Source: Chitinispirillales bacterium (GTDB lineage: Bacteria > Fibrobacterota > Chitinivibrionia > Chitinivibrionales > Chitinispirillaceae). From it: a stretch of 36,180 nucleotides of DNA. The position numbers and the translations under genes were made by a program. The stretch is taken from the NCBI GenBank assembly GCA_031254105.1, contig JAIRVB010000045.1:1-36180 (forward strand). The letters are read 5' to 3'. This document shows, one piece after another, positions 1-36,180 of the stretch (position 1 is its first letter; every line of letters begins with the position of its first letter). The notes under the pieces are model-generated. The model saw nothing but the letters and a program-made list of their open reading frames with translations, was not told the origin of the DNA and made no database searches.

Positions 1-1
1 T

Positions 2-589
2 TACGAGAAACTGTACAGCGGCAAAGATAAATACCGTAAAGAACGGATGCAGATTCCGCATTGCGAGTTTATTGTTTTGTACAATGGCAAAGAGGATATT
101 CCCGATGATCGCACATTCAGGTTGTCGGATATGTATATTAAGAGCAGTAAGAAGAACCGGATGGGAAAACTTGAGCTTGAGGTTAAAGTTTTAAATATCA
201 ATAAGGGGCGCAATGTTGAGATAGCGAAGAGGAGCAAAACGCTTTCAGATTACGAAACGTTCATAGATGTTATCCGGAAACATCAAAAGAAAACGGATAA
301 CTTAGATGAAGCGGTAAAACTTGCAGTAAAAGAGTGTATTAAACGTAGTATCTTAAAAGGATTCTTGCAAACCCACGCGACGGAGATTGAGAATATGATT
401 TTTGGAGAATGGGACAGCGCCGAAGAGTTGAAGGTAGTAAAAGAAGAGGGCAGACAAAAGGGCATAAAAGAGGGCATTGAAAAGGGCAAAAAAGAGGGGG
501 CCCAAGAGCTTGCCAAACTCATTCAAAAAGGTGTTCCTTTGCCGGAAGCTATGAAAAAGCTTGGTATAAAACCCGCGAGGAAAAAATAG
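2..589 (+). CDS. Rpn-family nuclease / putative transposase, 5'-truncated by the window edge
   Basis: The reading frame is open from base 2, so the N-terminal part lies outside the window; the first internal ATG is at 47. The visible part has the style of the Rpn (recombination-promoting nuclease, PD-(D/E)XK transposase-like) family: a core with LELEVKVLNINKG, then YETFIDVIRKHQ, then a helical region. The C-terminus is a charged segment rich in EG, KG and KEG (EEGRQKGIKEGIEKGKKEG) followed by a short helix with LPEAMKKLGI, which is typical of these proteins. Family members cleave DNA and promote RecA-independent recombination, and are usually multicopy. The nuclease motif itself is mostly upstream of the window, so catalytic integrity cannot be judged. 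Family assignment is fairly secure; activity is not. Confidence 0.75.
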   Translation, partial: YEKLYSGKDKYRKERMQIPHCEFIVLYNGKEDIPDDRTFRLSDMYIKSSKKNRMGKLELEVKVLNINKGRNVEIAKRSKTLSDYETFIDVIRKHQKKTDNLDEAVKLAVKECIKRSILKGFLQTHATEIENMIFGEWDSAEELKVVKEEGRQKGIKEGIEKGKKEGAQELAKLIQKGVPLPEAMKKLGIKPARKK

Positions 590-612
590 GGCGCACGAGG
601 GTTAGTGGTTGT

Positions 613-853
613 TTAGAAATCGCTCAAATAAAACTGCCCGCTTCCCCCCGCCTTTTTATATTTCCTCTTAACTTTGGCAAAGAACCTGCTTCTGCTTCCT
701 ACGTCTACCCCGCTGTTCTTTGAGTTCCGGTAAAGCCTGTCCACTTCCGCCCTGTCAATCTTGCGGCTTTTACTCAAGTAAGCATTAATCGCGCTGTCAA
801 CCGTAAGATTCGCCCGTTTTTTCTTTTGACTTTGACTTTATCTTAGTCCTCAT
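613..853 (-). pseudogene. Small basic protein gene, apparently frameshifted, unrecognised
   Basis: On the minus strand a 74-codon open frame runs from 837 to the stop at 613-615. It encodes a coding-like, basic product containing LTVDSAINAYLSKSRK, AEVDRLYRN and QFYLSDF, but it has no ATG. A minus-strand ATG at 853-851 opens another frame for 12 codons (MRTKIKSKSKEK), which joins the long frame if one base is skipped in a run of six A (plus-strand T817-T822). The joined product would be about 79 residues. No Shine-Dalgarno sequence precedes the ATG. The start is divergent from acpS, 15 bp away. I do not recognise the family. It may be a frameshifted pseudogene, a case of slippage, or a sequencing error in a homopolymer. 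Confidence 0.35.
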
Positions 854-868
854 TTATAATTTAAATAT

Positions 869-1270
869 ATGCGACCACAGACACAAAAAACACAGATAAA
901 AGGTCTTGGCATAGATATTGTAGAAATAGCCCGCATATCCCGTATGGCGGATAAATATGGCCGGCAGTTTCTGCAGAAAATCTACACTGCCGCAGAGATA
1001 GATTTTTGTTTGGCCAAAGCGCTGCCTGGAGTTCATTTTGCCGGCCGCTGGGCCGTTAAGGAGGCGTTTTACAAGGCACTGCCGCAGAATATCCAGCCAT
1101 TTTCATCATGGAAAAGCATTCAGGTGCTCTCAGGAGAACGCGGCAAACCTTATGTTGATGTTTGTGAGCGGAAATTGCAGAATGCGCTGTATGAAGCTTG
1201 TATCTCTTCAATCCACATGTCGATAAGCCATGAACGCAGTCACTGTGCGGCGGTTGTAATGCTTGAATGA
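869..1270 (+). CDS. acpS: Holo-[acyl-carrier-protein] synthase
   Basis: The product transfers the 4'-phosphopantetheine arm of CoA to the active-site serine of acyl carrier protein, activating ACP for fatty acid synthesis in the cytoplasm. At 133 residues it is close to the usual AcpS length. The N-terminal motif GIDIVEI (14-20) carries the metal-binding Asp16. The second signature, GRWAVKEAFYKAL (about 59-71), contains catalytic Glu65. A SISHE motif lies near residue 117. The ATG at 869 is the only ATG before the first motif, and a few extra residues precede GLGIDIVEI. No clear Shine-Dalgarno is visible. It stands alone, divergent from a small broken gene and 168 bp before the next plus-strand gene. 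Confidence 0.93.
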   Translation: MRPQTQKTQIKGLGIDIVEIARISRMADKYGRQFLQKIYTAAEIDFCLAKALPGVHFAGRWAVKEAFYKALPQNIQPFSSWKSIQVLSGERGKPYVDVCERKLQNALYEACISSIHMSISHERSHCAAVVMLE

Positions 1271-1438
1271 ACTTTTACGCTTGCGTGAGTTATGTTTTTA
1301 TGATATATTATTATATGGTAGAACACAATTAATCGCGCCTGACATTGAGTTTGTGTGTAAGTTGCAAATGGGGAGCGGACACACAGGTTTGCCCGTAAGA
1401 TAAAGCGCCGTCAGAGATTCAGAGGAGCGCAATATATT

Positions 1439-2395
1439 ATGAAAAAAGTATTCAGCAGCTGTTTAACCGCTTATCTTAGCTTTCATTTGATATTCGGCGC
1501 CGGTTTCATTTCCGCCGATGATGATTACTGGGGCGATTTTGACTCCTCCGCTCCTCTTAATATGCCTGAGCCGGAACCGGTTTATGAGCAGCCTCAAGGC
1601 CAGAGTTACGATGAACCGCAGTATCAACCGGGGCAATACAGTGAGCCGCCCCCCTTGGATCATGCTGCTCCATCAACCTATTATGATATACCTGTCTATG
1701 AGCCGGTACCATCGTATCAGCAGGAACCCTCTTACGGCAATTTTGAACCGTATGTTTCTCCCATGGATGAGTTGCCCGCGGAATCAAACTATGTTTCGGT
1801 TATTAAAAGCAACCGTCTTTATGACAGCGAATTTCAGGACGCTGTTATTGAAGGTCTGCAGTTTTCCTCAGAACCCGGCGGTACGGAGGATGAGGTAATT
1901 ATATCATGTTATTTTATTTTCAGGGATAAGCCTACAAGTTATTTTTACGATCTTAACCGTAAAGATAAAAAACTGGTTTTTGAATTCGCGGACGCGAGAA
2001 CCGGCTCCTCTCCCGTTCAGGTGACCGAGCAGTCTCCTATCAAGGGAATCGTTATAGAGGAGATGCAAGTAGACGCAAATAAAGAGATTAAAGGGCTTAA
2101 TCCGGAATGGCATAACTATATTCGAGTTACTATGAACCTGAGCCATATCCCTGTAATTTCCGTCAGTGATGAACAGAACATTATCTCTTTTAAGTACAGA
2201 TGGACTACCAATCCTGAAAAATATCCTCAGTACATCGAACCCAATAGATTTCCGCTCGTGTTCTGGCTTTCCGGCGGAGCTTTGGGAGCCATTGGCATCG
2301 GTCTGCTCACTTACTTCCTGATACCCAAAAAGGAAAATGTGATTGACCCTACGCTGCCGATTGATGATCTTCCGGTACGTCCGGCAAGTAAGTAA
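1439..2395 (+). CDS. Secreted or membrane-anchored protein with Pro/Tyr-rich linker and AMIN-like domain
   Basis: This 318-residue product begins with a signal peptide (about 1-26, ending GFISA), so it is exported. Residues 30-100 form a low-complexity linker rich in Pro, Glu, Tyr and Gln. Residues about 110-265 look like an AMIN-type beta fold: FYDLNRKDKKLVFEFADAR, a central SPIKGIVIEEMQVD strand pair, and an IRVTMNLSHIPVISV segment resembling the end of AMIN domains, which bind peptidoglycan or secretin-associated partners. A hydrophobic segment (about 271-294) with Gly-rich packing is followed by a short KK-containing tail with Pro. The ATG follows GAGGAG at a longish spacing of 11. The AMIN assignment is inferred from strand pattern only. 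An envelope role fits the neighbouring PASTA and lipoprotein genes. Confidence 0.7.
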   Translation: MKKVFSSCLTAYLSFHLIFGAGFISADDDYWGDFDSSAPLNMPEPEPVYEQPQGQSYDEPQYQPGQYSEPPPLDHAAPSTYYDIPVYEPVPSYQQEPSYGNFEPYVSPMDELPAESNYVSVIKSNRLYDSEFQDAVIEGLQFSSEPGGTEDEVIISCYFIFRDKPTSYFYDLNRKDKKLVFEFADARTGSSPVQVTEQSPIKGIVIEEMQVDANKEIKGLNPEWHNYIRVTMNLSHIPVISVSDEQNIISFKYRWTTNPEKYPQYIEPNRFPLVFWLSGGALGAIGIGLLTYFLIPKKENVIDPTLPIDDLPVRPASK

Positions 2396-2479
2396 TTTTA
2401 GATGATAGTAAACATCAATCCGTTTTAACTGCAGCATCCTGCCGCTTACATACCTTACATCCCGGCTGCGGCGGGACAT

Positions 2480-2584
2480 ATGGAAAAAGCGGTGTCAGGT
2501 TACCGCCCTTACAAGACGCCTCTCCACGTACATCTGCCGTCTGTGGACATCATGCGCCCCCCGCGCAGCAATAATCACTACTAA
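2480..2584 (+). CDS. Possible 34-residue small ORF
   Basis: ATG 2480 opens 34 codons ending at TAA 2582-2584. The product is rich in Pro, His and Tyr, and the frame stays open upstream back to a TAA just before position 2430. No Shine-Dalgarno sequence is visible and no family is recognised. It may be a small protein, a decayed tail of the preceding Pro-rich protein, or chance. Confidence 0.15.
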   Translation: MEKAVSGYRPYKTPLHVHLPSVDIMRPPRSNNHY

Positions 2585-2589
2585 AATGG

Positions 2590-2611
2590 AATTTCACCAT
2601 GGGATGAAATT
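2590..2611. repeat. Small inverted repeat upstream of the PASTA gene
   Basis: AATTTCA and TGAAATT are perfectly complementary 7-base arms around CCATGGGA, with a T/A-rich stretch (TATTTTATTA) following. It could act as a weak terminator for the upstream gene or as a regulator site for the PASTA gene 108 bp downstream. The stem is short and AT-rich, so either role is uncertain. Confidence 0.3.
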
Positions 2612-2718
2612 ATTTTATTAGATTGTATTATTTCGCATCTAATTTATGGAGATAGACGTGACAGACACGGTTTGTCACCCTTACTAAAAAATCTCGACAT
2701 AAGGAAACGGTTCCTCAA

Positions 2719-3495
2719 ATGAAAAAGACAAAAAATTATACAATCAGCATTCCTGTGAAGATTTTCTGGTTGGTTTATGTTCCGCTTGGTCTTGTGTTGA
2801 GCTGCGCGGGGATATTGGCCGGAATTTTCGCGGTTGACCGTTTTGTGATGCCTAAAATAGCCGGGGTTGACCGTGATATGGTAGCTATTCCCGATGTACA
2901 GGGAGTTCCTTATGAGGATGGACGTAACAAGCTTTTTGGCGTGGGACTTTTAACAGAGATTAGAGGTCGGGAGTTTGACGACAAAGTTGCCGATGGTTCT
3001 ATAATTGACCAATTCCCGGAAGCGGGTGCAATGGTTAAAAAGGGGAGAAAAATCGCCGTTACTGTGAGCCGCGGCAATGAGGTTGCGGTGATTCCGCCGC
3101 TCCGCCAGCTCTCAGAGCGTCAGGCGCGTCTGGAACTTAGAAAAAGCGGCTTTTCTGTGGGCAGGGTGAGAAAGGCCTACTCCGAGTCTCATCCGGTTGA
3201 TCAGGTTATTGAATCGTTTCCTCCTGCCGGTACCGCAATATCACGGGCTTTAGAGGTTGAACTTGTGATTTCACGGGGAGCGCGGCCAACTCATAGCGAA
3301 GTTCCGAATATTATTGGCGAGAGTCTTTCAGAAGCCCGCAAAGCTATAGAAGAGGCAGGGCTGAGGGTTGGAAAAGTTGACTATCAGAATAATCCCGCTC
3401 TTGTACCCGGAACGGTTGTGTCGCAATCAGCGGCTCCCGGAAGCAGAGTTCCGCTTGACAGCTCGCTGGATCTGGTGATCTCCGCGATCCGTTAA
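2719..3495 (+). CDS. Membrane-anchored triple-PASTA-domain protein
   Basis: This 258-residue protein has a short basic cytoplasmic N-terminus, one transmembrane segment (about 14-38) and three consecutive PASTA domains outside the membrane: about 56-120 (IPDVQGVPYEDGRNKL ... VTVSRG), about 123-188 (ending VELVISRG) and about 193-257 (VPNIIGESLSEARKAIEEAG ... LDLVISAI). PASTA domains bind peptidoglycan fragments or lipid II in PknB-type kinases and some penicillin-binding proteins. Here no kinase or transpeptidase domain is attached. Such stand-alone PASTA proteins are common in FCB-type bacteria. The ATG at 2719 has AAGGAAACGG upstream. A peptidoglycan-binding role at the inner membrane is inferred; the gene sits amid other envelope genes. 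Confidence 0.85.
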   Translation: MKKTKNYTISIPVKIFWLVYVPLGLVLSCAGILAGIFAVDRFVMPKIAGVDRDMVAIPDVQGVPYEDGRNKLFGVGLLTEIRGREFDDKVADGSIIDQFPEAGAMVKKGRKIAVTVSRGNEVAVIPPLRQLSERQARLELRKSGFSVGRVRKAYSESHPVDQVIESFPPAGTAISRALEVELVISRGARPTHSEVPNIIGESLSEARKAIEEAGLRVGKVDYQNNPALVPGTVVSQSAAPGSRVPLDSSLDLVISAIR

Positions 3496-3572
3496 TAAAC
3501 AAAAAACGTAGCCGTAATCAGGAGCTGCGGGACGCTAACCGCGCACGCGCGCCTGAAAAAAGGGGGAAAACT

Positions 3573-5339
3573 GTGAATGGATGCCGCGGCAGAGTAACTT
3601 TGGCAAATGCGTGTTTTAATCGCGCGTTCCTTGCCCTGCTCCTTTTTTTAGGCGGATGCGCCTCAACAAACCGTTTTCCTGTGATTACATCACCCCGCCC
3701 GGTTGACAATAAAGATAGAATCCACATGGCACAGGATCATTTTGTTCTCGCCCGCGATTATGAGAGGCGCGGTATGCCCGAGATGGCAGGACGTCTTTAT
3801 GAAACCGCTTTTGAGTATATGCCTGAGTCCCGGTTCCTTCGTAAAGTTCTTGTCAACAAATACATTCAGGCACAGGAGCATGATAAAGCGCTCTCCCTGT
3901 TTAAGAATAGTAAACTCTCTGATCTGGATTCCGAGGAGAAGCGAGTACTTGGTCTGGTATATGCGCGCGCAGGAGAGCTTGCGAAGGCCGCAGAGGCGAT
4001 TGAGTCTCTTGAGAGAGAGATGGGCGGAGAGGAGATCTATTCACTGGCGGTTCTTTATGAGTCGCTTGGACTTAGGGACAAGTCGCTTGCCGCTTTCAGA
4101 CAGTTTTTTTGCGGCGGCGGGGATATGACATTTGGCGTGGGTGTGCGGCTCGTGCAGTTTAATATTGGCGAACGAAAACTTGATAACGCGGAGGATATTG
4201 CTGTTGTTTTGCGTGACTGTTTTCCGCAAAACGCCGAAGCGGTAACATTGCTTGGGACTGTAAAATATCTTAAACGAGACACGTTAAAAGCTGTTGAATG
4301 CTTTAACGCGGCTCTTGTAATGGACTCTCTCAACGAAGAAGCCTTGCGTACACTTGCGCATCTGCGTGTTGTCAGAGAGGAGTACAGCGAAGCGGTTTCT
4401 GTTTACAAGCGCCTTGTCAGCCTGAGTGAAAACGGAAGAGTATACCGCCGCGGACTTGCGTTTATGCTTTTCCACATCAAAGATTTTGAGGGAGCGGAGG
4501 CGCTTTTAGATACTATCATACAGGAGAGAACAGAACATGAAATAGCGCCTCCCGCGCTTAAGGAACTGCATCTTTACCGCGGACTTATCTACTCTCAAAC
4601 CGAAAGACGGGAGATGGCCGCGCAAGAGTTTCAGACAGCGCTTGCTATCGACTCACTTTACGAAGACGCATGGAAAGAGCTCTGCTTTCTTTACATAACG
4701 GCAAAAGAGAAAGAAAAAGCTCTTGCCGGCGTCGAACAATATGTGGCGGCTCTTCCGCTGTCCGGAACAGGATGGAGATTTTCCGGATACGTACTTAACA
4801 TGCAGGAGAAATATGAACAGGCGGCTGTCTCTCTTAAAAAAGCGGTAAGTATCGACTCCTCAGATCATTTCGCCTGGTTTGAGCTTGGAAGCTCGCTTGA
4901 AAGACTCAAGCGCATTGACGAAGCGGCTGATGCTTTCAGAAAGGTACTTGCTCTTAATCCCCGCGATGCTCACGCATCAAACTATCTGGGTTATATGTGG
5001 GCTGAGAATGGGATAATGCTTGACAGCGCAAAAACGCTTATTGAAGACGCGCTTGAAAAGGATCCGCAAAACGGAGCGTTCCTTGATTCCTACGCCTGGG
5101 TTTTTTATCAGCTTGGCGATTACCAGAAGGCCCATCACTACATGAAAGAAGCCCTTAAGCATATTGACAATGACCCTGTTCCATATGCTCATATGGGAGA
5201 CATTTTATTTAAGCTTAAGGAGTACAAGCAGGCGCAGGACGCGTATAAACGCGCAGTTGAGCTTAAATCCGAAGAATCCGAGCGGATACAAGCCAGACTT
5301 CTTGAGATAAATACGTTTATTAGCAGAGAGGGGCGCTGA
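3573..5339 (+). CDS. TPR-repeat lipoprotein
   Basis: This 588-residue product has a lipoprotein signal peptide with lipobox LGGC (Cys29), so it should be lipid-anchored on the periplasmic side or at the outer membrane. The rest is built of tetratricopeptide repeats of about 34 residues, clearest at 370-560 (AWKELCFLYITAKEKEKAL, AWFELGSSLERLKRIDEAA, AHASNYLGYMWAENG, AYAHMGDILFKLKEYKQA). TPR arrays are scaffolds for protein complexes such as outer-membrane or cell-wall machines. The start is GTG 3573, chosen because AGGGGG lies six bases upstream and no ATG precedes the signal peptide. The stop abuts the TTG start of the next lipoprotein gene, so the two are almost certainly co-transcribed and translationally coupled. 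The specific partner is unknown. Confidence 0.85.
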   Translation: MNGCRGRVTLANACFNRAFLALLLFLGGCASTNRFPVITSPRPVDNKDRIHMAQDHFVLARDYERRGMPEMAGRLYETAFEYMPESRFLRKVLVNKYIQAQEHDKALSLFKNSKLSDLDSEEKRVLGLVYARAGELAKAAEAIESLEREMGGEEIYSLAVLYESLGLRDKSLAAFRQFFCGGGDMTFGVGVRLVQFNIGERKLDNAEDIAVVLRDCFPQNAEAVTLLGTVKYLKRDTLKAVECFNAALVMDSLNEEALRTLAHLRVVREEYSEAVSVYKRLVSLSENGRVYRRGLAFMLFHIKDFEGAEALLDTIIQERTEHEIAPPALKELHLYRGLIYSQTERREMAAQEFQTALAIDSLYEDAWKELCFLYITAKEKEKALAGVEQYVAALPLSGTGWRFSGYVLNMQEKYEQAAVSLKKAVSIDSSDHFAWFELGSSLERLKRIDEAADAFRKVLALNPRDAHASNYLGYMWAENGIMLDSAKTLIEDALEKDPQNGAFLDSYAWVFYQLGDYQKAHHYMKEALKHIDNDPVPYAHMGDILFKLKEYKQAQDAYKRAVELKSEESERIQARLLEINTFISREGR

Positions 5340-6041
5340 TTGATTTTTTTGGTTAGAGCGGCGGCGCTTTTTTTGATTATTCTGCTTACCGGATGCTCAC
5401 GTCAGTTTCATCTTCAGACAGCACTGGATGAAGGGCGCACGCAGTTTGCTATTGCGGGGGCTGTACAGGAGATTACTGATTTTAAAGGCTCCGGCGTCAT
5501 AACGATAGCGGAAAATGGGAAGCGCTCCTCAGGACGCTGTGATGTACGTTTTAAATCGGGTAATGAATTCAAGATGCAGGTTTACTCGCCCTTTGGCACT
5601 ACTGCGGCGCGTGTAGACGCGGATAGTTCAGGCGGTTATTTAAGCGCCGGCAATGATCATTATAATTTTATGCTTGAAGACAATATGCAAGCGGTGCCGC
5701 TTGGATGGGGACGGCATCTTACTTTTGCCCAATTCATTCAGATTCTTATCGGTAAAATGCCCGGTGAACTGAATCAACTCGCCTCACGCCCTGATTCGCT
5801 GAGTTTTGACAAGAAGGCTGCCGTTGCTATATGGAGTTCAGATACTCTTGCTGTACAAGCTCGCATAGACAGAAAGAGCGAAACTGTAGAGCGTGTTACG
5901 CTTGACTATAATCTTAACGGAGATACATTTACACTGCAGTTCGCCCGCTTTAAAAACGGACTTGCCGGTGAAATAGTTATTCGTAGCGACAGCAAAAACT
6001 ATATTTCTTTGAAATACGACACTTTCAAGGTAATTAAATAA
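5340..6041 (+). CDS. LolB-like outer-membrane lipoprotein
   Basis: The 233-residue product carries a lipoprotein signal with lipobox LTGC (Cys19). The following region (FKGSGVITIAENGKRSSGRCDVRF, FKMQVYSPFGTTAARVDAD, then a beta-rich C-terminus with VTLDYNLNGDTFTLQFARF) resembles the half-barrel of LolB and DUF4292-type lipoproteins, which accept lipoproteins and insert them into the outer membrane. The start is TTG 5340, directly after the previous stop codon, with AGAGAGGGG six bases upstream; no ATG is available. Its stop codon (6039-6041) overlaps the left edge of a 190-bp inverted-repeat element that continues into the next gene. LolB-like function is inferred from fold style and location. 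Confidence 0.7.
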   Translation: MIFLVRAAALFLIILLTGCSRQFHLQTALDEGRTQFAIAGAVQEITDFKGSGVITIAENGKRSSGRCDVRFKSGNEFKMQVYSPFGTTAARVDADSSGGYLSAGNDHYNFMLEDNMQAVPLGWGRHLTFAQFIQILIGKMPGELNQLASRPDSLSFDKKAAVAIWSSDTLAVQARIDRKSETVERVTLDYNLNGDTFTLQFARFKNGLAGEIVIRSDSKNYISLKYDTFKVIK

Positions 6042-6229
6042 TAATGCAGAATGCAGAATGCAGAAATAAAAAAACAGCGGATTCCCGCTTTCGCGGATAT
6101 GGCGGCGGGGAGTACGCAAGAGGTATGGAGTACGTCACTCCCGCGAACGCGGGAGTCTATTGTTCTTATTCTGCGATTGATTCCCCAAGACGCTCTTACA
6201 CATTTCTGCATTATGCATTATGCATTATT
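6040..6229. mobile_element. 190-bp MITE/REPIN-like element with 26-bp terminal inverted repeats
   Basis: The left end (6040-6065) contains three copies of an AATGCAGA-type word. The right end (6204-6229), read in reverse complement, matches it over 26 bases with two mismatches. Between them lie two REP-like palindromes in opposite orientation: one at 6068-6105 (core ATTCCCGC TTT CGCGG, minus sense) and one at 6133-6167, with perfect 9-base arms ACTCCCGCG and CGCGGGAGT around AA. Both palindromes are followed, in their own sense, by a TGTT plus T-rich stretch. Translated, they give the SRFRG and PANAGVY words familiar from dispersed palindromic repeats in many genomes. There is no transposase, so mobility would be in trans. 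The element supplies the ATG and part of the signal peptide of the next gene. Confidence 0.75.
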
Positions 6230-7195
6230 ATTTGTTTAATTTGTACCTCCCGCGCCCAGCACCCGGACGCGGGCACGACCGCTTTCCCATTTCTAAACCT
6301 TGGATACGAAGCAAGATCGGCAGCGATGGGCGGAGCGTCCGCTGCCATGCCGAATGAAGTTTATGGAATTTTATCAAATCCGGCTTCCATCGGATATGTA
6401 AATAAGACACAGATTATGGCAGGCTACCGGCAGATAATAATGGATATCCGGGGCGGTCCTCTTGGAGTTGTCTACCCCACATCAAAAGGCATCTTTGCGG
6501 CGAACCTGATAGCTTTGACGACAGGCGAATTCGATATTGTCAACGAAAACGGAATTGCGACTAAAGACCGCGCCAGAAGCAGTTATACTACCGGAGGCGT
6601 GAGCTGGGCGATGCTTCTTTATGAGAATCTGTCCGCCGGGATCACCCTTAAAGCGGTTTATCATAATTTGGAGGCAGGGGCGGAGAGGTACTCCGCCGAT
6701 GGATTCGCGCTTGATTGCGGCGTACAGTACCGTCTGTATAACGGACGGTTGATTTACGGAGCGGTTTTGCGAAATTTTGGTTTTGTACGCTCCGGTTATC
6801 TGAATGAGTTTAATGATTACCCCTTCCCATATGGAGTGGAAGCAGGCATCTCCTACGTCCCGCGCCATGTCTCAAATTTCCGCGTAGCCCTTGACGTAAA
6901 CAAAATGAAAGGCGATTATCTCAATTTTGAGCCAGGATTTGAATATACCCTCTTCAGTAATGTTTTCCTCAGAGGAGGATATACTTTCAGCTTCAAAGAT
7001 CTGGAAAAGACACTGGAAGTGTTTCGAGGGGAGCGGGATGAAAACCACCGCAAAACCAATATGAATACGCTCTCACTCGGCGGCGGCATGACCGCTCAAA
7101 TGGACAATGTAGATTTGAAGCTCGACGCCGCGTTCCAATTTTACTCAGATATATCAAGACCCTCCCTTATCCTATCTGTTACCGCAGCTTTTTAA
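6044..7195 (+). CDS. PorV/PorQ-like outer-membrane beta-barrel protein
   Basis: The mature part (about residue 75 onward) has the hallmarks of the PorV/PorQ (UPF0164-like) barrel family: FLNLGYEARSAAMGGASAAM, NPASIGYVNKTQIMAGYRQ, alternating hydrophobic strands, and a C-terminal aromatic (SVTAAF). PorV-type proteins act as outer-membrane shuttles or anchors, for example in type IX secretion, but no other T9SS component is in this window. The N-terminus is odd. The only in-frame ATGs (6044 and 6128) lie inside an inserted repeat element, giving about 70 extra residues before the signal-peptide-like LHYALCIIICLICTSRA. Part of that hydrophobic core is itself encoded by the element's right terminal repeat. 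The true start may be 6044, 6128 or a non-ATG codon near 6205. Confidence 0.75.
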   Translation: MQNAECRNKKTADSRFRGYGGGEYARGMEYVTPANAGVYCSYSAIDSPRRSYTFLHYALCIIICLICTSRAQHPDAGTTAFPFLNLGYEARSAAMGGASAAMPNEVYGILSNPASIGYVNKTQIMAGYRQIIMDIRGGPLGVVYPTSKGIFAANLIALTTGEFDIVNENGIATKDRARSSYTTGGVSWAMLLYENLSAGITLKAVYHNLEAGAERYSADGFALDCGVQYRLYNGRLIYGAVLRNFGFVRSGYLNEFNDYPFPYGVEAGISYVPRHVSNFRVALDVNKMKGDYLNFEPGFEYTLFSNVFLRGGYTFSFKDLEKTLEVFRGERDENHRKTNMNTLSLGGGMTAQMDNVDLKLDAAFQFYSDISRPSLILSVTAAF

Positions 7196-7414
7196 GCAAT
7201 GGTCTGCTGAAAAATAGAAAGATTCAAAAAAACTTTGCGACGGCTCTATATTGTTTGATGTGCGTTCTGCGGCAAATAAACTATCCGGCGGATATTGAGA
7301 TATATAATCGAAAGGATAGCCCTGCTGCCAGTAGTACGGGCGCGTAAATTACTTAAAAAAATTTGCCTTTCCATAGTGCCGTTATTTATATTGTTTGAGC
7401 TTTAAAAAGCGTCC
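7196..7414. other. Intergenic region and tRNA leader
   Basis: No gene is seen between the PorV-like gene and the tRNA. The last 55 bases contain the probable tRNA promoter. Confidence 0.5.
7363..7392 (+). promoter_or_regulatory. Probable sigma-70 promoter for tRNA-Glu
   Basis: TTGCCT (7363-7368) and TATATT (7387-7392) are separated by 18 bases. The expected start site near 7399 would leave a short leader of about 15 bases before the tRNA. The -10 is a good match and the -35 a partial one. Confidence 0.4.
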
Positions 7415-7489
<75 letters not shown>

Positions 7490-7524
7490 AAGGGATTCTT
7501 TCGAATGAGAGAATCCCTTTTTTT
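7490..7524 (+). terminator. Rho-independent terminator after tRNA-Glu
   Basis: AAGGGATTCT (7490-7499) is complementary to AGAATCCCTT (7510-7519), giving a 10-bp stem with a 10-base loop. A T-run to 7524 follows. It begins at the base after the tRNA CCA end. Confidence 0.9.
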
Positions 7525-7578
7525 ATCAGTTATGCGCAACGCCCCTGCGCGCCTGCCTGAGCTGGGTTGAACGGAAAT

Positions 7579-8106
7579 ATGCATAGCGATAACCATTACC
7601 AAAAAAAGATAAAATTCTGCCCCGCCTGCGGAAGGTTAGCGCAAGTTAATGAGTGGCGTAAAATTGTTTGCTGTGAATGCGGATTTGAGCTTTACTTTAA
7701 CGCAGCGGCGGCAACAGCCGCTCTTATCTACGATTCTGAGGGACGTTTGCTTGTAACTAAAAGAAATCACGAACCTGAAAAAGGTTTTCTTGATCTGCCC
7801 GGCGGTTTTGTGGACTTTAACGAAAACGCTGAAAGCGCGCTTAGACGGGAACTGCTTGAGGAGTTGAACCTTGAGATTGAACAGACCCGTTATTTTTGCT
7901 CAATACCAAACACCTATATATATAGTGATATAAAATACCATACACTTGACATTTTTTTCATCTGCGAACCCAAAGACCTGTCTGTCATCAAACACAACGA
8001 AGAAATTATGGAAGTACTCTTCAAGTTTCCTGATCAAATTTGTGCGGAGGAAGTTGGTTTCAGTTCGATGAAAAAACTTTTAGATTTACTCAAAAAAACT
8101 TATTGA
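7579..8106 (+). CDS. Nudix hydrolase with N-terminal zinc ribbon
   Basis: The product hydrolyses a nucleoside diphosphate linked to another moiety; the exact substrate is unknown. It is about 175 residues. A zinc ribbon with Cys14, Cys17, Cys31/32 and Cys34 (CPACG, CCECG) is followed by the Nudix domain. The Nudix box at 76-98 fits Gx5Ex7REUxEExGU with Asn in place of the late Gly (RELLEELNL). The layout resembles NudC-like NADH pyrophosphatases and ADP-ribose pyrophosphatases but lacks the long NudC N-terminus. ATG 7579 is preferred; an in-frame TTG at 7567 would add four residues, and neither has a strong Shine-Dalgarno. It stands alone downstream of the tRNA terminator. Confidence 0.85.
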   Translation: MHSDNHYQKKIKFCPACGRLAQVNEWRKIVCCECGFELYFNAAAATAALIYDSEGRLLVTKRNHEPEKGFLDLPGGFVDFNENAESALRRELLEELNLEIEQTRYFCSIPNTYIYSDIKYHTLDIFFICEPKDLSVIKHNEEIMEVLFKFPDQICAEEVGFSSMKKLLDLLKKTY

Positions 8107-8504
8107 CCTGCTTTCCCCGCGTTATTATTCTATCCTCATAAATGAATTAATCATTTTCTAACAGTACAACATCTTGATTTACAATGTGTTACAGTTAATA
8201 ACCATCTTCATGAACACCATTTAAAACTTGAAATATCAAAAATGATGATAAGGTACATATTTAGCCAAAGGAACGGTACCTTATCTGACGGTAAGAAAGA
8301 AAAGGTATCAATGATTATCGGTGTACGGTGATATTAGAGTCATAACTTTGCGGTGGGATGACATGAGGCGAACTTTTTCAAGCGGATCAACTTTACCAGC
8401 GCAAAGATCCGCTGCCGAATGTTACTATCTACAGCATCAATTTACAAAACAAAGGGGGAATATGTATCCCCCCTTTGCGTTTATTCTTAACTAATCTCCC
8501 TACC
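8107..8504. other. 398-bp intergenic region
   Basis: No recognised gene. A plus-strand frame stays open for about 70 codons (roughly 8145-8330, ending in IIGVR and a stop) without a convincing start or family. The right end holds the hairpin that probably terminates the minus-strand hydrogenase operon. Confidence 0.4.
8451..8476 (-). terminator. Probable terminator of the hydrogenase operon
   Basis: AAAGGGGG (8451-8458) and CCCCCTTT (8469-8476) form an 8-bp stem around a 10-base loop. Read on the minus strand it lies 29 bases after the hydA stop and is followed by a T-rich TGTTTTGT tail. Confidence 0.7.
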
Positions 8505-10265
8505 CTACCACCGGTACTCCGGTCTGGGAGTATAAGAAGTATGAAGTAATTCATGGGATTTGTGCGAGAGCGGCTTTTCCAGGAATTCTTCGTAAACTTT
8601 AATGATAGAAGGATTCTGGTGTGAGCAGCGTTTCACTGAATTGCCATCATCTGTATAAAGACCATAAGCCCTGTCGTTGCGCACTTTATCATCCGCGCCA
8701 TAAGGCTGACCGCCTCCGCCAACGCATCCGCCACGGCAGGCCATTACCTCAATAAAGTGGTACGGCGTTTCTTTGCCCGCCGCGAGCGCTTCCTTGACTT
8801 TATCAAGAACCGAAGAGATATTAGCCATTCCATGAGCAACGGCCACTCTGACCTCTGTTCCGTCTATGTCAATTTTAGCTTCCTTTACTCCGTCAAGGCC
8901 GCGGACATCTACAAGGTCTACGTTCGCAAGCTCTCTTTTTGTGATTAAATGGTACGCTGTTCTGAGAGCCGCTTCCATAACACCTCCTGTCGCGCCAAAA
9001 ATCGTACCGGCGCCGCTGTATTCGCCAAGGATAGTATCTACACCCTCTTCAGGCAGATTATTAAAATCAATACCCGCAGATTTTATCATACGGCTCAGTT
9101 CACGTGTGGTAAGAGAGACATCAATGTCCTTACGACCGCTTGAAGACATCTCCTTTGAGCGGGAGATCTCAAACTTCTTGGCGGTGCAGGGCATGATTGA
9201 CACCATGAAAATTTTATCAGGATCAATGCCTATCTTCTTAGCGTAATATGTCTTTGACAGCGCGCCAAGCATAGCCTGCGGCGACTTTGCGGTTGAGAAA
9301 TAAGGAATCATCTCGTGATAGAACTTCTCCAAATAATCAACCCATGCGGGGCAGCATGTGGTGATAAGCGGAAGCGGAGCTTCTTTTGTCGGTTTACTGA
9401 ACCTTTCAACAAACTCGCTTCCCTCTTCCATAATGGTAAGATCCGCTGTAAAGTTTGTGTCAAAAACTGCTTTGAATCCAAGACGCCTGAGCGCGGCGTA
9501 AAGCTTTCCGGTTTGTATAGAACCTGAGGGCAGTCCGAAAGCCTCGCCGATAGCAACGCGGACAGCGGGGGCGATTTGAACTACAATGTGTACATCGGGT
9601 TTGCGCAGGGCGTTCCATACGATATGTTCCTCTGATTTTTCGTAGATAGCTCCTACCGGACAATGCGCCGAGCATTGACCGCATTTGATACAGGGGCTGT
9701 CATTGAGAAGAACATCAGCGGCCGGAGCGATGCGTGTTTTCTCACCGCGTCCAAGAAGTTCAAGCGCCCACACATCCTGCATCCCCTGGCAAACTTTAGC
9801 GCAGCGGCCGCACAGCACGCACTTTTCAGGATTCAGCACAAGTGAAGTGGTGCTTGTATCCTGAGGAATATCCTGAAGGCGCTGTGGGAAAGCCATCCCC
9901 CTTATGCCAAACTCAGAGGCTAACTTTTGCAACTCACAAGCCATGTTTCTGGGGCATGCTAAACAGTCATTCGGGTGAGTTGACAAAATCAACTCAACAA
10001 CAGTTTTGCGCACCTCTACGATTTCGGCATCGTGAGTGATAATGCTCATCTCCTCCTCCACCAGTGTGGCGCAGGCGCGAAGCATCTTGGGAGACCCTTC
10101 CACCTTTACGACACAAATACCGCACGCCGCCCAAGGCTCAAGATCGCGGTGCCAGCACAGCGTGGGAATGCTAACCGATACTTTACGGGCAGCCTCAAGG
10201 ATAGTAGCGCCTTGCTCTACTTCCACAGGCAGGCCGTTTATTTTTAATTTTACCATTTTGTTCAT
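8505..10265 (-). CDS. hydA: [FeFe]-hydrogenase catalytic subunit HydA (electron-bifurcating type)
   Basis: The catalytic subunit reduces protons to H2 (or oxidises H2) at an H-cluster; in HydABC complexes it works with ferredoxin and NADH together. The 586-residue protein has an N-terminal [2Fe-2S] domain (Cys37, Cys48, Cys51, Cys65), a His-ligated cluster motif (HPNDCLACPRNMAC, 97-110), two [4Fe-4S] sites (CVLCGRCAKVC 149-159; CIKCGQCSAHC 192-202) and the H-cluster domain. The H-cluster motifs are TTCCPAW (303-309), MPCTAKK (358-364) and MACRGGC (508-514). The start chosen is ATG 10265, with AAGGAG seven bases upstream. A longer frame from 10310 would translate a REP-like repeat (MDPRQRADDR) and is rejected. 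It is the last gene of the operon, 77 bp after hydB. Maturases HydEFG are not in this window. Confidence 0.95.
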   Translation of the reverse strand: MNKMVKLKINGLPVEVEQGATILEAARKVSVSIPTLCWHRDLEPWAACGICVVKVEGSPKMLRACATLVEEEMSIITHDAEIVEVRKTVVELILSTHPNDCLACPRNMACELQKLASEFGIRGMAFPQRLQDIPQDTSTTSLVLNPEKCVLCGRCAKVCQGMQDVWALELLGRGEKTRIAPAADVLLNDSPCIKCGQCSAHCPVGAIYEKSEEHIVWNALRKPDVHIVVQIAPAVRVAIGEAFGLPSGSIQTGKLYAALRRLGFKAVFDTNFTADLTIMEEGSEFVERFSKPTKEAPLPLITTCCPAWVDYLEKFYHEMIPYFSTAKSPQAMLGALSKTYYAKKIGIDPDKIFMVSIMPCTAKKFEISRSKEMSSSGRKDIDVSLTTRELSRMIKSAGIDFNNLPEEGVDTILGEYSGAGTIFGATGGVMEAALRTAYHLITKRELANVDLVDVRGLDGVKEAKIDIDGTEVRVAVAHGMANISSVLDKVKEALAAGKETPYHFIEVMACRGGCVGGGGQPYGADDKVRNDRAYGLYTDDGNSVKRCSHQNPSIIKVYEEFLEKPLSHKSHELLHTSYTPRPEYRW

Positions 10266-10284
10266 CCGTCTACTCCTTAATCTA

Positions 10285-10325
10285 TCATCCGCGCGTTGGC
10301 GGGGATCCACTGTTCTTTTTTTGTA
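10285..10325. repeat. REP-like palindromic repeat between hydB and hydA
   Basis: The stretch contains TCATCC, then GCGCGTTGGCGGGGATCC, then ACTGTTC and a T-run. It aligns with the two REP-like copies inside the 6040-6229 element, sharing the GCGGG-ATCC core, the following CTGTT and the T-run. Its palindrome is imperfect. It fills most of the 77-bp gap between hydB and hydA and could form an mRNA hairpin that adjusts relative expression. Confidence 0.6.
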
Positions 10326-10342
10326 ATGATCAACAAGAGTTC

Positions 10343-12130
10343 TTAGTTCTTGACAACGGCCTTGAATTTACATACCTCTTCGCAGACTCCGCACTTGATA
10401 CACTTTGATGTGTCAAGCGTATGCTGCTGCTTTTTCTCGCCTGTAATGGCGCCGACCGGACACTTCTTAGCGCAAAGCCCGCAGCCTATGCACTTGTCAG
10501 CCAAGATAGTGTACAGCAGCAGGTTTTTGCACTTTCCGGCAGGACATTTTTTGTCCCTGATATGCGCTTCATACTCATGCTCATAGTACTTTAAGGTAGA
10601 GATAACAGGGTTAGGAGCGGTCTGTCCGAGAGCGCATAGCGCAGCCCGTCCCATAGCCTGACTTATCTGCTTCATTTTGCGGATATCTTCCTCAGTACCG
10701 TCACCGTTTGTTATCTTTTCCAGATAGTTGTATAGCTGGCGCCCGCCAATGCGGCAGGGTGAACACTTTCCGCATGATTCATCAACTGTAAACTCAAGGT
10801 AAAACTTGGTTACATCGACCATACAGTCATCTTCATCCATTACGATCATACCGCCGGAACCCATAATAGACCCAAGCTTCGCTAAGTTCTCAAAGTCAAT
10901 TGGAGTGTCAAGATAGTCGGAGGTGATCACACCGCCTGAAGGGCCGCCTGTCTGCACAGCCTTGAACTTCTTGCCATTGGGAACTCCGCCGCCGATATCG
11001 TAAACAATGTCACGCAGAGTTGTACCCATCGGAACTTCTATAAGGCCGCTGTTTTTGATCTTTCCAGTAAGCGCAAAAACCTTTGTTCCCTTGGAAGTCT
11101 CTGTTCCGATTTTTGAGAACCAGTCTCCGCCCTTAAAAATAATGATGGGGATATTGGCCCATGTTTCCACATTGTTAATAACCGTCGGCTTACCCCAGAG
11201 TCCCTTGACAGCAGGAAACGGGGGGCGTGGAATAGGCATTCCGCGTTTTCCCTCAATTGACGCTAAGAGAGCGGTTTCTTCACCGCACACAAACGCTCCG
11301 GCGCCAAGACGAATCTCAATGTAGAAGTTAAAACCGCTGTTAAGAATATTTTCACCCAAAAGCCCCATTTCTGTTGCCTGAGCGATAGCAACTTCAAGAC
11401 GGTGAATGGCAAGCGGGTATTCCGCGCGGATGTAAATGAACCCCTTGGAGGCGCCCACTGTTTTTCCCGCAATGGCCATGGCTTCAAGCACAGAGTGAGG
11501 ATCACCCTCAAGGATACTTCTGTCCATGTACGCTCCCGGGTCGCCTTCATCGGCGTTACAAACGATATACTTCTGGTCGCTTGAAGTACTTTGAGTAAAT
11601 GACCACTTTCTCCATGTCGGAAATCCTGCGCCGCCTCTTCCGCGAAGTCCTGATTTTTTGAGTTCCTCAACCACATCTTCGGGTTTCATCTCAAAGAGTA
11701 CCTTTTCAAGCGCCAGATACCCGTCACGGGCTATGTACTCGTTTACATCCTCAGGATTAATAAAGCCGCAGTTGCGAAGCACAACGCGAATCTGTTTGCG
11801 GTAAAAATCAATATTGTCGATACTTGCCCGCTTTGAGCTCTCCTGCTTGTTGTAAAGAAGACGGCTAACTTTTCTGCCCTTGATTATGTGTTCTTCGATA
11901 AGTTCCTTAGCGTCTTCAGGCTTTACATGCACATAAAAACTCTCATCAGGAAGTATCTTAACAATAGGACCTTTTTCGCAAAAACCGAAACATCCGGTTT
12001 TCACCACCTGGTTTTCATTCAGGATATTATGATTTTCAAGCTCTTTCTGTAAAGCTTTAAAAATATCATCAGCCTTGCTGGATTCACATCCGGTACCACC
12101 GCACACTAATATATAATTATTAAATTTCAT
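10343..12130 (-). CDS. hydB: Electron-bifurcating hydrogenase subunit HydB (NuoF-like, FMN/NADH-binding)
   Basis: This subunit binds NAD(H) and FMN and is the probable site of electron bifurcation in HydABC. Its 595 residues run as follows: a thioredoxin-like [2Fe-2S] domain (Cys10, Cys15, Cys47, Cys51), a NuoF core with the glycine-rich FMN/NADH motif GRGGAGFPTW and EGDPGAYMDRSILEGDP, an SLBB region, the [4Fe-4S] site ESCGKCSPCRIGG, and a C-terminal two-cluster ferredoxin domain (CIGCGLCAKKCP; CIKCGVCEEVC). The extra N- and C-terminal domains distinguish HydB from plain NuoF. ATG 12130 has AGGGGGAGAG immediately upstream. It follows the small ferredoxin-like gene by 12 bp, consistent with one operon. 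Confidence 0.95.
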   Translation of the reverse strand: MKFNNYILVCGGTGCESSKADDIFKALQKELENHNILNENQVVKTGCFGFCEKGPIVKILPDESFYVHVKPEDAKELIEEHIIKGRKVSRLLYNKQESSKRASIDNIDFYRKQIRVVLRNCGFINPEDVNEYIARDGYLALEKVLFEMKPEDVVEELKKSGLRGRGGAGFPTWRKWSFTQSTSSDQKYIVCNADEGDPGAYMDRSILEGDPHSVLEAMAIAGKTVGASKGFIYIRAEYPLAIHRLEVAIAQATEMGLLGENILNSGFNFYIEIRLGAGAFVCGEETALLASIEGKRGMPIPRPPFPAVKGLWGKPTVINNVETWANIPIIIFKGGDWFSKIGTETSKGTKVFALTGKIKNSGLIEVPMGTTLRDIVYDIGGGVPNGKKFKAVQTGGPSGGVITSDYLDTPIDFENLAKLGSIMGSGGMIVMDEDDCMVDVTKFYLEFTVDESCGKCSPCRIGGRQLYNYLEKITNGDGTEEDIRKMKQISQAMGRAALCALGQTAPNPVISTLKYYEHEYEAHIRDKKCPAGKCKNLLLYTILADKCIGCGLCAKKCPVGAITGEKKQQHTLDTSKCIKCGVCEEVCKFKAVVKN

Positions 12131-12142
12131 CTCTCCCCCTGA

Positions 12143-12532
12143 TCACTTGAGAATGTCTGCCGCGGGTTTATCAACAACATGACCGTCAAGAAGCTTGCGC
12201 TCTATCAGGTGCTCGTTTACAATGCGCTTCGCTACATCCGCCTTAACATTGCCGTAAATTATATCCGGCATTCCAGGCATTTGTACCTCAACAGTAGGCT
12301 CTACATTACACAAACCTATGCATCCGGTCTGAGTAACTGTTACATCGGTCAAACCTTTAGCGTCAATCTCATCAAGAAACGCGTTGAACGCTTCCTTGGC
12401 GCCCGCAGCTATACCGCATGTGCCCATACCAACGATAATATGAACCGACTTGCCTTCGGAATCACGCCGGCTCAGTTCATTTTTCTTGACTTCACGGAGC
12501 TTTTTAAGATCCGCCAAACTTATTTTACCCAT
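12143..12532 (-). CDS. Small thioredoxin-fold [2Fe-2S]-ferredoxin-like protein of the hyd operon
   Basis: This 129-residue protein resembles the thioredoxin-like [2Fe-2S] ferredoxin family (NuoE C-terminal half, HydB N-terminus), with GMGTCGIAAGAKEA, TQTGCIGLCNVEPTVEV and a C-terminal ...VNEHLIER helix. Only three of the four usual cluster cysteines are present: Cys39, Cys71 and Cys75. The position expected for the first Cys (residue 34) is Val. It may bind no [2Fe-2S] cluster, or use another ligand, and could be a structural or regulatory subunit like the extra small proteins in clostridial and acetogen hyd operons. Its start overlaps the end of the ATPase gene by 13 bp, indicating translational coupling, and it is 12 bp before hydB. 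Confidence 0.85.
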   Translation of the reverse strand: MGKISLADLKKLREVKKNELSRRDSEGKSVHIIVGMGTCGIAAGAKEAFNAFLDEIDAKGLTDVTVTQTGCIGLCNVEPTVEVQMPGMPDIIYGNVKADVAKRIVNEHLIERKLLDGHVVDKPAADILK

Positions 12533-13110
12533 TTATCAATTCCCCCCTGTTCAAATAATTTCTTATTTTCAATCAGCTCTTCTTCCATTGACCGCAGGTA
12601 TTTGCGCAACGCAATAAGCGCCTGGGCGTCCCGCAAATCTCCCAGCGCATCCGCAACTTCGCTGCGTGATACAGCCCAGGAATCATCATCAAAAATTCTA
12701 TTAAACTTAAGCTCAAACTCCCCCGGCTGCCCCATAAGGGTTACAAGCGCGTTTACAAGATTTCCCACAGGCGGTGCGTCAATGTTTTTTGAATCATAGC
12801 TGAAAGACAGCGATGTCCCGACATTCTTCTCACTTGTAATATCCCATGAGCCTTTACACTGATCCGCAAGCTGGGCGAGAAACGATAATCCCAAACCCAC
12901 CCTTCGTTTCGCGTGCTTGATACCATCCGTAAAAAATGGATCGCGAACTCTCGCAAGCGTCTTATCATCCATACCGCAGCCATTATCGGATATGCATACC
13001 TTAATACCTTTATCCTGACTTTCATACAGATCAACAGTAACTTCGTCAGCCTTTGCTTCAACAGAATTCTGTACCAGATCAACTATGTAATCAGAGAGGG
13101 TATAATGCAT
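12520..13110 (-). CDS. Histidine-kinase-type ATPase (HATPase_c) in the hyd operon
   Basis: The 196-residue protein is a stand-alone GHKL/HATPase_c domain: N-box DLVQNSVEA (11-19, Asn15), G1 box DNGCGM (42-47), then RVGLGLSFL (70-78, G2) and a GTSLSF strand. No dimerisation histidine, sensor or membrane segment is present, so it is not a complete sensor kinase; an anti-sigma-factor-like or ATP-sensing role is possible. A helical C-terminal tail (about 150-190) is rich in Glu and Lys. Similar ATPase genes sit between hydC and hydD-like genes in some acetogen and clostridial hydrogenase operons; their function is not established to my knowledge. It lies 18 bp after hydC and overlaps the next gene by 13 bp. 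Confidence 0.85.
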   Translation of the reverse strand: MHYTLSDYIVDLVQNSVEAKADEVTVDLYESQDKGIKVCISDNGCGMDDKTLARVRDPFFTDGIKHAKRRVGLGLSFLAQLADQCKGSWDITSEKNVGTSLSFSYDSKNIDAPPVGNLVNALVTLMGQPGEFELKFNRIFDDDSWAVSRSEVADALGDLRDAQALIALRKYLRSMEEELIENKKLFEQGGIDKWVK

Positions 13111-13128
13111 CTATCCGCTCCAACCTCC

Positions 13129-13611
13129 TTAACCTTTATACTTCTCAAGGATCCCGGCAACTTTTGCTACCGGAACGCAGCCGAACACTTCGCCGTCTAT
13201 GGTAAGCGCCGGCGCAAGTCCGCAGCAGCCTACGCAACGAACCGCCTGAACCGAAAATTGGCCGTCTTCCGTAGTAGCGTTAACCCCTATCCCTAAAAGC
13301 CTTTCGAGTTCCTTAAGCAGATCTTCCCCGCCTTTCAGATAACAGGCGGTTCCCATACAGACGGAGATAATATGTTTGCCGGGCTTTTCTAATTTGAAGT
13401 AATGATAGAATGTCATCACCCCGTAGATTTTAGCCAGCGGGACATCAAGCTTTTTAGAAACAGTCAGGGCTACATCGCGGGGGATGTACCTGTAAACCTG
13501 CTGAACCTTATGCAGGACCATGATAAGGTTGCCCGGCTTATCCTTCCATTCATTTATGAAAGCATCAAGCTCAGGCGTCAGTTCAGTTAAAACCGGCATG
13601 CTTTGGGGCAT
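13129..13611 (-). CDS. hydC: Electron-bifurcating hydrogenase subunit HydC (NuoE-like)
   Basis: The product is a 160-residue NuoE-type subunit carrying one [2Fe-2S] cluster that passes electrons within the HydABC complex. The N-terminal helical bundle (about 10-70, VLHKVQQVYRYIPRDVA, GVMTFYHYF) is followed by the thioredoxin-like domain with Cys85, Cys90, Cys126 and Cys130 (CMGTAC; CVGCCG), the complete ligand set. The ATG at 13611 is supported by AGGAGG seven bases upstream. It is the first gene of the operon; its promoter probably lies in the 340-bp divergent region that also holds an operator-like palindrome. Confidence 0.95.
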   Translation of the reverse strand: MPQSMPVLTELTPELDAFINEWKDKPGNLIMVLHKVQQVYRYIPRDVALTVSKKLDVPLAKIYGVMTFYHYFKLEKPGKHIISVCMGTACYLKGGEDLLKELERLLGIGVNATTEDGQFSVQAVRCVGCCGLAPALTIDGEVFGCVPVAKVAGILEKYKG

Positions 13612-13951
13612 ACTGAAGCCTCCTGAAAACAGTTAATTATGGAACAAAATGTATTTATCTGCTGAGAAAACCGGTAAAAATTCCCAATTTCTCCAGATAT
13701 ATAAAATAATTCATTATGTACATTATACAATACTTATTTGCATAATTTTTATGCAAATCAGAAATAAAACAACAAACAGGGAACAGACCCTCATTAGCGC
13801 TGCCGGGCGTGCTCGATATTCGGCTTATACCTTGATAAACACAGTCCGTGTTGTATTTCCGCATCAACAAAATACTTGTATTATCCTAAGGCCATAAACT
13901 ATGTTTATACTCACTGCCATAACAACTTCGTACATTTTCGAGGCAGCCTAA
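13612..13951. other. Divergent control region between hydC and the DRTGG-like gene
   Basis: This 340-bp AT-rich region has no gene. It contains the hydC Shine-Dalgarno, a minus-strand TATAAT at 13727-13722 (probable -10 of the hyd operon) and a perfect inverted repeat at 13736-13758 overlapping where the -35 would lie. The plus-strand promoter of the DRTGG-like gene should also be here but is not obvious. Confidence 0.55.
13722..13758 (-). promoter_or_regulatory. Candidate hyd operon promoter and operator
   Basis: ATTTGCATAA (13736-13745) and TTATGCAAAT (13749-13758) are perfectly complementary 10-base arms with a 3-base spacer. The minus-strand TATAAT (13727-13722) lies nine bases away, so a regulator bound here would cover the -35 position, where no good -35 is seen. 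This suits either activator-dependent or repressed expression. It is not the usual Rex box (TTGTTAA-type). Confidence 0.55.
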
Positions 13952-14296
13952 ATGAAATTCAGTGACATAGTTAGAACTCTCGCCGCAAGTGTTGTCAACA
14001 AGTCTTCAGCGTACGACTCGTGCAACGTACAAAGCGTGATAGTTTCAGACCTCATGAGCGATGTGCTCACTATGGAGCGGCCTTCACCATTGCTTGTAAG
14101 CTCACTCTCTTCAGATCAAACCCTTCGCACCGCTTCAATGATTGACGCTGCCGGAGTAGTAATCGCCCAAAACAAACTTATCCCAGAGCCGATGACAAAA
14201 CTCGCTGAGGAGCTCGACATTACATTGCTATGTACGCCTTTAGCAAAGTTTGAAGCTTGTGTTTTTTTGGGTAAACTTCTTGAGGAAGACCTGTAA
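13952..14296 (+). CDS. DRTGG-domain-like protein associated with the hydrogenase operon
   Basis: The 114-residue product matches the small DRTGG-like proteins found beside [FeFe]-hydrogenase operons: VSDLMSDVLTMERP, SSDQTLRTASMIDAAGVVIAQNKL, LAEELDITLLCTPLAKFEACVFLGKLL. The fold is an alpha/beta domain that in other proteins accompanies CBS or phosphotransacetylase domains and may bind a nucleotide-like ligand. Here it stands alone and is transcribed divergently from hydC across a shared control region, which suggests a regulatory or sensing role. No DNA-binding motif is visible. Family assignment rests on sequence style and context. Confidence 0.75.
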   Translation: MKFSDIVRTLAASVVNKSSAYDSCNVQSVIVSDLMSDVLTMERPSPLLVSSLSSDQTLRTASMIDAAGVVIAQNKLIPEPMTKLAEELDITLLCTPLAKFEACVFLGKLLEEDL

Positions 14297-14423
14297 TTCT
14301 GTGTAACATAGCATTACGGGCACATGGTAAATAATATTTCTTTCGCAATGAATCCCCCCAAATAATATTTGACGAGCCGCCTTTCTACGCTGTTTTTCAG
14401 CATTGAATGATGATATTATATTT
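14297..14423. other. Intergenic lead-in to the tandem array
   Basis: No gene is seen. AAATAATATTT occurs twice in this AT-rich stretch, about 40 bp apart, once with a base change. It leads directly into the 33-bp repeats. Confidence 0.3.
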
Positions 14424-14903
14424 GGATAATGTACAAAACAGGCTAACATTACCATCTGTTTTTGTGCAATACATGGCAATCTCAGCCTCGTAATATGTGC
14501 AAAACCAGACATTGTTATCATTGAAAAATGTGCAAAATTAGCTTACATTATCATAGATATTTGTGCAATACTGTATAATATTAACCTCTGAATATGTACG
14601 AAACAAGTCATTGTTATCATTGAAAAACGTGCTAAATTAGCTTATATTACCATAGATATTTGTGCAATATAGAATAATATTAACCCAGGAATATGTAAAA
14701 AATCAGGCATTATTATCATTGAAAAATGTGCAAAATTAGCTTATATTATCACAGATATTTGTGCAGTATCAGATAATATTAATCTCGTAATATGTGTAAA
14801 ATCAGATATTATTATCATTGAAAAACGTGCAAAATAAGCTATCATTATCATAGATATTTGTGCAAAACTAAGTAACATTACCCACGAAAAATGTACGCCC
14901 TCA
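14424..14903. repeat. Tandem array of about fifteen 33-bp units with 99-bp higher-order pattern
   Basis: Units of 32-34 bp follow head to tail, each with a TGTGCAA-like word near its start (variants TGTACAA, CGTGCTA, TGTAAAA, TGTGTAA), and a TTATCAT or ATTAACC word near its end. Three unit types alternate: one beginning GAAAAATGTGCAAAATTAGC, one beginning GATATTTGTGCA, one beginning GAATATGTA or GTAATATGTG. The third type ends TTATCATT. So the array is really about four copies of a 99-bp trimer plus diverged end units. There are no conserved repeat/unique spacer blocks, so it is not CRISPR. The 33-bp spacing is close to three helical turns. Function is unknown. Confidence 0.9.
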
Positions 14904-14927
14904 TTAAATAGTATTATTTTATTCCTG

Positions 14928-14943
14928 TAATTACGCGTAATTA
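14928..14943. promoter_or_regulatory. Perfect 16-bp palindrome upstream of the DUF4143 ATPase gene
   Basis: TAATTACGCGTAATTA is its own reverse complement. It lies 47 bp before the ATG at 14991 and just after the tandem array, followed by TATATATTTAATTAAA. The position suits a dimeric repressor site overlapping a promoter. Confidence 0.45.
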
Positions 14944-14990
14944 TATATATTTAATTAAAGACCCTCTAAAACCTTGTAGAAGGAGCCCTC

Positions 14991-16310
14991 ATGGACAGGT
15001 TAATTTTCGAAGACCTTTTAGAGTGGAAAAATCGAAGAGAGAAAATGCCCCTTATTCTTACAGGTGCAAGGCAGGTAGGAAAGACATGGCTTATGAGAGA
15101 GCTGGGGAAAAGGCATTTTAAAAACACCGCGTATATCTCGTTTGATTTAAACCCTGAATTAAGCAGGACGCTTGAGACTACAATTTCTCCCGCGGAAATC
15201 CTGCCGATTTTGCAGTCGGAAACCGGCGTCCCGATTACGCCCGATACACTTATCATTTTTGATGAGATACAGGAATCGCCGCGCGCATTGCTTTCTCTAA
15301 AATATTTTTGTGAGAATGCGCCGGAGTATAACATAATAGCGGCAGGGTCAACCCTTGGCGTAATGCTTCATAAACACAAATCTTTTCCTGTCGGCAAGGT
15401 GGAGTTTCTCAGCGTTCATCCGCTTTCGTTTTTTGAATTCTTAGACGCAACAGGCGAAAATGAGCTTTTGAAGTTTATTCTTCAAAATCCACCTCAAAAT
15501 TACACACCGTTTCACGAAAAGTTAATCAGACATCTGCGCATATACCTATATGTTGGAGGAATGCCGGCGGTTATTAACGAATATGTGAAAAACGGCAGTT
15601 TTGACAAAGTCCGAAAAGTGCAAAATTATATACTGAACGCCTATGACAGAGATTTTTCAAAGCACACAAAAGAGTCGTTTTCATCAAAACTGCGCATGCT
15701 CTGGCAGTCGGTTCCGTCGCAGTTAGCAAAAGAGAATAAAAAATTTACTTATGGAGCTGTAAAATCAGGATCTCGCGGCAGAGATTTTGAGACTGCCATA
15801 CAGTGGATGAGAGACAGCTCGCTGTTAGAAAAAATCAACAGGATCACAACAGCTAAAATGCCGCTCAAAGCGTATGAAGACTTCAGCGCCTTTAAGATAT
15901 ACCTCAACGATACAGGACTCCTCTGCGCAATGGCTGAAGTCGGTATGGAGATGATTGCGAACCGGGAAGCGCTCTTTATGGAGTTTAAGGGGGCTATCGC
16001 TGAACAATTCGTTTTTCAGGAGCTGAGACAATCTTTAAGCAACAGCCTGTTCTACTGGTCAAACGACAGCGGAAGCGCGGAAATAGACTTTCTCACACAG
16101 GACGCAAACAGTAACATAATCCCAATTGAGGTAAAATCCGGCATTAATCTAAGGGCAAAAAGTTTAGGGGTTTATATTGACAAATATTCACCAAAGTACA
16201 GCATAAGAACATCCCTTGCGCACTACAAGATAAGCATGCCGGACAATATAATAGATATGCCGCTTTACGCTGTTGCGAATATCAAAAATATTCTTGATAA
16301 CGGCGGCTGA
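14991..16310 (+). CDS. AAA ATPase with DUF4143 / PD-(D/E)XK C-terminal domain
   Basis: The 439-residue product is a P-loop ATPase of the AAA_14/DUF4143 family. Walker A is GARQVGKT (25-32), Walker B is LIIFDEIQ (87-94), and a sensor-like AAGSTLGVML follows. The C-terminal DUF4143 part includes a nuclease-like core (AEIDFLTQD ... IIPIEVKSG, about 360-385) with the Asp and Glu-x-Lys of a PD-(D/E)XK fold. The family is abundant in anaerobes and its physiological role is unsettled; DNA-related or mobile/defence functions have been suggested. AAGGAG lies upstream of ATG 14991. Immediately 5' are the 33-bp array and a perfect palindrome, so the gene may be linked to them. Confidence 0.88.
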   Translation: MDRLIFEDLLEWKNRREKMPLILTGARQVGKTWLMRELGKRHFKNTAYISFDLNPELSRTLETTISPAEILPILQSETGVPITPDTLIIFDEIQESPRALLSLKYFCENAPEYNIIAAGSTLGVMLHKHKSFPVGKVEFLSVHPLSFFEFLDATGENELLKFILQNPPQNYTPFHEKLIRHLRIYLYVGGMPAVINEYVKNGSFDKVRKVQNYILNAYDRDFSKHTKESFSSKLRMLWQSVPSQLAKENKKFTYGAVKSGSRGRDFETAIQWMRDSSLLEKINRITTAKMPLKAYEDFSAFKIYLNDTGLLCAMAEVGMEMIANREALFMEFKGAIAEQFVFQELRQSLSNSLFYWSNDSGSAEIDFLTQDANSNIIPIEVKSGINLRAKSLGVYIDKYSPKYSIRTSLAHYKISMPDNIIDMPLYAVANIKNILDNGG

Positions 16311-16675
16311 AACCATGCAGCCTGTTACATCAATTCTAATAAATACTGAAACTCTTTGAACGCTTTTTAAGACTAACGCCTGTAGTAAAAATCTTTGGTT
16401 ATCAGCGCCTGCCGCACACCAAAAAGTATATTTAAAATACCGAACCGAAACTGTAAGCAAGCTTATTTATCACAAACCATAAGTTTATAATACCAGGCCG
16501 CGATACCCGCACAGCGGCGGTAAATAGATTTGCCAATGAATAAATAAAATATCTTAAGCAGAAAACTATAAAAAATATAATGTGGAACTGACAGAACTGT
16601 TTGGCAAATGCAGAGATACCGGACAAGAAATTGGAGCCGTGATAATCTAAACCGCAAAAAAGGAAATATACAACT
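16311..16675. other. 365-bp intergenic region containing a flippase gene fragment
   Basis: No intact gene. The left 240 bp are AT-rich and featureless to my eye. From 16556 to about 16650 the sequence is a degraded copy of the 5' part of the flippase gene found at 17689 onward, and this runs up to the leader of the HEPN gene. Confidence 0.6.
16556..16650 (+). pseudogene. Degenerate 5' fragment of a polysaccharide flippase gene
   Basis: Bases 16556-16613 align with 17689-17746 of the intact flippase gene (AAGCAGAAAACTAT, ATAATGTGGAACT and CTGTTTGGCAA are shared) at roughly 80% identity, with a 1-base gap that breaks the frame. After an apparent deletion of about 35 bp the similarity seems to resume (GATAC...CGTGATAAT) up to about 16650, matching the RILGPKDYGLIG region. 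It looks like the remnant of an older or duplicated flippase interrupted where the HEPN/MNT pair now sits. Confidence 0.65.
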
Positions 16676-17098
16676 ATGGCATTACCAGAAAAAAGATGGA
16701 TACAGCGGTTTGACAATTATTTGAGCGTATTACAGCATTTAGAAAGTTTTGTTGCCATACAAGATACACGCCCGCTGTCCGTTGCCGAAGAATTCGCGAT
16801 AATAAAAGCATTTGAACTGGTATATGAATGCGCATGGAATGTGCTTAAAGATTATTTGCTTGAAAAAGGATATGTCGAGATACACGGCTCGCGTGACGCG
16901 GTACGAAACGCTTTTCGTGTCGGGCTTATAGATGACGGCGAAATTTGGTTTGATATGATAAAAAATCGAAACACCACCGCTCACGCATACGATGAAGAAA
17001 CCGCGCAAAATGTATCTTTTGTCGTTTCAAACAATTATATGGATGAATTTAGAAAACTGAAAGTAAAATTTGAAAAATACAGGCAGGAAAAAGAATAA
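16676..17098 (+). CDS. HEPN-domain toxin (HepT-like, HI0074 family)
   Basis: The 140-residue all-alpha protein fits the 'nucleotidyltransferase substrate-binding protein' HI0074 family, now seen as HEPN ribonuclease toxins. The active-site motif is R98-N-T-T-A-H103 (IKNRNTTAHAYDEE), matching Rx4H. The rest is amphipathic helices (FAIIKAFELVYECAWNVLKDYLLEKG). In HEPN/MNT systems the MNT partner inactivates HEPN by AMPylating a nearby Tyr; Tyr105, two residues after the His, is a candidate. Its TAA overlaps the ATG of the MNT gene by one base (TAATG), so the pair is translationally coupled. AAGGA upstream of ATG 16676 is a plausible ribosome binding site. Confidence 0.88.
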   Translation: MALPEKRWIQRFDNYLSVLQHLESFVAIQDTRPLSVAEEFAIIKAFELVYECAWNVLKDYLLEKGYVEIHGSRDAVRNAFRVGLIDDGEIWFDMIKNRNTTAHAYDEETAQNVSFVVSNNYMDEFRKLKVKFEKYRQEKE

Positions 17099-17394
17099 TG
17101 TTCGGACTTCCCGACAAAACCGTAGCCTTAATAAACGAAATATTCACTAAATACCCAGCTATCGAAAAAGTACTAATATATGGCTCCCGCGCAAGAGGCG
17201 ACTATAGAAACGGATCTGATATCGACTTAACGGTAATCGGCGACATTACCGTAAGAGATAAAATTCACATCTCAGGACTTATTGACGATTTACCAATACC
17301 TTACATGTGTGATTTGTCAATTTTTAAAAATATAAAAAATGAAAATTTAGTTGAGCATATCGAGCGGGTCGGACAGGTTTTTTATGAGAGATAA
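17098..17394 (+). CDS. MNT-domain nucleotidyltransferase antitoxin
   Basis: The 98-residue minimal nucleotidyltransferase carries the signature GSRARG (29-34) followed by GSDIDL (39-44), i.e. GSx10DxD with Asp41 and Asp43. The third acidic position may be Asp72 (YMCDLSIF). Proteins of this size pair with HEPN toxins and neutralise them by adding AMP. It starts inside the HEPN stop codon. Nothing follows for 234 bp except a minus-strand remnant, so the module is two genes only. Confidence 0.9.
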   Translation: MFGLPDKTVALINEIFTKYPAIEKVLIYGSRARGDYRNGSDIDLTVIGDITVRDKIHISGLIDDLPIPYMCDLSIFKNIKNENLVEHIERVGQVFYER

Positions 17395-17463
17395 AACAGG
17401 AATAAGGCGCCAAACTTACGGCAAAAAGTATATCTAAGTACTGACCTGCTCCAGATTTGGCAA

Positions 17464-17610
17464 TCACTGATAGTCCAATTCGACATGCGCATGATTCAAA
17501 AATCCGTCAATTATTGCAATTTCCCCAAGTAATGTGTTATTTTTAAAATAGTTTACATGCCCAACCAAAATATGCGCAATGCGCCCGATTACATTAGCAA
17601 TAGTCCAAGG
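17464..17610 (-). pseudogene. Minus-strand coding-like fragment, unrecognised
   Basis: A 48-codon open frame between stops has coding-like composition (VIGRIAHILVGHVNYF, LLGEIAIIDGFLNHAHVELD) but no ATG and no family I recognise. It lies between the MNT gene and the flippase. It may be the tail of a lost gene or chance. Confidence 0.2.
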
Positions 17611-17628
17611 TTAGAAAAGCTGCCTTAA

Positions 17629-19146
17629 ATGAGCAACTCACAAATCACGAAAAATACGCTGCCCATAGAAGAGGATACCAAAAACCTCAAGCAGAAAACT
17701 ATTAAAGGGATAATGTGGAACTTTGTAGAGCTGTTTGGCAAGTATGGCCTCACTCTGCTTATTTCACTTACTCTTGCGCGGATACTCGGGCCCAAAGATT
17801 ACGGGTTGATAGGTTTGGCAACAGCTTTTTTTGCCATTGCTAACGCGATTATTGACGGCGGATTTAAAACAGTTCTTATCAGAAAAAAAACAGTTACTTC
17901 CGCCGATTACAATACGATTTTTTACTTTAACCTTTTTGCCTCCGCTGTGGTGTATGCCGCAGTCTTTTTTCTGGCGCCGCTTATCGCTAAGTTTTACGGG
18001 GAACCGCGGCTTGTACCTTTAACGCGGTTTATAGGCATAACATTTTTCTTTAATGCTTTATGTTTGATACAGCAGACTGATAGGAGCCGGAAGCTTAATT
18101 TTAAGATTCAGGCTTTTATTACGCTTCCGGCAGGATTGGTTTCGGGGGCTGTTGCGATTTATCTGGCGCTTAATGGATTTGGTGTTTGGAGTCTGGCGGT
18201 TCAGATGGTGCTCGGGTCTTTTTTAGTTACAGGGTTGTATTGGGCGCTTAATGGGTGGCGGCCATCCTTAGTGTTTAGTTGGGGGAGCTTTAGGGAGATG
18301 TTTTCGGGGGGGGTGATGTTTTTTTTATATTCGATTTTGCAGTCGATATACACTAATGGTGTTACTCTGATAGTTGGAAAAGTAGTTCCTGTACAGCAAT
18401 TAGGGTACTATACCTTAGGTAATAAGATTATTACGCTATCATCACAAAATATTAGAAACGCAGTCCAGACAGTAACATTTCCGGCGTTTTCGAAAGTACA
18501 AGATGACAGAAAAAAGCTGACGCAAGGCTACAGGATGGTTATACAGAGTGTTACGGCAATTGTGTTTCCGCTTATGGCTGCACTTTTCATCTTGTCCGAA
18601 CCATTGATACAGCTCTTTTTAGGTGAAAAGTGGATCCCGGCAGTACCATACTTGAAAATATTATGTGTCTCTGGAGCGATATCATCACTTAGTAGTATTA
18701 ATGCGAATGTACTTACCGTTAAAGCATCTCCGGAACTTAATCTTAAACTAAAGGTAGTGAGAATAACTCTTATGCTTTCGGTTATAGCGCTATTGGCTAA
18801 CTTTGGAATGATTGTGATGCTATGGGGGATGGTATTCAATTATGCTTGCGCTTACATTTTGAACAGTTATTTTAATTTGCCATATATGGACTATTCTATT
18901 CTGCGGCAGATAAGGGATGTTTTACCTGCCGTTGCATCTTCTGTATTTATGGCTATGATACTGTATTGCATACAGATGATAATTCCTGTTGACGCTTTAC
19001 ACTTACAACTAATTTTGTCTGTCCCTGTTGCAGGTATATCATATGTAGTTTTTTGTTATCTATTTAAAGTGGCAGCTATGAAACAGTTTTTGCAGAGTAT
19101 TGGCAAAAGGTATTTTCCTGTTTCTGTTAGAACTTTATATCCGTAA
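17629..19146 (+). CDS. Oligosaccharide flippase, Wzx/PST family
   Basis: The 505-residue membrane protein has roughly 12-14 hydrophobic segments. Its N-terminus (TIKGIMWNFVELFGKYGLTLLISLTLARILGPKDYGLIGLATAF) is typical of polysaccharide-transport (MATE/MVF-fold) exporters that flip undecaprenyl-linked repeat units to the periplasm. It opens the glycan locus and presumably works with the Wzy-like polymerase encoded further along. No clear ribosome binding site precedes ATG 17629. A decayed copy of its 5' part lies at 16556. Homopolymer runs (poly-G and poly-T near 18300) lie within the gene but the frame is intact. Confidence 0.9.
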   Translation: MSNSQITKNTLPIEEDTKNLKQKTIKGIMWNFVELFGKYGLTLLISLTLARILGPKDYGLIGLATAFFAIANAIIDGGFKTVLIRKKTVTSADYNTIFYFNLFASAVVYAAVFFLAPLIAKFYGEPRLVPLTRFIGITFFFNALCLIQQTDRSRKLNFKIQAFITLPAGLVSGAVAIYLALNGFGVWSLAVQMVLGSFLVTGLYWALNGWRPSLVFSWGSFREMFSGGVMFFLYSILQSIYTNGVTLIVGKVVPVQQLGYYTLGNKIITLSSQNIRNAVQTVTFPAFSKVQDDRKKLTQGYRMVIQSVTAIVFPLMAALFILSEPLIQLFLGEKWIPAVPYLKILCVSGAISSLSSINANVLTVKASPELNLKLKVVRITLMLSVIALLANFGMIVMLWGMVFNYACAYILNSYFNLPYMDYSILRQIRDVLPAVASSVFMAMILYCIQMIIPVDALHLQLILSVPVAGISYVVFCYLFKVAAMKQFLQSIGKRYFPVSVRTLYP

Positions 19147-19206
19147 GATAATATTTGTTTTTTAAGATGTTTTAAATAAAAATAGAAAGTTGAAACACAA
19201 AAATCA

Positions 19207-19641
19207 ATGAAAAAGTATAAAATAGGATATACAACGGGAGTCTATGATTTGTTCCATATAGGCCATCTGAATATTTTAAAAAATGCAAAGGAATTGTGTG
19301 AATACTTGATTGTTGGTGTAAGTACGGATGAGCTTGTAATGGAGTATAAAAGTAAAAAAACTGTTATACCTTTTGAAGAAAGAAAACAAATTATTGAGGC
19401 AATAAAATACATCGATGAAGTTATTGTTCAAGAAGATATGGACAAATATGGGGCATGGGAAAAGTATCACTTTGATGTTCTTTTTCACGGAGATGATTGG
19501 AAAAATAGCTCTTTGTATAATGAAATGGAGGAAAAACTTAAACAGGTTGGCGTAGATTTGGTTTTTTTCCCATATACAAAAGGAACATCGTCTACTGAAC
19601 TAAAACGAGCGTTATATACAATGTCGGAAGGACAGGTGTAA
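19207..19641 (+). CDS. Cytidylyltransferase-like protein, probable glycerol-3-phosphate cytidylyltransferase
   Basis: The 144-residue product is a nucleotidyltransferase of the HxGH superfamily: GVYDLFHIGHLNIL with H17-I-G-H20, and the late GTSSTELK motif that corresponds to the ISTT/SS region binding the phosphates. Length and the GYTTGVYDLFHIGH start match TagD-like glycerol-3-phosphate cytidylyltransferases, which make CDP-glycerol from CTP. Substrate cannot be fixed from sequence alone; other polyol or ethanolamine phosphates are possible. It sits two bases before the TupA-like gene. From here the DNA is clearly more AT-rich than upstream genes, suggesting transfer. Confidence 0.85.
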   Translation: MKKYKIGYTTGVYDLFHIGHLNILKNAKELCEYLIVGVSTDELVMEYKSKKTVIPFEERKQIIEAIKYIDEVIVQEDMDKYGAWEKYHFDVLFHGDDWKNSSLYNEMEEKLKQVGVDLVFFPYTKGTSSTELKRALYTMSEGQV

Positions 19642-19643
19642 AA

Positions 19644-20702
19644 ATGAAAAATCTTTTGAAAAAGATTTTTAAAAGATGCTTAATAAGGATTATTAATAAA
19701 ACCTACACAATATATCCTCCTCCCCAAATATCCTATCTTGCACAATGTTTTGGTGTTAAAGATATTGATCTCAATTTTAAAAGGTCTCGTGAATTTTATA
19801 AAAATGGTGGTGATTATCTCCTTAATTTTATTTTTCCAAAATCATGGCAAGAAAAGATTGGTTATTATGTTCATAATTATTATAATTATTCACCAAAGTT
19901 AATTGCGATTAGGCATAAGTGGTTGGCAAAGAAATGGACGGAGAGATGGATTGGTGAACAATATGTTGTTCCGACATATGGAGTATGGGATACAACTGCA
20001 GATATTGAATGGGATAAATTACCTAAATCTTTCGTATTAAAAGCATGTATGGGTTATAGGGGGGAACAAGTTATTGTTGTGTATGACAAATATGCTGTAA
20101 ATAAAACAAATATTCTAAGAACAATGCAAAAGCATATTGACAAATCGCCAACGTTTACGAAGAAAAAAATCATTGCGGAGATGCTGTTGTTGGATTCTAA
20201 CGGCCTTATATGCCCTCAATATCAATTCTATTGTGGGCAGGGTAAACCATTATGTTGCAGAGTAGATTTTCGTTTGCATACAGATGTTAATGCAAAGTTT
20301 GCAAATATGGTGTTTTATGATATACCTAATTGGCAAAAACTTCTGATTCAGTATGGGAAAAAACCAAGCCATCGAGAAGTTCCTTGTCCAAAAAATTTGG
20401 ATGAAATGATAAAGGTAGCATCGGAATTGTCATCGCACTTTCCTATAAGCAGAATAGATCTATATAATGTTAATGAACATATTTATGTCGGAGAAATAAC
20501 TCTTGCTCCTGGTAGCGCAGTTCATAGTCCAATAACTCCTTCCGAATATGATTTTCGTCTCGGAGAAGGTGTAGGTAATGTTATTCCGGTACACGAATTA
20601 GATAAAATAATATTGAAAGACAAAGGGGAATTTTCGTTGGACGAAATAGGTTGGTCGAAACATTATGATTATAAATCTCGTTTAATAAAAGAGGTGACTT
20701 AA
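19644..20702 (+). CDS. TupA-like ATP-grasp protein of glycan synthesis
   Basis: The 352-residue protein resembles the TupA-like ATP-grasp family linked to teichuronopeptide and capsule loci. Features are the basic N-terminus, WIGEQYVVPTYGVWDT, LPKSFVLKACMGYRGEQVIVV (ATP-binding loop region), FTKKKIIAEMLLLDSNGL and the metal-binding end YVGEITLAPGSAVHSPITP, where Glu lies in the ATP-grasp D/E-x-N-like position. ATP-grasp enzymes join a carboxylate to an amine, so it may add an amino acid or amine to a uronic acid in the polymer. There is no membrane segment. It overlaps the sulfotransferase gene by one base (TAATG). Confidence 0.75.
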   Translation: MKNLLKKIFKRCLIRIINKTYTIYPPPQISYLAQCFGVKDIDLNFKRSREFYKNGGDYLLNFIFPKSWQEKIGYYVHNYYNYSPKLIAIRHKWLAKKWTERWIGEQYVVPTYGVWDTTADIEWDKLPKSFVLKACMGYRGEQVIVVYDKYAVNKTNILRTMQKHIDKSPTFTKKKIIAEMLLLDSNGLICPQYQFYCGQGKPLCCRVDFRLHTDVNAKFANMVFYDIPNWQKLLIQYGKKPSHREVPCPKNLDEMIKVASELSSHFPISRIDLYNVNEHIYVGEITLAPGSAVHSPITPSEYDFRLGEGVGNVIPVHELDKIILKDKGEFSLDEIGWSKHYDYKSRLIKEVT

Positions 20703-21727
20703 TGAAAACAATAGGTGTTTGTGGTTATGTTTCAACCGGCAGCAGTGCAGTTGTTGACCTGTTGCATGAGTTTGATGACGCGCAAGTTTTGGATGATGAG
20801 TTTAGGATTGTACACTTTCCGGATGGATTGGAAGATTTGCAATATAATTTAAAAAGTATGTATTCCAGTGTTGTCGCAATAAAACGATTCAGAGTGTTTT
20901 CAAAAACGTGTTTACCAAAAAATATTGAAATAGACAACATCATTGATAATTTTTTAAAACAAATTGTTCAAAATACATGGTATGGCAAAAGCAATTATTT
21001 AAATTTTTATTTGCCTTCCGTAGATACTTATTTAGAAAAAATCATTCGTAAAACGCGCGCTAATAAAATGATAAAAGGTTTAGAAAATAAGTTTCTTTAT
21101 AAAATAGAGTGCAGCATAATGCCGGAAATATTTGATAAAGCAGCCAAGAATTTTGTTTTAGATATTTTGGGTATTATGGGAATGGATTATAGTCATAACG
21201 AAAATAAAGTAATTATACTTAATCAGCCATTTTTAGCGCGTGACCCTATAAAAAGTTTCAAATTTTATCAAAATCCTGCGTCTATAATTGTTGATCGTGA
21301 TCCGCGGGATCATTATCTTTTTGCGAAGAAATTTTTATCTCAAAAAGGTTGTTACGCGATTCCGTGTGATAATGTTGATGACTACATTAAGCATTACCGT
21401 TTTGTGCGCCAATCTTCACAAGACTTGCGGAAAAGAAAAGATGTGATGTTTGTTAATTTTGAAGAACTCGTTTATGATTGCGAAAATGCAACAAAAAAAG
21501 TTGTAGATTTCGTGGGAGTGACAGATCGTGTTCGTAAAGGCGAATGTTTTAAACCAACTCATTCCAGAAATAACACTCAACTTTCCAAAAAGTATACAGA
21601 ATATAATTCCGATATAAAAAAGATAGAACAGGAACTACCAGAATATTTATTTCCGTTTGAGAATTATCCGGATATTGAATCGGAGGGAAAAATGTTTTGG
21701 GGTTGCCAAAAGAGGAAAATATGTTAA
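20702..21727 (+). CDS. Sulfotransferase-family protein
   Basis: The 341-residue product has the layout of PAPS-dependent sulfotransferases: a P-loop-like 5'-phosphosulfate site GYVSTGSSAVVDLL (8-21) and a 3'-phosphate site IIVDRDPRDHYLFAKK (about 195-210), followed by FVNFEELVYDCENATKKVVDFVG, as in family members. It would transfer sulfate from PAPS to a sugar hydroxyl of the repeat unit in the cytoplasm. No PAPS synthesis genes are in the window. Alternative P-loop functions cannot be fully excluded. It is translationally coupled to the TupA-like gene by TAATG and followed after 19 bp by the Fe-S protein gene. Confidence 0.75.
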   Translation: MKTIGVCGYVSTGSSAVVDLLHEFDDAQVLDDEFRIVHFPDGLEDLQYNLKSMYSSVVAIKRFRVFSKTCLPKNIEIDNIIDNFLKQIVQNTWYGKSNYLNFYLPSVDTYLEKIIRKTRANKMIKGLENKFLYKIECSIMPEIFDKAAKNFVLDILGIMGMDYSHNENKVIILNQPFLARDPIKSFKFYQNPASIIVDRDPRDHYLFAKKFLSQKGCYAIPCDNVDDYIKHYRFVRQSSQDLRKRKDVMFVNFEELVYDCENATKKVVDFVGVTDRVRKGECFKPTHSRNNTQLSKKYTEYNSDIKKIEQELPEYLFPFENYPDIESEGKMFWGCQKRKIC

Positions 21728-21746
21728 ATGATTTTGGGAGATAGAA

Positions 21747-22922
21747 ATGACAATAATTGAAAACACAAATCTTTGTAACGGATGTCATGCCTGTTACAGT
21801 ATTTGTCCTGATGATGCCATAGCAATGAAAGAAAACTCTGAGGGTTTTTTATTTCCAAACATTAATTGTGGAAAATGCGATGAGTGCGGGCTTTGTAAAA
21901 AAACTTGCCCTATGAATAAAACGCAAATTGAAAGAACCGGAGAATCAAAACTACCGAGAACATTTGCTGTTACTCATAAAAACGAAGAAATTCTTCTGAA
22001 TAGTTCGAGCGGCGGAGCTTTTACACTTTTTGCAGAACAAGTAATAAATGAGGGTGGCGTTGTATTTGGCGCACGGTTTAATGAAAATTGGGAAATTATA
22101 CATGATTATGCAGAAACCTTAGAGGGGTTAGCGGCATTTAGGCGTTCAAAATATATTCAAAGCAGAATCGGGGATGTCTATAAACAGGTAAAAAATTTTC
22201 TTACAGAAACAAACAGAAATAGGAAAGTACTTTTTGTAGGTTCACCTTGCCAAATAGGTGGATTGAAGTCGTATTTGCAAAAAGATTATGAAAATTTAAT
22301 ATGTGCTGATTTTATTTGTGCAAAAATGCCTTCGCCAAAGGTTTGGCGTAAATACATTGAATATCATGAAAAGAAACAGGGTTCCAAAATTACTAGAATT
22401 GCACAACGTGTTAAAAAAAATCATCGTTGGGCTCCTTTTTATGTTTTGATTAGTTTTGCTGACGGAAGACAACGTTATATATTAAATAATTTCGATTTAT
22501 TTAAGGGTTCTTGGCACGATAACCTGTTCTTGCGTAAATCATGCCATAATTGCGGATTCAAAACTGCAAACAGAAATTCAGACATAACATTCGCTGATTT
22601 TTGGGGTATACAGGATATTGCTCCTGAAGCATATGACAGCAGAGGAACTTCATTAGTTTCAGTACATTCATCTGAAGGGCAGAAATTTTTTGATTTAGTA
22701 AAATATGGCGCTAAATTTTTAGAAGTTAATAGCGAAGAAACATTTCGCCACCACAGAAGAAGAAATGCTCTTTTTTCACAAACAATGTCTGAAAGACGTA
22801 CTGCATTTATGGAAGATATTGATCGCCTACCATTTGATAAACTGATAAAAAAATACGTTAAAATTTCGTTTATTCGTAAAGTTTATAGAAATGTAAAAGT
22901 AGTTTTGTTTGGAATTAGGTAA
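21747..22922 (+). CDS. Coenzyme F420 hydrogenase/dehydrogenase beta-subunit family protein (glycan-locus type)
   Basis: The 391-residue protein begins with two [4Fe-4S] ferredoxin motifs (CNGCHACYSICP, 9-20; CGKCDECGLCKKTCP, 37-51). The FrhB-like region follows: NSSSGGAFTLFAEQVI, FVGSPCQIGGLKSYLQ, and a late set of cysteines (KSCHNCGF) before ITFADFWGI. In glycan loci such genes regularly neighbour polysaccharide pyruvyltransferases, as here, 3 bp downstream. A redox step on a sugar or on a pyruvyl donor is plausible; dependence on F420 itself is unlikely in this context. GGGAGA precedes ATG 21747. Confidence 0.88.
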   Translation: MTIIENTNLCNGCHACYSICPDDAIAMKENSEGFLFPNINCGKCDECGLCKKTCPMNKTQIERTGESKLPRTFAVTHKNEEILLNSSSGGAFTLFAEQVINEGGVVFGARFNENWEIIHDYAETLEGLAAFRRSKYIQSRIGDVYKQVKNFLTETNRNRKVLFVGSPCQIGGLKSYLQKDYENLICADFICAKMPSPKVWRKYIEYHEKKQGSKITRIAQRVKKNHRWAPFYVLISFADGRQRYILNNFDLFKGSWHDNLFLRKSCHNCGFKTANRNSDITFADFWGIQDIAPEAYDSRGTSLVSVHSSEGQKFFDLVKYGAKFLEVNSEETFRHHRRRNALFSQTMSERRTAFMEDIDRLPFDKLIKKYVKISFIRKVYRNVKVVLFGIR

Positions 22923-22925
22923 TAT

Positions 22926-24059
22926 ATGAAAATCGGAGTAATGACACATTGGTGGTCAAAAGACAATTATGGACAGCAGCTACAATGTTATGCCATGCAA
23001 AAGTATCTGCGTGACTCAGGGCATGATGCGTATTTGATACGATATAACGCAAATAAAGATTATATACCAACACCTATTTGGAAAAAAATCCCCAAAGCCT
23101 TAAATCCTATTAAGTTATACGAATTTCTGGCATATAAAAAACGAGTTATTTTGAATGCTAAAGATACAAGAAACGACGAGCGAAAATTTGAGGATTTTCG
23201 TGCCAAGCATATTAAACAGTCCGAAAAAGTTTACTATTATTATGAAGATTTAAGAGCAAAGCCACCGGAAGCGGATATATATATTGTAGGCTCCGATCAG
23301 GTATGGAATCCATCCTATCTTCCATCGGTGGAAAGACAAGGTAGAGCTTTTTTCCTGGATTTCGGCGATCAGTCTACAAAAAGAATTTCGTATGCGGCAA
23401 GTTTTGGCAAAGAAAAATTAGATAATAGTTTTATTAATGTAATCACTCCACTGCTACAAAAATTCAATTACGTATCGGTAAGGGAAAAGTCCGGGCTAAA
23501 TATTTGTAAACAGTGCGGTATTAATAATGCAGAATGGGTTCCTGATCCGACTATGCTTTTAGAGGCTGACGTATACCGTACTTTATATGAAAATGAACCG
23601 CTTAAAAAAACAGATGAACGTTACTGTTTTTTATATTATTTGGGAAACAAATGCGATGTTTCTGTTAAAACCGTGTACGCTTGGGCTAAAAAGAAAAATC
23701 TTACCGTCATATATGTTTCTGCTAATTCACAGATTGATAAATATAAAAAAACCTATGCAACAATTCCGGAATGGATTTATTTGTTGGAGCACGCTGAATA
23801 TGTTATAACAAATTCTTATCATTGCGGTATCTTTTCACTAATATTTGAGAAGAAATTTGGAATTATGCCGCTTTCGGGAACACATGTAGGCATGAATAGT
23901 AGATTTGAATCTCTGTTCGAGCAGTTAAAAACAGGAAAAAGATTTTTAGATTCGGAATTTTCTATTTTAGATAAAAAAATTGATTGGCAATCAGTTTCTA
24001 AAAAAATTCAAGTATTACGAGAGTCTTGTAAGTTATTTGAGTACTCAATCGAAGTATAA
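22926..24059 (+). CDS. Polysaccharide pyruvyl transferase family protein
   Basis: The 377-residue protein shows the family's GT-B-like pattern: MKIGVMTHWWSKDNYGQQLQCYAMQKYLRDSGHDAYLIRY, DIYIVGSDQVWNP, ISYAASFGKEKLD, VSVREKSG, PDPTMLLEADVY and ITNSYHCGIFSLIFEKKF. These enzymes add ketal-linked pyruvate from phosphoenolpyruvate to sugars, although in some loci related proteins act as glycosyltransferases. It is paired with the upstream Fe-S flavoprotein-like gene (3-bp gap), a common combination. Its role is inferred as a modification of the exported polymer. Confidence 0.88.
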   Translation: MKIGVMTHWWSKDNYGQQLQCYAMQKYLRDSGHDAYLIRYNANKDYIPTPIWKKIPKALNPIKLYEFLAYKKRVILNAKDTRNDERKFEDFRAKHIKQSEKVYYYYEDLRAKPPEADIYIVGSDQVWNPSYLPSVERQGRAFFLDFGDQSTKRISYAASFGKEKLDNSFINVITPLLQKFNYVSVREKSGLNICKQCGINNAEWVPDPTMLLEADVYRTLYENEPLKKTDERYCFLYYLGNKCDVSVKTVYAWAKKKNLTVIYVSANSQIDKYKKTYATIPEWIYLLEHAEYVITNSYHCGIFSLIFEKKFGIMPLSGTHVGMNSRFESLFEQLKTGKRFLDSEFSILDKKIDWQSVSKKIQVLRESCKLFEYSIEV

Positions 24060-24087
24060 AAGAACGAATAAAGGCAGGTAAGTAGTT

Positions 24088-25419
24088 TTGTACGAAAATA
24101 ATGTATTAAAATGCGATAAATTTTTTAATTTTGACAAATTCTATATCGCTTCGCTTTTTTTCTATTGTTTTTTAGCGGGGGCGCATGGTCTCGCAGGATT
24201 CTTTCCGTTTATGAAATTGGTAATTCATTGCACATGGTTTTTAATCACTTCGGTTTTAATGCTTTTTATATTGCGACAGTTTATACAAAGAGGATATACA
24301 AGAATAAATAAAGGGGTATTAGTTATTTTTTTTACGACAGTGTTTCTGTCTATAATACCACTTTCTTTCCATGTGACAACCAAGTATGTCTTTTTCTTTC
24401 CTTATCTTATATTTTTGTTTTTTTTGTTTTATGACAAAAAGTATCTTTCGCCGTTTGTTGATGTTGCCACAATCTTTATGCTTGTATTAATAATATTTGC
24501 TATAATTGGTTTTTTATATGCTTTTGTAGGTAAACCTCCAATAATGGAAGGGTCTGTTCAGGGCGGGAGGTCTTACTATTGGTACTTAACTACTGGAGCG
24601 CCAAAAATATCTAACCTTTTGGGTGGCAATTTAATTAGACCAGCTGGAGTGTATAATGAGCCAGGAGCTTTAAGTTACTATCTTTGTACCATTTGTTTTT
24701 TGAGAGTTTTTGCTAAAAAAAGTGATACTGTCACTTTTGTTTTGCTGTTACTCGGAAATATTACATTCAGCGCGATTCATGCCATAATTTTTATACTTTT
24801 TGTTTTGCATTTGGCCGTAAAATATAAAAAAAAGAAAGTATTCAGTTTGTATGCTATTGTTGTTATTACAGCTACCATTGTTGTGTATCTTCCAATAAAG
24901 GAGACGATGGACAGCCTTTTGTTTACAAGATTTACGAAAGCCAATACCAAGGGAATTATTGAAGGAACTAATAGAGGACTGTTGTTTAATAATGCAATGG
25001 GGGTCATAAAAGAAGATAATACTGTTTTAATTTGGGGCATGCCACGAGACAGCGACGGCCTTTCGCCTTTGGATAGAGAAAAATTCAAAAATATAGATGG
25101 TGATCGATACTACGATAATCCATTATCGCCCATTCTGCAATACGGAATTTTTGTTGCATGGTTGTACTACTTTTATTTATCATTTTTTTTGTTTTGTGGT
25201 GTTATAGACAGAAAACATTTTTTCATATATGTTGCTATTTTTATGATGCTTTTGCAAAGACCCGATTTCCTATCATACAGTATTACCAGCATACCATTGA
25301 TACTTTTTCTCACGAGTTATGATTTATTAAAAAATCGTATTAAAAAGCGCATGTCGGTAAAAAAATATTCATTAGGGGCTACTAGTAAATTATTAATCTG
25401 GGAGAATAAATGCCCATAG
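24088..25419 (+). CDS. Wzy-like O-antigen/exopolysaccharide polymerase
   Basis: The 443-residue integral membrane protein has about 10-12 hydrophobic segments and one longer outer loop (about 310-350, IWGMPRDSDGLSPLDREKF) near the C-terminal third. A GGRSYYWYLTTGA ... RPAGVYNEPGALSYY region resembles the conserved loop of O-antigen ligase/polymerase proteins. Such proteins link lipid-carried repeat units in the periplasm. Sequence conservation is low in this family, so the call relies on topology and context (flippase and glycosyltransferases in one locus). The start is TTG 24088, with AAGGCAGG upstream; no earlier ATG is in frame. The 3' end overlaps the next gene by 10 bp. Confidence 0.75.
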   Translation: MYENNVLKCDKFFNFDKFYIASLFFYCFLAGAHGLAGFFPFMKLVIHCTWFLITSVLMLFILRQFIQRGYTRINKGVLVIFFTTVFLSIIPLSFHVTTKYVFFFPYLIFLFFLFYDKKYLSPFVDVATIFMLVLIIFAIIGFLYAFVGKPPIMEGSVQGGRSYYWYLTTGAPKISNLLGGNLIRPAGVYNEPGALSYYLCTICFLRVFAKKSDTVTFVLLLLGNITFSAIHAIIFILFVLHLAVKYKKKKVFSLYAIVVITATIVVYLPIKETMDSLLFTRFTKANTKGIIEGTNRGLLFNNAMGVIKEDNTVLIWGMPRDSDGLSPLDREKFKNIDGDRYYDNPLSPILQYGIFVAWLYYFYLSFFLFCGVIDRKHFFIYVAIFMMLLQRPDFLSYSITSIPLILFLTSYDLLKNRIKKRMSVKKYSLGATSKLLIWENKCP

Positions 25420-26426
25420 TTTCGGTAATAATCCCTGTTTACAATGCTGAAAAATATCTTGCCCGTTGCATAGACAGCGTTCTTTCGCAATCGTTTACTG
25501 ATTTTGAATGTATCCTGATTAACGATGGTTCATCAGATGGCTGTCCGGCAATTTGCAATAAGTACGCAAAAAAAGACAGCCGAATTAAAGTTATTCACAA
25601 AGAGAATAGCGGGGTATCTTGCACACGCAATGTTGGTTTGAACGTTGCGCAAGGTGAATGGATTACATTTGTGGATAGTGATGATTGGGTGGATGAAAAA
25701 TACATTGAAATTATGTATAATAACGCAGTACAAAATGATTGTGCCTTGTCTATTTGCGGAATTAGTAATGTTGATGAAAATGAGAGAGAATTATTAAAGT
25801 CAAAACAGTTTCCAATAATGTTTTTTGATAAAAATTTTGCAAAAAAAACCTTTTTAGCTCCTAAAGGATATTTTACTACTGTATGCGTATGCAAGTTAGT
25901 CAAACGAGAATATTTATATCGAAATAATATACGCTTTGATGCAGATATTAAAATTTATGAAGATAGCTTGTTTTGGTTTGAAGTCATTGATAAGGTTGAT
26001 AGAATTGTTTATGACTCTACCAGTTGTTATAATTATCGGAAGTGTGCAAATACAGCGATAAATTCGCCTGAGACAATTAAAAATTTTGGAACAAGTTTTA
26101 TCGCTGTCCAAAAAATGATGCAATTGGAAACGAATAAATATATTTTAAAAAAGATTAAGTTATTTGAGGCATTGCTATCATATCGTATGCTTAGCCGAAT
26201 TTTTGCAAATCGCAATAATTTTGCAGAAGAAACATATGTGATAGGCAAAAAACACTTATTAAATTCTTTATTTTACTACATGATAAATGGCGATATAAAA
26301 ATAAAGTCAAAAATGATGGCGGTTTTATATTTGTCACCAAGGGTTACGCATAGAGTAATTGGATTAATATCTAAGTTTGGAAAGAGAAACATGTATGTGA
26401 ATAATGGCCAAAAGGTTTTTTATTAA
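25410..26426 (+). CDS. GT2 glycosyltransferase
   Basis: This 338-residue family 2 (GT-A) glycosyltransferase has VSVIIPVYNAEKYLARCIDSVLSQS at the N-terminus, INDGSSDG (nucleotide binding), GWITFVDSDDW-type metal motif (WITFVDSDDWVDEKY, DxD as DSDD, about 87-95) and an EDSLFWFEV motif (general base region). It builds the repeat unit on a lipid carrier using a nucleotide sugar; donor and linkage cannot be read from sequence. GGGAGA lies just upstream of ATG 25410, which overlaps the polymerase gene, indicating coupling. Confidence 0.9.
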   Translation: MPIVSVIIPVYNAEKYLARCIDSVLSQSFTDFECILINDGSSDGCPAICNKYAKKDSRIKVIHKENSGVSCTRNVGLNVAQGEWITFVDSDDWVDEKYIEIMYNNAVQNDCALSICGISNVDENERELLKSKQFPIMFFDKNFAKKTFLAPKGYFTTVCVCKLVKREYLYRNNIRFDADIKIYEDSLFWFEVIDKVDRIVYDSTSCYNYRKCANTAINSPETIKNFGTSFIAVQKMMQLETNKYILKKIKLFEALLSYRMLSRIFANRNNFAEETYVIGKKHLLNSLFYYMINGDIKIKSKMMAVLYLSPRVTHRVIGLISKFGKRNMYVNNGQKVFY

Positions 26427-26517
26427 CACTTGAAATATATAAACTAATACGAATATAAAGATAGTAAAGAAATTGAAATATTTCGTTGGGACATGATCGG
26501 ATTTGGATGGTATTGGT

Positions 26518-27357
26518 ATGGGTTTGAATACATTGAGAAATCTTCAGTTGGCTGAGTTAGGAATCTTAAAGAAATTCATAAAGATTTGTGAAGAAAATCA
26601 TCTCCGTTATTATCTGTGCGGCGGTACTCTTTTAGGCGCAGCGAGGCACAAAGGTTTTATCCCTTGGGATGATGATATTGATCTTGCTATGCCGCGGGAA
26701 GATTATATTAAATTTTTTGAAATTTATAAAGATAAGCATCATGAGGAAGATGAAAAGTTTTTTATAGACCTTACAGTAACTCAATATCCTTCTATGATAC
26801 AAATTGTTAATAAGTCAGTTAAGGTGATTGATAAAAATGCTATAACTGTTAGACACAGATACGCGTGGCTGGATATCTTTCCCATAGACGGTTTACCGGA
26901 GAGTAATATTTTGAGATTCTTTCATGCAAGGAGATTTCTATTTGGAAGGATGCTGTATAAATTCGCTGGATTTGAATCAGGTGTCGATCTAAAGCGTGCA
27001 AATCGGCCGTTTTATGAGAAGATACTAATAAATATTTATAACAAGTTAAAAATATATAAATATTTTAATGATGAAAAAAAATATCTTTGCTCTGCTGATA
27101 AAATTTTATTAAAATACAGTATGTATAAAACAGGCGGTTGCTGCATTTTTTGGGGAATATCTAAAATAAAAGAGATTTATCAGACGGATTGGTTCGGAGA
27201 AGGTGTGCCCATAGAGTTTGAGGATATCACTGCAAATGCCCCTCAAAATTATGATAGATATTTAAGTCGGCTATATGGAGATTATATGATACTTCCCCCT
27301 GAAGATAAACGACAGAGGCATGATATCGAGATAATTATTTCGGAGGAGATAAAATGA
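26518..27357 (+). CDS. LicD-family phosphotransferase
   Basis: The protein (about 279 residues) matches LicD, which transfers phosphocholine or another phospho-alcohol from its CDP form onto a sugar. Motifs are LRYYLCGGTLLGAARHKGF followed by PWDDDIDLAMPREDY, the nucleotidyltransferase-like active site with the DDDID cluster, and a Trp/Asp-containing WLDIFPIDGLPE. ATG 26518 is preferred because LicD proteins start shortly before LRxLQLAEL; an in-frame TTG at 26503 would add five residues. Its stop overlaps the ATG of the IspD/TarI-like cytidylyltransferase (ATGA), strongly suggesting that enzyme makes the CDP-linked donor. Confidence 0.88.
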   Translation: MGLNTLRNLQLAELGILKKFIKICEENHLRYYLCGGTLLGAARHKGFIPWDDDIDLAMPREDYIKFFEIYKDKHHEEDEKFFIDLTVTQYPSMIQIVNKSVKVIDKNAITVRHRYAWLDIFPIDGLPESNILRFFHARRFLFGRMLYKFAGFESGVDLKRANRPFYEKILINIYNKLKIYKYFNDEKKYLCSADKILLKYSMYKTGGCCIFWGISKIKEIYQTDWFGEGVPIEFEDITANAPQNYDRYLSRLYGDYMILPPEDKRQRHDIEIIISEEIK

Positions 27358-28061
27358 ACATCGCTTTGATTATTGCTGGCGGAACCGGAAAGCGAACACA
27401 GCAGGAAATTCCAAAACAGTTTATCAATGTCCATGATAAACCGATCTTATTATACACTTTAGGCGGCTTTCAAAAGCACCCAGACATACATGCTATTGCT
27501 GTGGTTTGTCTTAACGGATGGCAGGAAATTTTAGCTGCATATACGCGTCAATTTGATATATCAAAATTGAAATGGGTTGTGGATGGGGGAGATACCGGAC
27601 AGGAGTCTATTCGCAATGGTGTATTTGAATTATATAAACATGGGCAAGCAGATGACATTGTGATTATTCATGACGGTATACGCCCACTTATTGATATGGC
27701 GGTGCTTTCCGATTGTATCACCGTATGCAAAGAACACGGTAACGCTGTTTCAAGTCTTCCATACAATGAGCAAATATTTAAAACAAGCGATGGATTAACC
27801 ACCACCGAATATATTCCGCGTGAAACATTGAGGCGCGTTCAGACACCGCAGGCATATACTTTGGGAAAGCTGTATCAGTCATATAAAGAAGCGTTTGAGA
27901 AAGAGATTGGTATTTACGGCTCATCATATACCAATACGATGATGGTAGAGCTTGGTGAAACACTTCATTTCGCCGCTGGTTCTGATAAAAACATTAAAAT
28001 CACTACGGCAGACGATATACAATTATTTAAAGCGTTATTGAAGATGGAAACAGGCAACTGA
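27354..28061 (+). CDS. IspD/TarI-like CDP-alcohol cytidylyltransferase
   Basis: The 235-residue enzyme belongs to the IspD/TarI family, with IIAGGTGKR (6-14) and PKQF for CTP binding, a DDIVIIHDGIRPLI core, ETLRRVQTPQAY, and the end KNIKITTADDIQLFKALL. IspD makes CDP-methylerythritol; TarI makes CDP-ribitol. The position between licD and an epimerase gene in a glycan locus favours a CDP-polyol for phosphotransfer rather than isoprenoid synthesis, but the sequence alone does not decide. It overlaps licD by ATGA and ends 6 bp before the next gene's first ATG. Confidence 0.85.
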   Translation: MNIALIIAGGTGKRTQQEIPKQFINVHDKPILLYTLGGFQKHPDIHAIAVVCLNGWQEILAAYTRQFDISKLKWVVDGGDTGQESIRNGVFELYKHGQADDIVIIHDGIRPLIDMAVLSDCITVCKEHGNAVSSLPYNEQIFKTSDGLTTTEYIPRETLRRVQTPQAYTLGKLYQSYKEAFEKEIGIYGSSYTNTMMVELGETLHFAAGSDKNIKITTADDIQLFKALLKMETGN

Positions 28062-28079
28062 ATAAAAATGGAGCAGTGT

Positions 28080-29132
28080 ATGACGTTTTTGGAAAATCCA
28101 TTGTACATAAAAGATATGCGCGATACAATAGATGTTCCGCTTCCATGGGACAAATTGAACGGGGCAAGGATTCTGATAACTGGCGCAGGTGGACTTATAA
28201 GCTCGTTTTTAGTCGATTGCCTTATGTATAGAAACAGTGTACATAAGGCGAATATTTCCGTGCATGCTTTGTGCCGAAATGAAGAGAAAGCCCGAAAGCG
28301 TTTTGGCAGTTATGAAAAAAATGAAAATTTTTACCTTATAATTCAAGACGTGTGTGATTCGTTGAATTCAAATTTGGATTTTGATTACATAATACATGCC
28401 GCGAGCAATGCTCATCCTTTGGCTTATGCCACTGCTCCTGTTGAGACAATGAAAGCTAATTTGTTGGGTAGCATAAATTTGTTAGAATATGCTAAAAAAC
28501 ACAAAATTAAAAAATTCATGTTCATTTCATCGAGCGAAATATATGGCCAAAATGATTCTTCCGCGGATAAACATTTAACAGAAGATTACAGCGGGTATAT
28601 AAATTGTGCGGAGTTACGCGCGGCGTATCCTGAAAGCAAGCGAGTGTCAGAAACGTTGTGTACTGCTTACAAAAAAGAGTATGGCGTTAATACTGTAGTT
28701 GTAAGGCCCGGACATATATACGGTTCTGCCATGACAGAAGAAAATTCAAGAGCCGATGCACAGTTTATTAGAAATGCGATTGATGGCGTTGACATTGTAA
28801 TGAAAAGCGCGGGTAATCAGTTAAGGTCATATTGTTATGTTTCGGATGCTGTTTCGGCGATATTTTATGTTCTGTTGTTGGGTGAGGATGGTGGCGCTTA
28901 TAATATAGCGAATAAAAACAGTATGGTAACAATAAGAGAGCTGGCAGAAATTTTATCAGATATTTCAAAAGTAAAAGTTGTTTTTGAAAATCCAAATGAT
29001 GTTGAGAAATCTGGATATTCTATAGTAGGAAACATTGTTATGGATGCAAGAAGACTTGAAAACTTAGGTTGGGAAGCAAGACATAACATTAAAAGCGGTT
29101 TGATGAGGACAATTGGCATTCTTAAAAGTTAG
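28080..29132 (+). CDS. NAD-dependent epimerase/dehydratase (extended SDR)
   Basis: The extended short-chain dehydrogenase has the Rossmann motif ITGAGGLISSFLVDCL, the ISSSEIYGQ strand with Ser, the catalytic YPESK (Tyr-x3-Lys) and a VRPGHIYG substrate region. It would epimerise, dehydrate or reduce a nucleotide-linked sugar. Next to an IspD/TarI-like gene and licD it may produce the alcohol that is activated with CTP, a role played by a different dehydrogenase (TarJ) in classical ribitol systems; this is inference. ATG 28080 is preferred because GGAG lies six bases upstream; an in-frame ATG at 28068 has none. Confidence 0.88.
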   Translation: MTFLENPLYIKDMRDTIDVPLPWDKLNGARILITGAGGLISSFLVDCLMYRNSVHKANISVHALCRNEEKARKRFGSYEKNENFYLIIQDVCDSLNSNLDFDYIIHAASNAHPLAYATAPVETMKANLLGSINLLEYAKKHKIKKFMFISSSEIYGQNDSSADKHLTEDYSGYINCAELRAAYPESKRVSETLCTAYKKEYGVNTVVVRPGHIYGSAMTEENSRADAQFIRNAIDGVDIVMKSAGNQLRSYCYVSDAVSAIFYVLLLGEDGGAYNIANKNSMVTIRELAEILSDISKVKVVFENPNDVEKSGYSIVGNIVMDARRLENLGWEARHNIKSGLMRTIGILKS

Positions 29133-29216
29133 TGTGCAGCAGGAATCGAAATGTGAATCAACCCAGCATCAAAACAGGTTGTTGTTCCCTGCCATTTCAA
29201 AGAAAAGGCATCATTA

Positions 29217-30071
29217 ATGGGTAATTGGTGGAAACAACCCATTATACTTGTATGTGTTTGTATACTCTGCATATCACCTGCTGTTGCACAAAAAAAAAAT
29301 GAGCTACGCGTAGCAACCTACAACATTCGTTATGACACTCCAAAAGATAGTCTTAATGCGTGGTCTCACCGCAAAGACAATGTTAAAGCGTTGATCATGT
29401 ATCACAATTTTGATATTGTTGGTACACAGGAAGCTTTAGCGCGTCAACTTAAAGATTTAGGCGAAATGCTTGAGTATGCTTATTTTGATGGAGGACAGAA
29501 TGATGGCTTATCAATTGGTGGACATGTTTCTATTTTTTTCAAAAGAGACCGTTTCAAACAGTTAGATTCAGGCGTTTTTTGGTTAAATGAAACTCCAAAC
29601 AAACGGGGAAAAGGGTGGGATGCTACCAATAGGAATCGTGCCTGTTTGTGGGTAAAGTTTCATGATGTTAATACAGAAAAGATATTTTTTTTGTTCAATG
29701 TGCATTTTGATTATGATGGTGTAATTGCCCGCACTGAATCAGCAAAACTTATGGTACAAAAAATTAAGGAAATAGCTGGAAAAGTTCCGGTAATCTGCAC
29801 TGGCGATTTTAATGCAATTCCAAAGCACGAACCAATACAAATTATGCAAACCATTTTGAATGATGCCTATGCTGTAACTATCATGCCGCCATACGGCCCC
29901 GTTGGTACATACAACGGTTTTAAATTTGATGCATCATTAAAAGGCCGAATTGATTATATTTTCGTAAGTGACCATTTTTCAGTTTTGAAATATGCGACTT
30001 TGACTGATTCCAAAAACCAGCGTTACCCCTCAGATCACCTTCCGGTGGTGGTGGATTTGTTGTTGGAGTGA
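29217..30071 (+). CDS. Secreted endonuclease/exonuclease/phosphatase-fold hydrolase
   Basis: The 284-residue protein starts with a signal peptide (about 1-25, ending SPAVAQ) and continues with an EEP-superfamily domain: RVATYNIRYDT, FDIVGTQEAL (metal-binding Glu), NVHFDYDG, VICTGDFNAIP (Asp and Asn) and PSDHLPVVVDL (Asp-His). All catalytic positions are present. Family members cut phosphodiesters in nucleic acids, inositol phosphates or sphingolipids. A periplasmic or secreted EEP enzyme in a glycan locus could act on a phosphodiester-linked polymer, or be unrelated cargo. AAAAGG lies upstream of ATG 29217. Confidence 0.88.
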   Translation: MGNWWKQPIILVCVCILCISPAVAQKKNELRVATYNIRYDTPKDSLNAWSHRKDNVKALIMYHNFDIVGTQEALARQLKDLGEMLEYAYFDGGQNDGLSIGGHVSIFFKRDRFKQLDSGVFWLNETPNKRGKGWDATNRNRACLWVKFHDVNTEKIFFLFNVHFDYDGVIARTESAKLMVQKIKEIAGKVPVICTGDFNAIPKHEPIQIMQTILNDAYAVTIMPPYGPVGTYNGFKFDASLKGRIDYIFVSDHFSVLKYATLTDSKNQRYPSDHLPVVVDLLLE

Positions 30072-30114
30072 TTGAACCATCAATAAAAAATAGATGCATC
30101 TTGTTTTTTGTTGC

Positions 30115-30204
30115 TCAGTTTAAATTTATGTTTAAGATAAAGGCAAAAACCAGTAAATAAGATAAATAACCGAGGTTTACAAGAAGCCCGATGATACCAA
30201 ACAT
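30115..30204 (-). CDS. Possible 29-residue hydrophobic peptide
   Basis: On the minus strand, ATG 30204-30202 opens 29 codons ending at TGA (30117-30115). The peptide (FGIIGLLVNLGYLSYLLVFAF core) could span a membrane once. There is an AAGG about 15 bases upstream, which is a poor ribosome binding site. It lies antisense in the gap between two plus-strand genes. It may be a small membrane protein or a chance frame in AT-rich DNA. Confidence 0.2.
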   Translation of the reverse strand: MFGIIGLLVNLGYLSYLLVFAFILNINLN

Positions 30205-30244
30205 CGAATCAATATTGTACCTTGATCATATGTGAGATACCATT

Positions 30245-31081
30245 ATGAAAAAAAACATCGCCGTTATACAATCCGTTTACCGTAAAGACAACCCCGTTTG
30301 GTTTGAATGTTCTATAGTCAGCATACTGAAGCAGGATTGCGGCTTTGAAAATATCAACTATTATTTATGTATAGATGGCGCTATTGGAAAAGAACTTAAG
30401 ATTGTTGTTGAAAAATATAAAGACAAGTTTTATAAAATTGTTTCAAACGATCCCAATATCGGCCTCGCTGCCAGTCTGAATAAATTGATCAATTCACTTG
30501 AATACGAAGTCTACATTTTCCGAATGGATTCTGATGATATAAGCTGCTCTGAGCGGTTCAGAAAACAGATTGAATACTTGGAAAACAATCCTGATGTTGG
30601 TATTTGCGGAACCTCTCTTGTTGAGATGTACGATAATTACGGTAAACCTAAAAGGAGAGACTATTTTGAAAATCATGAGAAAATTATAAAGAACATGTAC
30701 AAAGGCACAGCAGCCGCTCACCCTACAGTATGTTACAAACGTGATGCGCTTAACAAACTAAAAGGCTATGATGAAGACAATAAGCAGAACGAAGATATTG
30801 AAATGTGGTTCAGAGCGGCTGTACTTGGAATAAAATTTCATAACATCCGCGAGCCTCTTTATCATCAGATGATAACAAAAGATTTTTATTCCAGACGTTC
30901 TGTCCTAAAAGCGTTCAAAGAGTTTAGTATTTATTGGGATGGCTGTAACAGATTGTATGGCTTTAGCTGGCGTAATTTTTTCCCATTGTTACGATTACTT
31001 TCCCGTCTTATACCGCGGTGGGCAATAAAGTTTTTGTACGAAAGTAATTTCCGGAACTATTTGTTTAAGACAAAACCGTAA
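30245..31081 (+). CDS. GT2 glycosyltransferase
   Basis: This 278-residue family 2 glycosyltransferase opens with IAVIQSVYRKDNPVWFECSIVSIL, has the NIGLAASLNKLI helix, the metal-binding RMDSDDISCSERF (DSDD) and an acceptor-side NEDIEMWFRA motif. It resembles sugar transferases of capsule and exopolysaccharide loci (for example galactosyl- or rhamnosyl-transferases); donor and acceptor are not readable. GAGAT lies upstream of ATG 30245. It is separated from the main glycan operon by the EEP gene and about 170 bp, so it may have its own promoter. Confidence 0.88.
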   Translation: MKKNIAVIQSVYRKDNPVWFECSIVSILKQDCGFENINYYLCIDGAIGKELKIVVEKYKDKFYKIVSNDPNIGLAASLNKLINSLEYEVYIFRMDSDDISCSERFRKQIEYLENNPDVGICGTSLVEMYDNYGKPKRRDYFENHEKIIKNMYKGTAAAHPTVCYKRDALNKLKGYDEDNKQNEDIEMWFRAAVLGIKFHNIREPLYHQMITKDFYSRRSVLKAFKEFSIYWDGCNRLYGFSWRNFFPLLRLLSRLIPRWAIKFLYESNFRNYLFKTKP

Positions 31082-31235
31082 AAATTGTTTTAGTTTTAGC
31101 ATCTAATTGCTGGAATGTTGTCGGTTGTATTAATAATTTTGCGCAGATTCTTTTTTGCCGTTTGCTTTTTATCAACTATCCAGTCAATAAAAGTGCTTAG
31201 AAAAACAAAAATTTTTCCAAAAACTAAAAAAAGAC

Positions 31236-31264
31236 TTGAAATGAGTGTCAAGTGGGGATATAAT
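31236..31264 (+). promoter_or_regulatory. Near-consensus sigma-70 promoter of the pilin-like gene
   Basis: TTGAAA (31236-31241) and TATAAT (31259-31264) are separated by exactly 17 bases. The predicted start near 31271 gives a leader of about 125 nt. ACTTGA and TCAAGT arms (31235-31254 region) surround the -35 box and could bind a regulator. Confidence 0.75.
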
Positions 31265-31306
31265 CTAATTAGAATTTTGAATTATAAATTTTGAATTAAA
31301 AACTCA

Positions 31307-31353
31307 GAATTCTGAATTTAGAACACCGAAATTCAAAGCAAAATTCAGAATTC
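31307..31353 (+). repeat. 5'-UTR inverted repeat of the pilin-like mRNA
   Basis: GAATTCTGAATTT (31307-31319) and AAATTCAGAATTC (31341-31353) are perfect 13-base complementary arms with a 21-base loop. Upstream AATTTTGAATT words offer alternative partners. The hairpin lies between promoter and ribosome binding site and may stabilise the transcript or mark a dispersed repeat. Confidence 0.7.
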
Positions 31354-31395
31354 AACGGTTCTCTACCTACAAATAAACTAAACGAAGGAGGCAGT

Positions 31396-31797
31396 ATGCT
31401 GCGAAACAAAAAAGACGGGTTCACACTTATTGAGCTGATGGTGGTCATTGTGATTATTGGGATTTTGGCTACTTTGGCGATTCCGAGGTTTACGGATGCT
31501 TCTACTAAGGCGAAAGTGGCGGAAATGCCGAGGGTGATGGCGAGCTATGAGTCGGCCCGTTTGGCTCTTGCGGCTGAAGAGGGTACAACTCCAAATATAA
31601 ACAATTTGATATTTACTCCGCCAACGTCCAAGTGGTGGGTTTACACTGCTCCCACTGCTGCTACATTTGGCGCTAATGGCGCAAGTGTTATAGCCAATGC
31701 CACGGCGATAGTAACGTTTAATGAAACTAATCAAACGTTCCAGCGTGTCGCTCATGCTTCCATCGCCAGATATATTCCGAACTTCACGAACGATTGA
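31396..31797 (+). CDS. Type IV pilin / type II pseudopilin-like protein
   Basis: The 133-residue prepilin has a short basic leader (MLRNKKDG) cut after Gly8, then FTLIELMVVIVIIGILATLAIPRF with Glu at position 5 of the mature form: the class III signal recognised by prepilin peptidase and the hydrophobic N-terminal helix. The C-terminal domain is small and rich in Ala, Thr and Asn, without a Cys pair. It would be a major pilin or a pseudopilin of a secretion system; no assembly ATPase, peptidase or secretin is encoded nearby, so it is an orphan here. A strong AAGGAGG, a near-consensus promoter and a good terminator suggest a highly expressed monocistronic gene. Confidence 0.9.
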   Translation: MLRNKKDGFTLIELMVVIVIIGILATLAIPRFTDASTKAKVAEMPRVMASYESARLALAAEEGTTPNINNLIFTPPTSKWWVYTAPTAATFGANGASVIANATAIVTFNETNQTFQRVAHASIARYIPNFTND

Positions 31798-31816
31798 TAA
31801 TCCTCATTATTTCCAG

Positions 31817-31847
31817 AAGCGGCTTCAAACGAGGCCGCTTTTTTTTT
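31817..31847 (+). terminator. Rho-independent terminator of the pilin-like gene
   Basis: AAGCGGC (31817-31823) and GCCGCTT (31834-31840) form a GC-rich 7-bp stem with a 10-base loop, directly followed by a run of nine T ending at 31847. It lies 20 bp after the pilin stop codon. Confidence 0.93.
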
Positions 31848-31920
31848 CGTTTGTTCACATCTTCCCTGAAGAAGCTTAGCGAAAAATAACTATACTTTTA
31901 CATATGAGGCATTTCGAGTT

Positions 31921-34182
31921 TTGGAAAATTCCACAATAACGTTACTTATAAGATACTTTAATATACTCTTAACAACCATTATGGCTTTCTTAGCCATTAA
32001 TGGAGCTATTTCTATTTTTGGCAAAAAATCTTCACTAAATATTTTTCGTGGACGTGTATTTATATTGGCGTTTTGCGTTGCCTCGCTTTCCGCGTTCGTC
32101 TTAGAAACCACATATTTCAATTTCCAGTATTACTTAAAATATTTCGCTAGCGGGGAATTTCATACTCTTGAAGCTTCACCGCAGGATTCAACTTCTAAGG
32201 TCATTCTGACTTCCGACGGTACTTTGGCGGAGATGATTTTTAAAAAGAATGACAGTACAGCGCTGGATTCCTCCTTGTTTTCAACTTCCGACAGTACTTT
32301 GGACGGGACATCTATCAATAAAAAAGACAGTGCAACTATTTTAGGCGGAATAGTTTTCAAAGATATTAACAGAAAAGTTTATTCGATATTTGTCGAACCG
32401 GTTTTTGACAGTTCCGAAAGCATTGTAATGAATTTGTCATACATTGATGAATTAGGTACTAATTTTTATCATTTAGTACTTTACAAAGGTCTACCCCGCA
32501 CTCACCATATCTCCATTCAACCCTGCGGCAACATTTCGGAGCTCACAATCGGATTTCCAGATATACATCCCGGTATGGCTCCTATACCGGTCTCTCAGAT
32601 TGCTGTAAACAAACAGGTACCCTTTTATTTCAGCGGGCTGCGGCTTTTTGTCGTTTCATGTCTGATTTTCGCGGTTATTTTATTATTAAATAAAAAACTT
32701 CGCGAAAAAACCGCCTATCTCCTGTTTGAGTATAAATTCGATCCTGCAAATAAAAAGCAAAACCTCGTCTACACATTTTCGGCTGGCCTGCTTATACTTT
32801 TTTCATTTATCTGCGCCTATACCTCAGTAACAGAAAATGAACCGCAAGCTCAGCAATACAATAAATATTTAGTTGACGCTCTCATAGCGGGAAGAGCCCA
32901 CCTTGAGGCAGGAAATCCTGAAAAAATGCTGAACGCCCAGCGTCCCTATGATCTTAGATGGCTAGACGAGAATGGTTATGAAAGAAGTGTAGACTGGTTT
33001 GGTGATTGGGTGTACTACAAAGGAAAGTTCTACAGCTACTTCGGCGTTGTTCCGGCACTTATGCTTTATGTCCCGTATAAAATGATAACAGGGAATTATC
33101 TGTCAAACCACGGGGGCATATTCCTGTTTGTCGCATTTTCAGTGGTTTTAATGGCGCGATTGTGGAGGTTTCTAGTTAAAAAGTACATGCCTGGTACTAA
33201 TTTCGTGTTTCACCTGCTTTCGTTTTTTACCCTGTTCTTCGCAAGCGGGCTTTTTGCTCCCTTGAGATTTACACGATTTTACTCTATAGTATCGGCAGCT
33301 GGGTTTATGTTTGTCATAGCAGGAATTTTGTTACTGTTTGAGTCTGTTAAGCGTGAGAAACCTGACAGATCGAAACTGTTTTTCGCGTCAATGTGCCTTG
33401 CGCTTGCTGTCGGATGCCGTCCTAATCTGCTTTTTGTATCGCTTCTTGTCCCCGTTTTTTTGTGGAAATACCGGTTATGGAAACAGCTGCCGCTTATCAT
33501 AATTCCCTACGTTATGGTCGCGATACCCATGGGGCTTTACAATCTTGCCCGTTTCGACTCGTTTTTTGACTTTGGGGTTAAATATAATATGACCAACCTT
33601 AACGTGGGCGCGCATAGCTTATTGGATCCTATAGGAAAAGCTATCAATACGTTTGCCGTTTCCGTATCCTACCTGTTTACTATGAACAGCTACTCATTCT
33701 TTTTCCCTTATGTCGAATGCATTCCTCAACATCATAAACTTACTTTATCTGCTCTGCGATTTTACGACAAAGGCTGCGGAATAATAAACTTCCCCATAGT
33801 CCTCTGTTTATTTTACTTTATCAAAAACATCTTTCGCAAACAAACAAGGCCCAAAACTTTTTATATATCCTCGGCGTTTTTGTCAGTCGCCGCCGTTTTA
33901 ATATTACTAAATTCCTATCTTATAGGTCATTCAGGCAGATACACGATCGACTTCGCGATTTTCATAATCTTTCCATCATTATTCTGCGCTTATTACTGGT
34001 GCAATGACGGTCAGGCATGCCAATATAAACAGCGTCTCCGCCAGAAAACCGTTTACGTCTTCCTAACTTTCAGTATATTTGTGGGTTTGTTCCTTTTCGC
34101 AACCTCAGTAACAAATGACGCTACCCCTGGCAGCCCGCAGTTTTACTATTACCTTCAGAATTCTCTTTCGTTTATCAGATGA
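31921..34182 (+). CDS. Large multi-spanning membrane protein, GT-C glycosyltransferase-like
   Basis: The 753-residue protein has two N-terminal membrane segments (about 8-30 and 43-62), a large extracytoplasmic domain (about 65-240), then ten or so further segments. A loop with GDWVYYKGKFYSYFGVVPALMLYVPYKMITG is typical of bacterial GT-C-like 'glycosyltransferase family 39/87-like' proteins that use lipid-linked sugars. No clear catalytic acidic motif can be fixed. The outer domain contains a 25-residue duplication (TSDGTLAEMIF... and TSDSTLDGTSI..., coding repeats at 32209 and 32284). TTG 31921 is the only reasonable start, with GAGG too far upstream to be ideal. Function in surface glycosylation is inferred. 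Confidence 0.65.
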   Translation: MENSTITLLIRYFNILLTTIMAFLAINGAISIFGKKSSLNIFRGRVFILAFCVASLSAFVLETTYFNFQYYLKYFASGEFHTLEASPQDSTSKVILTSDGTLAEMIFKKNDSTALDSSLFSTSDSTLDGTSINKKDSATILGGIVFKDINRKVYSIFVEPVFDSSESIVMNLSYIDELGTNFYHLVLYKGLPRTHHISIQPCGNISELTIGFPDIHPGMAPIPVSQIAVNKQVPFYFSGLRLFVVSCLIFAVILLLNKKLREKTAYLLFEYKFDPANKKQNLVYTFSAGLLILFSFICAYTSVTENEPQAQQYNKYLVDALIAGRAHLEAGNPEKMLNAQRPYDLRWLDENGYERSVDWFGDWVYYKGKFYSYFGVVPALMLYVPYKMITGNYLSNHGGIFLFVAFSVVLMARLWRFLVKKYMPGTNFVFHLLSFFTLFFASGLFAPLRFTRFYSIVSAAGFMFVIAGILLLFESVKREKPDRSKLFFASMCLALAVGCRPNLLFVSLLVPVFLWKYRLWKQLPLIIIPYVMVAIPMGLYNLARFDSFFDFGVKYNMTNLNVGAHSLLDPIGKAINTFAVSVSYLFTMNSYSFFFPYVECIPQHHKLTLSALRFYDKGCGIINFPIVLCLFYFIKNIFRKQTRPKTFYISSAFLSVAAVLILLNSYLIGHSGRYTIDFAIFIIFPSLFCAYYWCNDGQACQYKQRLRQKTVYVFLTFSIFVGLFLFATSVTNDATPGSPQFYYYLQNSLSFIR

Positions 34183-34199
34183 GATTTTTGCTTATTATC

Positions 34200-34224
34200 T
34201 CCCGGACGCGTGCCGGGGCCGGGA
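34200..34224. repeat. GC-rich inverted repeat between convergent genes
   Basis: TCCCGG (34200-34205) and CCGGGA (34219-34224) flank ACGCGTGCCGGGG. It lies between the ends of two convergent genes but lacks a T-run on either strand. It may be a decayed palindromic repeat. Confidence 0.3.
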
Positions 34225-34295
34225 TGTTAAATATCTGAAAAGCATTGAAGATGCGGACAGCTTTGCGCTATCCGCACCGGAGGGTTCTTGCCCGC

Positions 34296-35513
34296 TCAGT
34301 TCTGCTTATAAGCGGAGAAAAACTTTTTCATTTTATTACACGCGTCTGTGAGATCTTCCGCGGCAGGCAGGTAGACTATTCTGAAGTGATCGGGATCCGG
34401 CCAATTAAATCCTCTGCCCGCGATAAGCAGAATATGTTCGCTGCGCAGCAGATCAAGGGCGAACTGTTCATCGTCGGTTATGTTGAATTTTTTGATGTCT
34501 ATTTTCGGAAAAAGATAAAACGCGGCCTGCGGTTTGACGCAAGTGATCCCGGGGATGCTTGTCAGTATAGAGTGGCAGATATCACGCTGCTCGCGCAAAC
34601 GCCCGCCTTTACGGGTAAGGTCATAAATGCTTTGATACCCGCCAAGCGATGTCTGGATTATGGATTGTCCGGGCACGTTGCCGCAAAGACGCATTGAGGC
34701 AAGCATAGTTAGACCGTCAATATAATCCTTAGCGCATTTTTTATTTCCGCTTATTACCATCCAGCCTACCCTGTATCCGGCTACACGGTAAGCTTTTGAC
34801 AAACCGTTAAATGTGACAAATAATAAATCATCCGCCATGGAAGCCATAGCTGTGTGCGGAGCGTCATCATAAATAATTTTATCATATATCTCATCGGCAT
34901 AAACGATAAGATTATTCTGACGGGCGATCTCTATAATACGCTCCAGAATTTCCTTCGGATAAAGAGCTCCTGTAGGGTTATTGGGGTTAATTACCACAAT
35001 ACCCTTTGTTTTAGGCGTCACTTTTCTTTTAATATCTTCAATATCAGGATACCAGTCCGATTCTTCATCACATCTGTAATGCACTGCCGTGCCGCTTGAC
35101 AGGTTCGCGGCGGCTGTCCAGAGCGGGTAGTCGGGGGATGGAATAAGAATTTCATCACCGTTGTTGAGCAAAGCCTGCATAGACATGACAATCGCTTCGC
35201 TTACTCCGTTAGTGATATAAATGTCTTCAATCTCAACGCCCTTGATATTTTTTTGCTGGCAGTACTGCATAACCGCCTTGCGGGCGGGAAACAGCCCTTT
35301 AGAGTCGCAGTAACCTTGGGTTTTGCTGAGATTGAGCGCCATATCACGAACGATCTCATCCGGCGCCATTATTCCAAAAGGCGCCGGATTGCCGGTATTA
35401 AGCTTGAGAATATTGTATCCCTCATCCTCAAGGCGCTTAGCTTCATCAACTACAGGCCCGCGGATAGCATAGTGCGCGTTTTCTAATTTTGCGGATTTCT
35501 TGAAAGTTACCAT
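34296..35513 (-). CDS. alaA: Alanine-type PLP aminotransferase (AlaA family)
   Basis: The 405-residue fold-type I aminotransferase closely resembles AlaA/YfbQ, which converts pyruvate and glutamate to alanine and 2-oxoglutarate. Seen in the sequence are LKLNTGNPAPFG, TNGVSEAI, PSPDYPLWTAA, INPNNPTGALY (PLP-binding Asn), YADEIYDKIIYD (Asp and Tyr), the Schiff-base lysine in FNGLSKAYRVAGYRVGW (Lys240), and the carboxylate-binding Arg near the end (HFRIVYLP). The length is normal for the family. ATG 35513 follows AAGGTAACAA, which includes a usable AAGG. It is transcribed toward the membrane-protein gene and appears to be a single-gene unit. The alanine specificity is inferred from family similarity. 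Confidence 0.88.
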   Translation of the reverse strand: MVTFKKSAKLENAHYAIRGPVVDEAKRLEDEGYNILKLNTGNPAPFGIMAPDEIVRDMALNLSKTQGYCDSKGLFPARKAVMQYCQQKNIKGVEIEDIYITNGVSEAIVMSMQALLNNGDEILIPSPDYPLWTAAANLSSGTAVHYRCDEESDWYPDIEDIKRKVTPKTKGIVVINPNNPTGALYPKEILERIIEIARQNNLIVYADEIYDKIIYDDAPHTAMASMADDLLFVTFNGLSKAYRVAGYRVGWMVISGNKKCAKDYIDGLTMLASMRLCGNVPGQSIIQTSLGGYQSIYDLTRKGGRLREQRDICHSILTSIPGITCVKPQAAFYLFPKIDIKKFNITDDEQFALDLLRSEHILLIAGRGFNWPDPDHFRIVYLPAAEDLTDACNKMKKFFSAYKQN

Positions 35514-36180
35514 CTTTGTTACCTTAATTTGTGAAATAAACAGAAAACCCCACCGGCCGGGGATAGAATATAATTAAGTAAAATACATTATTACGCGTCA
35601 GGTACGGTAGGATGCAGAATATATTCAATACCGAAAAATACAGAAACAACATCTTTGATGAAATGAAAGGTGATTATTTTGTCAGAAGAACCTGGCCCTC
35701 AGAAAACTAAACTACCGCTTCCGCCTCGGTTATCACATTAGCCGGAAAAACCACAGGCCATGGACAATGAATTGATTTTCCGAATTTTGTTATAAACGGA
35801 TCTGGAAACCATCAATGTAGACTATGGCGCGATTCATATTTTTTATCCATACAAAAAAGCCGCTCAATCTTATTGAAAAAGGAGCAGCCAGGTTCAGGCA
35901 GTAACCCTAAAGGACGCGTTGTTTCTTGAGAGATTAAATTCGTAAAAAGAGAGTTGGCTGCTCCGTCACGAAGAGGGTGGCAGCCATGTCCTGTCCAACT
36001 AAGTCCAGGGGCGGCACAATTTTTTAAAGAGAGTTGGCTGCTCCGTCACGGAGAGGGTGGCAGCCATGTCCTGTCCAGCTAAGTCCAGGGGTGGTACAGA
36101 TATAATATAACCAACTTTTATACCTGATGCAAGAACTTTTTTAATTATTTTTGGCCGGGGCGCATACGTTTAATTTAATG
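35514..36180. other. 667-bp right-end region without a recognised gene
   Basis: It holds the leader of the aminotransferase gene, a short plus-strand frame (TTG 35679 to TAG 35741, 20 codons, product starting MSEEPGPQKTKLPLPP, with AAAGG eight bases upstream) that could be a gene remnant, and the structured 80-bp direct repeats described separately. A minus-strand frame of about 75 codons through the repeats has no start and is probably chance. Confidence 0.4.
35881..36100. repeat. Two 80-bp direct repeats with alternative hairpin potential
   Basis: Copy 1 starts at 35946 and copy 2 at 36026; over about 73 bases they differ by four transitions. Each contains TGGCTGC and GCAGCCA as stem arms, an inner CTCCG-TCA-CGGAG hairpin (perfect in copy 2, one mismatch in copy 1) and a CCTG/CAGG pair downstream. 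Upstream, GGAGCAGCCA (35881-35890) is complementary over ten bases to TGGCTGCTCC in each copy (35955-35964 and 36035-36044), so two exclusive folds are possible. No known RNA family is recognised. It could be a structured RNA, a transcription-control element or the end of a mobile element. Confidence 0.75.

Follow-up and report, generated by a model that had tools for sequence, protein, structure and literature searches.

In the iterons of plasmid Rep proteins and in autoregulated operators, direct repeats a whole number of helical turns apart precede the gene for the presumed binder, and Orc1/Cdc6 genes often adjoin the sites that their products bind. Archaeal Orc1/Cdc6, seen on origin DNA in 2QBY and 2V1U, reads repeated DNA sites, while in type III toxin-antitoxin systems the short tandem repeats of ToxI lie directly upstream of a single effector gene. 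PDC-S01, in which an ATPase is joined to a domain of the PD-(D/E)XK superfamily, is listed among the commonest candidate defences, with validation pending for most PDCs (PMC12988326). The accessible portion of the literature searched on PDC-S01 and DUF4143 contains no mention of a promoter-proximal 32/33-bp array. Such an array precedes a PDC-S01 gene in the 36,180-nucleotide stretch of a Chitinispirillales contig analysed here (the window); it is undescribed in the literature searched, which left out most subscription journals, and priority is not proven. We think it fairly probable that the array is a set of helically phased operator sites at the AAA_14-DUF4143 promoter, with the gene's own protein as the likely reader and probably as its autorepressor. 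The features of the locus are as follows.

14416 to 14924, forward strand: tandem array of 15 sites, with TGT at 14430 + 33k (k = 0 to 14), a pitch of exactly 33 bp and A-B-C trimers that give a 99-bp period.

14878 to 14895, forward strand: gene-proximal unit TTACCCACGAAAAATGTA, the best match in the window to the unit shared by the family (variable half, A5, TGTA).

14896 to 14990, forward strand: leader from the array to the start codon, the presumed promoter region, with TAGTATTATTTTA after the last unit and an AAGGAG ribosome-binding site.

14928 to 14943, no strand assigned: perfect 16-bp palindrome TAATTACGCGTAATTA.

14991 to 16310, forward strand: AAA_14-DUF4143 ATPase of 439 aa, PADLOC PDC-S01, assigned from Pfam, PADLOC and a structure model.

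A preliminary description of this DNA had reported about fifteen 33-bp units grouped in 99-bp trimers, and three analyses bear this out. Tandem Repeats Finder (TRF) returned a period of 33 at 14492-14867 and a period of 99 at 14461-14865 (4.1 copies, 82% matches, score 515), and base autocorrelation over 14424-14903 was highest at 99 (0.785), with 0.595 at 33 and 0.582 at 66. Ungapped alignment placed 14 full units with zero indels, with a fifteenth TGT site at 14892 and every interval exactly 33 bp, which narrows the 32-34-bp range first given. TGTGCAA-like words occur in nearly all units, as had been noted, and the array is richer in A+T (71%) than the window (59%). No open frame crosses the array in any frame, and a coding repeat (33 bp being 11 codons) was rejected because stop codons are present in all frames; Rfam gave no RNA family match at the array. 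A search of the 3.68-Mb genome, in which occurrence was checked by pattern matching, found the array sequence to be unique. Dispersed copies were likewise rejected, as the sole weak blastn match is 30 bp long and not an array; it falls within sequence that looks coding, ahead of a gene resembling a DNA polymerase. A separate direct repeat of about 80 bp (1.9 copies, 94% matches) lies at the contig end, at 35946-36098.

The neighbours had been called as DRTGG-like and AAA/DUF4143 genes, and Pfam agrees, with the DRTGG assignment exactly at the cut-off (25.2 bits) and AAA_14 (96 bits) and DUF4143 (124 bits) both above theirs. The palindrome that had been placed near the ATPase gene is also present, and is absent from the relatives read. 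A CRISPR array was rejected, since the 33-bp units have a short core and none of the ten neighbours scanned is a cas gene; a plasmid iteron or replication origin was rejected, with no Rep or DnaA among the ten genes and several paralogous arrays per genome; and a partition centromere was rejected, with no ParA/ParB-type gene among the ten neighbours.

Comparison with relatives assigns the array, by sequence, to the AAA_14-DUF4143 gene and not to the DRTGG gene. The DRTGG orthologue in the same genus has neither an array nor a DUF4143 neighbour, and the link to DRTGG was rejected on that ground. A direct DNA search with the array in 60 relatives gave no match because the sequence diverges, and the link to relatives emerged only through protein searches with the neighbouring proteins. 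The closest AAA_14-DUF4143 proteins, 78% identical, come from G029 and G038, two genomes in a different family within the order, where three TTTTGTGCAA/TATGTGCAA sites lie at exactly 33 + 33 bp directly before the start codons. More distant paralogues also have arrays, built on other words such as CTCCCCACGACTTT, CTTTTTGTCGCCAATAA, GCATATTTTCAGACCTTG and GAGAAAAGTGTA. Two DUF4143 paralogues in the window's own genome, L031 (G000:C46:20148-21452) and L033 (G000:C15:47336-48137), contain in-frame stops and are probably decaying; L031 has no clear array, as if arrays decay along with their genes.

The protein is a full-length match to the PADLOC profile PDLC04786 (PDC-S01; 548.7 bits, residues 1-433), and all eight members of the alignment used to scan genomes for homologues match the PDC-S01 profile; a more diverse alignment of 13 proteins was too variable for scanning. 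Invariant across these 13 are G25-R27-Q28-G30-K31 and D91-E92 (Walker A/B), E364, E380 and K382, and a PD-(D/E)XK-like motif surrounds E364/D366...E380-x-K382; E364...E380-x-K382 fit a PD-(D/E)XK domain. The alignment and the model together point to a winged-helix-like segment at about 228-285, after the AAA part. A sequence search found no solved structure of any relative. In the structure model (pLDDT 85), the best structural matches are the archaeal STAND-type ATPases PAB2304 (2QEN, Z 16.6) and SSO1545 (2FNA, Z 15.4), over the AAA and winged-helix parts and at just 13-14% identity, followed by plant NLRs and CED-4 and then by ORC. By structure comparison alone, Z is 14-16 for the STAND-type ATPases, NLRs and CED-4 and about 11 for ORC; Foldseek gave E values of 6.8e-9 to 2QEN and about 1e-5 to Orc1/Cdc6 (2QBY, 2V1U), which likewise has an AAA domain and a winged helix. 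The ATPase modelled for the protein is STAND-like, with a winged helix and a PD-(D/E)XK-like domain. Unlike Orc1/Cdc6, the array genes give no indication of a replication role; a genome has several of them, their contexts are unrelated and their motifs differ.

The homologues came from whole genomes, from IMG/VR, from 80 genomes spread over many phyla and from annotated plasmids. Of 197 AAA_14-DUF4143 genes, 143 have direct repeats with a 32- or 33-bp pitch immediately before the start codon, from hosts that include Bacteroidota, Clostridia, Treponema, Gastranaerophilales, Chloroflexi and an archaeal MAG; the co-occurrence of array and DUF4143 gene that the preliminary description had raised finds strong support in these relatives. 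A 12-bp window was repeated at 33 bp in 103 of the 197 and at 32 bp in 59, as against at most 12 at each other pitch from 26 to 41, and the downstream regions of the same genes gave 10 and 7. The first 122 upstream regions behaved alike, with 33-bp repeats in 70 and 32-bp repeats in 36, at most 10 at other pitches from 20 to 60, 10 and 8 in downstream regions and 1 each in shuffles. The best of 20 of its own shuffles was beaten by 98 of 123 upstream regions and by 9 downstream regions. For 222 other ORFs of the same loci, the two pitches were found upstream in 5% and 2.7%, compared with 49% and 30% for family genes. Plasmid loci found later added Parabacteroides, Glaesserella, Segatella, Collinsella and Acinetobacter, with six of eight beating 50 shuffles at 32/33-bp steps (L158 narrowly); the repeats of the other two, L156 and L160, one from Bacteroides (a pair of units spaced by about 66 bp) and one from Fusobacterium (a 32-bp pair), are visible by eye only and do not rise above shuffles. 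The remaining 27% of homologues have no repeat by this simple test, for which weak arrays, wrong starts or true absence are the alternatives.

Steps between units number 185 of 33 bp and 101 of 32 bp, and the 99 arrays with three or more units are all 33 (53), all 32 (25) or mixed (21). This pitch in relatives strongly supports the earlier suggestion of selection on helical phase, and the idea of a multi-site binding platform is, at the level of sequence, strongly supported as well. Copy number is mostly 2-4, with two units only in 43 of 142 arrays, and the 15 copies in the window are extreme. Its 99-bp trimer order and 15 units suggest recent expansion, which is what a neutral minisatellite arising by unequal exchange would predict. 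As an account of the array this is hardly credible, and for the family it is refuted, as 143 of 197 relatives, though their sequences differ, have this pitch at this position, and elsewhere it stays at background level. Random minisatellites scattered elsewhere with no linked gene, which the preliminary description had set against its own proposal, are likewise contradicted by these linked arrays. Only the extra length in the window may be neutral, and the long trimeric array there seems to have grown recently from a usual operator of three or four units.

Aligned on TG, the unit has its 5-7 bp variable half at -12 to -7 and an A/T tract from -6 to -2; position -1 is rich in purines, and TGT follows, often as TGTA. 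The W5-nTGT core of the unit is common to most families. The pitch is strict and the spacer sequence is not conserved. Variable halves are 71-84% identical for proteins more than 70% identical and 28-40% identical for proteins below 60%, whereas the core stays at 0.56-0.95. Five paralogues in genome G029 have five different motifs, and a whole-genome pattern search with three arrays from two genomes found each at one place only, before its own gene. In these comparisons the variable half is specific to the particular gene. Two loci of Prevotella and Paludibacteraceae (L090, L138) have CACTTTTTAGTCGCACTTTTTG units, with two CACTTTTT cores within one unit.

Given the widely shared core and the high A+T content of the arrays, W5-nTGT might instead be read by a regulator or nucleoid protein of the host that silences these horizontally moving genes, and motifs are slightly more alike within a genome (0.35) than in matched between-genome pairs (0.29, P = 0.055), a difference that could stem from a host factor or from base composition. 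We regard this explanation as unlikely, because core and pitch are the same in hosts from many phyla, whose regulators are unrelated, paralogues in one genome differ in their variable halves, and the upstream regions of other genes have no array, which occupies one place per genome where checked.

The array appears to end at the gene's own promoter in this family, with promoters here being predicted. TATAAT-like boxes lie between the last unit and the start codon at 88 of 142 loci, against 47 expected, with distance peaks at +2, +13 and +25 from TG, and they are not enriched before the array (46 vs 50) or within it (56 vs 67). In the gap, the -7 box of Bacteroidota, TAnnTTTG, occurs 10 times against 4.7 expected, which are small numbers, and a simple sigma-70 scan listed no promoter after the array in the window. 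Because the predicted -10-like box follows the array and none is in excess before it, transcription should start downstream of the array. Of the functions first suggested for the platform, only the regulatory one fits, because the array ends at a predicted promoter and occurs nowhere else in the genome where checked; no observation favours a part in partition or in the nucleoid.

The position of the promoter also bears on a ToxIN-like RNA antitoxin, in which transcribed repeats would yield an RNA that restrains the downstream protein. The array does resemble ToxI, whose short tandem repeats have a similar length, in directly preceding one nuclease-like gene. It differs in that the promoter-like box comes after the repeats with no excess before them, no terminator-like hairpin lies between array and gene at any of 142 loci, conservation is limited to the unit core, no Rfam match was obtained and the protein is not a ToxN/AbiQ-type toxin. 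A type III toxin-antitoxin assignment was rejected, as the fold is not that of ToxN/AbiQ, CptN or TenpN, Pfam gives AAA_14-DUF4143 and the model resembles STAND-type ATPases; RNA restraint of the protein seems very improbable.

Across families the array goes with the protein, and it was not found in front of other genes, which points to the protein as the binder. Under autoregulation, the reader of the core and of the gene-identifying half would most likely be the gene's own protein, with the winged helix making the contact and perhaps the N-terminus and the nuclease-like C-terminal domain as well. Copies bound 32-33 bp apart, or three turns, would sit on one face of the DNA and be able to touch, and would occlude the -35/-10 region, which the last unit reaches; the protein would therefore probably repress its own gene until its ATP state or infection changes it. 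We infer self-binding, repression and a physiological link to defence. Such an operator would share with Rep iterons and autoregulated operators direct repeats upstream of the presumed binder's gene, but its pitch is three turns rather than about two, its half-site is gene-specific and the protein is an ATPase-nuclease, not a Rep or classical repressor.

Covariation between motif and protein, tested against traits simulated on the protein tree, is modest. TGT/core covaries with winged-helix residues 253-271 (p 0.004-0.015 at rates 0.7-2), with another segment ranking first at a simulated rate of 0.4. Weaker signals link -9..-7 with the N-terminus (p 0.045) and -12..-10 with residues 380-394 (p 0.07), and the variable half as a block gave no significant covariation (p 0.18-0.33). 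Because several tests were made, these values are only suggestive. The winged helix of NLRs, which are structural relatives, is not known to read DNA.

The STAND/NLR-like model with its PD-(D/E)XK-like domain, membership of a candidate defence family, the strict pitch without a conserved spacer and the suggestive covariation with the N-terminus and C-terminal domain would also suit a sensing or assembly platform, on which the ATPase oligomerises along phased sites with its nuclease held in check until phage DNA, replication or transcription disturbs the array and releases or activates the nuclease. Two units are enough in 43 of 142 arrays, and autoregulation explains all observations too; we consider such a platform distinctly unlikely. 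A DNA address system is a speculative extension to which we give somewhat more, though still little, credence: each STAND-like ATPase-nuclease would have its own word at three-turn pitch before its own gene, an NLR-like oligomer there would act as both repressor and sensor, and words would diverge, insulating paralogues in one cell.

That most of the related genes examined, across many bacterial groups, have an array of their own points to a common and so far undescribed on/off switch for one of the commonest suspected immune genes of microbes. A conserved promoter array predicts what the protein binds, with each member's DNA word readable from sequence; it also helps in correcting gene starts and opens both regulation and mode of action to testing.

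Among distant DUF4143 clades, a 32-bp repeat was found in 8 of 20 and was clear in just one of the six first read, so that in these clades the feature is weaker or has another spacing. Five distant proteins (L171, L172, L173, L175 and L182; 23-30% identity) have upstream arrays near 32 bp, with about six copies in L175, and the copies of L035 are seemingly closer, about 22-23 bp. At L148, a second strong 32-bp repeat signal (score 34) lies 3' of the DUF4143 match, perhaps the array of another copy. In the window, the ATPase gene is directly followed, at 16676-17394, by a HepT-like nucleotidyltransferase substrate-binding and Polbeta nucleotidyltransferase pair, an MNT/HepT-type toxin-antitoxin-like module with weak PADLOC matches to PDC-S09 and PDC-M05. 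An [FeFe]-hydrogenase operon occupies 8505-13611 on the reverse strand, with NADH-oxidising subunits, thioredoxin-like ferredoxins and a protein with a histidine-kinase-type ATPase domain.
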